Assembly (NCBI GenBank): GCA_037139415.1
Contig: JBAXGN010000039.1
Location: 1 to 46,133 of the forward strand
Direction: 5' to 3'
Origin: Verrucomicrobiota bacterium
Lineage (GTDB): Bacteria; Verrucomicrobiota; Verrucomicrobiia; Limisphaerales; Fontisphaeraceae
Length of the DNA stretch: 46,133 nt
Every line of letters starts with the position of its first letter. Position 1 is the first letter of the stretch. The notes under the pieces were generated by a model. That model did not search any database and was not told the DNA's origin. It saw only the letters and a program-made list of their open reading frames with translations. The translations under genes and the position numbers were made by a program. Below, piece by piece: positions 1-46,133 of the stretch.

Positions 1-37
1 TCAAACCGTTTTTTTAAGAATCTTTATGTAGCGTTAT

Positions 38-244
38 TTATGCGCTGCTGTATAGTTTATCCATGCTCTCATAAAAGGCTGTATTTCCGAGCTTGTACAT
101 GGTGGAGTGATAAACAACCACTGACAAACAAGCAACACCCCTCCAGAAATCAAGGCTTGCGTACCGAGGCGGTTGAGCGCTATTAGGCGATTTCATTTCA
201 GCGAAATTGATAGCAGGAAATTGCTTTTTCGCCGCACTTGACAC
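38..244 (-). pseudogene. Acyltransferase-3 family protein, N-terminal fragment
   Basis: A 68-residue reading frame (GTG start) has the typical opening of acyltransferase-3 membrane proteins: Tyr-Ala-Ser-Leu-Asp-Phe-Trp-Arg-Gly followed by a hydrophobic stretch and Val-Val-Tyr-His-Ser, where the His-Ser pair marks the first membrane helix. Family members are usually 350-400 residues and acylate sugars or lipids at the inner membrane. Here TAA stops the frame soon after that helix. In another frame, just before the window edge, the codons read Phe-Leu-Lys-Lys-Arg-Phe, which resembles the loop of this family that comes later. This suggests an internal deletion or frameshift rather than simple cutting by the window. 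Divergent from pilT. Confidence 0.5.
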
Positions 245-450
245 GCTGCGGTCAAATAGAATTGACTTCTTATCTCATTCATAATGACTAAAAAATAAAC
301 TAAAAACGACACGAATGTCAAAAAAAATGAGGGAATAATTGGAGACGAAAAGGAAAAGGTCAAAAAAGGGGTTATTTATTGCGTTTGAACTTGCGGTTTT
401 CAAAGAAAACAGCTAAAGGTAACGCGAATTGACAACGATGGTGAAATTTT

Positions 451-1548
451 ATGGCAAAAATTGACTCATTTTTCAACTTGATGTTCGAGCAAAAGGCTTC
501 CGACCTGCATCTTTCTTCCGGTAACCCGCCCATTCTACGCATTAGCGGCGAATTGCACCGGGTGGATTTCCCGCCATTGGAAAGTGACCAATTGAAAGCC
601 ATGCTCTACGAAATCACGCCAGAGTATAAAGTAAAACAGTTCGAGGAAACTGGCGACGTGGATTTCGGTTATGAGATTCCCAACGTTTCCCGGTTCCGCG
701 CCAACTTCTTTATGCAGAAATATGGCGTGGCGGCCGTGTTTCGTCAAATTCCGTCGAAAGTATTGTCGTTCGAGGACTTTGAAAAATTCGACGCACCGCT
801 GCCGGCGGTACTCAGGAAATTCGCCATGTTGCACAAAGGCTTGGTGTTGGTCACCGGACCGACCGGGTCGGGCAAATCCACCACGCTGGCGGCGATGGTG
901 GACTACTGCAATAAAAACCGCAAAGACCACATTTTGACGGTGGAAGATCCCATCGAATTCGTGCATGAGAGCAAAAACGCGCTGGTCAATCACCGGGAAG
1001 TGGGCATTCACACCAAGTCGTTTGCTTCGGCACTACGCGGCGCGTTGCGGGAAGACCCGGACATCATTCTGGTTGGTGAAATGCGCGACTTGGAAACCAT
1101 CGAACTGGCACTGACGGCGGCGAGCACCGGGCACTTGGTTTTCGGCACGCTCCACACGCAAAGCGCTGCCAAAACGGTAGATCGCATCATCGACGTGTTT
1201 CCCGCCGACCAGCAGAACAAGATTCGTGCCACGCTTTCCGAGGCGCTGAAAGGGGTCGTGGCGCAGAACCTGTTCAAACGCATTGACAAGAAGGGGCGCG
1301 TCGCCGCGCTCGAAATCCTGGTATTCACCACGGCAGTCGCCAACCTGGTGCGCGAGGGAAAGACGCACCAGATTCCCGGCATGATCCAGGTGGGTAAACG
1401 CATCGGCAACCAGCCGCTGGATGACGCCATCATGGACCACCTAAAAATGAAACGGATTTCGCCGGAAGAGGCCTATGACAAGTGTCTCGATAAAAAGAAA
1501 TTCCGCCCGTTTCTACCGCACCCGCCCGAGGATGATGATACCATGTAA
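451..1548 (+). CDS. pilT: Type IV pilus retraction ATPase PilT
   Basis: 365 residues, normal PilT length. This hexameric cytoplasmic ATPase depolymerises pilin and so retracts type IV pili (twitching, adhesion, DNA uptake). The N-terminal PAS-like domain covers about 1-100. The RecA-like core carries Walker A (residues 136-145, Gly-Pro-Thr-Gly-Ser-Gly-Lys-Ser), the Asp box Glu-Asp-Pro-Ile-Glu (165-169), Walker B Ile-Leu-Val-Gly-Glu-Met-Arg-Asp (206-213) and the His box Thr-Leu-His-Thr (233-236). The C-terminal stretch Ala-Asn-Leu-Val-Arg-Glu-Gly-Lys corresponds to the conserved retraction motif. It is followed after 81 bp by a paralogue, as in pilT-pilU pairs. No pilin or assembly genes are in the window. 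Confidence 0.93.
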   Translation: MAKIDSFFNLMFEQKASDLHLSSGNPPILRISGELHRVDFPPLESDQLKAMLYEITPEYKVKQFEETGDVDFGYEIPNVSRFRANFFMQKYGVAAVFRQIPSKVLSFEDFEKFDAPLPAVLRKFAMLHKGLVLVTGPTGSGKSTTLAAMVDYCNKNRKDHILTVEDPIEFVHESKNALVNHREVGIHTKSFASALRGALREDPDIILVGEMRDLETIELALTAASTGHLVFGTLHTQSAAKTVDRIIDVFPADQQNKIRATLSEALKGVVAQNLFKRIDKKGRVAALEILVFTTAVANLVREGKTHQIPGMIQVGKRIGNQPLDDAIMDHLKMKRISPEEAYDKCLDKKKFRPFLPHPPEDDDTM

Positions 1549-1629
1549 CTGGTGGCGGGCGGGCGGCCAGTCCTGCCGAATTGAAACCAGACCGAAACCA
1601 TTTAACATTCAACCAAATGGAGCCGCTGT

Positions 1630-2835
1630 ATGCGACGCAATGACCTTGATTACATTCTGAGCACGATGTTGGATTCACACAAGGACGTGTCGGACCTCAA
1701 CATAACGGTGGACAAATCGTTGCAGGTTGAGACCGAAGGGCAATTGGCCCCGGTAGCCATCGATCCAAACGTGGAGAAATTGACGCCCTTTCAGACCGAA
1801 ATGGTAACGCTCAACCTGATCAGTGGCAACCGCCGGTTGCTTGAGGATTTGCTGCAAAAGGGGTCGTGCGACTCCTCATACAGTCTCACCGGCAGGGCGC
1901 GGTTCCGGGTGAACATCTTTAGCCAGCGCGGCAATTATTCGTGCGTGCTGCGCAAATTAAACACGAAAATTCCCACCCTCGCCGACCTGAAAATGCCTGA
2001 GATTTTTCTCCAGGTTGCCAAGGAAAAAACCGGGCTAGTATTGGTAACGGGAGCGACTGGTTCCGGCAAATCCACCACCCTGGCGGCCTTGCTGAACGAG
2101 ATCAATGAAACCAAGTCCATTCATATCATCACATTGGAGGATCCGGTCGAATTTGTGCATCCGCAGAAAAGAGCGACGTTCAACCAACGGGAGATGGGGA
2201 ACGATTTCGACTCCTTTTCCAGCGGGTTGCGCGCCGCATTGCGGCAGGCGCCGAAGATCATCCTGGTGGGCGAAATGCGCGACCGCGAAACTGTGGAAAT
2301 CGGGCTGAGCGCGGCGGAGACGGGCCATTTGGTGGTCAGCACACTGCACACCATTGACGCCGGCCAGACCATCAACCGCATCCTGGGCATGTTTGAACCG
2401 GAAGAGCAGGAGCAGGTGCGGCTTCGGTTGGCGGATACGCTGCGCTGGATTGTCAGCCAGCGCCTGGCACCCAAGGTGGGCGGCGGCCGCTATGCGCTGC
2501 TGGAAATCATGGGCAACAACATCCGCACCAAGGATAGCATTGTCCACGGTGAAAGCGAAGGCAAGAGCTTCTACGAAATCATTGAAGCCAGCAATACGTT
2601 TGGCTGGCGGCATTTTGATCATGCGGTGCTGGAAGCGTTTGACAACGGGATCATCACGGAGGAAAGCGCCCTGCAATATTCCACTAAACGCGGCATTGTC
2701 AGCCGAGGCATTGACAATATCAAGAAGAAGCGCGGCGAAAGCACCATTGCGTATGCGGATCTGCAAATGAAGCGAACCGAAGAGGCGGCCCGGAGTGCCG
2801 CCCCGCCCATTCCGGCAGTTTTGAAACTTAAATAA
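1630..2835 (+). CDS. PilT/PilU-like type IV pilus ATPase paralogue
   Basis: 401 residues; second PilT-family ATPase. It has Walker A Gly-Ala-Thr-Gly-Ser-Gly-Lys-Ser, an Asp box Leu-Glu-Asp-Pro-Val-Glu-Phe, Walker B Ile-Ile-Leu-Val-Gly-Glu-Met-Arg-Asp and a His box Ser-Thr-Leu-His-Thr. Compared with the upstream gene it has a longer C-terminus (last ~60 residues Lys/Arg- and Ala-rich) and lacks the Ala-Asn-Leu-Val-Arg-Glu motif, having Asn-Asn-Ile-Arg-Thr-Lys-Asp instead. This fits PilU, the accessory ATPase that boosts PilT-dependent retraction. The exact PilT2/PilU assignment is inference. The start follows GGAG 8 bp upstream, and the gene probably shares a transcript with its neighbours. 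Confidence 0.85.
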   Translation: MRRNDLDYILSTMLDSHKDVSDLNITVDKSLQVETEGQLAPVAIDPNVEKLTPFQTEMVTLNLISGNRRLLEDLLQKGSCDSSYSLTGRARFRVNIFSQRGNYSCVLRKLNTKIPTLADLKMPEIFLQVAKEKTGLVLVTGATGSGKSTTLAALLNEINETKSIHIITLEDPVEFVHPQKRATFNQREMGNDFDSFSSGLRAALRQAPKIILVGEMRDRETVEIGLSAAETGHLVVSTLHTIDAGQTINRILGMFEPEEQEQVRLRLADTLRWIVSQRLAPKVGGGRYALLEIMGNNIRTKDSIVHGESEGKSFYEIIEASNTFGWRHFDHAVLEAFDNGIITEESALQYSTKRGIVSRGIDNIKKKRGESTIAYADLQMKRTEEAARSAAPPIPAVLKLK

Positions 2836-2846
2836 AGGAGCATCCC

Positions 2847-3314
2847 ATGGCATTTGAATTTGATTTTATCAGCGCCACCGATAAGCCGGCTTTGCTGGCC
2901 ATCAGTTCACTCGAATGGCAGGTGCGGGCGCTGGCCGCGCTGGATTCGCTTGGCTATAAAGTGCATGTTGCGCAAGGTACGGACGACTTCAGCAACCGTT
3001 TCACCCAGTTTGCTTACCAAGTGGTAATCATTGAGGAACTGTTTGATTGCGCCGAGTTCAAGGATAACCGCGGGCTGCAATTCGTCCAAACTCTGCCCAT
3101 GATTTTACGTCGGCACGCCACGGTTTTTCTGTTGGGCGATAGTTTTCAAAGCTTGCATCCCATGCTGGCGTTCCAGCAAAGCGTCCACGCGGTGGTGCAT
3201 AGCAATGACTTTGAAAACCTCGACAAGATCATTCAAAAAACCGTGGCGGACAACGATCTTTTCCTGACTGCCTACCGGCACGTGCAGGAGCATATTGCCA
3301 AAGGCAAGGCGTGA
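2847..3314 (+). CDS. Receiver-fold-like protein lacking the phosphoacceptor, pilT-linked
   Basis: 155 residues, with a strong ribosome site (AAAGGAG, 6 bp before ATG). The pattern of alternating strands and helices resembles a response-regulator receiver: Tyr-Lys-Val-His-Val-Ala, then Val-Val-Ile-Ile-Glu-Glu where a receiver would carry the phosphorylated Asp, then Thr-Val-Phe-Leu-Leu-Gly-Asp and Ala-Val-Val-His. The acidic pocket and the Asp are not in place, so phosphorylation is unlikely. It sits 11 bp after the second PilT ATPase and overlaps tlyA by 4 bases (GTGA), so it probably acts with the pilus motors. The family is not securely recognised; the receiver-like reading is inference. 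Confidence 0.6.
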   Translation: MAFEFDFISATDKPALLAISSLEWQVRALAALDSLGYKVHVAQGTDDFSNRFTQFAYQVVIIEELFDCAEFKDNRGLQFVQTLPMILRRHATVFLLGDSFQSLHPMLAFQQSVHAVVHSNDFENLDKIIQKTVADNDLFLTAYRHVQEHIAKGKA

Positions 3315-4093
3315 TTCATGCCGAAACCATGCGGACGCCAACGGCAAAACCCGTCCGGCTGGATGTGGCGCTGGTGGAGCGCGGCCTGTGCGATAGCCGT
3401 GAGAAAGCCAAACGCGCCATCCTATCCGGCCAGGTGAAGGTGAACGGACACACGGCGCAAAAGGCCAGCGACCTGGCGTCGCTGGCGGATTTGGTTGAAC
3501 TGATTGCGCCTGAAAATTTTGTAAGCCGGGGCGGTTACAAACTCGAACATGCCTTGGAGCATTTTCAGTTGGAGGTCACCGCCCTCACCGTGTTGGATAT
3601 TGGTGCTTCCACTGGAGGTTTTACCGATTGCCTGTTGCAACGCGGCGCCGCCAAAGTGTATGCCGTGGACGTCGGGCGCGGACAATTGGCTTGGAAACTG
3701 AGGTGCGATTCGCGCGTGGTGGTCATGGAAAAAACCAATGCGCGTTCCCTGAATCCGGCCAATTTCAATCCCGGATTTGTAACCGCTGACCTGGCGGTGA
3801 TTGACTGTTCCTTTATTTCCCTGCGGAAAATCCTCACGCCCGTCGCCGCCCTGGTGAAATCTGGTGGGGACTTGGTGGCTTTGATCAAACCGCAGTTTGA
3901 AGCCGGCAAGGCCGAAGCAGACGAGGGGGAGGGTGTGATCACGGATCCGGAAATTCACCGCCGGATTTTGGTGGAATTGGAAGCATTCGTCGCGGGTCTG
4001 GGCAACTTAACCTGGCAGGGTGTCACTCCCTCGCCGCTTTTAGGCCCGGCGGGCAATAAGGAATTTTTAGTACGGCTGCACAAACCAGCCTGA
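3311..4093 (+). CDS. tlyA: TlyA family rRNA (cytidine-2'-O)-methyltransferase
   Basis: 260 residues. An N-terminal S4 RNA-binding domain (Arg-Leu-Asp-Val-Ala-Leu-Val-Glu-Arg-Gly-Leu, then Ser-Arg-Glu-Lys-Ala-Lys) is joined to an FtsJ/RrmJ-type methyltransferase domain with the SAM loop Leu-Asp-Ile-Gly-Ala-Ser-Thr-Gly-Gly-Phe-Thr-Asp. Later strands carry Val-Ile-Asp-Cys-Ser-Phe-Ile-Ser and Leu-Ile-Lys-Pro-Gln-Phe-Glu, which match the K-D-K-E catalytic set of 2'-O-methyltransferases. Characterised TlyA proteins methylate 16S and/or 23S rRNA; older annotations say hemolysin. The start chosen is GTG overlapping the previous stop (GTGA), with AAGG just upstream; an ATG at 3329 is possible. The tlyA-nadK neighbourhood is common in bacteria. 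Confidence 0.88.
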   Translation: MIHAETMRTPTAKPVRLDVALVERGLCDSREKAKRAILSGQVKVNGHTAQKASDLASLADLVELIAPENFVSRGGYKLEHALEHFQLEVTALTVLDIGASTGGFTDCLLQRGAAKVYAVDVGRGQLAWKLRCDSRVVVMEKTNARSLNPANFNPGFVTADLAVIDCSFISLRKILTPVAALVKSGGDLVALIKPQFEAGKAEADEGEGVITDPEIHRRILVELEAFVAGLGNLTWQGVTPSPLLGPAGNKEFLVRLHKPA

Positions 4094-4096
4094 ACC

Positions 4097-4978
4097 ATGA
4101 ACGCCAAATCCAACATCAAATGCGTCGGGCTGCTGGCCAACACCGAAAAAAAGGCGGGGTTGCACGCCGTGGTGACGGCCGCCACGCTGATCCAAAAGGC
4201 GGGGGTAAGTATTTGCGCGGAGTCCGCCACCGCGCAGTGTTGCAATCTGGACTGCGAAACGTTTGACGTTCCCGCGCAACTGGCCGCGCGCTGCAACTTG
4301 ATCCTGGTCTTTGGCGGAGATGGCACCATGTTGCGGGCAGCGCATGACCTCGATGGATCCGCTACCCCAGTACTGGGCATCAACTTGGGCGGACTGGGCT
4401 TTTTAACAGGTGCCTCCGTGCGCGAAATGAACACGGTACTGCCGCAAGTGTTGGCGGGACAATACGCCATCGAATCCCGCCCGCTGATCGAAGCGCACAC
4501 CCAGCACGGCGATCACCCGCAAACCCATCCAGCGCTCAACGAATTTGTGATGGGGCGCAAAACCGGGTCGCGCATGGTGGAACTGGAGGTTTTTGTGGAC
4601 GGCCAAGAACTGACCCGGTATCGCTGCGACGGGTTGATCATCAGTTCGCCGACGGGTTCCACCGCCTATTCGCTTTCTGCGGGCGGCGCGATTGTGAGTC
4701 CATCGGCAGAAGTGTTTACCCTAACGCCGATTTGTCCGCACACCCTGTCCAATCGTTCGATCATTCTCAGTCTGAATTCGGAAATCTCTGTCAAGGTATT
4801 GTGTAAAACCCCGGAAATTACGCTCTCGGGCGATGGCGAGCGTTTGCTGGATGTGCTGTGCGGGGATTGTGTCCGCATTGTCCGCAGCCGTCATGCATTT
4901 CGGTTGGTCCACCTGGCTGGAAGCTCATTCTTCAAAACACTGCGTCAAAAGCTCCATTGGAGCGGAGCGCATATTTAA
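4097..4978 (+). CDS. nadK: NAD kinase
   Basis: 293 residues. Phosphorylates NAD to NADP using ATP or polyphosphate. Diagnostic features are the Gly-Gly-Asp-Gly-Thr motif after a hydrophobic strand (Leu-Val-Phe-Gly-Gly-Asp-Gly-Thr-Met-Leu), Gly-Ile-Asn-Leu-Gly-Gly-Leu-Gly-Phe-Leu, the NAD-site Asn-Glu-Phe-Val, and Ser-Ser-Pro-Thr-Gly-Ser-Thr-Ala-Tyr-Ser-Leu-Ser-Ala-Gly-Gly. It lies 3 bp after tlyA and is the last gene of the plus-strand run. A bidirectional hairpin follows and separates it from the convergent sigma-factor gene. Confidence 0.95.
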   Translation: MNAKSNIKCVGLLANTEKKAGLHAVVTAATLIQKAGVSICAESATAQCCNLDCETFDVPAQLAARCNLILVFGGDGTMLRAAHDLDGSATPVLGINLGGLGFLTGASVREMNTVLPQVLAGQYAIESRPLIEAHTQHGDHPQTHPALNEFVMGRKTGSRMVELEVFVDGQELTRYRCDGLIISSPTGSTAYSLSAGGAIVSPSAEVFTLTPICPHTLSNRSIILSLNSEISVKVLCKTPEITLSGDGERLLDVLCGDCVRIVRSRHAFRLVHLAGSSFFKTLRQKLHWSGAHI

Positions 4979-4990
4979 TCTGGAAGGCGA

Positions 4991-5020
4991 CAAAAAACGG
5001 CGTCCAAGCGGACGCCGTTT
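4991..5020 (-). terminator. Rho-independent terminator of the sigma-factor gene
   Basis: Perfect 11-bp stem (4995-5005 pairs with 5010-5020, loop AAGC). On the minus strand the stem runs straight into six T residues, a textbook intrinsic terminator 26 bp after the sigma-factor stop codon. On the plus strand only three T residues follow, so it may also help to end the nadK transcript. Confidence 0.85.
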
Positions 5021-5045
5021 GAATTGTATCGGTAAATTATCTTCC

Positions 5046-6083
5046 TCAGGCGGCAACGCGAGAGGCATCGCGCGCCTCGATCATCTTGCGCAATTTGAGG
5101 AGGGCCAGATTTTGCAATTGGCGAATCCGCTCGCGCGTCACACCGAACTCGCTGCCAATATCCTCAAGCGACCGCTCGCCACCGCCATCCAGACCAAAGC
5201 GAAGCCGCAGAATATTCAACTCGCGCTCCGGCAAACGGTCAATCAGATCGCCCAACATATCGAGCATGGTTTGGTGGTCAATTTGCTCGTGTGGCAGCAC
5301 CGCGCGCTCATCGGCAATGAGATCGCCCATGCGATTGGAGGAATCATCACCCACCGGAGCATCCATCGAAGATGTTTGCACCCCGGCGCTACGAATCCGA
5401 TTGATACGCTTCACCGACAGCCCCATTTCGGCTGCTACTTCTTCATCAGAGGGTTCCTGCCCAAAAGCATCGGTCAAATGGTTGACTACCCGGCGCACCT
5501 TGGCCATTTTATCCAGCATGTGAATGGGCAATCTCACCGTCTTGGCTTGGTTGGCTATTCCGCGCCGAATGGATTGCTTTATCCACCAAGAGCTGTAAGT
5601 GGATAACTTGCCACCCTTGGCGGGATCAAACTTTTCTACTGCCCGCATCAACCCGATGTTGCCCTCATTGATGAGGTCCAATAGCGGGAGGCCGTAGCCT
5701 TCATATTCGCGGGCAATCTTCACCACCAACCGTAAATTCGCACGAATCATCTTCTCCCGAGCCGCCGCGTCGCCACGTTTGATTTTCTTGGCCAGGATTA
5801 CTTCCTCTTGAGGCGTAATTAGTTCAACTTGCCCTACTTCCCGCATGTAGAGGGTCAAACTATCCGCCGACTCGGTGAGACGTACAGGCTCGGGAAATGC
5901 CACGGTATTACGTGGAACTTCAGCTATGGTCGGTCTCCGGAAATGATTGACAGCCCTGTTTACTGGTAATACGGACACCCTTCCGTTTCGTGTCCCGCTA
6001 GTGGTAACTTTTTTGAGGTTGCCTGCCATATTAGTCCGATTTGCCTTTTTCAATATCCGTTTCATAATCGTATCTATCATCAC
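5046..6083 (-). CDS. RNA polymerase sigma-70 factor, RpoD/SigA type without region 1.1
   Basis: Up to 345 residues. Region 1.2 begins at Asp-Ser-Leu-Thr-Leu-Tyr-Met-Arg-Glu-Val-Gly. Region 2 is nearly canonical (Ala-Asn-Leu-Arg-Leu-Val-Val-Lys-Ile-Ala; Leu-Ile-Asn-Glu-Gly-Asn-Ile-Gly-Leu-Met; Tyr-Ser-Ser-Trp-Trp-Ile-Lys-Gln-Ser-Ile-Arg-Arg), followed by region 3 and a region 4.2 helix-turn-helix ending Val-Thr-Arg-Glu-Arg-Ile-Arg-Gln-Leu. The -10 and -35 recognition surfaces are thus intact. The short, basic N-terminus lacks the acidic region 1.1 of E. coli RpoD. This could be the housekeeping factor or a group 2 factor; the window cannot decide. Starts at GTG 6083, ATG 6080 or ATG 6029 are all open. 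One residue differs from many relatives: Ser-Ser-Trp-Trp where Ala-Thr-Trp-Trp is usual. Confidence 0.9.
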   Translation of the reverse strand: MMIDTIMKRILKKANRTNMAGNLKKVTTSGTRNGRVSVLPVNRAVNHFRRPTIAEVPRNTVAFPEPVRLTESADSLTLYMREVGQVELITPQEEVILAKKIKRGDAAAREKMIRANLRLVVKIAREYEGYGLPLLDLINEGNIGLMRAVEKFDPAKGGKLSTYSSWWIKQSIRRGIANQAKTVRLPIHMLDKMAKVRRVVNHLTDAFGQEPSDEEVAAEMGLSVKRINRIRSAGVQTSSMDAPVGDDSSNRMGDLIADERAVLPHEQIDHQTMLDMLGDLIDRLPERELNILRLRFGLDGGGERSLEDIGSEFGVTRERIRQLQNLALLKLRKMIEARDASRVAA

Positions 6084-6310
6084 GCTTTTTTCCGAATGGT
6101 TCCCGCCGTTTTCTGCTGACGTTCACCACAACATTTGACAATCGCATAACCTATGCCATGTTGAAACTGGGTAGTGTTTGAAGCTCATTGCGTGTGCTGA
6201 TTATTTTACGCATGTTACTTATGTCTAGGCTTTTACATCCCACGATTGAGGCCAAATATTTTCTCATCGCGGCGTTGCCTTCCATCGGATATGGCAATAC
6301 TACTCTATCT

Positions 6311-6352
6311 TATCTCCAAAATAGTGGAGTTGACTCCACTATTTTGGAGATA
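6311..6352. repeat. 42-bp near-perfect palindrome
   Basis: Two 20-base arms (6311-6330 and 6333-6352) are exact reverse complements around a 2-base TG centre. Each arm also contains a 16-base unit (CTCCAAAATAGTGGAG at 6314-6329; its complement at 6334-6349) that can itself form a small hairpin. No T-run follows on either strand, so it is not a standard terminator. It lies about 230 bp upstream of the sigma-factor start and could be a multi-dimer operator or an extruded structure. Function unknown. Confidence 0.85.
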
Positions 6353-6505
6353 CTTCATTTATCTATGCATCGAGCAGACATGGATTGTTGCGCTTAGGCG
6401 ACTGTTTTACTCATAGTAGTCGTATAATCCGAGGTTTTTAGAATAAAGTATCACTTGTATGCCCTGTCAGATTAGGAAAAGCATCCCGATGATAAAAAAG
6501 ACAAC

Positions 6506-6521
6506 CTCCAAAATATTGGAG
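6506..6521. promoter_or_regulatory. Third copy of the palindrome unit, possible operator
   Basis: CTCCAAAATATTGGAG differs by one base from the 16-base unit of the 42-bp palindrome 160 bp away. Its ends are inverted (CTCCAA/TTGGAG), as expected of a site for a dimeric DNA-binding protein. It lies 40 bp past the stop codon of the response-regulator gene and upstream of the sigma-factor gene. The operator role is inference. Confidence 0.4.
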
Positions 6522-6560
6522 ACGGAGTAATATTTCCGATTATAAACGGAATCACTCGCA

Positions 6561-8000
6561 CTACCGTTTGATGCGTTCCAAGCCCAGTTTTTTCATGCGG
6601 GCTTCGAGCGTCGTTGGCTTTAGCGCCAGGATTTCTGCAGCTCCTTGCGAACCGCGTATGCGCCAGTTGACTTTGTCCAAAACGGCCAGGATATGGTCCC
6701 GCTCAACATCCTTCAAGCGACCAGACACAGGATCGGGGTAATTGGCGAACTGCGGCAACTCGACTTGCAAGGCTGGACCGGGCGATAGAATCATGGCACG
6801 CTCCACAATATTACGCAGTTCGCGCACATTGCCAGGCCAGTTATATTGCGTGAGCATATCCAGTGCTTTGCGTGGAATCGTTTGAATGCGCTTGCTCATG
6901 CGAGTGGCAAACTCCTGCACGAACGCACGCACCAAAATGGGAATATCCTCGCGCCGCTCGCGCAACGGCGGCACGGTAATGGGAAACACATTGAGGCGAT
7001 AATATAAATCCTCGCGAAACCGGCCTTCGCGAACCGCGCGGCCAAGGTCGCGATTCGTGGCGGTAATTAACCGCACATCCACTTTCAAGGTTTTGGTGCT
7101 ACCCACCCGCTCAAACTGGCCTTCCTGGAGCACCCGGAGTAGTTTGGTCTGCAGTTCCAAGGGGAGTTCTCCAATTTCATCCAGGAACAATGAGGAACCA
7201 TCCGCCAACTCAAACCGTCCCGCTGCACTGGTATGGGCACCGGTGAAGGCACCCTTTTCCCGGCCAAACAATTCGCTTTCAATCAGGTTGGTCGGAAGCG
7301 CCGCACAGTTGACCTTGACCATGGAGCGCGGCTGGCGCGGGCTTTGCTCATGAATCGCCCGGGCAAGCAATTCCTTGCCGCTGCCCGTTTCGCCCAATAC
7401 CAATACCGTTGTGGGCGTCCCCGCCACTTGTTTGACGGCGGCCAAAACACGCTGGATAGCTTTGCTGCAACCGAGGATTTCATGATGGCTGATGGTTTTG
7501 ATCTCCTCGCGAAGATAAACGTTTTCAGCCTCCAATTGCTCCTTCAAGCGTACGATCTCCCGGGTGCGTTCCTTGACCAGAACTTCCAGCCGCTTCGATT
7601 TCAAAAACAGCTCGATGAAAAAATCCACCTTAGTTTGTAGCGCCAGCGGGTTGAACGGCTTAAATAGATAATCCACCGCCCCGATGGCGTAACCTTCCTC
7701 CATCCCAAGTTGATCCTGGCGATGGGCGGTCAGAAAAAGAATCGGGGTATGTTTCGCCTTCGGATTGGCTCGAATCTGGCGGGCCACCTCGAACCCATCC
7801 ATATCGCCCAGCGAAATGTCCAGCAAGATCGCGGCATATTCCTTGGCCTGGGCCAAAGCCAAACCTTCCGCCCCGCAACTGGCGGTATCCAACGCCACAT
7901 TTTGCCGACGCAAAATGCGTTTATATAGCTCCAAGAAGTGGAGGTCATCGTCCACCACCAGCACCCGTGGATCTTTTTCCGAAACATCCGTTTCAGCCAT
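6561..8000 (-). CDS. Sigma-54-dependent response regulator (REC-AAA+-Fis HTH)
   Basis: 479 residues, NtrC family. The receiver domain (about 10-125) has Asp17/Asp18, phosphoacceptor Asp61, Thr91 and Lys114 in place. A coiled coil (about 133-165) leads into the AAA+ domain with Walker A Gly-Glu-Thr-Gly-Ser-Gly-Lys-Glu, the sigma-54-contacting Gly-Ala-Phe-Thr-Gly-Ala loop, Walker B Ser-Leu-Phe-Leu-Asp-Glu-Ile-Gly-Glu, and an arginine-finger region. A Fis-type helix-turn-helix forms the last ~45 residues. All parts needed for phosphorylation-controlled activation of RpoN promoters are present. No histidine kinase is adjacent, so it is an orphan here and its target is unknown. A receiver N-terminal with AHRQDQ after the Thr strand is typical of regulators working with cyclic or hybrid kinases, but the partner cannot be named. 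Confidence 0.92.
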   Translation of the reverse strand: MAETDVSEKDPRVLVVDDDLHFLELYKRILRRQNVALDTASCGAEGLALAQAKEYAAILLDISLGDMDGFEVARQIRANPKAKHTPILFLTAHRQDQLGMEEGYAIGAVDYLFKPFNPLALQTKVDFFIELFLKSKRLEVLVKERTREIVRLKEQLEAENVYLREEIKTISHHEILGCSKAIQRVLAAVKQVAGTPTTVLVLGETGSGKELLARAIHEQSPRQPRSMVKVNCAALPTNLIESELFGREKGAFTGAHTSAAGRFELADGSSLFLDEIGELPLELQTKLLRVLQEGQFERVGSTKTLKVDVRLITATNRDLGRAVREGRFREDLYYRLNVFPITVPPLRERREDIPILVRAFVQEFATRMSKRIQTIPRKALDMLTQYNWPGNVRELRNIVERAMILSPGPALQVELPQFANYPDPVSGRLKDVERDHILAVLDKVNWRIRGSQGAAEILALKPTTLEARMKKLGLERIKR

Positions 8001-8076
8001 AAGCCATTTTTAAGCCGTCTGCATCGCGTTTATGCCAGGATTCAATCATGTATAGACGGCTGAATGCAATTAAATC

Positions 8077-8093
8077 CTGCCCGCGCCGGGCAG
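8077..8093 (-). terminator. Short hairpin downstream of the 121-residue membrane protein gene
   Basis: 7-bp GC-rich stem (8077-8083 with 8087-8093) and a 3-base loop, lying 23 bp after the stop codon of the upstream minus-strand gene and ahead of the response-regulator start. The following minus-strand bases are AT-rich (ATTTAATT) but form no clean T-run, so it is a weak terminator or attenuator. Confidence 0.4.
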
Positions 8094-8115
8094 TAAAGCA
8101 CCTTTCATCCTGAAT

Positions 8116-8481
8116 TTAGCTCTTAAAGTAGTCTTCAAACGGTTGGAGTATTTTCAGTTTGATGAGCACGACGAGCAGGGCCGTATAAAGCAACGAAACG
8201 ATCACGTCTTTTTTCCACTCTTGTTTGCAGGCCGCCTTTTCCTCTGGCGATAGCAGAGCTCGCAATCCTTTATGCATGAGAATGAAACCCAACAGATTGG
8301 TGAGCCAGTAGCCAACAATGAGAGCGGGACCAAATACCGGGTGATACAACCGGCTCACCACCCAGGCAAACGCATACGCCAAAGGCAGGTTGACAAACGC
8401 ATCGTTCCACCAGGAAAGCGGCGATAACATGAATCCCACGAACGTCAGCACACCGCCAGGAAATTTTTCTTTCAGGCCCAT
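8116..8481 (-). CDS. Small integral membrane protein of unknown function
   Basis: 121 residues with about three hydrophobic helices: near residues 28-45 (Leu-Ala-Tyr-Ala-Phe-Ala-Trp-Val-Val), 50-70 (Gly-Pro-Ala-Leu-Ile-Val-Gly-Tyr-Trp-Leu-Thr-Asn-Leu-Leu-Gly-Phe-Ile-Leu) and 92-110 (Val-Ile-Val-Ser-Leu-Leu-Tyr-Thr-Ala-Leu-Leu-Val-Val-Leu). A charged loop (Ser-Pro-Glu-Glu-Lys) separates the last two. No catalytic or binding motif is recognised. It lies between the esterase-fold gene and the response regulator, all on the minus strand. Confidence 0.7.
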   Translation of the reverse strand: MGLKEKFPGGVLTFVGFMLSPLSWWNDAFVNLPLAYAFAWVVSRLYHPVFGPALIVGYWLTNLLGFILMHKGLRALLSPEEKAACKQEWKKDVIVSLLYTALLVVLIKLKILQPFEDYFKS

Positions 8482-8571
8482 GATGGAGTCAAAAGGGTTA
8501 ACGGAAACAATGCGAGCCAGGCGAGTACTGAGCCGAAACTCTCATTCCGCCTGGATGTATTACAAGTCATC

Positions 8572-9519
8572 TTATTGCACCGCCCCATCACCGGTGGGAT
8601 AAACTTTGCGCACTTTTAAATATTTTTCCAAAAAGAAGTGCATGTCGTAAACGACTTCCTCGGGCGGTTCGGTAAAATGCCATCCGCGCACCAGCTTTAA
8701 TTGGGTGCGAACGCCTTTGCTAGCCAAGGAGTAGTGGAGCAGCACGCTTTGATACTGGGGATTAGTCCAATCACGTGTGCCTTGAACAATAAAGAACGGA
8801 GCGGATTTATAGTCGGCGTACCGGGATGGATTCGCCACCTGCGCTTCCTCCGGTAAATCTCCTATGGGGCCGCCAAGCAACCGAGCGGGTGCGACATAGG
8901 CTGATGCCAGATAGGACTCATTGGTTTTGATCAGACTGAAATTTACCGGCGGCGAAATGGCGCAGACTGCTTGAACCTTGCTGGACGCCCCCGGGTTATC
9001 CGTGCCTTCCAATTCCTTAATATCGCCAGTGGTGCCGAGTAATGCTGCCAGATGTGCTCCGCCGACGGCCCCATAAACTGCGATATGGTCGGCGGCCAAA
9101 TGGTACTGGGCAGCATTCAGGCGCAACCAGCGAACGGCGGCCTTGCAATCGTACAACTGGGCTGGGAAAGGCGCGACCTTGGACGAACGATACTCCACAC
9201 AGGCCACGACGTATCCAAATTTGGTCAGGTATTTTATCGGACAACGTGATGTGCTGGGGGAATCCCAGTAGGGTGGCAGCCATACCACCACCGGCGCTTC
9301 GACATACTCCCCTTTGGGGAAATGTAAAACGATTTTGAGTGGCGTTCCCTCACGCTGCACAAACTCGGCCTTGTTCTCGGTATTGGTCACGGTTTGCGTT
9401 GCATGCCAGACGGCGGGCGACTCGTAAGAGCCCCGCTGAGCCCGCACTTGGAGGACGGTCAACCCGAACAGCAAAAAACACACGTGCCAACCTAATATTG
9501 CATTACCACGGTTCATCAT
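8572..9519 (-). CDS. Secreted alpha/beta-hydrolase-fold protein lacking the nucleophile serine
   Basis: About 315 residues from ATG 9519, where a signal peptide (Trp-His-Val-Cys-Phe-Leu-Leu-Phe-Gly-Leu) begins; the open frame extends further upstream but is not coding in character. The body matches the BD-FAE/esterase-lipase group: Cys-Val-Glu-Tyr-Arg, Asp-Cys-Lys-Ala-Ala-Val-Arg-Trp-Leu-Arg, and a C-terminal Gln-Gly-Thr-Arg-Asp with a late His (Gly-Trp-His-Phe). However, the nucleophile elbow reads Tyr-Gly-Ala-Val-Gly-Gly-Ala-His-Leu-Ala instead of Gly-X-Ser-X-Gly-Gly-His, and the oxyanion His-Gly-Gly-Gly is replaced by Leu-Pro-Pro-Tyr-Trp. It is therefore probably not a normal serine esterase; a binding or structural role is inference. 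Confidence 0.75.
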   Translation of the reverse strand: MMNRGNAILGWHVCFLLFGLTVLQVRAQRGSYESPAVWHATQTVTNTENKAEFVQREGTPLKIVLHFPKGEYVEAPVVVWLPPYWDSPSTSRCPIKYLTKFGYVVACVEYRSSKVAPFPAQLYDCKAAVRWLRLNAAQYHLAADHIAVYGAVGGAHLAALLGTTGDIKELEGTDNPGASSKVQAVCAISPPVNFSLIKTNESYLASAYVAPARLLGGPIGDLPEEAQVANPSRYADYKSAPFFIVQGTRDWTNPQYQSVLLHYSLASKGVRTQLKLVRGWHFTEPPEEVVYDMHFFLEKYLKVRKVYPTGDGAVQ

Positions 9520-9681
9520 TACGGTAAAATATACCGACGTTCTATTGAAAAGTCCATCCGATTTCCCAATAGTTTTTAAAGAACTCTCCAGCACAGAAAA
9601 AACATTGCATAATCGGCCCAAAACCGGCACGGTGGCCCTCAGCAATTGTGAACATGATGGTAATGATCCGAAAAGGTTTGT

Positions 9682-10206
9682 ATGTTTTCCGCCGCTAAAT
9701 TGCAGGAAGCGCTCTTGTGTCTCCGGGCCGGCCAGGTCACCCTGCCCTACCCGGCGCAAGCCCGGCCATTGCCCGAACGGTTTCGCGGCCGTCCGATTTT
9801 CAATGCCGCGAAGTGCATCGGCTGCGCCGGTTGCGCGAACAACTGTCCGGCGCGCGAAATTTTGGTGTTTGATCCGTGCCAGGAGATTCGGATTCTGAAA
9901 TATCTCGGCCGCCGCTGCACCTACTGCGGGCGCTGCGCGGATGTCTGCCCCGAAAAGGCGATCACCATGAGCCAGGAATATGAGAACGCCACCAACGCCA
10001 TCGGGGACATTCAGCAAAATCTGGAATTATTCATGAGCACCTGCCAACGGTGCGGGCGCTGCTTCAAGGAACCGACCCCGCTGGAACAGTTGAAGATGAA
10101 AGGGTATCGCTTCGACGATCTGCAAAACGAGCGCTGGGTGTATCGCTCCCGAAGCTACCTGAACAAACCCTCCGAGACGGGCGACATCGAACTCGAACTG
10201 GATTAA
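9682..10206 (+). CDS. 4Fe-4S ferredoxin subunit of a group-4 [NiFe]-hydrogenase/complex-I-like enzyme
   Basis: 174 residues, similar in layout to HycF/HyfH and NuoI. Two classical clusters are seen: Cys45-X2-Cys48-X2-Cys51-X3-Cys55 and Cys79-X2-Cys82-X2-Cys85-X3-Cys89. A further Cys121-X2-Cys124-X2-Cys127 group follows, as in the hydrogenase-type proteins. The role would be electron transfer between a soluble donor and the membrane complex. The small-subunit gene follows after 27 bp, the same order as hyfH-hyfI. No large catalytic or membrane subunit is in the window. The divergent neighbour is the esterase-fold gene; the 162-bp gap between them holds the promoter. Confidence 0.85.
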   Translation: MFSAAKLQEALLCLRAGQVTLPYPAQARPLPERFRGRPIFNAAKCIGCAGCANNCPAREILVFDPCQEIRILKYLGRRCTYCGRCADVCPEKAITMSQEYENATNAIGDIQQNLELFMSTCQRCGRCFKEPTPLEQLKMKGYRFDDLQNERWVYRSRSYLNKPSETGDIELELD

Positions 10207-10233
10207 GCCTTCGCCGACTGACCTGATCATCCA

Positions 10234-10782
10234 ATGGCAACCGCTATGTTGAAGAATCTGTGCCAGCAAATGTTTGGCCGCTCACTCTGGGTCTATCACG
10301 CCAACAGTGGCGGCTGCAACGGCTGCGACATTGAGGTGCTGAATGTGCTCACCCCGTATTATGACGCGGAGCGGTTCGGCATCAAACTGGTGGGGTCGCC
10401 CCGCCATGCGGATGTGATGCTCTGCCAGGGGCCGGCCATGCGCAGCACCGCCAAATCGCTCAAGCGCGCGTATGACGCCATGCCCGCCCCCAAACTGGTG
10501 TTTGCCATCGGTTCCTGCGCGTGCGGCGGCGGCATCTGGTTCGACATGTATAATGTGATGGGACCGGTGGAGAAAGTTTTGCCGGTCAATTTTTACATTC
10601 CCGGCTGCCCGCCCCGCCCCGAGGCCATCATTTACGGCGTCGCCGTCGCCGTCGGCATCGTGGATAAAAAGACCGCGCCGGTGCAGTTCAAGCAAATGGA
10701 ATATCCCATCCCGCGGTATCACCCGGAGGATTTGCGCGGCCGGGATGAGATGGTGGTGTACGAAAAAGTGGAGAAAATCTAG
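10234..10782 (+). CDS. Small (NuoB/HycG-like) Fe-S subunit of a group-4 hydrogenase/complex-I-like enzyme
   Basis: 182 residues. The 4Fe-4S ligands fit the hydrogenase-type pattern Cys28-X2-Cys31 (Ser-Gly-Gly-Cys-Asn-Gly-Cys-Asp), Cys95 (Gly-Ser-Cys-Ala-Cys-Gly-Gly-Gly) and Cys125 (Ile-Pro-Gly-Cys-Pro-Pro-Arg-Pro). NuoB itself has an adjacent Cys-Cys pair, so HycG/EchC/MbhJ is the closer relative. The protein would carry electrons between the ferredoxin subunit and the active-site subunit. The C-terminal extension (about 145-182) is Pro- and charge-rich. It ends 5 bp from the convergent rhodanese gene, so the two-gene unit stops here without its usual partners. Confidence 0.85.
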   Translation: MATAMLKNLCQQMFGRSLWVYHANSGGCNGCDIEVLNVLTPYYDAERFGIKLVGSPRHADVMLCQGPAMRSTAKSLKRAYDAMPAPKLVFAIGSCACGGGIWFDMYNVMGPVEKVLPVNFYIPGCPPRPEAIIYGVAVAVGIVDKKTAPVQFKQMEYPIPRYHPEDLRGRDEMVVYEKVEKI

Positions 10783-10786
10783 CGCG

Positions 10787-11113
10787 TCAGTAGCGAGGAG
10801 CGCGCGGGTCCACTTCCTGACTCCAGCGGTCAATGCCGCCCGAAAGGTTCTGCACGCGGAGAAACCCATGACGCTGGAGGATGGCCAAGGCGTGCATGCT
10901 GCGAATGCCGTGATGGCAATACACCACCAAATCGGCGTCCTTCCAATCCGCCAATTCATCCAGTCGCATGGACAGTTCATCCAACGGAATCAGCCGCGAT
11001 TCGGGCAGGGCGACAATCGCGTGCTCCTCGGGCTGCCGGACATCAAGCAAGCGGGGCGGCACCCCGGAATTCAGGAGCAATGCCAGTTCCCGGGGAGAAA
11101 TCTGCAAATTCAT
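10787..11113 (-). CDS. Single-domain rhodanese-like sulfurtransferase
   Basis: 108 residues forming one rhodanese domain. Leu-Leu-Asp-Val-Arg-Gln-Pro-Glu-Glu marks the conserved substrate-side strand, and the active-site loop is Val-Val-Tyr-Cys-His-His-Gly-Ile-Arg-Ser, with the persulfide-forming Cys. The tail has the usual Asn-Leu-Ser-Gly-Gly-Ile-Asp-Arg-Trp. It moves sulfane sulfur in the cytosol or takes part in thiol redox chemistry. It lies 9 bp after the trxB stop codon on the same strand, so the two probably form one transcript, which suits a thiol-redox role. Confidence 0.9.
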   Translation of the reverse strand: MNLQISPRELALLLNSGVPPRLLDVRQPEEHAIVALPESRLIPLDELSMRLDELADWKDADLVVYCHHGIRSMHALAILQRHGFLRVQNLSGGIDRWSQEVDPRAPRY

Positions 11114-11122
11114 GAACGCGGG

Positions 11123-12058
11123 CTACTGATTCAGCGCCCCCAAATACCGTTCGCAATCAATAGCGGCGGCGCATCCCATGCCGGCGGCGGTGATAGCCTG
11201 GCGATAGACATGGTCCGCGCAATCACCCGCCACAAAGATGCCCGGCACATTTGTGGCGGTGCCTGCCACAGGAATGATATAGCCATTCTCATCCTGATTC
11301 AGGATGCCCTTGAACAGTTGCGTGTTGGGCACATGGCCGATGGCCACAAACACCCCCGCGCAGGTGAGCGCCGATTCCACCCCGGTCTTGACATTTTTCA
11401 GACGCACCCCGATGACCTTGTTCTGCGCCACGTCGAGAACTTCGGTAATGACGGAATCCCACACCGGCTTGATTTTCGGGTTGGCCAAGGTGCGTTCCGC
11501 CATGATTTTCGAGGCGCGTAGCGTGTCCCGGCGATGCACCAGGTAAACCACCGATCCAAAGCGCGTCAAGTACTGGGCCTCTTCGCAAGCGGAATCGCCG
11601 CCGCCCGCCACCACCAACGGCTGGTTGCGGAAAATCGGCAGCGCGCCATCGCAGGTGGCGCAATAGGTCACCCCGCGTTTATCCAACTTGGTTTCGCTTT
11701 CCAACCCAAGATGCCGGTGCCCCGCCCCGCTGGCAACGATCAACGTCTGGGCCTGAATTTTTTCGCCATCCACCGTGAGCGCAAACGGCGACTGCGAAAC
11801 ATCCACCGCTTCCAGCGCACCAGAGTGAACGCGCGCGCCAAAGCGCTCCGCCTGCTGTTGCATGCGGGTCATGAGATCGTAGCCCTCCACCCCTTCCGGA
11901 AAGCCGGGAAAATTCTCCACCACACTGGTGGTGGTCAGCAGCCCGCCGGGCATGGGACCAGCCAGCACCAGCGGGTTCAGGCCGGCGCGCGCCGTATAGA
12001 TCGCCGCCGTCAAACCAGCGCAGCCGGTTCCAATAATGATAATTTTTTCAACACTCAT
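11123..12058 (-). CDS. trxB: Thioredoxin reductase
   Basis: 311 residues, the usual low-molecular-weight TrxB length. The FAD-binding Gly-Thr-Gly-Cys-Ala-Gly-Leu-Thr-Ala-Ala is at 10-19, the redox-active Cys133-Ala-Thr-Cys136-Asp is in the NADPH domain, the NADPH loop Gly-Gly-Gly-Asp-Ser-Ala follows, and the C-terminal FAD motif is Gly-Asp-Cys-Ala-Asp. It reduces thioredoxin with NADPH. The first nucleotide loop reads Gly-Thr-Gly-Cys-Ala where Gly-Ser-Gly-Pro-Ala is usual, a mild change. It is placed 7 bp after hisH and directly before the rhodanese gene. Confidence 0.95.
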   Translation of the reverse strand: MSVEKIIIIGTGCAGLTAAIYTARAGLNPLVLAGPMPGGLLTTTSVVENFPGFPEGVEGYDLMTRMQQQAERFGARVHSGALEAVDVSQSPFALTVDGEKIQAQTLIVASGAGHRHLGLESETKLDKRGVTYCATCDGALPIFRNQPLVVAGGGDSACEEAQYLTRFGSVVYLVHRRDTLRASKIMAERTLANPKIKPVWDSVITEVLDVAQNKVIGVRLKNVKTGVESALTCAGVFVAIGHVPNTQLFKGILNQDENGYIIPVAGTATNVPGIFVAGDCADHVYRQAITAAGMGCAAAIDCERYLGALNQ

Positions 12059-12065
12059 AAATCGT

Positions 12066-12692
12066 TCAGGATTTTACCAGCGATACAAAATTACGCAACA
12101 GTTGCAACCCGACTTTCTGGCTTTTTTCGGGATGAAACTGGGTGGCAAAGACATTATTCCAGGCAATGGCCGAAGCAAACGTTTCGCCATATTCCGTCCG
12201 CGCGGCAACAATCGAATCATCCACCGGCTGCGGATAATAGCTATGCACGAAATAAAAGTAGCTGCGATCTGGAAGTTCTTTAAATAGGGGACAATCCGCC
12301 TGGGCCAGGGCAACCTGGTTCCAGCCAATTTGCGGCACCTTGATGCCGCCCGCCCCGCTGAAACGCACCACCCGCCCCTTGAATATGCCCAAACCAGCGG
12401 CGCAACTGTTGAATTCCTCGCTCTTCTCGAACAGCGCCTGATACCCCACGCAGATACCAAGGAAGGGACGCCCCGTCTGAATAAACGCCCGGCACGCGGC
12501 CAGCAATTCCTGCCGTTGCAACGCATGGATGCAATCATCAAACGCCCCCACGCCCGGCAACACCACCGCGGCCGCGTCGCGCAGACCTTCCGGTCGCGTG
12601 ACCCGCCGTACGTCCGCCCCGACTTGCAGCAGTGCCTTTTCCACGCTGCGCAAGTTGCCGGAGCCATAATCAATCAACGCAATCATGGGCAC
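12066..12692 (-). CDS. hisH: Imidazole glycerol phosphate synthase, glutaminase subunit HisH
   Basis: 208 residues. Class I glutamine amidotransferase that supplies ammonia to HisF in histidine biosynthesis. The N-terminal Leu-Ile-Asp-Tyr-Gly-Ser-Gly-Asn-Leu-Arg-Ser is a HisH signature. The nucleophile is Cys81 in Gly-Ile-Cys-Val-Gly-Tyr-Gln, where most HisH have Gly-Ile-Cys-Leu-Gly-Met-Gln, and the triad closes with His187 and Glu189 in Gln-Phe-His-Pro-Glu-Lys-Ser. Pro-Gly-Val-Gly-Ala-Phe marks the oxyanion region. The ATG two codons downstream is an equally good start. hisF and other his genes are not adjacent. Confidence 0.94.
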   Translation of the reverse strand: MPMIALIDYGSGNLRSVEKALLQVGADVRRVTRPEGLRDAAAVVLPGVGAFDDCIHALQRQELLAACRAFIQTGRPFLGICVGYQALFEKSEEFNSCAAGLGIFKGRVVRFSGAGGIKVPQIGWNQVALAQADCPLFKELPDRSYFYFVHSYYPQPVDDSIVAARTEYGETFASAIAWNNVFATQFHPEKSQKVGLQLLRNFVSLVKS

Positions 12693-12729
12693 AAAGTAAC
12701 GATTTTACGAGTCGCATCAAAGCAGAGAA

Positions 12730-13881
12730 TCATGAAACCGGCGTTGGCGAATCCGTTGAGGTTTTTTCCGGCACCGCACTCCCTGCCATTTCCTTGAGGG
12801 CACGCAAACGCAACTGACCACAGGCGGCATCAATGTCCTGCCCCTTTTCCTGTCGCATGCTTACGGTTACACTCTCCGCCTCCAGCCCGCGTAAAAACGC
12901 CAGGCATCGTTCCTCCGAGGGACGCTCCCAAGCCAGTTCCGGGACGTGATTATAAGGAATCAAGTTGATCTTGGCGTGGAGTTTTTTGGCCAGGCGGGAA
13001 AGCGGCAGCACTTGTTCCAAACCATCGTTGACACCGGCAATGAGAATGTACTCGAAGGTGATCAGCTTGCCCTTGCAGCGCACGTATGCCTCGCAGGCCT
13101 CGGCCAGTTTGGCGAGCGGATACTTGCGATTGACAGGCATCAGTTTGGCTCGTACTTCATCCGTGGCGCCATGCAAAGAAATCGCCAGTCGAAACTGCAT
13201 TGGTTCCCTGGCCAGTTGCAGAATCTGGGGCACCAGACCGCTGGTGGAAATTGTTATCTTTCGGGCGCCAATGCCGCAGCCCCAAGGCGCATTGCAGATG
13301 ATCAGCGCCTTGAGCAGGTTTTCATAGTTGGCCAGGGGTTCGCCCATGCCCATGATGACCAGGTTGTCAATCGCCCGGTCTTTACCCGGGGTGACCGCCG
13401 CTTCCGCCGGGGCGTTTTGCGCATACCAGCGCTCCGCCGCCACCACCTGCTCAACCATTTCATCCACCGTCAGATGGCGCTTCCATCCCTGAAGCCCGCT
13501 CGCGCAAAACTTGCACCCATACGCGCAGCCCACTTGGGTGGAAACGCACAGGGTGCGGCGATCACTGGCCTCGCCATACAGGCCGGGACTGGCAGGAATC
13601 AGAACGCTTTCGATCAGGGATTGATCCGCGAGCTGCCAGAGGAACTTCACGGTGGCTCCCCGCAACCCCTGGGTGCAGAATAACTTCAGCGGCAGAAGGC
13701 CGAACTGGCCGCGCAGCTTTTCGCGGAAGGCCAGTGGCAGATCACTCATCTGATCCCAATCCGACACGCGCCGATGATACAGCCAGCGCTGCACTTGGGC
13801 GGCGCGATAGGCCGGCCAACCCCAGGAAGAGAATAGGGACTCCAGCTCGTCGCGAGTAACGGATTTAATTCCCGAAAGCAT
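12730..13881 (-). CDS. rlmN: Dual-specificity 23S rRNA A2503 / tRNA A37 methyltransferase RlmN
   Basis: About 383 residues from ATG 13881; an upstream in-frame ATG at 13911 adds 10 residues but lies within a hairpin. Radical SAM enzyme with Cys119-X3-Cys123-X2-Cys126 (Gly-Cys-Ala-Tyr-Gly-Cys-Lys-Phe-Cys-Ala-Ser-Gly). The Gly-Met-Gly-Glu-Pro-Leu-Ala-Asn-Tyr motif is typical of RlmN, and the late Ala-Cys-Gly-Gln-Leu holds the second methyl-carrying Cys. It makes 2-methyladenosine in the peptidyl transferase centre and in some tRNAs. It is followed by hisH after 37 bp. Confidence 0.94.
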   Translation of the reverse strand: MLSGIKSVTRDELESLFSSWGWPAYRAAQVQRWLYHRRVSDWDQMSDLPLAFREKLRGQFGLLPLKLFCTQGLRGATVKFLWQLADQSLIESVLIPASPGLYGEASDRRTLCVSTQVGCAYGCKFCASGLQGWKRHLTVDEMVEQVVAAERWYAQNAPAEAAVTPGKDRAIDNLVIMGMGEPLANYENLLKALIICNAPWGCGIGARKITISTSGLVPQILQLAREPMQFRLAISLHGATDEVRAKLMPVNRKYPLAKLAEACEAYVRCKGKLITFEYILIAGVNDGLEQVLPLSRLAKKLHAKINLIPYNHVPELAWERPSEERCLAFLRGLEAESVTVSMRQEKGQDIDAACGQLRLRALKEMAGSAVPEKTSTDSPTPVS

Positions 13882-13892
13882 GATGGTGCGCA

Positions 13893-13920
13893 CCCGCCGG
13901 CATGGTGACAAGCCGGCGGG
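13893..13920 (-). terminator. GC-rich hairpin between glgP and rlmN
   Basis: Nine-base arms CCCGCCGGC (13893-13901) and GCCGGCGGG (13912-13920) with a 10-base loop, 15 bp after the phosphorylase stop codon. No T-run follows, so it may be a Rho-type pause or an RNA-stabilising end rather than a clean intrinsic terminator. Confidence 0.45.
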
Positions 13921-13935
13921 CGCATCGTAAAACTG

Positions 13936-16149
13936 TTACTGCTGGTGGTAAAACTTCGTGGTGTATTCCTGCACCATTCGCCACGTGGTGTATTTAGGCA
14001 CCAACGTCACCATCGCCCGGCGGATTTTTTGGATCCACTTGCGCGGTAACCCGGAGGCGTCACGATTAAAGAAGCAGGGAACCACTTCCGTGGTCAACAC
14101 GCGGTACAGATTTTCGCTATCCCGGCGATCTTGTTCTTCCACACTGTCCGGATGCGTGTCATCGCCAATGGCAAAGCCATTGGTGCCGTCATAACCTTCC
14201 CGCCACCAGCCATCCATGATGCTGAGGTTCAAGCAGCCATGGCATCCGGCTTTCTGGCCGCTGGTGCCTGAGGCTTCCAACGGACGGCGCGGGTTGTTCA
14301 GCCAGACGTCGCAGCCGGCGACCATTGAGCGCGCGACGTGAATGTCGTAATTTTCGATGAACACCAAGTGACCTTTCAAGTCGCTGAACTTGCTCAGATG
14401 GATGATGTGCTGAATAAACTTTTTTCCTTCATCATCACGGGGATGCGCCTTGCCAGCAAAGATGAACTGCACCGGGTGCTGTTTATCCTTGGACAACTGC
14501 ACAATTTTCTCAAATTGCTGGAAGATGAGCGGCGCGCGCTTATACGTGGCAAAGCGCCGGGCAAATCCAATGGTCAGCGCATCGGTATCCAAGAGCGCGT
14601 CAAATTCGATAAAGTCACGTTGCGCCAACCGCTGCCCTTGGAGCAACAGACGGCGACGGGCAAACTCGATCAATTCCCGGCGCAGCTTATAACGCAAGGC
14701 CCATAATTCTTCATCGGAAATAAAGGCGGGATCGGCCATCTTGGCCCAGAATTCCGGCGCATTCACCTCGGCCTCCCAAGCCAGTGTGGGCTTGCGGCTC
14801 CAAAAGCTGGTGACTTCACCCTCGACCGGGCGGTTCTCCGCCAGGTCGCTGGCGGCCACGCTGGCGGCAAATTTGCGCCGCCAGAACCGACGCATCGGCC
14901 CCTTCATCCAGCCCATCAAGTGAACGCCATTGGTGATATATCCAATCGGAACATCCTCGACTTTGCGGTCAGGCCACAAACAGTTCCACATCTTTCGGCT
15001 TACCTGCCCGTGCAATTCACTCACGGCGTTGGCCGCGCGCGAACATTTGAGCGCCAGAACCGTCATGCAGAAAGGCTCGTTCGCATTTTCCGGATGCACC
15101 CGGCCAAAGGCCATCAGTTCATCCAGGGACACCCGAAGATTGGACATGAATTTGTTGCAGGCATAGTTCACCAAGTCCGGCGAGAAACGATCATGCCCGG
15201 CTTCCACCGGCGTGTGCGTAGTAAAGATGCATTCGGCACGCGTGGCGGCCATGGCTTCTTCCAAGGTTTTGCCTTCGCCCAATTTTTCCCGCATCAACTC
15301 CAAGGTCAGGAACGCGGCGTGTCCCTCGTTCATGTGGAATACGGACGGCTGCACGCCCATCGCGCGCAGCAAGCGCACGCCACCCACCCCCAACAGGATT
15401 TCCTGCATGATGCGGGTGGAGCTATCGCCGCCGTACACGCGCAGGCACAAATCGCGATAATGCAGATCGTTCTCCGGCAGATTGGTATCAAGCAGATACA
15501 CCGGCACGCGCCCGACGTTGATGCGCCAGGCGCGGAACACAACCTGGCTCATGGCAATCTTGACGGAACACATCAGCGGTTCACCGCGCGCATTCAACAC
15601 CGGTTCCATCGGCAGATTCTTGGGATTCAGCAGCGTATAATATTCCGTCTGCCAGTTATCCTGGTTAATGCTCTGCTGAAAATAGCCCTCGCGATAGAAG
15701 AGGCTGATGCCGATAAACCCAAGTCCGAGGTCGCTCGCGGCTTTGGCGTGATCGCCGGCCAGCACTCCCAAGCCGCCGGCGGCAATCGGCAGCGATTCAT
15801 GGAAACCAAATTCAGCGGAAAAATACGCCACCGGATTTTCCAGCAACGCGGGCGCATGTTGGGCGGCCCAAGTCGCCTTATCATTCAGGTAATGCTCAAA
15901 ACTGTGCAACACGGTTTTGACGCGCTCATAAAAATCCGGGTCTTGAAGCCTCACCCGCGCTTCATAATCCGAGACCTCCTGCAACACCGCCACCGGGTTG
16001 TGGTAGAGATTTTGCCAGGCGCGCGGGGAGAATTCGGCGAAAATTTCCTGCGCCGGCTGGTTCCAGGTCCACCAGATATTGCGCGCCATTTTGTTCAGAC
16101 CTTTGATGATTTCGGTCAACTCTCCTGCTGCCAGTGGTACTTTGCTCAT
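13936..16149 (-). CDS. glgP: Alpha-glucan (glycogen) phosphorylase, short GlgP type
   Basis: 737 residues, GT35 family of the shorter bacterial/archaeal class with the DUF3417 N-terminus (Asn-Ile-Trp-Trp-Thr-Trp-Asn). It releases glucose-1-phosphate from glycogen. Landmarks are Ala-Tyr-Phe-Ser-Ala-Glu-Phe-Gly-Phe-His-Glu-Ser-Leu, the Gly-Gly-Leu-Gly-Val-Leu-Ala-Gly-Asp-His loop, His-Met-Asn-Glu-Gly-His, and the pyridoxal-phosphate lysine region Glu-Ala-Ser-Gly-Thr-Ser-Gly-Gln-Lys-Ala; relatives usually have Met before this Lys. A good ribosome site, AGAGG, precedes ATG. Glucose-1-phosphate is also the substrate of RmlA encoded 20 kb away, though no link is shown. Confidence 0.94.
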   Translation of the reverse strand: MSKVPLAAGELTEIIKGLNKMARNIWWTWNQPAQEIFAEFSPRAWQNLYHNPVAVLQEVSDYEARVRLQDPDFYERVKTVLHSFEHYLNDKATWAAQHAPALLENPVAYFSAEFGFHESLPIAAGGLGVLAGDHAKAASDLGLGFIGISLFYREGYFQQSINQDNWQTEYYTLLNPKNLPMEPVLNARGEPLMCSVKIAMSQVVFRAWRINVGRVPVYLLDTNLPENDLHYRDLCLRVYGGDSSTRIMQEILLGVGGVRLLRAMGVQPSVFHMNEGHAAFLTLELMREKLGEGKTLEEAMAATRAECIFTTHTPVEAGHDRFSPDLVNYACNKFMSNLRVSLDELMAFGRVHPENANEPFCMTVLALKCSRAANAVSELHGQVSRKMWNCLWPDRKVEDVPIGYITNGVHLMGWMKGPMRRFWRRKFAASVAASDLAENRPVEGEVTSFWSRKPTLAWEAEVNAPEFWAKMADPAFISDEELWALRYKLRRELIEFARRRLLLQGQRLAQRDFIEFDALLDTDALTIGFARRFATYKRAPLIFQQFEKIVQLSKDKQHPVQFIFAGKAHPRDDEGKKFIQHIIHLSKFSDLKGHLVFIENYDIHVARSMVAGCDVWLNNPRRPLEASGTSGQKAGCHGCLNLSIMDGWWREGYDGTNGFAIGDDTHPDSVEEQDRRDSENLYRVLTTEVVPCFFNRDASGLPRKWIQKIRRAMVTLVPKYTTWRMVQEYTTKFYHQQ

Positions 16150-16922
16150 AATTTACCTCTACAATGTGATGGATGCCATGCCAGTGGCCCGGGCCGGCCT
16201 CTCCTGGCGATATTTTTTTCAAAACAACCGTTGCTTGGGGCGTGCCGCGCCCCCCGCTCGTGCGACGTGGAAAATGAAACAGACCAACCCTTCTTGCGCC
16301 CCCCGTTTTGGCCGCCCCATAGTCCCTGATCGCTTGGAACTTGTAACGTTTTCCAACCCGGTACTCAATAAGATTTTTTGACGATCTAATTCGCCCGATG
16401 AACCGGATTGGCAGAACTGGTAATGGAATCGAGAAAAAATGATCCATAATCAATTTTACCGTTACGAGTACGGCGGGGATGAGCGGGGGCCAAAATCCTG
16501 GCGATTGCTCTACCGCGATGAGGCCGTCTGGAAACCGATGGCAGGTGCTTCCGATTACGGTGCTGCCTTGGATCAATGCAAATTCTTCAGCACCCTGCGC
16601 CGGGGAAAGTCACCTTTCCCGACCGGAACCCCGTTGTCGCGTCGCCCAAGGGAGCGATTCCCAAAGTAGGCAACGAGTCTCCGTTTGCAGTTGGGCAATG
16701 GGACAGCCGCTTCCAGCTTGCACCAAACCGAGCTTGATGCAGACTGCTGACAAGCCGGCCCCTTAATTTTTCCATGGCATTGTCCAAGAATTCATTTACA
16801 CTATTGCGTGTGGGTGCATTCATACGTAACTGCTTGGCCACGCCTGGAGAATACGATTCCGGGTATAGTAAGCTTTTATTCGTCCTCGCCTTAAACCACC
16901 ATTCATCCCTACACTTTTAATT
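16150..16922. other. 773-bp intergenic region
   Basis: Holds the promoter region of glgP (minus strand) and of the cyclase gene (plus strand), plus the protein-like remnant listed separately. No RNA gene, terminator or repeat array was recognised. Confidence 0.5.
16439..16669 (+). pseudogene. Possible remnant of a GH127/DUF1680-type C-terminal region
   Basis: A 76-codon frame starts with a stretch that reads like real protein: Tyr-Arg-Tyr-Glu-Tyr-Gly-Gly-Asp, Pro-Lys-Ser-Trp-Arg-Leu-Leu-Tyr-Arg-Asp, Val-Trp-Lys-Pro-Met, then Asp-Tyr-Gly and Ala-Leu-Asp-Gln. This order recalls the end of secreted GH127/DUF1680 (beta-L-arabinofuranosidase-like) proteins. After about residue 48 the resemblance is lost, and another frame (His-Pro-Ala-Pro-Gly-Lys-Val-Thr-Phe) looks more protein-like, pointing to a frameshift. 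A stop codon lies six codons upstream of the ATG. Family assignment is from memory of the pattern and is weak. Confidence 0.3.
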
Positions 16923-18155
16923 ATGGAAGAAGAATTCGACTCGACCACCATGTGGGAAATGCGGCTGTTCCTTGAGGAAATCTGCTGCAACCTGTGCCGC
17001 TTCCAGCATGTGGATGAACTGCAAATTGCCCCGGTGGATATCACAATCCATCAAGAAGCGTATCTGGCTCTTCCGGGCGCATATGCCGATATCAGCGTAC
17101 AGGTTCCCGGTGCCGCTCCGTATTTTGTCGAGGTGAAGTATGGTTATCCCGCCAGCAATATCATCAGCCATGTAGCGCGCAAATATGGTTCCAACGCCCC
17201 CCGACTGGTGGGCGCATCCAAGCTGGTGCTCGTGGTGCCGACCAGCGAATACCCCGACTGGCCGGATATTCAGCGCCAGATTGAGTCTCGGCTCCAAAAG
17301 GGGTTGAAGCTGGAAATCTGGGATGAGCCGTTCCTGTTTTCCCTCATCCGCAAGCGGTTCAACCTGGAGATTGACGCCTTTTCGGAAGGCAATATGGTCC
17401 AACTCAAAGCCGCGCTGGATCATTCCAAGGGGCACTGGGCGTTCGGCGATAGCTGGAAGGCCACCCCGCTGCAATCCGCGCTGCTCTGGAGCTTCGGTTT
17501 TTGGAAGCTCAAGCAGTTCCGGGAACTGAATCACCTGACGCCGGAATCCATTTTGCCGCCCGGCATGTACAAGGGCGCCGTGGCAGTGCTCGCGGACCTG
17601 TGTTCGTTTTCCAGTTACGTGCGCGACACGCGCAATGACGCCGTCATCCGCCAATGCCTGACTTCGTTTTATTCCAAGGCGCGCTACGAAATCCTGAACA
17701 GCGGCGGCATGATTTACCAGTTCGTGGGCGACGAGGTGATCGGCCTGTACGGCATTCCCCGCCACACGGAAGGCTACCAGCAATCCGCCCTGGAGTGCGC
17801 CAAGGCCCTGGTGGACCTCGGCAATTCCATCTCCCACCAATGGCAGCGCCAGATTGACCGCATCCAGACCTCGCAGGGCGTTCACATCGGCGTCGCAATG
17901 GGGGACATTCAGGTGGTTTCCCTTCAGCCGTTCGGCCGGGCGCACATCGGCGCGGTGAGCGACGCCATCAATATGGCCAACCGCTTGCTCGCCAAAGCCG
18001 GCTCGAGCGAAATTGTCGTCAGCAACACGTTTATCCGCGGTCTGGATGAAAAATCCCAGACGCAGTTTCGCGAGATCGACCCGGTGGATGCCCGCAACCT
18101 CGGCACCATCCGGGCCTGGAAAACGGGGCCGATCAATGCCCCGGACAAGGAATAA
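16923..18155 (+). CDS. PD-(D/E)XK-like domain fused to class III nucleotide cyclase
   Basis: 410 residues, no membrane segment or signal peptide. Residues 1-150 look like a restriction-endonuclease-fold domain: Asp56, then Glu70-Val-Lys72 after a hydrophobic strand (Tyr-Phe-Val-Glu-Val-Lys-Tyr-Gly), the PD-(D/E)XK order. Residues 215-400 are a class III adenylate/guanylate cyclase homology domain, with metal ligands Asp225 (Val-Leu-Ala-Asp-Leu-Cys-Ser-Phe-Ser) and Asp270 (Phe-Val-Gly-Asp-Glu-Val), and transition-state Asn350 and Arg354 (Ala-Ile-Asn-Met-Ala-Asn-Arg-Leu). The base-selecting Lys of adenylate cyclases is Gln266, so substrate choice cannot be read off. No effector or sensor gene is adjacent. 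It could be a signalling or defence protein; the role is inference. Confidence 0.82.
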   Translation: MEEEFDSTTMWEMRLFLEEICCNLCRFQHVDELQIAPVDITIHQEAYLALPGAYADISVQVPGAAPYFVEVKYGYPASNIISHVARKYGSNAPRLVGASKLVLVVPTSEYPDWPDIQRQIESRLQKGLKLEIWDEPFLFSLIRKRFNLEIDAFSEGNMVQLKAALDHSKGHWAFGDSWKATPLQSALLWSFGFWKLKQFRELNHLTPESILPPGMYKGAVAVLADLCSFSSYVRDTRNDAVIRQCLTSFYSKARYEILNSGGMIYQFVGDEVIGLYGIPRHTEGYQQSALECAKALVDLGNSISHQWQRQIDRIQTSQGVHIGVAMGDIQVVSLQPFGRAHIGAVSDAINMANRLLAKAGSSEIVVSNTFIRGLDEKSQTQFREIDPVDARNLGTIRAWKTGPINAPDKE

Positions 18156-18161
18156 CTCGGG

Positions 18162-19511
18162 TCAGCTCGCCCAGGAATAGTCGTACGGTTTGCGTTGTTC
18201 GCGCGCCACCCAGGCGTTGGCGTCCTTGGCACCGTCGCCCGTAAACTCTTCCCGCTCGACGTCCCATTGCAGCTTGCGGCCCAGCCGAAGCGAAATCACT
18301 GCCAGATGGCATTCCGAGGCGGAACGATGCCCGGTCTCCACATCGCAGATCGGGTCTTTGCGCGAACGCACACAGTCGAAGAAATTCCCCATGTGATCCG
18401 TGCTGACGTACAGCCGCTCGGCAGACGCTGGCAACGGCGTACTCAACAATTCCTCGTTGCTGCATTCGATCGCGCCGCGCCGCACCCAGATCCAGCCGTC
18501 GCTGCCCTCGAACCGGATCCCGTTGCGCTGGCCTTCCTTGTTAATGACGCCACCAAAGATGGAATCGTCCTTGGTGGTCTTGAGGTAATGCTTCACGCCG
18601 CTCGAATAGGTAAACTGCACTTCGTATTCGCTGAACGCGGTAAAACCGCCCGGGACGGGTGGCACGAGGACTTTGCCTTCCACGCTGTCCGGGCCTTTGA
18701 GTCCGGTGGCCCAGAAGGCGATGTCGTTATGATGCGCGCCCCAGTCAGTAATGGTGCCGCCGGAATATTCGAGCCAGAAGCGGAAGTCGCGGTGACAACG
18801 CTCCTTCATGTATTCCACCTGGGGCGCCTGGCCGAGCCAGTAATCCCAATTCAGATTGGCAGGGACGGGCACGGGCTTAAAGGGACCGCCGTGCAAACCG
18901 GCCGGGAGCCAGACCACGATCTTCTCGAGCTTGCCGATGCGCTTATTGCGCACCAGTTCGCAGGCCAGCCGGAAATTCTTATCGCTCCGTTGCTGCGTGC
19001 CGGTTTGCAGCACTGCCTTATTGGCGCGCACCGCTTGCACCAACCGCTTGCCTTCATCCACCGTGAGGGTCAACGGTTTCTCGGAATAGACATCTTTCTT
19101 GGCCTTGACGGCGGCGAGATTGTTTAAGGTGTGCCAATGATCCGGCGTGCCGTTAACGACGATGTGAATATCATCGCGCTCCAGAATTTTGCGGAAGTCC
19201 GAATAGATCTGCGGCTTCTTGCCATCCTTGGTGAACGCCTTGACGCCCGCTTCGGCGTGCGCCTGGTCCGCATCGCACACGGCGAGGATGTTCCCGAAAC
19301 GCATGGAATCCCTGGCAACGCCAGTGCCGCGCCCGCCGCAGCCGACGACGGCAATGCCGGGGCGGTCATTGGGGCTGGTGGTCTTGGGTGGTTCAGCGGC
19401 CTCGGCCTGATCGCGCTCCAGGAACCAGAGGGGCAATCCGGTGGCAGCGGCAGTCGCCGCAAACGCTTTGGCGAATGAGCGGCGCGAAATAGTCCAGGAT
19501 CTGTTAATCAT
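18162..19511 (-). CDS. Tat-exported Gfo/Idh/MocA family oxidoreductase
   Basis: 449 residues. The N-terminus is a twin-arginine signal (Ile-Ser-Arg-Arg-Ser-Phe-Ala-Lys, then a hydrophobic Ala-rich run), so the protein probably folds with NAD(P) before export. The Rossmann loop reads Val-Val-Gly-Cys-Gly-Gly-Arg-Gly-Thr-Gly. The Glu-Lys-Pro motif (Tyr-Ser-Glu-Lys-Pro-Leu-Thr-Leu) and a C-terminal substrate domain with Asp-Trp-Gly-Ala-His-His-Asn-Asp are typical of the family members that are abundant in Verrucomicrobiota and Planctomycetota. The substrate (probably a sugar or inositol derivative) is not predictable. Convergent with the cyclase gene, 6 bp apart. Confidence 0.9.
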   Translation of the reverse strand: MINRSWTISRRSFAKAFAATAAATGLPLWFLERDQAEAAEPPKTTSPNDRPGIAVVGCGGRGTGVARDSMRFGNILAVCDADQAHAEAGVKAFTKDGKKPQIYSDFRKILERDDIHIVVNGTPDHWHTLNNLAAVKAKKDVYSEKPLTLTVDEGKRLVQAVRANKAVLQTGTQQRSDKNFRLACELVRNKRIGKLEKIVVWLPAGLHGGPFKPVPVPANLNWDYWLGQAPQVEYMKERCHRDFRFWLEYSGGTITDWGAHHNDIAFWATGLKGPDSVEGKVLVPPVPGGFTAFSEYEVQFTYSSGVKHYLKTTKDDSIFGGVINKEGQRNGIRFEGSDGWIWVRRGAIECSNEELLSTPLPASAERLYVSTDHMGNFFDCVRSRKDPICDVETGHRSASECHLAVISLRLGRKLQWDVEREEFTGDGAKDANAWVAREQRKPYDYSWAS

Positions 19512-19606
19512 AGGGGGATTGAATCGCGGAGACCCGCCCGCGTCAAGACATCAAACTTTTATTGCGTGCTTATTTGACGGATTCGTGGCATAGCGAAACG
19601 CAACCG

Positions 19607-22429
19607 ATGTTGACCTGTCAACAACAGACCCGGCTGGCGGCGGTGGATTGCCTGGTGGATCATGGCCATCTCACCCGCCTGCTGTATTCCACGGACGCCT
19701 CGATTTACCAAATCGAGCCGTCCGCCGTCGCCTTTCCGCGCACCGTCCAGCAGGCCGCCGCCGTCATTCAAGCCGCCGCCGAACTGAACCTGCCCGTCAC
19801 CCCACGGGGCGCGGGCTCAGGGCTCACCGGCGGCGCGGTGGGGGATGGCCTGATCGTGGATTTCGCCCGCTTCAACCGCCACATCACGCAGCTTGATCTG
19901 GAGGCGCGCACCGTGCGCGTCGGGGCCGGGGTGGTGCTGGATCAACTGAACGAGTTCCTTCGCCCGCACGGCTACCGCTTCGGGCCGGACGTCGCGACCA
20001 GTTCCCGCGCGACGCTGGGCGGGATGATCGCCAACAACTCCTCCGGCTCGCACGTGCCCATGTACGGCGTCACCGCCGATCATGTGACCGCGTTGGAATG
20101 CGTCATGGCCGATGGGCGCGTGGTGGAAATCGGCACGGCCGCAGATTCTTTAAAGGACAAGCGAGAAATGGTCGAGACGTTGGCCACCAATCACGCCAAT
20201 GAAATCCTCACCCGCATGCCGCCGGGCATTCTCAAGCGCTGGACCGCCTACGGCCTGGACCGCGTGCAGCGCCACCTCGGTCATCCGCTGGTGCAAGTAC
20301 TGGCGGGCAGCGAAGGCACACTCGCGGGCGTGTGGTCCGCCCAACTGCGCATCGTCCCCCTGCCCCGCGCCAAAGGCATCGGCATCCTGTTCTTTGATTC
20401 CGTCACCGAAGCCATGCAAGCCACCGTGGACCTGCTGGATTTAAAGCCCGCCGCCATCGAGCACGTGGACCACGTGCTGTTTGATCAGACGCGCGGCCAG
20501 CTTGCCTTCAAGGCCGCCCGTGATTTGCTCGAACTGGATAAAAAACCGTGCGCCGCCTTCCTGATTGTGGAGTTCTTTGAAGACGTGGCCGAGCGGCTCG
20601 CCATCCTGGAACAGCGCCGCATTGGCAAGCGCCGGTTGATCCTCACCGCCCCCGGTCCGATGGCGCTGGTGTGGAACCTGCGCAAGTCGGGCCTCAACCT
20701 CGTCACCAGTTGCGCCGGCAACGCCAAACCCACGACCTGCATTGAGGACACCGCCGTCCGCCCCGCGCAATTGCCGGAATACGTCGCCGCGCTGCAAGGC
20801 ATCTTGAAACGCCTCGGGCTCACCGCCAGCTTCTACGGCCACGCCGCCACCGGGCTGCTGCACGTGCGGCCCGTGCTGGATTTGCACCGCGCCGAAGATG
20901 TCACCAAGTTGCGGCAGGTGGCGGATGAAGTCGCCGCCCTGGTGCGGCAATTCAAAGGCTCGCTGGCCGCCGAACACGGCGTGGGCATCGCCCGCACCGC
21001 CTACCTGCCGGAACAAGTGGGCGAGCCGTTGCTGGCCGCCATGCGCCAGATCAAGGACACCTTCGATCCGCGCCATCTCTTCAACCCCGGCAAAGTCATC
21101 GCCGACGGCCGTTACCGCATGGATACCTTCCTGCGCCCGCTGGCCGCGCATCCGGACGCCCTGCCCTTTGCGCCCCGCCTCGCGTTCGCCCGGCGCGACG
21201 GCTCCTTCATCGCGAACCTGGAGCAATGCAACGGCTGTGGCGGCTGCACCAAGCAAACCCCGGTCATGTGCCCGACGTTCATCGCCACCGGCGACGAACT
21301 CATGTCCACGCGCGGGCGCGCCAACGTCATCCGCGCCTGGCTGGAAGGCCGCACGGACGGGCTGAACTCCCCAGAGCTGGACGCCGCGCTGAGCAACTGC
21401 CTCGCGTGCAAAGCCTGCGCCACCGAATGCCCCTCCAACGTCAATCTGCCCCTGCTCAAAGCCGAACTCGCGCAGGCCCGGCACGCGCAACACGGCACCC
21501 CGCTGGCCGCCGCTGTATTCAGCCACGTGGATTGGCTCGGGCAAATCGCCAGCCGCGAGCCGACCCTTGCCAATGCCGCCTTGGGATCAAAACTCCTCCA
21601 GCCGCTCATGCATCGCCTGCTGGGGCTCGCGCCGCAACGCCCCTTGCCGCCGTACGCCGCCGAGCGCTTCGACTGGTGGTTTGCCCGGCGGCCCATCCCG
21701 CGCCTGGGCGCTCGCGGCAAAGTCATCCTGTGGGACGACACCTTTGCCCGCTACCACGATCCCCACATTGCCCGCGCCGCCGTCACCGTGCTGGAAGCCG
21801 CCGGTCATGAAGTCCTGCTGCTGAAAGACCGCGCCTGCTGCGGACGCCCCGCCTTCAGCCAGGGAGATTTAAAACGCGCCCGCGAACTGGGCCGTCACAA
21901 CCTGGCCTTGCTGGCGGCCATTCCGGCGGGCATTCCCGTGCTGTTCCTCGAACCATCCTGCTGGTCCATGTTCGCCGAAGATTACCGCGAACTCAAATTG
22001 CCCGGCGCGGACGCCGTTGCCCCCCGCTGCCTGCTCTTTGAACAATTCCTGGATGCGCTGCTGCAACAAACGCCCGATGCGCTGACCTTCACCCCGGCGA
22101 CCGCCCCGCGCCCCATCGCCATCCACGCCCATTGCCACGCCAAAGCCCTGACCCAGCCCGCCTACATGCAACGCCTCGCCCAACGCATTCCCGGCAGCCA
22201 AGTGACGCTGCTCGATTCCGGCTGCTGCGGCATGGCAGGCGCCTTTGGCATGATGGCCGACAAATACGAACTCTCCGTGAACGTGGCCGAACCGCTGCTG
22301 AATCTGGTGAACAAACTTTCCCCCGAAACCATCCTCGTCGCCTCCGGCACCAGTTGCCGCCACCAATTGGAACACCTCGCCGGACGCAAAGCCCTGCACC
22401 TGGCCGAACTCCTCGCCCAGGCGCTATAG
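19607..22429 (+). CDS. FAD-linked oxidoreductase with C-terminal Fe-S and CCG domains (D-2-hydroxyacid dehydrogenase type)
   Basis: About 940 residues from ATG 19607; a TTG at 19562 in the same frame would add 15. The N-terminal half is a VAO/PCMH flavoprotein: Thr-Pro-Arg-Gly-Ala-Gly-Ser-Gly-Leu-Thr-Gly-Gly, then Asn-Asn-Ser-Ser-Gly-Ser-His, and the FAD-oxidase end Glu-His-Gly-Val-Gly-Ile. A ferredoxin-like part follows with Cys-Asn-Gly-Cys-Gly-Gly-Cys and Cys-Leu-Ala-Cys-Lys-Ala-Cys-Ala-Thr-Glu-Cys. Two CCG motifs (Ala-Cys-Cys-Gly-Arg-Pro; Gly-Cys-Cys-Gly-Met-Ala-Gly) complete it. This fused layout is that of YdiJ/Dld-II-type D-lactate or D-2-hydroxyglutarate dehydrogenases feeding electrons to the respiratory chain. 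The exact substrate is unknown. Confidence 0.9.
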   Translation: MLTCQQQTRLAAVDCLVDHGHLTRLLYSTDASIYQIEPSAVAFPRTVQQAAAVIQAAAELNLPVTPRGAGSGLTGGAVGDGLIVDFARFNRHITQLDLEARTVRVGAGVVLDQLNEFLRPHGYRFGPDVATSSRATLGGMIANNSSGSHVPMYGVTADHVTALECVMADGRVVEIGTAADSLKDKREMVETLATNHANEILTRMPPGILKRWTAYGLDRVQRHLGHPLVQVLAGSEGTLAGVWSAQLRIVPLPRAKGIGILFFDSVTEAMQATVDLLDLKPAAIEHVDHVLFDQTRGQLAFKAARDLLELDKKPCAAFLIVEFFEDVAERLAILEQRRIGKRRLILTAPGPMALVWNLRKSGLNLVTSCAGNAKPTTCIEDTAVRPAQLPEYVAALQGILKRLGLTASFYGHAATGLLHVRPVLDLHRAEDVTKLRQVADEVAALVRQFKGSLAAEHGVGIARTAYLPEQVGEPLLAAMRQIKDTFDPRHLFNPGKVIADGRYRMDTFLRPLAAHPDALPFAPRLAFARRDGSFIANLEQCNGCGGCTKQTPVMCPTFIATGDELMSTRGRANVIRAWLEGRTDGLNSPELDAALSNCLACKACATECPSNVNLPLLKAELAQARHAQHGTPLAAAVFSHVDWLGQIASREPTLANAALGSKLLQPLMHRLLGLAPQRPLPPYAAERFDWWFARRPIPRLGARGKVILWDDTFARYHDPHIARAAVTVLEAAGHEVLLLKDRACCGRPAFSQGDLKRARELGRHNLALLAAIPAGIPVLFLEPSCWSMFAEDYRELKLPGADAVAPRCLLFEQFLDALLQQTPDALTFTPATAPRPIAIHAHCHAKALTQPAYMQRLAQRIPGSQVTLLDSGCCGMAGAFGMMADKYELSVNVAEPLLNLVNKLSPETILVASGTSCRHQLEHLAGRKALHLAELLAQAL

Positions 22430-22536
22430 CATTGATCGCCCCTACGCCAACCGGCGCAACGCCTGGATCAAGGCATTGTTCGTGTTCAAGATCAAATGGC
22501 ATAAAAGGAAAGTATAAATTAAGGATTAAGGATAAA

Positions 22537-22570
22537 AAAAGACCAAAGCAGTTTGCCACTTTGGCCTTTT
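22537..22570. terminator. Hairpin terminator after the FAD/Fe-S oxidoreductase gene
   Basis: Six-bp core stem CCAAAG (22543-22548) with CTTTGG (22559-22564). It is extended after one A/C mismatch by five pairs, so that an A-run on one side and CTTTT on the other make it usable on both strands. It lies about 110 bp after the stop codon. Confidence 0.6.
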
Positions 22571-22640
22571 GACTTGGGCATTCTGCCTGGGGTTTAGGTG
22601 GCGGCAACGCAGATCGGATTTCGGGGTCAGTGGCTTTGGC

Positions 22641-22824
22641 AAAATACCAGGTGGGCTGCCGCCGATCCCAGGTGGGTTTGAACCAAACCCAGGTGGGTCT
22701 GAGCTGATCCCAGGTCGGTTTCGTCCAAACCCAGGTGGGTCTGAGCCAATCCTAGGTCGGATTGGCCTAATCCTAGGTCGGATTCAGCCAAACCCAGGGC
22801 GGATTGGAGAAAAACCACATGGAT
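22641..22824. repeat. 21-bp tandem repeat array (eight clear units)
   Basis: The AGGT core recurs at 22649, 22670, 22691, 22712, 22733, 22754, 22775 and 22796, exactly 21 bp apart each time. A degenerate unit keeps the phase at 22817, and a further one appears at 22880. The consensus is about ATCC(C/T)AGGT(G/C)GG(T/A)TT plus a variable linker. Most units contain a small inverted repeat; the best is GCCAATCC with GGATTGGC around TAGGTC at 22745-22766. Because 21 is a multiple of three, both strands show periodic seven-residue peptides, but codon content, starts and lack of relatives argue for non-coding DNA. Confidence 0.9.
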
Positions 22825-22980
22825 TTTCGACGTTTTTTGAGGGTTTTGGGGCGGTTGAACCTGTTTTTTCGCCAAACCCATGTAGGTTACATCCTGAAAA
22901 CAAGGCACTTACGCAAAAAACCGCCAAAAACGTCAAAAAACGGGGGTTTCCAGCTTTAATGGCAGGCGTTAAAGTAAACT

Positions 22981-23316
22981 CTGGCATCCCTGCCGGGATG
23001 CAGTTGGGTTTATTGGGCGGCTTTCCGGAGGTCATGCCCCGTTCCCCTCATGACGCTCCGGCTACATTCTGCCAATCCCATTCGGGATTGGAACCCAAAA
23101 CCCTGGCCTCCCATGACGTACTCCCTACGGGATAAACCCTGGTCAGCCCGGCAATCCTGAACCGGATTGCGTCACCAGACTCCAACCCAGCGCTGGATGG
23201 GTTTCCCTCAATCCGAAAGGATTGACAGCTTGTAGCCGGTCGGTCGCGAGGGGCACGGGGCGCGACCACCGGAAACGCGGAGAAAAGACGAGCGCACCCC
23301 GGAGCGGGTGCCAGAG
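22981..23316. other. Non-coding cluster of short hairpins (possible dispersed or structured element)
   Basis: At least seven hairpins follow each other: 22984-23001 (7 bp), 23025-23061 (12 bp with one bulged G), 23072-23091 (8 bp), 23151-23170 (7 bp), 23184-23203 (6 bp, with an inner palindrome), 23208-23225 (7 bp closed by a GAAA tetraloop), 23236-23272 (11 bp with a small internal loop) and 23294-23311 (6 bp). No reading frame here looks coding. The GNRA-type tetraloop and bulged long stems would suit a structured RNA. A mobile or dispersed repeat is the alternative. It ends about 20 bp from the stop codon of the ACP-like gene. Confidence 0.65.
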
Positions 23317-23338
23317 ATGCTGAGGGAAGGCTTTTTGA

Positions 23339-24001
23339 TCACTGATCCATCCCCAAATCCTTCACGAATTGTGCGTCCTCCCGATACTCCCCCTCTCGAA
23401 GATGAAGCTGCTCAATCACCAACTTTCTGACCAAAGTAGCCACCTGATCCCGCGTCCAGGAAATCGCATTCGACGTAACCGCAAATGGAACAAGCTCGCG
23501 TAGTTGCGAATACCGGGCGGGAATGAATGAACAGAAAGGACGCGTGAGTTGGGCGGAGATATAGGCAACCAGCATAGTGCAGGAGGCTGCGAAAGCCCAA
23601 TGGGATATGGCAATCAACGCGCAAAACGTGCCGAGCGAGAGAATCCAAATGCCCGCTGTGAGCCATCTGGGCCGCGCTAGAGCGGGCCAACGCCTTGCTT
23701 GAACAGCGGTCTTGAGATCGTCCCACACCTCTCGCTCTGATCTCCCTGCCGTAAAGGATCGAATGTCGGCAGTGAGGTCCACCTTTCGTCGTGAGACGCC
23801 CAAAGTCTGAGTTAATCCCTTGCGAAGGAGATAAAAGGCTCGCTGGGATACGCATACACGCTCGTCGTTCGCTCGCAGCTTGCCGAAAACAAGATCAATC
23901 ACCGCCGCAGGCGTGCAGCAGGCCTCTGCCTCTGCGTCGGTAATCGCAAGGCCGAAGCATTCTTCGATGGCCATTATCAATTCAACTCCGTCGAGTCCCA
24001 T
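23339..24001 (-). CDS. Membrane protein with split, permuted acyl-carrier-protein-like halves
   Basis: 220 residues. The N-terminus (1-42) reads like the second half of an acyl carrier protein: Gly-Leu-Asp-Gly-Val-Glu-Leu-Ile-Met-Ala-Ile-Glu-Glu-Cys-Phe-Gly, then Ile-Thr-Asp-Ala-Glu-Ala-Glu and Val-Ile-Asp-Leu-Val. The C-terminus (182-220) reads like the first half: Thr-Arg-Asp-Gln-Val, Val-Ile-Glu-Gln-Leu, Phe-Val-Lys-Asp-Leu-Gly-Met-Asp, ending where an ACP would continue with Asp-Ser-Leu. Between them are a basic region and two close hydrophobic segments (about 113-151). The phosphopantetheine Ser of Asp-Ser-Leu is Gly5 here. It may be a known ACP-like family or a circularly permuted ACP fold. 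It cannot carry the usual prosthetic group at that site; function unknown. Confidence 0.7.
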   Translation of the reverse strand: MGLDGVELIMAIEECFGLAITDAEAEACCTPAAVIDLVFGKLRANDERVCVSQRAFYLLRKGLTQTLGVSRRKVDLTADIRSFTAGRSEREVWDDLKTAVQARRWPALARPRWLTAGIWILSLGTFCALIAISHWAFAASCTMLVAYISAQLTRPFCSFIPARYSQLRELVPFAVTSNAISWTRDQVATLVRKLVIEQLHLREGEYREDAQFVKDLGMDQ

Positions 24002-24070
24002 AAAGTGTGCGTATTAAAACATTCCAACAGTGTTATTGAACTACCTTGTAATTCATTATTGTTAGGTATC

Positions 24071-24553
24071 CTAGTGATGCCACTCATCATTGCAAACTCC
24101 TTTCTTGTCTTGAGGACGGGGGCAAAACTCAATTACCGAGCAATGGAAATGGTTCGCATTGCTTTGAGCTGTTTTTAAATCTTGGGGAGAAACCGCCCAG
24201 AAATCTACGTGGGCACGCCACACACTCCCTGTCCTGCCTGGCACAATCATATTCGTCTCAATGCCTTGGCCCGGAGCCAAAACACCCTCTGGCCAATCGA
24301 TGTGGCCGCCAGCATTTGCATAGTCCTTATCGCCGACACCTTGCTTCTGTATCACAGCCATCCAGCGTGCGTCTGAGGTTCCGGTATTGGTGATGGCGAA
24401 TCTCCAAATCGGTTGTGGTGGGTTGTAAAAACTCTCACCAATAGGGCCAATAGCGCGAATCATCATGGCACACTTTGGCGACTTATTAGCTTGAGTACAA
24501 CTCACGAGTGCCACTGAGACCAATGAAACAATTATTGTAAGCCAGAATCGCAT
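24071..24553 (-). CDS. Predicted lipoprotein of unknown function
   Basis: About 160 residues from ATG 24553. The signal peptide (Arg-Phe-Trp-Leu-Thr-Ile-Ile-Val-Ser-Leu-Val) ends in a lipobox Leu-Val-Ser-Cys with Cys19 as the lipidation site. The mature part contains Trp-Arg-Phe-Ala-Ile-Thr-Asn-Thr-Gly-Thr-Ser, a pattern like an immunoglobulin-type beta domain, and several Trp and Cys residues. The frame is open further upstream (to 24658), but that part overlaps a repeat-rich region and is unlikely to be translated. It precedes the ACP-like gene on the same strand by 69 bp. The family is not recognised. Confidence 0.65.
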   Translation of the reverse strand: MRFWLTIIVSLVSVALVSCTQANKSPKCAMMIRAIGPIGESFYNPPQPIWRFAITNTGTSDARWMAVIQKQGVGDKDYANAGGHIDWPEGVLAPGQGIETNMIVPGRTGSVWRAHVDFWAVSPQDLKTAQSNANHFHCSVIEFCPRPQDKKGVCNDEWHH

Positions 24554-24719
24554 GATGGCCGCCAAGCAGTCTTCCCGAACGCCCTTTTCGTTCGCTGTTA
24601 CAGGTGGCAGGTTTGTTATCATGGCACCGACCATCCCCAAAAAGGCCCCGGCGGTCAATTGGAAAAGACCGTTGTGATGACAGCCCGCGATGCTGCGGGA
24701 ATGCGCGGGAGCCGCAGGT

Positions 24720-24943
24720 TTTGGAGTGCGGCGGCAAGGCGGGGTGATGGGGGCCGCGACGCCGCTTTGGATTGGCGCGCAAGGAACCCTGCGATTATCC
24801 CGCTCCGCGGAACGCGGGAATACCGCAGGTCACCATTGGGGAGACTCAGTGGCCTTGCGCGCTATCTCCAGTGGACGGCACAAATCCAAAGCAGTGTCGC
24901 CCGCCGCCCCTTTTTCCTCCTTCGGTTGCCATCGCACTCCAAA
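24720..24943. repeat. 224-bp long imperfect inverted repeat beside glmM
   Basis: The outer arms match exactly for 11 bp (24720-24730 with 24933-24943). A second exact 10-bp match lies further in (24764-24773 with 24883-24892), with weaker pairing between. The centre has its own hairpin: 24788-24793 with 24824-24829 and 24798-24803 with 24814-24819, around a TCCGCGGA loop. It starts 18 bp from the glmM stop codon. It has no coding frame and no transposase. It could be a MITE-like element, a dispersed repeat or a transcription-ending structure. Confidence 0.7.
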
Positions 24944-24960
24944 TTTTGCCGCACCGTCCC

Positions 24961-26349
24961 CTACGCTCCGATCTGGTGTTTGATGGCGTCGCCGATTTGC
25001 CGCGCCCATTTTTCCAGCGCAGCGGCGTCGCTGCCTTCCAGCAACAGACGGGCTTTGGGTTCGGTACCCGAATAGCGCAAGAGCAAACGTCCACCGCACG
25101 CTTCGACGTCCGCTTTGGCTTTGTTGACCAAATCCATAACGCCAGCCAATTCTTCAAACGGGCGTTTTTCACGGACACGAATATTGACCACCACCTGCGG
25201 AAAGCGGGTCCAACACCGGGCCAGCTTGGAAAGGGGGCGTCCGCTGGACTTCATCGTCTGGAGAATTTGCAAGGCCGCCACCAAGCCATCGCCCGTGGTG
25301 CCATGTTCGCGGAAGATCAGATGCCCGCTTTGTTCGCCGCCAAAGTTGTATCCGCCGCGCAGCATCTCATCAATGACGTTCTTATCACCAACGCTGGTGC
25401 GGACAACGCGTCCCCCGGCGGCTTTGATCGCCGCATCCAAACCGGCGTTGCTCATGACTGTGGAGACGAGCGTCTTTTCCGCCAGCACATTCCGGGAAAG
25501 CATATCCAGGGCGGCGATGGCCATAATATCGTCGCCATCCACCAATTTACCCTCTTCATCACACAGCAGCACGCGGTCGGCGTCGCCATCGTGGGCCACC
25601 CCCGCATCGGCACGGAATTCACGCACGCGAGCGCAGAGATTTTCCGGATACATGGAGCCGCATTCCTTATTGATGTTGGTGCCGTCCGGGTGGTCGCCGA
25701 GGACAATGACTTCGGCACCCAGTTCCCGCAAAACACACGGCGTGGACTTATAGGCGGCCCCATTGGCGCAATCTACCACAATGCGCAGCCCCTCCAGGGT
25801 CAGTCCGCGCGGGAAGGAAGCCTTGGCGTGCTCGATGTAACGCCCAAGGGCGTCATCAATACGAACAGCCTTGCCGACTGCGCTGGCAGTGGGGCGTATG
25901 CTTTCAATGCGCCCGCTGAACACCAACTCCTCAATGTCAGCCTCGATGCCGTCATCCAATTTATAACCGTCCGAGCGAAAGAATTTAATGCCGTTGTCGT
26001 CGTAAGGGTTATGGGAGGCAGTGATGACAATCCCAGCATCCGCACGCAAACTACGGGTGACGTAGGCCACGCCAGGCGTAGGCAGCGGTCCGATAAAGAG
26101 CACATCCACGCCCATGGAAAGAATGCCGGAGGAGAGCGCATTTTCCAGCATGTAGCCGGACAGCCGGGTGTCCTTGCCCAACACAATTTTGTGACGCGTG
26201 CGGTCGCGCGCTGTGCCGGCCAGGTTCTTGAAGACATGCGCGGCGGCGCGGCCCAGTTTTAACGCGGTTTCAGCGGTGACGGGCTCAATATTGGCGATCC
26301 CCCGAACCCCGTCCGTACCAAAAATTTTCTTCTGATTTCCATTGCTCAT
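24961..26349 (-). CDS. glmM: Phosphoglucosamine mutase
   Basis: 462 residues. It turns glucosamine-6-phosphate into glucosamine-1-phosphate for UDP-GlcNAc and peptidoglycan. Ser112 in Thr-Ala-Ser-His-Asn-Pro is the phosphorylated catalytic residue, Asp-Gly-Asp-Ala-Asp-Arg binds the metal, and Arg-Tyr-Ser-Gly-Thr-Glu-Pro near the end binds the substrate phosphate. It is the last gene of the folP-cdaA-cdaR-glmM run. In Firmicutes GlmM binds and inhibits CdaA, so the shared operon suggests the same control here (inference). Confidence 0.95.
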   Translation of the reverse strand: MSNGNQKKIFGTDGVRGIANIEPVTAETALKLGRAAAHVFKNLAGTARDRTRHKIVLGKDTRLSGYMLENALSSGILSMGVDVLFIGPLPTPGVAYVTRSLRADAGIVITASHNPYDDNGIKFFRSDGYKLDDGIEADIEELVFSGRIESIRPTASAVGKAVRIDDALGRYIEHAKASFPRGLTLEGLRIVVDCANGAAYKSTPCVLRELGAEVIVLGDHPDGTNINKECGSMYPENLCARVREFRADAGVAHDGDADRVLLCDEEGKLVDGDDIMAIAALDMLSRNVLAEKTLVSTVMSNAGLDAAIKAAGGRVVRTSVGDKNVIDEMLRGGYNFGGEQSGHLIFREHGTTGDGLVAALQILQTMKSSGRPLSKLARCWTRFPQVVVNIRVREKRPFEELAGVMDLVNKAKADVEACGGRLLLRYSGTEPKARLLLEGSDAAALEKWARQIGDAIKHQIGA

Positions 26350-26409
26350 AATATCTGGTTACTTGTTCTCAGGTTAAATATCCATGCCAGGAAGGCGCAC
26401 CATGAGGCA

Positions 26410-26805
26410 TCACCGTTGCGGACGCCGGATAGTAACGGTTGGCGGGCGGATTTCGACAACTTTGACGCCGTTCCGCGCGAAGACCTGCACCCGTTTGATT
26501 AATTCATTGGCTTCCTTGATGTCAGTAAGGTCCACATAGACCTCGATGTCACTGGAGGAAAGCCCTTCCAGCAACGCCACCGGGCCGCTGACCACCACAT
26601 CCACATGGCTGGGAGTAACCAGGGTGGCCCGCACATCCTCGGAGGATTTCAGGACGGTAATGGAATGTTTTTCCATGATCCGGGTGGATTCGCTGAACCG
26701 CAGGTTGGTCTGGGTGGCAAAAATAACAAACCACAACATGGTGGCCATCACCAGCGACGCCAGTTTTAGCCAGAAATTATGCAGGATGAGATCGCGAAAA
26801 TGCAT
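26410..26805 (-). CDS. cdaR: CdaR-like YbbR-domain protein
   Basis: 131 residues. One N-terminal membrane helix (about 12-31, Trp-Leu-Lys-Leu-Ala-Ser-Leu-Val-Met-Ala-Thr-Met-Leu-Trp-Phe) is followed by a single extracytoplasmic YbbR domain with Val-Asp-Val-Val-Val-Ser-Gly-Pro-Val-Ala and Val-Tyr-Val-Asp-Leu-Thr-Asp. Firmicute CdaR has up to four YbbR repeats, so this is a short version. Its position between cdaA and glmM supports the assignment. The likely role is a regulator of the c-di-AMP synthase across the membrane. Confidence 0.82.
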   Translation of the reverse strand: MHFRDLILHNFWLKLASLVMATMLWFVIFATQTNLRFSESTRIMEKHSITVLKSSEDVRATLVTPSHVDVVVSGPVALLEGLSSSDIEVYVDLTDIKEANELIKRVQVFARNGVKVVEIRPPTVTIRRPQR

Positions 26806-26809
26806 GGCC

Positions 26810-27661
26810 TTATTTCGCTTCCGCCTTTACCGGCGACGGGGAGGGCGGACGGAACCGGTTTTGAATCCGCTGGCGCAAGGTATCCCAGAGCGTTTGCGGT
26901 TTACTGCTGGAGATGAACACCGAGGATAGAAACGCGCGCAATTCCTCGCTGGAAACGCCTTTGGTAAACTGACCCTTATAGGCATAGGAGACGGCACCGG
27001 TTTCCTCCGAAACGATCACCACCACAGCATCAGTTTCCTCAGCCAGGCCAATGGCGGCGCGGTGGCGGGTTCCCAGCGATTTATTCAAATCCTGCCGTTG
27101 GGTAAGCGGAAAAATGCAGGCCGCGAAAGCGATGCGGTCTCCATGCATGACCACCCCGCCGTCATGGATGGCGTTGTTGGGAAAGAAGATGGTCTCCAGC
27201 ATTTCCGGGGTGGCTTCGCAATCCACCACGATGCCGGACTCGATCACTTCCTGTAATTGAATGGATTGCTCGATGGCGATCAAAGCGCCAATGCGCACCT
27301 CGGAAAGGCGCTCACACGTCTGAATGATGATCTCGATGTTCTGGCGTTGCTCACGGGTGGAAGCAAACCAAGGATGACTGCCCAACTCGGCCAGGATGCG
27401 CCGCAACTCGGGCTGAAAAATGACCAAGATGGCAATGGCAATGAAGGCAAAAAAAGTCCCCAGCAACCAGCGCAACACCGTTAGTTCGAGCAGGGTGGTG
27501 ATAATGGTAAGCGTCAGCATCAGCATGATGAAGCCGGTGACCACGGGCGCACCGCGCGTGCCGCGCACAAAAATAAAAACGTAGTAGATCCCCACCGCCA
27601 GGATGAGGATTTCCAACGCCGGCCGCCAGGCCATGCTCAACAATTTAAACAGTTCAATCAC
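26810..27661 (-). CDS. cdaA: Membrane diadenylate cyclase CdaA
   Basis: 283 residues. Three N-terminal membrane helices (about 15-85) precede a DisA_N/DAC domain. The conserved Gly-Thr-Arg-His-Arg-Ala-Ala-Ile-Gly (Arg199-His-Arg201) and Ser-Glu-Glu-Thr-Gly are present. The Asp-Gly-Ala active-site motif reads Asp167-Gly-Gly169 here. It makes cyclic di-AMP from two ATP, which controls potassium and osmolyte transport and wall homeostasis. The Lys-rich C-terminus is extra. It overlaps folP by 8 bp and is 4 bp from cdaR, so all are probably one transcript. Confidence 0.92.
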   Translation of the reverse strand: MIELFKLLSMAWRPALEILILAVGIYYVFIFVRGTRGAPVVTGFIMLMLTLTIITTLLELTVLRWLLGTFFAFIAIAILVIFQPELRRILAELGSHPWFASTREQRQNIEIIIQTCERLSEVRIGALIAIEQSIQLQEVIESGIVVDCEATPEMLETIFFPNNAIHDGGVVMHGDRIAFAACIFPLTQRQDLNKSLGTRHRAAIGLAEETDAVVVIVSEETGAVSYAYKGQFTKGVSSEELRAFLSSVFISSSKPQTLWDTLRQRIQNRFRPPSPSPVKAEAK

Positions 27662-28499
27662 ACGTTTTATGCGCCAACAATGCCTCGGTCATGCGCACCG
27701 CCTGCCAAGTGGCCGCCACGTCATGGGTGCGAATGATTGTCACGCCCGACTCGATGGCACGGCAGGCACAAGCCAGCCCACCCGGCAACCGGGACGCCAA
27801 CTCCACCCCCAGCAATTTCCCAATGAACGACTTGCGCGAGACCCCCAACAACAAAGGCCGCTCCCAAGTTGTAAAACGGTCCAGTGCCGCGAGCAACTGC
27901 AAATTATGTTCCAAAGTTTTGCCGAAGCCAATGCCGACATCCAGCACAATCTGGTCCCGATGCATGCCAGCCTGTTGCAACCGCTCCAACCGTTCGCCAA
28001 AAAAAGCCTGCACTGCTTGGACCACGTTATCATAGTTTGGGTTCAATTGCATGGTCGGCGGCGAGCCCTGCATGTGCATCGCCACGTAGCCGGCGCCAGT
28101 TTCCGCCGCCACCCGCCACATCTCGCCATCCTCCCGGTTGGCGGCAATATCGTTGATCATGGCCGCCCCCGCCGCCACCGCCGCGCGGGCCACCGCCGGT
28201 TTGCAGGTATCTATCGAAATCGGCACCGCGACTTGCGTAACGAGCCGCTCAATCACCGGGAGCACCCGCCGCATTTCCTCCGCTTCGCTTACCGGAGCGG
28301 CCTGGGGCCGGGTGGATTCCCCGCCAACATCCAGTATCCCCGCCCCTTCCGCCACCAGTTCCAGCGCGTGCGCAACCGCCCGCTGGGTGTCATAATATTG
28401 ACCGCCATCGAAAAAAGAATCCGGCGTCACGTTCACAATCCCCATGAGGATGGCCGGAGCGGGAAACCGGAATTCAAACTGGCGCGCGCGGAATTTCAT
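27654..28499 (-). CDS. folP: Dihydropteroate synthase
   Basis: 281 residues, TIM-barrel enzyme that joins p-aminobenzoate to dihydropterin pyrophosphate in folate synthesis. Signatures: Gly-Ile-Val-Asn-Val-Thr-Pro-Asp-Ser-Phe near the start, Asp-Val-Gly-Gly-Glu-Ser-Thr-Arg-Pro, Ser-Ile-Asp-Thr, Asn-Asp-Ile and Gly-Val-Ser-Arg-Lys-Ser-Phe-Ile-Gly. It starts directly after the efp terminator and overlaps cdaA, so it is the promoter-proximal gene of the operon. folP next to cdaA is also seen in other Gram-negative phyla. Confidence 0.95.
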   Translation of the reverse strand: MKFRARQFEFRFPAPAILMGIVNVTPDSFFDGGQYYDTQRAVAHALELVAEGAGILDVGGESTRPQAAPVSEAEEMRRVLPVIERLVTQVAVPISIDTCKPAVARAAVAAGAAMINDIAANREDGEMWRVAAETGAGYVAMHMQGSPPTMQLNPNYDNVVQAVQAFFGERLERLQQAGMHRDQIVLDVGIGFGKTLEHNLQLLAALDRFTTWERPLLLGVSRKSFIGKLLGVELASRLPGGLACACRAIESGVTIIRTHDVAATWQAVRMTEALLAHKTCD

Positions 28500-28514
28500 G
28501 GCGTTGCTGAATAA

Positions 28515-28542
28515 AAAGGCCCGCCAAAACGGGCGGGCCTTT
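28515..28542 (-). terminator. Rho-independent terminator of efp
   Basis: Perfect 11-bp GC-rich stem (28515-28525 with 28532-28542) with a 6-base loop. On the minus strand it runs into TTTTTAT. It separates efp from folP, whose start codon is 16 bp downstream. Confidence 0.88.
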
Positions 28543-28658
28543 CAAAAGCACGGGAACTGACAATGACTTTAGCCGACCGTTTGGCAGCTCGCCCTGATTT
28601 GGGAATCAAACTCCCGGCGGCCAGTCCGGCCAGCCCAGGATGGCAAAGCCAGCACGGC

Positions 28659-29216
28659 TTAGGCGCGTTCCATGTATTTGCCAGTGCGGGTGTCAATTTT
28701 GATTTTCTCGCCCGTCTTGATGAACAGCGGCACCTGAATTTGAATTCCGGTTTCCACCGTCGCCGGTTTCTGGACATTGTTGGCGGAATCACCGCGAATC
28801 CCCTCGGGCGCGTCTTTGACGGTCAAAATCACCGAGGAAGGCATTTCGATAGTCACCGCTTTATCATCCACGAAGGTCACTGTCACTGCGCCGTTTTCCA
28901 CTAGGTAATTCTTGGCGTCGCCCACCAATTCCGCTGTCATGTTAACCGTTTCAAATGTTTCCGGATCGGTGAACACAAAATCGGTACCATCTTTGTAACT
29001 GAATTCCATTTTACGCACCATCATCGGGATGACCTCAATGCGTTCCGTGGAACTAAAGCGGACATCGGAGGACTTCCCAGTGCGAATGCTGCGGAGGGTT
29101 GCCTGCACAAAAGCGCGCAGGTTGCCGGGGGTACGGTGTTGCACGTCGAGCACCACACTGATGTCGCCGTTATAATCCACCGCCATGCCTTTACGTAAGT
29201 CGTTTGCGCTAGCCAT
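28659..29216 (-). CDS. efp: Elongation factor P, tip residue Asn
   Basis: 185 residues with the three beta-barrel domains of EF-P, which rescues ribosomes stalled on polyproline. The domain I loop that reaches the peptidyl transferase centre reads Arg-Thr-Pro-Gly-Asn32-Leu-Arg-Ala-Phe. E. coli has Pro-Gly-Lys34-Gly (lysylated), Pseudomonas has Arg32 (rhamnosylated) and Bacillus has a modified Lys; here Asn is at the tip. No EpmA/EpmB or EarP gene is nearby. An unmodified or differently modified factor is implied. The C-terminal Gly-Glu-Lys-Ile-Lys-Ile-Asp-Thr-Arg-Thr-Gly-Lys-Tyr is canonical. Confidence 0.93.
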   Translation of the reverse strand: MASANDLRKGMAVDYNGDISVVLDVQHRTPGNLRAFVQATLRSIRTGKSSDVRFSSTERIEVIPMMVRKMEFSYKDGTDFVFTDPETFETVNMTAELVGDAKNYLVENGAVTVTFVDDKAVTIEMPSSVILTVKDAPEGIRGDSANNVQKPATVETGIQIQVPLFIKTGEKIKIDTRTGKYMERA

Positions 29217-29690
29217 ACTGATCTATATATTCTCTCTTCCCGCCCCGGCATCATTAGCCGAACCGACAGGAGCGCTGAAAATACCCTTCAGAATATTGAT
29301 TGCAAGCTTTGAATTTTATATTTATGTCCCGCGCAACGGTAATTTCAATCCCGCATAACGCTTCAATCTACAACTTGTATGGGACTGTGATTTGCGAGGT
29401 GATCGGTTGAGGCGAGGATTAGCGAGTCACCACTATGCTTGACTAATTGTTGCGACTCGCGAACACTGCGAACGCACATTGTCCGGCAAACATGTCGTCA
29501 ACCAATAATAACCAATACCAACCGGCTTGGTCCCGCACACGGGTTTGCCCCGGCGGCGGGAAAAGCTGGCCCGGCACTCGTAGCAGGGCGGCGTTCGCCT
29601 GGATGCAGCACGTGCATTGGTGGTGTCGTCCATATCTGGACTACGTACAGCCGGGGGCAATGCCTGGCGTTTGATGAAAAACGATTCGCA
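29217..29690. other. 474-bp intergenic region between efp and the flippase gene
   Basis: Divergent promoters of efp and the flippase must lie here. A 7-bp inverted repeat (GCGAGTC at 29422-29428, GACTCGC at 29454-29460) is the only structure seen. The open frame upstream of the flippase start lacks coding character. Confidence 0.5.
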
Positions 29691-31181
29691 ATGAGTTCTT
29701 ACCGGCAAATTCTCAAGTCCACTTCAATTCTGGGCGGGGCGTCGGCGCTCACCATTGCCGTCAGCATTGTGCGCACCAAGATCATGGCGCTGTTGCTGGG
29801 ACCGGTTGGGGTGGGGTTGGCGGGCATCTACGACTCGATTGTCAATCTGGCAAACACCATTGCCGAGTGCGGGGCGACCACCAGCGGAGTGCGCCATGTC
29901 GCGGCGGTGTCCGCCACAAACAACCCGGAAAAACTGGCCCGCATGATCGTCTGCATCCGGCGGCTGATGCTAACGTTGGCGGTAGTGGGCACCGGCGCGG
30001 TAATGTTGTTGTGCCGTCCCATATCCCGGCTCAGCTTCGGTCATGAAGGTTATGCGAACGCGGTCGTCATTCTCGCGCTGGCGGTGTTTTGCGGTTTAGT
30101 CCGGGGCGGCCCGCTGATCCAAATGCAGGGATGCCGGGATTTTCTCAGCTTGGCCCGCGCACAAGTGATCGGGGCTTTTCTTGGGTTCTGCATCAGCGTT
30201 CCCATCGTTTATTGCTATGGCATTCAAGGCATCCCATTCTACATGGTGGCCGGCGCTGCGATCGTTTGGATTCTTCCGTGGTGGTTTGCGCGGCGGCTGC
30301 CGCTGGTGCCGGTGCTGGTATCGGTGACGGAGACCATTGAGGAGTCGCGCCGCATCTTGCGTCTCGGCGTGGTATTTCTCGTTTCCGCGATGTTGTCCGC
30401 AGGGATGCTGTACGCCTTGCGCGTGCTCATTGTGCGCCAATTGGGCGAGGCGTCCGTTGGCCAGTTCCATGCCGCAGTCACCCTCTCCACCATCTATGTC
30501 AACTTCATCCTGCAAGCGATGAGCATGGATTTCCTGCCTCGACTAACCGCCGTGGCCGGGGAGGACCGTGCGTGTAACCGGATGGTGAATGAACAGATGG
30601 AAATCTCCCTGCTGCTGGCGGTGCCGGGCATCTTGACCACGCTCGTATTTTCGCCGTGGGTGCTCCAGTTTTTTTATTCAGCCAAATTCGCCACGGCAGC
30701 CGACATTCTCCAATGGCAGATTCTGGGGGTGCCATTTCAATTGGTCGGCTGGCCAATGCGGTATATTCTGGTGGCCAAAAACCGGGGACGCATTTTTCTC
30801 GTGAACGAAATCTTCGTCACTTTGGTCTATTTCGGCTTAGCCTGGCTGAACATCTCGGCTTTCGGGCTGGTGGGCGCGGGCATTGCTGGCTTGGAGAATT
30901 TTATTATCCAGGCAATGGTCGCTTTCGTAATCGTACGTCGGGTGTCCGGGTTCTCCTTTTCGATTTTCAATCTGCGGTTTCTCGTCATTTCGGTGATGGC
31001 CGCAATCACGGTAATCTTCTGCCAGTGGTGGCTGCCGCGAATCTGGGGGGTGACACTAGGTGTGGCCATCACGCTGCTGCTTTGCAGCTATTGCGTGCGG
31101 TGTTTGCACAACTTGATCGGCAACCCGCAGATTGCCAAACTGTTCGCCAAGTTTAGATCCGTGCTGGGCGGCAAGTTCTGA
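29691..31181 (+). CDS. Wzx-type polysaccharide flippase (MOP superfamily)
   Basis: About 496 residues from ATG 29691, with 12-14 hydrophobic helices. The opening (Leu-Lys-Ser-Thr-Ser-Ile-Leu-Gly-Gly-Ala-Ser-Ala-Leu, Val-Arg-Thr-Lys-Ile-Met-Ala-Leu-Leu-Leu-Gly-Pro-Val-Gly-Val-Gly-Leu) is that of O-antigen/enterobacterial-common-antigen translocases such as WzxE. It flips lipid-linked sugar repeats across the inner membrane. It stands 2 kb from the dTDP-rhamnose operon, so a rhamnose-containing glycan is a reasonable substrate, but no glycosyltransferase or polymerase gene is present in between. Confidence 0.88.
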   Translation: MSSYRQILKSTSILGGASALTIAVSIVRTKIMALLLGPVGVGLAGIYDSIVNLANTIAECGATTSGVRHVAAVSATNNPEKLARMIVCIRRLMLTLAVVGTGAVMLLCRPISRLSFGHEGYANAVVILALAVFCGLVRGGPLIQMQGCRDFLSLARAQVIGAFLGFCISVPIVYCYGIQGIPFYMVAGAAIVWILPWWFARRLPLVPVLVSVTETIEESRRILRLGVVFLVSAMLSAGMLYALRVLIVRQLGEASVGQFHAAVTLSTIYVNFILQAMSMDFLPRLTAVAGEDRACNRMVNEQMEISLLLAVPGILTTLVFSPWVLQFFYSAKFATAADILQWQILGVPFQLVGWPMRYILVAKNRGRIFLVNEIFVTLVYFGLAWLNISAFGLVGAGIAGLENFIIQAMVAFVIVRRVSGFSFSIFNLRFLVISVMAAITVIFCQWWLPRIWGVTLGVAITLLLCSYCVRCLHNLIGNPQIAKLFAKFRSVLGGKF

Positions 31182-31346
31182 AAACCAAGCAACCAGTAAA
31201 CCTGCGACCGCACCGTAGCAATGAACTCTACCGGTAAACCAGAGTTTTAGGAATCGCCATGGCCAAAGGTCCGTAAGTTGTTCCAGCGCCATGTCACCTG
31301 CGCCTCACCCCGACAGGTTGTCCATTTGAACTCCTTGGCGCTTTCG

Positions 31347-32048
31347 TCACCGGGTTTTGTGTGCCACGATGATCAGATTCATGATCATCCCTGCCGGCCG
31401 GGTACTCAACCGCAGATGCGCGAGTTCTTCCGGGTGTCCGGTAACCAGCTTCTCATAGCGCCGGGCGAATCCAAGAAGCCGGCGCAAGTGCATCCGCCTC
31501 GCAAAGGTCATTAACCAAGTTTCCTCATAATATTGGTAATGGGTTTTCACTTCTCCAAACACGTCCCCAAACGCCGCCACCAACTCCCTTTCGCCCGGTT
31601 CATACAGGTGATACACATTACCAGGGTTGGTCCCCCCCGTGCGCCGCCACGGTACTGAAACGATGACTACGCCACCCGGTTTGAGGCAGCGATGAATCTC
31701 CTCGATCCCAGCCCGATAGTCGCCGAGATGTTCCAGGACTTCCAAGCAAACGACATGTGAAAAACTGGCGTCGGGAAATGGCAGCGCCTTGGCGTCGGCT
31801 TGTAGTATCCTGGCTTTCGAGCCAAATTCCGCCTGTCCGGACGCCACTGTTTCCGGGTCAAAATCCACGCCGGTCACCGTGCCACAAGTGGGGATCAATT
31901 GTACCAGCAAACCGCCACATCCAATGCCAATTTCCAGCACCGATGAGGCGCCGCTCACTAATCCCAAAACAAACTTATAGCGCGCATTGTGGAGCGCAAC
32001 CTGCATTAAATCTTCCGAATGTCTCGAATCAAGTCGTTCAACGGCCAT
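31347..32048 (-). CDS. SAM-dependent class I methyltransferase
   Basis: 233 residues. The SAM site is Val-Leu-Glu-Ile-Gly-Ile-Gly-Cys-Gly-Gly, followed by the acidic ribose-binding Val-Asp-Phe-Asp-Pro-Glu and Leu-Gln-Ala-Asp-Ala-Lys-Ala-Leu-Pro-Phe-Pro-Asp, then Leu-Glu-Val-Leu-Glu-His-Leu. This is the methyltransf_11/UbiE group. The mid-region Leu-Lys-Pro-Gly-Gly-Val-Val-Ile-Val-Ser-Val-Pro is typical. Substrate unknown; the flanking surface-glycan genes suggest a sugar or lipid (inference). It may also act elsewhere. Confidence 0.85.
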   Translation of the reverse strand: MAVERLDSRHSEDLMQVALHNARYKFVLGLVSGASSVLEIGIGCGGLLVQLIPTCGTVTGVDFDPETVASGQAEFGSKARILQADAKALPFPDASFSHVVCLEVLEHLGDYRAGIEEIHRCLKPGGVVIVSVPWRRTGGTNPGNVYHLYEPGERELVAAFGDVFGEVKTHYQYYEETWLMTFARRMHLRRLLGFARRYEKLVTGHPEELAHLRLSTRPAGMIMNLIIVAHKTR

Positions 32049-32241
32049 AAACTGATAGTCGAATGTTCTGCTTCATGCCACACCCGTTGTCGTGCTACGT
32101 CATGCGGCGATTAAGTTATGTTGTTTGCAAATACATGCCCTTCTTAAAATATGGGTAGCGACGCTGGAGTCAAGGGCAATCCAAAAAAATCAGAATAAAA
32201 ATCTCCTTGCACCAAACAAGCGGTTGCCTTGTGATGATGCC

Positions 32242-33186
32242 ATGAACAAGTTAGCAAACATGCTATTACTGATGAGCGTCTGGAGCATGGCCAGCCAGGC
32301 CGCTGATCCGATCCCTGACGATCTGATCTGGCAGCGTGATCCCGGTGCGGTGGCGCTGCTCAAAGGGCAGCAAGTGGTCTGGCGCTTCGCGTATGGAACG
32401 AACGAGGCCAAACCGTGCTTTCATCCGCTAAAGCTACCCAACGGCCCCACCCTGACCGAGTACCGGCCCGCGGACCATCCCTGGCACCGGGCGTTGTGGT
32501 TTTCCTGGAAGTACATCAACGGGGTCAATTACTGGGAAGAGGACGCCAAAACCGGTGTGGCGGAAGGACTGACCGAATGGCAAGGCACGCACATCGAGGC
32601 CCGCTTGGATTACTCGGCCCTGCTCACCTTGAATCTCACCTACCGCCCCGCCAATGGCAAACCTATCATGATGGAGCGACGTGAAATCCTAGTGCGACCA
32701 CCTCAGGCGGATGGCGGCTACTCCATGGATTGGACGCTCACATTCACCGCCGGCGATACGGATCTCAAGCTGGATCGGACTCCGCTGCCCGGCGAACCGG
32801 ACGGCAAACCGCACGGCGGCTACGCCGGATTATCCGTGCGCTTTGCCAACGCCCTCTCCGACGCTCGGGCCACCAGCACGACGGAACCCGTCGAGTTCAA
32901 AGCGGACCGTTATCGCGGCAAAGCCACGGCGATGGATTATTCCGGGGTGATCGAAAACCAGGAGGCGGGTATTGCCATCTTGGATCATCCAAACAACCTG
33001 AACGCACCCACTCCTTGGTATGTGATTAACAGTAAAATCATGAAATACTACAGTCCGGCGGTAGTGTGCTACCAGCCTCATATCTTGAAGGCTGGCACCC
33101 GCATGACCCTGCGTTACCGGGTTTTTGTGCATCCAGGCCGCTGGGATGCCGCCCGGCTGGAAACTGAATACAATCGTTATAAATAA
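32242..33186 (+). CDS. Secreted DUF6807/PmoA-like protein
   Basis: About 314 residues from ATG 32242, with a signal peptide cleaved near Ala-Ser-Gln-Ala-Ala. The mature part is that of proteins labelled DUF6807 or PmoA-like in Planctomycetota and Verrucomicrobiota: His-Pro-Leu-Lys-Leu-Pro-Asn-Gly, Pro-Ala-Asp-His-Pro-Trp-His-Arg-Ala-Leu-Trp-Phe-Ser-Trp, then Gly-Tyr-Ala-Gly-Leu-Ser-Val-Arg and Asn-Ser-Lys-Ile-Met-Lys-Tyr-Tyr. Despite the old name it does not resemble methane monooxygenase. Its function is not established; a role in carbohydrate metabolism is often assumed from context. Confidence 0.78.
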   Translation: MNKLANMLLLMSVWSMASQAADPIPDDLIWQRDPGAVALLKGQQVVWRFAYGTNEAKPCFHPLKLPNGPTLTEYRPADHPWHRALWFSWKYINGVNYWEEDAKTGVAEGLTEWQGTHIEARLDYSALLTLNLTYRPANGKPIMMERREILVRPPQADGGYSMDWTLTFTAGDTDLKLDRTPLPGEPDGKPHGGYAGLSVRFANALSDARATSTTEPVEFKADRYRGKATAMDYSGVIENQEAGIAILDHPNNLNAPTPWYVINSKIMKYYSPAVVCYQPHILKAGTRMTLRYRVFVHPGRWDAARLETEYNRYK

Positions 33187-33220
33187 CCCAAGCCGAAAAA
33201 CGATCGGGAAAGCGGGCCGT

Positions 33221-34234
33221 TTAATGGCTGGCCTTCACTTGGTCCACCCAGGCTTGGTTGTCGAGGTACCATTTGACCGTTTCCCGGATGCCGCGCTCGA
33301 AGGTGTATGCCGGCGTCCAACCCAGTTCCCGTTCGATCTTGGAGGCGTCAATGGCGTAGCGGCGATCGTGGCCCAAACGGTCTTTCACAAATGTAATCAG
33401 CTTGCGTGATTGTCCGCCAAGCTGCGGGGCAAATTCGTCCACCAAATCGCAGATTAATTCCACGATGCGAATATTGGGCCATTCATTATGGCCGCCGATG
33501 TTGTACGTTTCCCCATCGCGGCCTCGGTTCAATACCTGCCAGAGCGCCTCGGCATGATCCCGCACATACAACCAGTCCCGCACATTCATGCCGTCGCCAT
33601 ACACCGGGATGGCTTTGCGGGTCAGTACACTCTGAATCACCACTGGAATGAGTTTCTCTGGAAATTGGTAGGGCCCATAATTATTGGAGCAATTGGTGAT
33701 TACCCCGGGCAACCCGTAGGTGTGATAGTAGGCGCGCACCAGCATGTCGCTGGCAGCTTTGCTGGCCGAATACGGCGAGTTGGGCGCATACGGCGTGGTC
33801 TCAATAAAATGGCCGGTGGCACCCAGGCTGCCAAATACTTCATCGGTGGAAACGTGATGAAAGCGTTTGCCAGCCCACTGCCCGTTCCAAGCGTCGCGAC
33901 ACGCCTCCAGCAAATTGAACGTACCAACGATGTTTGTGTGGATGAAATCACCGGGACCGCTGATGCTACGATCCACATGCGATTCCGCCGCCAAATGCAT
34001 CACCTGCGTGATGGCGTGCTGGCGCACCACGGCCACCACCGCTGGCTTATCGCGCAAATCCACTTTTTCAAACACATACTTTGGATGGCGCGCCACCGAC
34101 TCGAGGTTGGCCGGATGCCCGGCGTAGGTAAGGCAATCCAAATTGACCAGCTTCTGGATTTCCGTTCGCTGGATGATGTGATGAATCAGATTGGAGCCGA
34201 TAAAACCGGCCCCGCCGGTGATAAGCAGGTTCAT
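33221..34234 (-). CDS. rmlB: dTDP-glucose 4,6-dehydratase
   Basis: 337 residues, extended short-chain dehydrogenase. NAD motif [10 protein letters not shown], the Thr-Asp-Glu-Val-Phe-Gly-Ser motif of dehydratases, and catalytic Tyr-Ser-Ala-Ser-Lys. It converts dTDP-glucose to dTDP-4-keto-6-deoxyglucose. Last gene of rmlA-rmlC-rmlD-rmlB; its ATG overlaps the rmlD stop codon by 4 bases. Ends 34 bp from the convergent DUF6807 gene. Confidence 0.96.
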
Positions 34235-35115
34235 AGTTGTTTATCCAACACCATTCGCAAGCTGTCCTCCCACGTTGGAAGCACGAGCCCGAAGGTATGT
34301 TTTAATTTGTCACACGATAGCACCGAATAGGCGGGCCGCCGGGCGGGCGTCGGGTAATCCGCCGTGGTAATGGCGTCCACCTGTCGGCACTTCTTACCTT
34401 CCTCCGGCATGAGGCGGACGATCTGGTCCGCAAATTGGTGCCAACTGGTGTGCCCGGAAGAACAGAGGTGATACACCCCTTTACGCCCGTTGAAATCTTT
34501 CTGGCCAAGCAGTTGCTGCACAGCCAACGTGGTCGTGGCGGCAATCATGCGAGACCACGTGGGGGAACCAAACTGGTCGCTCACCACGCGCAGTTGTTCG
34601 CGCTCGCGCGCCAGACGCATCATGGTGAGCATAAAATTCTGGCCACGCGCGCCATATACCCAGCATAACCGGAAAATTAGATGCGCACCGTCCACCTGTT
34701 GCACCGCCAGGTCGCCGTCCAGTTTGGTGCGACCGTAAGCGCTCAGCGGCCCAGTGGCATCCGTTTCCACATACGGCTCACGCTTGGCTCCGTCATAAAC
34801 ATAGTCGGTGGAATAATGAACCAACAAAGCACCAAGTCTTTTCGCCTCCTCCGCCAGGATACCGGGTGCCAAGGCGTTGATTTTAGCGGCTAGGTCCAAT
34901 TCCTTTTCCGCCTTGTCCACGGCAGTATAGGCGGCAGCGTTCACAACGATACGCGGGCGCACTTCCCGCATCCAGTTGCGCAACGAATCCGCCTGCGAAA
35001 AATCTATCTCCGGGTAATCCACCGCAACCACTTCGCCGAGAGGCGCCAGGGTTCGACGCAGTTCCCAGCCGACCTGGCCGTTTTTACCGATGATGAGGAC
35101 TCGTGGCCGATCCAT
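34231..35115 (-). CDS. rmlD: dTDP-4-dehydrorhamnose reductase
   Basis: 294 residues, SDR fold. Cofactor motif [10 protein letters not shown], the [12 protein letters not shown] signature, and Tyr-Gly-Arg-Thr-Lys as catalytic Tyr-X3-Lys. It performs the final reduction to dTDP-L-rhamnose. It is 9 bp after rmlC and overlaps rmlB. Confidence 0.95.
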
Positions 35116-35124
35116 GCGTATGCC

Positions 35125-35670
35125 TTAATAGAGACGTTCGACGGGTATATCTTTGAGCAATGGTGCTTGGGCATCCCGCTGGGAAAGAATGGGCGTCTTG
35201 ACGGGCCAATCAATAGCGAACTCGGGATCATTCCAGCGAATCGCTTGCTCATCCTTGGGCGAGTAATAGTCGGTACATTTGTAATGGAACAATACCGTCT
35301 CGCTCAACACCGCAAAGCCGTGGGCAAAGCCAGGAGGTATATAAAACTGGCGTTTATTTTCTGCGGAAAGCACCAAGCTAAAACAGCGTTTAAAGGTCGG
35401 CGATTGACGCCGGATATCCACCACCACGTCAAAGATTTCCCCCTGCAACACCATCACCAGTTTGCCTTGGGCGGCCGGGTTTTGAAAATGCAACCCGCGC
35501 AACGTGTCTTTGCGGGAAAAAGAAACGTTATCCTGGACAAAATCCTCAGTAATCCCCGCCGCCCGATAACGCTGTTGGTTCCAGGTTTCCATGAAAAAAC
35601 CGCGTTGGTCCCCGAATACCTTCGGTTCCAGCACCAGCAGCCCCTCGAACTCATTGCGAATGATATTCAT
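35125..35670 (-). CDS. rmlC: dTDP-4-dehydrorhamnose 3,5-epimerase
   Basis: About 181 residues from ATG 35670, chosen because it lies 4 bp past the rmlA stop codon and matches the usual RmlC start (Met-Asn-Ile-Ile-Arg-Asn-Glu-Phe-Glu-Gly); an upstream ATG at 35715 would overlap rmlA. Cupin barrel with Val-Phe-Gly-Asp-Gln-Arg-Gly-Phe-Phe and Arg-Gly-Leu-His-Phe-Gln, whose His is the catalytic base, and Pro-Pro-Gly-Phe-Ala-His-Gly-Phe. It inverts C3 and C5 of the keto sugar. Confidence 0.95.
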   Translation of the reverse strand: MNIIRNEFEGLLVLEPKVFGDQRGFFMETWNQQRYRAAGITEDFVQDNVSFSRKDTLRGLHFQNPAAQGKLVMVLQGEIFDVVVDIRRQSPTFKRCFSLVLSAENKRQFYIPPGFAHGFAVLSETVLFHYKCTDYYSPKDEQAIRWNDPEFAIDWPVKTPILSQRDAQAPLLKDIPVERLY

Positions 35671-35674
35671 GCCA

Positions 35675-36547
35675 TCAAAAACCCGTTTGGCTGAGCCGGA
35701 AGAGGTATTCGCCATATTCGTTCTTGCGCAGTGGTTCCGCCAACCGCTGCAATTCTTCCTTGGAAATCCAGTTTTGCCGGAAGGCGATTTCCTCGGGGCA
35801 ACAGACCATCAAGCCCTGCCGTTTTTCCAACGCGCCAACGTAATTCGAGGCTTCCAGCATCGCCTCGTGGGTCCCGGTGTCCAGCCAGGCAATGCCCCGC
35901 CCCATCATTTCCACCCGCAACTGGCTTTGCTTGAGATAGAGATTATTCACATCGGTGATTTCCAACTCGCCGCGCGGGGAGGGCTTGAGTTCGGCCGCCA
36001 ACTTCACCACTTGGTTGTCGTAAAAATACAAGCCGGTCACCGCGAAGTTGGACTTCGGCTGTTTGGGTTTTTCTTCAAGACTGATGGCCTTCCCGTGCGC
36101 GTCAAATTCAACCACGCCATACCGTTGCGGATCGCGCACGTAATACGCAAACACCGTTGCCCCGCTGGAGCGGGCGGCCGCTGATTCCAACAGCCCCTGA
36201 AAGCCGTGGCCGTAAAAAATGTTATCGCCCAAGACTAGGCAAACATTTGAGTCGCCAATGAATTCGCGGCCAATGATGAACGCCTGGGCCAAACCGCCGG
36301 GATTCGGCTGCACGGCATACTGGATGGATATTCCCCACCGTTTACCATCGCCCAATAGCGCCGCAAAGCGCGGGGTATCCTCAGGGGTGCTGATAATTAA
36401 AATATCGCGAATTCCCGCCAGCATCAGGGTGGCGAGCGGATAATAGACCATCGGCTTGTTATAGATGGGCAGCAGTTGCTTGCTAACCACTGTGGTCAGT
36501 GGGTAGAGCCGTGTACCAGAACCGCCTGCAAGAATTATGCCTTTCAT
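35675..36547 (-). CDS. rmlA: Glucose-1-phosphate thymidylyltransferase
   Basis: 290 residues, nucleotidyltransferase fold. Start motif [16 protein letters not shown], then Pro-Met-Val-Tyr-Tyr-Pro-Leu, Leu-Gly-Asp-Asn-Ile-Phe-Tyr-Gly and Glu-Lys-Pro. It makes dTDP-glucose from glucose-1-phosphate and dTTP; the first and promoter-proximal gene of the rhamnose operon. Confidence 0.96.
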
Positions 36548-36880
36548 GCGCGTTATGATGCCTCAGTCGCTGCTTGAATGCAAAACGAAATTTTCCCTTC
36601 CGAGGAATAACTTTGGACGCGGCGTTTCAAAGTTCCAAGTCCAACCCTTCAGGGTGTTTTGGAAGAACCGAAACGGTTGCCGAAACTGCCGCTGGCCAAA
36701 CAACTTAAACGCCCAAAGCGAACCGGGACACAACCCGGAACACTACCACCCGCAATTCCAGCAGTGTTAAAATGTGCCCGATGCGCGGAGTTTTGGGTGT
36801 TTCAGCTTGCTGCATGAAGTTCCTACCGATACTCTAATTTCCAGAATTAGCGCGAACGGCTGGTTTGTTCAGCGCAATCC
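36548..36880. other. 333-bp intergenic region upstream of the radical SAM-ketosynthase gene
   Basis: Divergent promoters of rmlA and of the fusion gene must lie here. A small 6-bp inverted repeat (CTAATT 36834-36839, AATTAG 36845-36850) is 30 bp before the fusion start. No coding frame, terminator or RNA gene was recognised, and no clear ribosome site precedes ATG 36881. Confidence 0.5.
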
Positions 36881-39800
36881 ATGAAAGTAACGTTTGTTTA
36901 TCCGCGGTTTGAGAAATTCCTCTCCAGTTTGCCGGAACTGGATCAAGGACTCATTAACTATTTCCTGGGTGATTTCACCACGCCACCCTCCCTGGGCATC
37001 CCCCTGCTGGCGGCGATGACGCCGCCGGAAATCGATGTGGAATTGGTGGATGACAACAGCGGGCAACCGATTCCCTATGACGCTCCCACCGACCTGGTGG
37101 CCATCAATTGCTTCACGCCGCAGGCGGCCCGGGCGTTTGAAATCGCCGATGCCTATCGCGCCCACGGCAAGAAGGTGGTGATGGGCGGACTGTTCCCGAC
37201 CTTCATGGCGAGCGAATGCCTGAAGCACGCGGACGCCGTGAATGTGGGTGAGGGCGAACCAACCTGGCACCAAATTCTCAAGGATGCGCAAGCTGGCACA
37301 CTGAAGCCGCGCTACATGGGGGGAGCCTCGACGAATATGGCGCAGGTGCCAGCGGCGCGACGGGAGATTTTCTACCAAAACAACTTCTACGACTGGGATG
37401 AGGACCTGGTGCAGGTGATGCGCGGCTGCTCCTATACGTGCGCCATGTGCGCCCTGCCGGCACAAATGGGGGGCCGCATCCGGTTCCGTCCCATTGAGCG
37501 GGTGGTGGAGGAGATCAGCCGGTGCAAGCATGAAAACGTCTATCTGGCGGATGATATGCTGTTTTTCCAGCACCGCCGCATCAATGAATATGCGCGCGAA
37601 CTGTTCACCGCCCTGGAACCGCTGCAGAAGAAGTATTTTGTGTCGTCCACGATGGCATTGAATACGGACAATGCGTTCCTGGATCTTGCCGCGCGCGCCG
37701 GGGTACGGAATTTTTACTGCACGCTGAATGTGGACCCGTTTTCAATCAAAGCACTGCAGGGCGAGGCGCGGGAACGCCAGATGCTGATTGATCTGGTGAA
37801 GTCCATTGAGGACCGAGGCATCCGTTTCTTCGCCTCGTGCGCGCTGGGGCGTGATTGGGATGATGAACGCATCGCGGACCAAATCCTGACCCTCTTCGAT
37901 GCGGCCAAAATTCGCACCGCCGAGTTTTTCATCTTCACACCGTACCCGGGCTCGGTGCATTGGGATCGCATGTTGCGACAGGAACGGATCTTTGACTTCA
38001 ACTGGCGGCATTACAACGGCGCACATGTGGTGTCCAAGCCGCAGAACCTGACCCCGGACCAATTGCGGAAACAGTTCGTGAAAGTCTGGCGGGAGTTTTT
38101 CAAGATGCAGAAGGCCCAGCACGCGGCACATCTTGAACCAGCGACGTGGCAAGACGGGGTGCAGGTGCTGGGCAAGCCGATGCAACGGCAGGGCGCGCGC
38201 ACGCAGGCGGTAGTGACGGGCGTTGGCATACTAAGCCCAATTGGAAATGATCCGGAAACCGTGACCGAGGCGCTGCGAACGGGACGCCACGGCCTGACGG
38301 CGGTTTCAAAATATGACAGTCGGCATTTCCGGACGAACCTGGGCGGGGAGATCAAGAACTTCAACCCGGCCGACTGGCTCAGTCCGGCAGAATTCCAGGA
38401 ATACGACGATCCGTATTTGCATTACGCCATCGCTGCTGCCCGTTTGGCATTGCGCGACGCGGGATTGGACTGGAAGGAATTGCGGCGCGACGTCGGCCTG
38501 GTGCTGGGCACCTGCAACGGCGGGCTTTGTTCCGCCGAGGCGGAATATGCCTGGAAGCACGGCCGCAGCTCACGCGCCTTTGATGAGCGCATGAATTTGC
38601 ACGCGCAGTTCTTCGGCTTCGGGAAAGCGATGGCCAACGCGCTGAAGATCGGTGGGGAAACTTATGTGGTCACCACGGCCTGCTCCTCCACCACGGTGGC
38701 GCTGGGATTGGCGCAAATGCTGATTCAGCGCGGCTATTACGATACCGTGCTGGTGGGCGGCGCGGATATATTGTGTGTGGCCAACGTCTCGGGTTTTGAC
38801 GCACTGAAAGCCACCTCCAGCGGCCGCATCGCCCCGTTTTCGCAACCGTGCGGGCTGAACATAGGCGAAGGGGCCTGTTTCTGGGTGGTGGAAACGCTGG
38901 AGAAGGCGCTGTTGCGCCACGCGCGCTGCCGGGGGCGCATCGCCGGCCATGCCACCAGCGCGGATGCGTATCATCCCACCACACCCGATCCCCGTGGGTT
39001 GGGCGTCTGCCGCACGCTGACGAATGCGCTGAGTGATTCCGGGTACAGCCTGGCGGAAATTGGCTGCATCAACGGGCACGGCAGCGGCACCGAAGCCAAT
39101 GACAAGGCGGAATCGCGCGGCGTGGCCAAGTTCATTGACGGCCAGCCGATTCCCCTGGTGTCCACCAAATCGTATTTTGGCCATTGCATGGGGGTGACCG
39201 GGATTCTGGAAGCCACCAGCCAGTTGCTGGCCATGAACCATGATTTCATCCCCCCCACGCTGAATTTCAGCGAACCGCGCCCCGGCTGCGCGCTGGATTA
39301 TGTGCCGAACGAAGCGCGCCCGAAAAAGTACGAGGCGTTCATTTCCGCCAACTACGCCTTCGGGGGCAACAACGCGGCGGTGGTGGTCACGAAATGGGAT
39401 GCGCCGCTCAATCCCCCCGTGCGCGCGGCGGAACGGGTAGTGATCACCGGCCTGGGAACGGTGACGGCGGCCGGGCTCGGCATCCAAAAGACTTTGGAAC
39501 AACTGCGTAACAATGCGGTGTGCCTGAGCCCCGCCCGGGGTTTCCCGCTGAATGGGGCGCGGGCGAAGCTGATCGGGCATGTGCCGGAGTTCAAGGCCGC
39601 CGAGGTGGATCGCCGCATTGATTTTGCCAGTCTGAATCTGATCAGCCGCTTTGCGGTGGCGGCGGGGCGACTGGCGCTGGATCATGCCGGGCTGAAAATC
39701 ACGCCGCAGAACGGGGATGACGCGGGGGTGGTGATGGGCGTATGCAATGGCCCTTCAGAGATGGGGCACATGGACCGGGTCTTTACCTCGGAAAATTTTG

Positions 39801-40648
39801 CGGCGGATGTGACGAGCTTCTCCAACATCACCTCCAATTCCACCGCCGGATGGGTCTCCAACACGCTTTACCTAAAAGGCGTGAACGCCTCGCTGGCGTC
39901 GGGACCGCACGCGGGCTTGCAGAGTCTCGCCTATGCGTATGATTCACTAGTGGAGAACCGCGCGAAGGTGATCCTGGCCGGCGCGGCGGATGAAGCGTAC
40001 GCCCAGACCTTTTACAACTACGACGGCATGGACTTCCTGTATGCGGGCGAGGAAGAGTCGGATTACCGGCTACGCACCACAGTGGAACGGCGCAAGGTGC
40101 TGGGCGAAGGCGCGGCGATGATCTGCCTAGAGACCGCCACGCACGCCACCTGCCGCAATGCCAATATCCTCGCGGAAATGCTCGGTTACGGCATGAGCAT
40201 GGACGGTGACGGATTCACAGCGGCGAATCTTCGTCCCGAAGGGCTCATCCACGCGGTGCAACTGGCGTTATCCCGCGCCAGTGTCGCCGCCCGGGAAATC
40301 GGCCTCCTTGTGTGGGCGCCGCAAGGCAACCGCCAGGATTTGAAAGTGCTGGAGGCAGGCCGGAGCGTGTTCGGCGAGCGCTTTGCGCAAATGCCGCTGG
40401 CCGCGACCACGTTCAATACGGGCTACATTGAATCCGCTTCGATCCTCGTCAGTCTCGCCGCCGCACTGCAATCATTGCACGCTGCTGAAAGCACGCTCTG
40501 GCCGCAGCGCACCGGCCTGCCAGAGTTGGACGCACGCGCCTTACCGCAACCGCCCGATTACATTCTGGCGATGGCCAGCACCGATTTGGGATACAACTAC
40601 GCCGCCGTGTTCCGGCGCAGATGGAAAGCCGCCGCCGCCGCCGAATGA
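36881..40648 (+). CDS. Radical SAM - ketosynthase - ketosynthase-like (CLF) fusion protein
   Basis: 1255 residues in three parts. Residues 1-145 are a cobalamin-binding-type domain (Pro-Ser-Leu-Gly-Ile-Pro-Leu-Leu-Ala-Ala-Met-Thr) without an Asp-X-His-X2-Gly motif. Radical SAM core about 175-385 has Cys183-X3-Cys187-X2-Cys190, like DUF4070-linked enzymes. Residues 441-838 are a complete ketosynthase, with Cys601 (Thr-Thr-Ala-Cys-Ser-Ser), His733 (Asn-Gly-His-Gly-Ser-Gly-Thr-Glu) and His768 (Lys-Ser-Tyr-Phe-Gly-His). Residues 852-1246 are a second ketosynthase fold in which Cys is Pro1009 and both His are gone, as in chain-length factors. The stop codon overlaps the next gene (ATGA). The product is unknown; no acyltransferase, ketoreductase, dehydratase or ordinary ACP is present. 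This fusion is not one I know as characterised. Confidence 0.9.
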   Translation: MKVTFVYPRFEKFLSSLPELDQGLINYFLGDFTTPPSLGIPLLAAMTPPEIDVELVDDNSGQPIPYDAPTDLVAINCFTPQAARAFEIADAYRAHGKKVVMGGLFPTFMASECLKHADAVNVGEGEPTWHQILKDAQAGTLKPRYMGGASTNMAQVPAARREIFYQNNFYDWDEDLVQVMRGCSYTCAMCALPAQMGGRIRFRPIERVVEEISRCKHENVYLADDMLFFQHRRINEYARELFTALEPLQKKYFVSSTMALNTDNAFLDLAARAGVRNFYCTLNVDPFSIKALQGEARERQMLIDLVKSIEDRGIRFFASCALGRDWDDERIADQILTLFDAAKIRTAEFFIFTPYPGSVHWDRMLRQERIFDFNWRHYNGAHVVSKPQNLTPDQLRKQFVKVWREFFKMQKAQHAAHLEPATWQDGVQVLGKPMQRQGARTQAVVTGVGILSPIGNDPETVTEALRTGRHGLTAVSKYDSRHFRTNLGGEIKNFNPADWLSPAEFQEYDDPYLHYAIAAARLALRDAGLDWKELRRDVGLVLGTCNGGLCSAEAEYAWKHGRSSRAFDERMNLHAQFFGFGKAMANALKIGGETYVVTTACSSTTVALGLAQMLIQRGYYDTVLVGGADILCVANVSGFDALKATSSGRIAPFSQPCGLNIGEGACFWVVETLEKALLRHARCRGRIAGHATSADAYHPTTPDPRGLGVCRTLTNALSDSGYSLAEIGCINGHGSGTEANDKAESRGVAKFIDGQPIPLVSTKSYFGHCMGVTGILEATSQLLAMNHDFIPPTLNFSEPRPGCALDYVPNEARPKKYEAFISANYAFGGNNAAVVVTKWDAPLNPPVRAAERVVITGLGTVTAAGLGIQKTLEQLRNNAVCLSPARGFPLNGARAKLIGHVPEFKAAEVDRRIDFASLNLISRFAVAAGRLALDHAGLKITPQNGDDAGVVMGVCNGPSEMGHMDRVFTSENFAADVTSFSNITSNSTAGWVSNTLYLKGVNASLASGPHAGLQSLAYAYDSLVENRAKVILAGAADEAYAQTFYNYDGMDFLYAGEEESDYRLRTTVERRKVLGEGAAMICLETATHATCRNANILAEMLGYGMSMDGDGFTAANLRPEGLIHAVQLALSRASVAAREIGLLVWAPQGNRQDLKVLEAGRSVFGERFAQMPLAATTFNTGYIESASILVSLAAALQSLHAAESTLWPQRTGLPELDARALPQPPDYILAMASTDLGYNYAAVFRRRWKAAAAAE

Positions 40649-42948
40649 GCCAACGCGTCGTCATTACGGGCATGGGGCTACTTTCCAGCGCGGGTGCGAA
40701 TCTCGCCGCCGCCCGCGCGCAGTTCATTGCTGGACAATCCTGCCTCGCGCCCATTCCAGAAGCGCCCGCGATGGGATTGCGCGCCCGCTTTGCCGGGTTG
40801 CTGGCCGAGTTTCCAAGCCTTCCTGACCTTCCGGCGGAGCTTCAGTCGCAGGATAAACATGTACTCATGGCCATTGCCGCCGCGCGGGAGGCCCTGACGG
40901 CGGCAAACGCGAACCCCGCCGGTTATGGCCGGCGCATAGGGCTGATTTTCGCCACCTGTTCCGGGCCGATGCCGCGCATTGAAGCCCATTACGAGCGCAT
41001 CATTCAAGGCGATCTACGCCTGACCAAAGATGAACTGTTCGCCAAACGGTATCACGTCGGCGCGCGCGTTTTGGCTCATGTGTTGGGCATTCAGGGTTAC
41101 AGCACCACGGTTGTCACGGCGTGCTCAGCCAGCACGGCGGCCATCGCGGTGGCCGGTGATTTGATCCGTTGCGGCCTGCTGGATGCCGTCTTGGCGGGTG
41201 GCGCGGACGCATTCGCATTGAGCACGCTCGCGGGCTTCGATGGCCTCAAGGCCACCAGTGATGCCCGTTGCGCCCCTTTCTCCAAGCCCAGTGGTTTGAA
41301 CCTGGGCGAAGCAGCGGGCTTTGTGTTCCTGGAAACGGCGGATGCCGCGCGCCGCCGCAACGCCCCCGTGCTGGCCCACCTGCTGGGTTCGGGCATGAGC
41401 AACGACGCGTTTCATTGCAGCTCGCCCGACACTGGCGGACGTGGCCTCGCGGCGGCGATGACGCGCGCCTTGCGCCACGCCGGGATCACTCCCGAACAAA
41501 TCACGTACATCAACGCGCACGGCACCGGCACCGAGGCGAATGACAAGGCCGAATGCAAGGCGCTGCGCAAAGTTTTTGGCGACGCCGCCGGGCGGGTGCC
41601 GATGAGTTCCACCAAATCCATCGCGGGCCATTGCCTCGGCGCGGCGGGCGCATTGGAAGCCATTGCCAGCCTGACGTGCGCCGCAGCGGGAGTATTGCCG
41701 CCGACGGCCAACTTCACCAGCTTGCGCGATGGCTGCGCCCTGGATTGTGTGCCGGACGCCGGGCGGGCGTGGCTCGGCACGCGCACCTTCCTCTCCAATA
41801 ACTCGGCGTTTGGTGGACATAACGCCAGTGTGGTCTTCACCGCCGGTGATGCCCCGCTCCTCCCCCAGCCGGCACCCCCCAGCGCTGAACCGATTCACCT
41901 CACCGCCTGCGGCGTGGTCAGCGCGCTCGGCTTGGGCGTCCACACCTTGTTTGAGGCCGCCGACCAATCCGGCATTCGCGCCGTCAACTATCCCGATCTC
42001 CCGCCAATCCACGCGGGTTTGGTGGATGCCGCACTCCTGGAACACCACGATCGCCGCCTGGATTTGCGGCACATGGACGCCGCCAGCCGCTTTGCCACTC
42101 TGGCGACCCGCCTGGCGATTCGCGAAGCGGGTTATCCCGAGAAACCCAACTCACTGGCCGAACTTGGCTTCCACCTGAACCAATCCGCTGGCCCGTCCGA
42201 GGCCGAATCGGCGTATCTTACCTCCTTCCTCAAGCACAACCGGCGTGTGACGCAACTCATGGCGTTCCCGTACATCGTCCCCAGCTCCGTGGCGGGCAAC
42301 GTCTGCCGCGCCCTGGCCTTGACGGGCCACAATTTGACGCTCAATGGCGGACCCGGCGCGGGCCTGCTTGGTCTGGCCCCGGCCATCTGCGCCTTGCGCG
42401 CCGGACATGTGCAAGCGCTGCTCACCGGGGCGGTGGATGAACTCTCTCAACGCATCCTGACCGACCAACAGATGGCCGGACTGCTCCCCCTGGCAGCCAA
42501 CCTCCATCCCGGCGAAGGCGCCGTCACGCTCCTGTTGGAAACCGAAACCCACGCCCGCGCCCGTGGCGCCCGCACCCTGGCCACCGTTTGCGGCATGGCC
42601 TTTGGCACCGAAAACCAACACTGGCATCTGGCGGACGACGACCTTTCCGCGCTGCAAGCAACCGTGTTGGACGCCTTGCAACAAGCCAATCTCCGCCCGC
42701 AAGACATCGGTGCCGTGTGCCCTGCCCTCCCGGCGGCGCGCTTTGCGGAATTGGCCGCCGCCCTCTGCCCCGCGTGGCGCGAACGCACCAGCAGCATCGC
42801 CACCCGCACCGGCTGGCTGGAAGGCGCGCAACCGTTGCTCGACCTGGCCTGCGCCTTGCGCCAACCGGCCAACTCCGAATACCTCCTTTCCATCACCAGC
42901 TCGCAATTCGGCACCAATGGGGCGGTGCTCTGGCGGCGGGCGGGCTGA
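40645..42948 (+). CDS. Ketosynthase - ketosynthase-like (CLF) fusion protein
   Basis: 767 residues from ATG 40645, chosen for its ATGA overlap with the previous gene; an ATG at 40621 exists. Residues 1-400 are a full ketosynthase: Cys160 (Val-Thr-Ala-Cys-Ser-Ala-Ser-Thr), His292 (Asn-Ala-His-Gly-Thr-Gly-Thr-Glu), His329 (Ser-Ile-Ala-Gly-His). Residues 417-765 repeat the fold without catalytic residues: the Cys region reads Asn-Gly-Gly-Pro570-Gly-Ala-Gly-Leu, and the His-Gly-Thr and Gly-His regions are altered. Thus both genes carry an active ketosynthase followed by a stripped partner with Pro at the Cys site. They would form KS/CLF-like pairs that build a poly-beta-keto or acyl chain. Which ACP they use is unknown. 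Confidence 0.9.
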   Translation: MSQRVVITGMGLLSSAGANLAAARAQFIAGQSCLAPIPEAPAMGLRARFAGLLAEFPSLPDLPAELQSQDKHVLMAIAAAREALTAANANPAGYGRRIGLIFATCSGPMPRIEAHYERIIQGDLRLTKDELFAKRYHVGARVLAHVLGIQGYSTTVVTACSASTAAIAVAGDLIRCGLLDAVLAGGADAFALSTLAGFDGLKATSDARCAPFSKPSGLNLGEAAGFVFLETADAARRRNAPVLAHLLGSGMSNDAFHCSSPDTGGRGLAAAMTRALRHAGITPEQITYINAHGTGTEANDKAECKALRKVFGDAAGRVPMSSTKSIAGHCLGAAGALEAIASLTCAAAGVLPPTANFTSLRDGCALDCVPDAGRAWLGTRTFLSNNSAFGGHNASVVFTAGDAPLLPQPAPPSAEPIHLTACGVVSALGLGVHTLFEAADQSGIRAVNYPDLPPIHAGLVDAALLEHHDRRLDLRHMDAASRFATLATRLAIREAGYPEKPNSLAELGFHLNQSAGPSEAESAYLTSFLKHNRRVTQLMAFPYIVPSSVAGNVCRALALTGHNLTLNGGPGAGLLGLAPAICALRAGHVQALLTGAVDELSQRILTDQQMAGLLPLAANLHPGEGAVTLLLETETHARARGARTLATVCGMAFGTENQHWHLADDDLSALQATVLDALQQANLRPQDIGAVCPALPAARFAELAAALCPAWRERTSSIATRTGWLEGAQPLLDLACALRQPANSEYLLSITSSQFGTNGAVLWRRAG

Positions 42949-43033
42949 ATAAACGGTGCCGCTGGAACATGGTGCAGCCATGGCTGGTCTTTATGTTTTG
43001 AAAGCCCGACGGAAAAAGACTATCTTTGGGGGC

Positions 43034-44989
43034 ATGAGATGGTCGCAATGGTTGCTGCTGCTGTGCCTGTGCCTGTGCCTTGTGGGCAACAGGGGCCAAG
43101 CGACTGCATTAAAGGACATGGCGGTCCAGGTCAGCGCCTTGGTGCAAACCAATCCCCCGAAGATTACCCTGCAATGGCCTGTTGACTCCTTGGCGACGAA
43201 CTACACCGTCTATCGCAAAACCCGCGATGCCACCAATTGGGGTGCCGGGTGGGTGCTCGGCACGAATGTATCACGCTATGAAGACACCAACGTCTCCGTG
43301 GGCTGCGCCTGGGAATACCGTGTGCAGAAAGGTGGCTGGGCAGGCAGCGTGCCCATCCCGTACGAAGCGGATGGCTACGTCTATGCGGGCATTGAAACCC
43401 CGTTGACGGAGAACCGTGGCAAACTGATTTTGCTGGTGGATCAAACCGTAACCAATGCCCTGAGCGAGGAGTTGATCCGGCTCAAGTGGGACCTGATTGG
43501 CGATGGATGGCAGGTATTGCGTCACGATGTTCTACCCACCGACTCCGTCACCAATATCAAAGCCATCATCCAGGCGGAATACAATACCGACACCAACCAG
43601 GTCAAAGCGGTCTTCCTCCTAGGCCATGTGCCGGTGCCGTATTCCGGCGACATGGCCCCCGATGGTCATCCCGATCATACCGGTGCCTGGCCCGCAGATG
43701 TCTTTTACGGAGATATGCACGGCGTTTGGACCGACGCGATCACCGGCACCAACCAGAGCGCTTACCTGCGTATTCGCAATCTTCCCGGGGATGGCAAGTA
43801 TGACCAGGATTACCTGCCCGCCAGCGTGGAATTGCAGGTGGGCCGGGTGGACCTTTACCAGATGCCCGCGTTCTCCTTGAGCACCGTCGAACTATTGCGC
43901 CAATACCTGCGGAAAGACCATCATTTCAAGCACCGTGATTTCACGGCGGAACGGCGCGCATTCATTGACGATCAGTTTGGGCTGGTCTGGTGGAGCAGCA
44001 CCAATTACGAAGCCTTCGCCGCCAATGCCTGGCGGGATTTCTCCACGTTCTTTGGCCCGAGCAACTGTGCACCCGGCAGTTGGTTCGGTTTGCACGCCGG
44101 CCAGACTACCTTGACCAACCAGAGTTTCCTCTGGGCGTATGGCGGCAGTGGCGGCTATTATACCGGCGCTTATGAAATCGGCAGCACCAGCGATTTTGCC
44201 ACCAAGGATTCGCAAGCCGTGTTCACCATGCTGTTCGGCAGTGAGTTTGGCGATTGGGATTCCGCAAACTGCTTTTTACGCGCCCCGCTCGCCGCCAAAT
44301 CGTTCGGCCTGACTTGCGTCTGGGCCGGGCGGCCCTGGTGGGAATTTCATCACATGGCACTGGGGGAAACCATCGGGTTCAGCACGCGGGTCTCCCAGGA
44401 GAATCCGTACCTGTACGACGCCAACGGCGACGCCGTTCGCCTGGTCTCCGTCGCCCTGATGGGCGATCCCTCCCTGCGCATGCATCCCGTGGCCCCGCCC
44501 GGACCGTTGCTGGTGGCCTCGAACGCCACCGGCGGCTTGGACCTCTCCTGGCGTCCCTCGCCGGATACCGTGGCGGGTTACCACGTGTATCGGGCGGTTT
44601 CCAACGGCGGCGCATTCCTCCGGCTCACCACCGCGCCGATCAGCGGCACGAACTTCACGGATTCCCTGGCGACCACCAACCTCTACATGGTGCGCGCCAT
44701 CAAGCTGGAAACCTCCGCCAGCGGCACCTATTGGAACGCCAGCCAGGGCGTGTTCCAGAATGCCGCGCGCACCTTTGGCCTGCCCCCGATTTCCGCCATG
44801 GCGGGCATGACGAATGGATTCCAGATCGCCTGGCCGGCGGTGTGGCCCGCCATCCTGCAACAATGCAGCAGCCTGACGACTCCCGGTTGGACCGCCGCCA
44901 CCAACGCGATCACCGCCACCAACGGCAACAACCGCGTCATCCTCCCCCCCAACGGCCCGCTCCAGTTCTACCGCTTGGCGGAGCCGTGA
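43034..44989 (+). CDS. Secreted FN3-domain protein with degenerate gingipain-like fold
   Basis: About 651 residues from ATG 43034 (GGGGG just upstream), which begins a Leu/Cys-rich signal peptide; starts at 42956-42980 would add charged residues before it. The first ~110 mature residues look like a fibronectin-III unit (Ile-Thr-Leu-Gln-Trp, Tyr-Thr-Val-Tyr-Arg-Lys). The centre resembles the caspase-like fold of C25 peptidases (Val-Phe-Leu-Leu-Gly-His-Val-Pro-Val-Pro; Pro-Ala-Asp-Val-Phe-Tyr-Gly-Asp), but the sites for the catalytic His (Tyr-Gly-Gly-Ser-Gly-Gly) and Cys (Leu-Phe-Gly-Ser-Glu-Phe) are changed. A second FN3-like unit (Leu-Asp-Leu-Ser-Trp-Arg; Gly-Tyr-His-Val-Tyr-Arg) follows. It lies 85 bp after the ketosynthase gene. 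Confidence 0.7.
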   Translation: MRWSQWLLLLCLCLCLVGNRGQATALKDMAVQVSALVQTNPPKITLQWPVDSLATNYTVYRKTRDATNWGAGWVLGTNVSRYEDTNVSVGCAWEYRVQKGGWAGSVPIPYEADGYVYAGIETPLTENRGKLILLVDQTVTNALSEELIRLKWDLIGDGWQVLRHDVLPTDSVTNIKAIIQAEYNTDTNQVKAVFLLGHVPVPYSGDMAPDGHPDHTGAWPADVFYGDMHGVWTDAITGTNQSAYLRIRNLPGDGKYDQDYLPASVELQVGRVDLYQMPAFSLSTVELLRQYLRKDHHFKHRDFTAERRAFIDDQFGLVWWSSTNYEAFAANAWRDFSTFFGPSNCAPGSWFGLHAGQTTLTNQSFLWAYGGSGGYYTGAYEIGSTSDFATKDSQAVFTMLFGSEFGDWDSANCFLRAPLAAKSFGLTCVWAGRPWWEFHHMALGETIGFSTRVSQENPYLYDANGDAVRLVSVALMGDPSLRMHPVAPPGPLLVASNATGGLDLSWRPSPDTVAGYHVYRAVSNGGAFLRLTTAPISGTNFTDSLATTNLYMVRAIKLETSASGTYWNASQGVFQNAARTFGLPPISAMAGMTNGFQIAWPAVWPAILQQCSSLTTPGWTAATNAITATNGNNRVILPPNGPLQFYRLAEP

Positions 44990-45211
44990 GCCGGGCGTGA
45001 AACAACCCAGTAGAAGACGACGTAAGGAGACTCCAATTTAAACCGTAAAGCCCCGCAAACATCCGGAATGTTTGAGTCTCGTGACCTCGACACCTACGAC
45101 TAAACCCCGCCGCAACCGACGGAAGGAGCTTTGCCTGCCAGTGATGTTTGGCTCGACCACAACTCTATCGCAGCATTGACCCGGCGCGGCGGTTTCCTTT
45201 ACTCTCGCCCC

Positions 45212-46129
45212 ATGGTCAAGCAAGCGAAGTCAAAGAACTCCACCGAAGCTCCCCCGGAAACCCCGGCGGACAATAAGCCTGCAGGTCGGCCTTCCGCGCT
45301 CGTGGATACCCGTGTCGTCTATTGCGGCGATAACCTCGAACAGTTGCGCAAGTTGCCCGATCATTGCGTTGATTTGATCTACATTGACCCGCCGTTCAAC
45401 TCCAACCGCAACTACGAAGTCTTTTGGGGCGAGACCAAGGAGAAGCGCGCCTTCGAGGACCGCCACGCCAGCACCCAAGCCTATATTGACTACATGCGCC
45501 CCCGGTGCTTTGAACTCGCCCGCGTCCTCAAAAAGACCGGTTCCTTCTTTTATCATTGCGACTGGCATGCCGCCCATTACGTCAAGGTCATGCTCGATCA
45601 GCTTTTCGGGGAGAATAATTTCGTCAATGAAATCATCTGGAAGCGGCAATCGTCGCATAACGATGCCAAGCAAGGCTCTAAACACTTAGGCCGCGTACAT
45701 GATACCATTTTCTTTTACTCTGGAAGTGACGACTACTATTTCAAGCACCTGTACCGCCCTTACGACCAAGACTACATCGAAAAGAATTACAAACACGTTG
45801 AACCCGGAACGGGCAGACGTTATTCACTTGGTGACCTGGGCGCACCGGGTAACGACGCTCCAGAGAAAGGAAATCCAATTTATGAGTTTCTTGGGACTAA
45901 ACGCTCTTGGCGGTTCAGCAAGGAAAGAATGGAACAACTTCAAAAGGAAGGGAGAATCGTCCAAACAACACCAGGCTCTACTCCACGGCAAAAGCGCTAT
46001 TTGGATGAAATGCCCGGTGTGCCTGTCGGTACTGTGTGGGATGACATCGGACTAATTCAGAGCCATAGCGAGGAAAGTCTAGCCCCAGTTTACGAGTTAT
46101 TTGAAGGGTGCCTCGGAAGTTATTGTTAA
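45212..46129 (+). CDS. DNA (adenine-N6/cytosine-N4) methyltransferase, beta-class, C-terminally truncated
   Basis: 305 residues from ATG 45212. The N-terminus has Val-Tyr-Cys-Gly-Asp-Asn-Leu and catalytic motif IV Tyr-Ile-Asp-Pro-Pro-Phe-Asn-Ser (Asp-Pro-Pro-Phe at 59-62), then Phe-Tyr-His-Cys-Asp-Trp-His and Ile-Ile-Trp-Lys-Arg. In this class motif I (Phe-X-Gly-X-Gly) comes at the C-terminus after a Gly-Tyr-Pro-Thr-Gln-Lys-Pro segment. Here the sequence turns unfamiliar after Ser-Glu-Glu-Ser-Leu and stops at 46127, so motif I is missing. A frameshift, deletion or junction at about 46080 is likely, and the window ends 4 bases later. Restriction or standalone methylation role cannot be judged. 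Confidence 0.8.
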   Translation: MVKQAKSKNSTEAPPETPADNKPAGRPSALVDTRVVYCGDNLEQLRKLPDHCVDLIYIDPPFNSNRNYEVFWGETKEKRAFEDRHASTQAYIDYMRPRCFELARVLKKTGSFFYHCDWHAAHYVKVMLDQLFGENNFVNEIIWKRQSSHNDAKQGSKHLGRVHDTIFFYSGSDDYYFKHLYRPYDQDYIEKNYKHVEPGTGRRYSLGDLGAPGNDAPEKGNPIYEFLGTKRSWRFSKERMEQLQKEGRIVQTTPGSTPRQKRYLDEMPGVPVGTVWDDIGLIQSHSEESLAPVYELFEGCLGSYC

Positions 46130-46133
46130 CCTG

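Follow-up and report, generated by a model that had tools for sequence, protein, structure and literature searches.

Does a radical SAM (rSAM) enzyme joined in one polypeptide to a ketosynthase (KS) and a chain-length factor (CLF) carry out a radical step on an acyl chain while that chain is being built? The question is raised by a gene in a 46,133-nucleotide stretch of DNA from a Verrucomicrobiota bacterium, the window of this study (Table 1). Genes for rSAM enzymes lying beside KS genes have long been suspected of making unusual lipids, ladderanes above all, and a demonstration that both enzymes work on one and the same chain has been missing so far. A radical step on the chain during its building would be the natural reading of the fusion, as was proposed in a sequence-only reading of this DNA. 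The conserved covalent rSAM-KS-CLF fusion, found together with a dedicated acyl carrier protein (ACP) in two phyla, constitutes genetic evidence for such coupling, and supplies a single polypeptide, open to expression, with which to test it.

Table 1. Features of the fusion locus, with positions counted along the window.
Feature	Position	Strand	Observation
rSAM-KS-CLF fusion gene	36881..40648	+	Single uninterrupted frame, 1255 aa, ATG start
N-terminal radical SAM half, residues 1-435	36881..38185	+	B12-type Rossmann domain and CX3CX2C
B12-binding PF02310, residues 38-128	36992..37264	+	Pfam 33.1 bits, cutoff 32.1
Radical_SAM PF04055, residues 178-331	37412..37873	+	Pfam 27.9 bits, below cutoff 29.5
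Ketosynthase half, residues 441-840	38201..39400	+	C601/H733/K763/H768 intact; Pfam, NCBIfam, alignment
Chain-length-factor half, residues 850-1250	39428..40630	+	Catalytic residues lost; NCBIfam, alignment
ATGA overlap, fusion stop and next gene start	40645..40648	+	
Second KS-CLF protein	40645..42948	+	One chain, 767 aa from ATG 40645

The uninterrupted rSAM-KS-CLF chain described in the sequence-only reading was confirmed and recurs in relatives; the residues singled out there lie exactly where it had placed them (Cys183, Cys187 and Cys190; Cys601, His733 and His768), and the cobalamin-type N-terminal domain that it had recognized is borne out, as a fold, by the PF02310 match and by B12-type structural matches. 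The CX3CX2C motif, invariant across 27 aligned sequences, falls within the predicted radical SAM barrel and assigns the protein to the radical SAM superfamily. Pfam matched two KS stretches (ketoacyl-synt N, residues 444–676, and C, 685–796), while NCBIfam gave FabF-type matches at about residues 441–839 and a weaker KS-like stretch at 850–1102. In a joint alignment of 13 full-length fusions, that of the window included, the Cys-His-Lys-His active site at positions 601, 733, 763 and 768 is present in all 13, by which the KS half is classed, on sequence, as a FabF-like β-ketoacyl-ACP synthase. These residues are absent from the corresponding columns of the CLF half, again in 13/13: the column of Cys601 holds Pro in nine fusions, His in three and Ala in one, that of His733 Ala throughout, that of Lys763 Thr in 12 and Ser in one, and that of His768 Tyr in 12 and Phe in one. 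As a predicted KS fold without the catalytic Cys and His, paired with a KS, this half is a CLF, and the earlier description of an intact KS followed by a stripped one holds for the whole set. Across the 13 fusions 366 residues are invariant, among them Glu419, Pro420, Thr422, Gly426 and Gly431 at the conserved join between rSAM and KS.

The fusion is one conserved chain in two phyla, lying beside matching lipid genes; the phyla that keep it, which the sequence-only reading had suggested mapping, are Verrucomicrobiota and Fibrobacterota. It is full-length in 12 of 15 close relatives (L065–L079), the remaining three being cut by contig ends, and rSAM and KS lie within one open reading frame in all 15, the rSAM halves of which are 61–76% identical to that of the window. 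Fibrobacterota carry it in 17 of 167 genomes (a count that includes the six carrying L070–L075), in copies 54–67% identical to the L071 fusion, and within the order to which the window belongs it was found in three of 196 genomes; contigs were scanned with two peptide patterns, so that divergent fusions will be missed. The host genome is a 378-contig assembly, which might suggest an assembly chimera or a read-through artefact as the origin of the fusion, but the full architecture in so many relatives and in genomes of a second phylum excludes this explanation for all practical purposes. No description of the fusion surfaced in an open-access literature search, an absence that is weak evidence.

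Structure modelling, which had been put forward together with the original reading, predicts a PfaC-like KS-CLF part and an AprD4-like rSAM half, the two having been modelled separately. Over both of its halves the KS-CLF part best matches the KS-CLF of PfaC from PUFA synthases (6riw; TM 0.79, rmsd 4.9, 920 columns), which likewise combines KS and CLF in one chain but differs in its 16% identity and in a structure without an rSAM domain. The KS half is nearest in fold to the ishigamide KS (Z 50.3; 34% identity, rmsd 2.4 over 394 aligned residues), with FabF 2alm level at Z 50.0, and by sequence its best solved relative is 9s5h, a '3-oxoacyl-ACP synthase' (227 bits). The likeness to FabF enzymes and to the ishigamide KS/CLF (6kxd/6kxf), the product of which we take to be a polyene, is one of the KS half; the ishigamide proteins are separate chains without rSAM, whereas the fusion is a single chain. 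Among family models, the fusion remains under the cut-off of the FabF equivalog TIGR03150 (424.4 against 493.75 bits) and far under that of the PUFA synthase PfaA model TIGR02813 (85.2 of 1010.1 bits), and passes the broader NF005589 (395.7 of 387 bits).

Downstream, the fusion overlaps a second KS-CLF gene by the ATGA that recurs in eight of the nine loci in which this gene was found (window included), the exception being L065. The KS half of its product retains Cys160, His292 and His329, and its CLF half is without the catalytic Cys. Homologues follow the fusion in L065, L067, L069–L073 and L076; none was found after it in L068, L074 and L079, and L066, L075, L077 and L078 end within 782 bases downstream. 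The window itself is without most of the pathway, the partner genes not adjoining the fusion; that context lay beyond the sequence-only reading. Upstream lies a divergent rhamnose operon and downstream an unrelated C25-like protein, and both were rejected as partners; tblastn of the neighbours against L065–L079 returned only one weak match, of a nucleotidyltransferase in L066 (27%). Promoter and terminator scans gave signals no greater than in shuffles.

The ACP, KR and DH partners that the sequence-only reading had proposed looking for elsewhere come into view in the relatives, where ACP, KR and AT genes lie beside the fusion, with DH genes in some. ACP and GcvT-like genes are present in all eight fusion genomes tested, and the fusion and the GcvT-like gene occupy the same three of the 196 genomes of the order (8e-7 by chance, kinship ignored). 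FabG and FabD adjoin in L068, L069, L071, L072, L074, L076 and L109, a 4HBT thioesterase lies nearby in L068, L069, L076 and L109, and FabZ adjoins the second KS-CLF gene in L069, FabZ-type dehydratases being found in some of the fusion clusters. The GcvT-like protein matches GCV_T, with gcvT models under their cut-offs; considered from its sequence as a putative YgfZ-type rSAM helper, it is, by eye, without the KGC-x-GQE motif of such helpers.

On the L068/G582 contig (Verrucomicrobia) the fusion lies in a cluster of about 50 kb resembling aryl-polyene clusters, with two ACPs, KS-CLF, KS, CLF, LolA, AMP-ligases, MMPL, acyltransferases, a member of the aromatic amino acid lyase family and a TIGR04072/rSAM/KS/CLF row. 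Together with FabG, FabZ and 4HBT thioesterases, these genes recall the typical list of aryl polyene and flexirubin clusters, to which L068/G582 adds the fusion, the GcvT-like protein and the TIGR04072 row. Flexirubin gene family models stayed under their cut-offs in the fusion clusters where scored (the G080 LolA copy reaches 85.5 of 125 bits with LolA2_flexi), and the Fibrobacterota loci hold the core cassette without aryl-polyene-type genes within 5–6.5 kb downstream. Most of the genes typical of aryl polyene clusters stand together in L068/G582 and on separate contigs in the window's genome, in which orthologues of many of the cluster genes are found on C116, C158, C5, C80 and C312, those of the ACP, the GcvT-like protein and the thioesterase being on a contig other than the window's; the FabG, FabD and FabZ that belong to the cassette did not turn up in the stretches of this genome that were compared. 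Its lyase scores best with histidine ammonia-lyase models (474 of 524 bits) and lower with the flexirubin tyrosine lyase model (373 of 700 bits), in both cases under the cut-off, and a lyase at least 67% identical to the G582 copy occurs in only four of 16 fusion genomes, G582 included.

From the observed architecture, catalytic residues, folds, partner genes and co-occurrence of the fusion, we infer the following as to what it acts on, in which order the steps run, which reaction takes place and what is made. With somewhat better than even confidence, the fusion is regarded as a bifunctional enzyme of an iterative type II polyketide or fatty-acid-like pathway, with an rSAM half that acts on the chain by one reaction or another. 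The PfaC-like two-in-one KS-CLF part would extend the chain on the dedicated ACP, with ketoreduction by the partner FabG, malonyl loading by FabD and, at some loci, dehydration by FabZ; because no enoyl reductase is found among the named cassette genes, the chain may stay a polyene. The N-terminal rSAM domain would cleave SAM at a 4Fe-4S cluster and alter that ACP-bound chain by a radical reaction, for which methyl transfer is a tentative candidate, ring closure and dehydration or oxidation are each rather unlikely ones, and another change is also conceivable. In Verrucomicrobiota the likely product would be a polyene of lipid-like character, possibly with an aryl primer; a second rSAM/rSAM/KS/CLF gene set, of the ladderane family, would share in its making, and LpxL-, LolA- and MMPL-type proteins would acylate or move it. 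A FabI-type enoyl reductase gene about 2 kb from a KS-CLF/ACP pair on C5 of the window's genome speaks against a pure polyene, and may be a housekeeping copy; this gene and the histidine-lyase-like match lower the confidence in both the pathway reading and ring closure.

Methylation, ring closure and dehydration or oxidation are finer versions of the pathway reading, with which their likelihoods overlap. As judged from sequence and from an AlphaFold2 model (pLDDT 88.4, pTM 0.87), the rSAM half has the N-terminal B12-binding Rossmann domain that characterizes cobalamin-dependent radical SAM enzymes, cobalamin binding itself being predicted. Its fold is matched by AprD4 (6fd2, Z 32.7), MgmA (9ccb, Z 27.2), CysS (Z 26.3), OxsB (Z 24.7) and TsrM (Z 24.0), which share the B12-type Rossmann domain and rSAM barrel but are unfused to KS, have 12–19% fold identity and act on other substrates. 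The B12-binding match above its cut-off and the MgmA, CysS and TsrM folds are consistent with a cobalamin-dependent methylase that would C-methylate the chain, much as CysS, TokK and HpnR do on their substrates, and cobalamin rSAM enzymes are predominantly methylases according to the passage available from PMC13142503. This remains a possibility to be held with reserve, as AprD4 is the better match both by fold and in the profile comparison, where it scores 109.4 bits and MgmA 88.9, and the loop after strand 3, in which the available part of PMC13331322 places the residue under cobalt, reads Cys77-Phe78-Thr79-Pro80-Gln81, invariant in 13 fusions and without His, Arg or Trp. The closest solved relative by both measures, AprD4, is a radical SAM 1,2-diol dehydratase, which points to an rSAM half that takes a hydroxyl group off the acyl-ACP or introduces a double bond there, and that may work without cobalamin. 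AprD4 itself may lack cobalamin. Such a dehydratase or oxidase is nevertheless improbable, given the 16% identity over the fold alignment and the FabZ-type dehydratases already present in some clusters.

Equally improbable, and proposed by analogy with ladderanes, is closure of the KS-CLF polyene into carbocycles by the fused rSAM together with a TIGR04072 enzyme, rSAM-type ring closure of this kind being a proposal for anammox lipids. As had been remarked from the outset, such genes also occur separately: contig C116 of the window's genome bears an unfused TIGR04072/rSAM/KS/CLF row, the TIGR04072 gene of which passes its cut-off (394.9 bits; 360 needed). Of 16 fusion genomes, 13 hold a TIGR04072 gene above cut-off, whereas none of 14 controls does. 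Within the order such a gene occurs in 20 of the 196 genomes, among them all three that carry the fusion (9e-4 by chance, kinship ignored) but also 17 that lack it. In the rSAM tree, which contains several long branches of which the tool warns, the fused clade and the rSAMs beside TIGR04072 in the L076–L079 genomes meet in a 97/89 node; the entry nearest to the fused rSAM is a solitary rSAM, that of G343, whose branch is long. An origin of the fusion from the C116-type unfused row is unsupported, the fused clade not being sister to C116-type rSAMs. The fused rSAM is itself far under every curated family cut-off (TIGR04013, 64.4 of 251 bits; TIGR04072, 51.0 of 360), the latter score ruling it out as a TIGR04072 'lipid biosynthesis B12-binding/radical SAM protein'. 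The anammox FASII clusters likewise combine rSAM/B12 genes with KS and active-site-less FabF genes, no rSAM-KS fusion being described in the portion available of that account (Rattray 2009, PMC2649909). Against ring closure stand the FabI-type gene near one KS-CLF pair and the statements, in the extracts available, that ladderane lipids are known from anammox bacteria only (PMC7298704, 2020; PMC9902471, 2023) and that their route is unproven (PMC9821293). The C116 row, presumably working without fusion, could alternatively indicate that the fusion is no more than a physical link between halves that share a pathway but differ in substrate or timing, and that it serves to fix their ratio; the conserved join and the single reading frame for rSAM and KS in 15/15 close relatives argue against this, and we judge it distinctly unlikely.

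The fusion loci, in which we favour a coupling of the radical step to chain building, give a concrete gene set for comparison with the unexplained 'ladderane' clusters of Verrucomicrobia and Fibrobacterota, which have already been published. Improbable as well is a single protein that builds a polyene and afterwards closes it into rings, so that Verrucomicrobiota and Fibrobacterota outside the anammox bacteria would obtain ladderane-like or other radical-cyclised lipids from the fusion and the TIGR04072 enzyme; if this ring-forming reading were true, unsolved ladderane chemistry would become open to study on one gene. The swf clusters of sponge symbionts, as far as the accessible part of PMC3908369 describes them, likewise contain a B12-type rSAM gene, of unknown role, alongside a PKS, but the PKS is of type I and, unlike in the fusion, the rSAM is encoded by a separate gene.

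The single uninterrupted frame that the sequence-only reading had proposed for the radical SAM (rSAM) part and the ketosynthase (KS) pair is borne out, and each of the positions it named (C183, C187, C190, C601, H733 and H768) is exact. Two ketosynthase stretches are recognized by Pfam, and none of the curated rSAM models of NCBIfam is passed by the fusion (TIGR04013, 64.4 bits against 251; TIGR04072, the ladderane-family 'lipid biosynthesis B12-binding/radical SAM protein' model, 51.0 against 360; HpnR, 47.1 against 650).

Features of the fusion, its partners and other genes (C116, C158 and C5 are other contigs of the window's genome; L numbers are stretches taken from genomes)
Feature	Location	Strand	Remarks
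rSAM-KS-CLF fusion gene	window 36881-40648	+	1255 codons open from ATG
B12-binding domain	residues 38-128		Pfam 33.1 bits, cutoff 32.1
Radical_SAM domain	residues 178-331		Pfam 27.9 bits, below cutoff 29.5
FabF-type matches	residues ~441-839		NCBIfam
KS-like stretch, weaker	residues 850-1102		NCBIfam
Second KS-CLF, single chain	window, ATG 40645	+	ATGA overlap with fusion
GcvT-like folate-type protein	L105 5704-6813		C158
TIGR04072/second rSAM/KS/CLF	L017 6343-11490		C116; four overlapping or nearly abutting genes
FabI-type enoyl reductase	L018 10115-10885		C5; ~2 kb from KS-CLF/ACP pair
GNAT domain fused to CobD/HisC-like PLP enzyme	L107 10610-12376
HpnN-like RND protein fused to LpxL-type acyltransferase	L113 3754-7095
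MMPL exporter fused to SAM methyltransferase	L116 10950-14111
rSAM gene overlapping KS-like gene	L059 7729-10036		genome G343
dTDP-rhamnose set	window 33221-36547	-	rmlA/rmlC/rmlD/rmlB
677-aa protein	window 42956-44989	+	Peptidase_C25 match below threshold
N6/N4 DNA methylase ORF	window 45131-46129	+	ends 4 bases short of contig end

A pattern scan of a genome collection with the rSAM half as query yielded 16 loci, in 15 of which (L065-L079) this half is 61-76% identical to that of the window. Their sources are assigned to Verrucomicrobia, Verrucomicrobiales or Verrucomicrobiota, Kiritimatiellae or Kiritimatiellia, Chitinivibrionales (by taxonomy look-up, an order within Fibrobacterota), Fibrobacter and Fibrobacterota; the remaining locus, from Muiribacteriota, encodes a distant, unfused rSAM protein (25% identity). 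A stop or frameshift between the rSAM and KS parts, which the earlier reading had named as a refutation of its proposal, was not found: the two parts share one ORF in all 15 relatives, and 17 of 167 genomes from the phylum of G586 (the source of L071) match the fusion at 1e-150, which together rule out an artefact. The 17 matches, six of which come from the genomes of L070-L075, contain no internal stops, and 16 of them reach residue 1245 or beyond of 1251. The complete rSAM-KS-CLF arrangement (CLF, chain-length factor) is seen in 12 of the 15 relatives, the other three being truncated by contig ends, and in the rSAM tree the corresponding halves of the 13 full-length fusions group together as a single clade (100/100). 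Besides this second phylum, the fusion maps to Verrucomicrobiota, the phylum of the window, where it was present in three of 196 genomes of the window's order (even draw). An rSAM relative was detected at 1e-50 in 23 of 387 genomes of that phylum and, among the short loci fetched for these 23, a KS was seen within the same ORF only in the window and in G500, which was counted here although Kiritimatiellia is a separate phylum in the NCBI scheme. G080, G069 and G500 are the genomes of relatives L066, L067 and L079, respectively.

The rSAM-half model (pLDDT 88.4, pTM 0.87) is closest to AprD4 (Z 32.7, r.m.s.d. 3.1, 379 aligned), followed by MgmA (27.2, 3.4, 342), CysS (26.3, 3.7, 379), OxsB (24.7, 3.9, 379) and TsrM (24.0, 3.4, 372), with MiaB close at Z 23.7. 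A profile built from 14 fused and 13 unfused rSAM sequences (27 in all) likewise ranks AprD4 above MgmA (109.4 versus 88.9 bits). The modelled rSAM half therefore has a cobalamin-type fold, a conclusion confined to the fold; together with the B12-binding match, it upholds the cobalamin-type N-terminal domain recognized earlier. The loop after strand 3, the position given in a review for the residue under the cobalt (PMC13331322), reads C77-F78-T79-P80-Q81 and is unvarying across the 13 fusions.

The supposed succession of an intact and a stripped ketosynthase also holds: in the alignment the Cys/His/Lys/His set (601/733/763/768) is kept in the KS half of 13 of 13 fusions, and none of the four residues is present at the matching columns of the CLF half in any of them. 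The KS-CLF model (residues 437-1255, 13 sequences, pLDDT 82.3, pTM 0.90) superposes on the PfaC KS-CLF along both of its halves (TM 0.79, r.m.s.d. 4.9, 920 columns); taken by itself, the KS half has its nearest folds in the ishigamide KS and in FabF enzymes, which tie at Z 50. The second KS-CLF gene follows the fusion in the window and in L065, L067, L069-L073 and L076, overlapping it by ATGA in eight of these nine loci, and its KS residues are kept in all nine copies; it is absent after the fusion in L068, L074 and L079 among the loci inspected, and four further loci end too early to judge.

With or without this gene, the fusion is followed by ACP, GcvT-like, FabG and FabD genes in L071, L072, L074 and L076; a 4HBT thioesterase joins the partner set in L068, L069 and L076, and FabZ adjoins the second KS-CLF in L069. 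All eight fusion genomes tested contain both an ACP and a GcvT-like gene; one of the eight supplied the queries, and in the others the identities are 70-87% and 53-84%, respectively. At 1e-80, the GcvT-like gene occurs in three of the 196 genomes of the order, the same three that carry the fusion (chance of coincidence 8e-7, kinship ignored). The window's own genome has its ACP, GcvT-like and 4HBT genes together on C158. Of the ACP, KR and DH partners that the earlier reading proposed to look for, the ACP was thereby recovered in this genome; FabG, FabD and FabZ of the cassette were not located in the stretches taken for comparison. A GNAT/PLP fusion family lies near FabG/FabD in five mapped loci (L069, L106, L107, L109 and L110).

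The intact KS, the CLF and the rSAM half form a single chain that is genetically tied to an ACP and partner genes. From family knowledge, the KS-CLF, together with FabG and FabD and at some loci also FabZ, would extend and partly reduce a chain on that ACP, and the covalently joined rSAM would act on the chain carried by the same ACP. Its candidate radical reactions are methyl transfer, dehydration/oxidation and ring closure. A one-carbon step linked to folate is hinted at by the presence of the GcvT-like protein.

In G582, the source of L068, the fusion begins at 48.5 kb on CAIXUZ010000044.1, and a cluster spans ~50 kb beyond it, listing ACP, GcvT-like, 4HBT, FabG and FabD; the GNAT/PLP fusion, FabZ, an acyltransferase, a C45-type protein, LolA and a deacetylase; KS-CLF, a second ACP, CLF, KS, a second 4HBT and an LpxL-type acyltransferase; a lyase (aromatic amino acid lyase family), the RND/acyltransferase fusion and a CLF/KS/rSAM/TIGR04072 row (TIGR04072, 418.4 bits); and finally AMP-ligases and the MMPL/methyltransferase fusion. 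Several of these family names were taken from the G080 or G069 copies. Judged against a typical gene list, the cluster resembles an aryl-polyene or flexirubin cluster, from which it differs by its extra radical SAM modules. The RND and MMPL fusions share the contig of the rSAM-KS-CLF fusion in G582.

Orthologues in the window's genome are distributed over C116 (TIGR04072, 394.9 bits against a cutoff of 360, rSAM, KS, CLF and LolA), C5 (KS-CLF, ACP and deacetylase), C80 (KS, CLF and 4HBT), C312 (lyase, 77%; LpxL, 68%) and, for further ones, C158. Among the 16 fusion genomes, 13 have a gene that scores above the TIGR04072 cutoff, against none of the 14 controls; in the order, 20 of the 196 genomes do, and all three with the fusion are among these. 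The FabI-type enoyl reductase does not appear in the gene map of the G582 cluster. Scored against family models, the lyase of the window's genome comes nearest to the histidine ammonia-lyases, with the flexirubin tyrosine lyase behind, and no score reaches its cutoff. Across the 16 fusion genomes, a lyase at least 67% identical to the G582 copy is present in four (that copy counted) and one of 32-42% in seven, with none detected at 1e-20 in five.

In the accessible portions of earlier reports, rSAM/B12 and active-site-less FabF are encoded in anammox lipid clusters by separate genes (Rattray 2009, PMC2649909), as is the rSAM accompanying the PKS of swf clusters (PMC3908369), in contrast to the fused form described here; 'ladderane' clusters are also recorded from Verrucomicrobia (PMC7298704) and, with function unknown, from several phyla including Verrucomicrobiota and Fibrobacterota (PMC9902471). 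No description of an rSAM-KS-CLF fusion was found in the open-access literature searched; domains and cluster style being already known, the novelty would appear, from sequence, to lie in the covalent arrangement.

The 677-aa C25-like protein has no homologue in L065-L079, and the dTDP-rhamnose set was not found next to the fusion in these loci; in the window this set is complete, with all members above curated cutoffs, and divergent from the fusion, and the methylase ORF lies at the contig end. A further unfused rSAM-KS pairing is present in G343.
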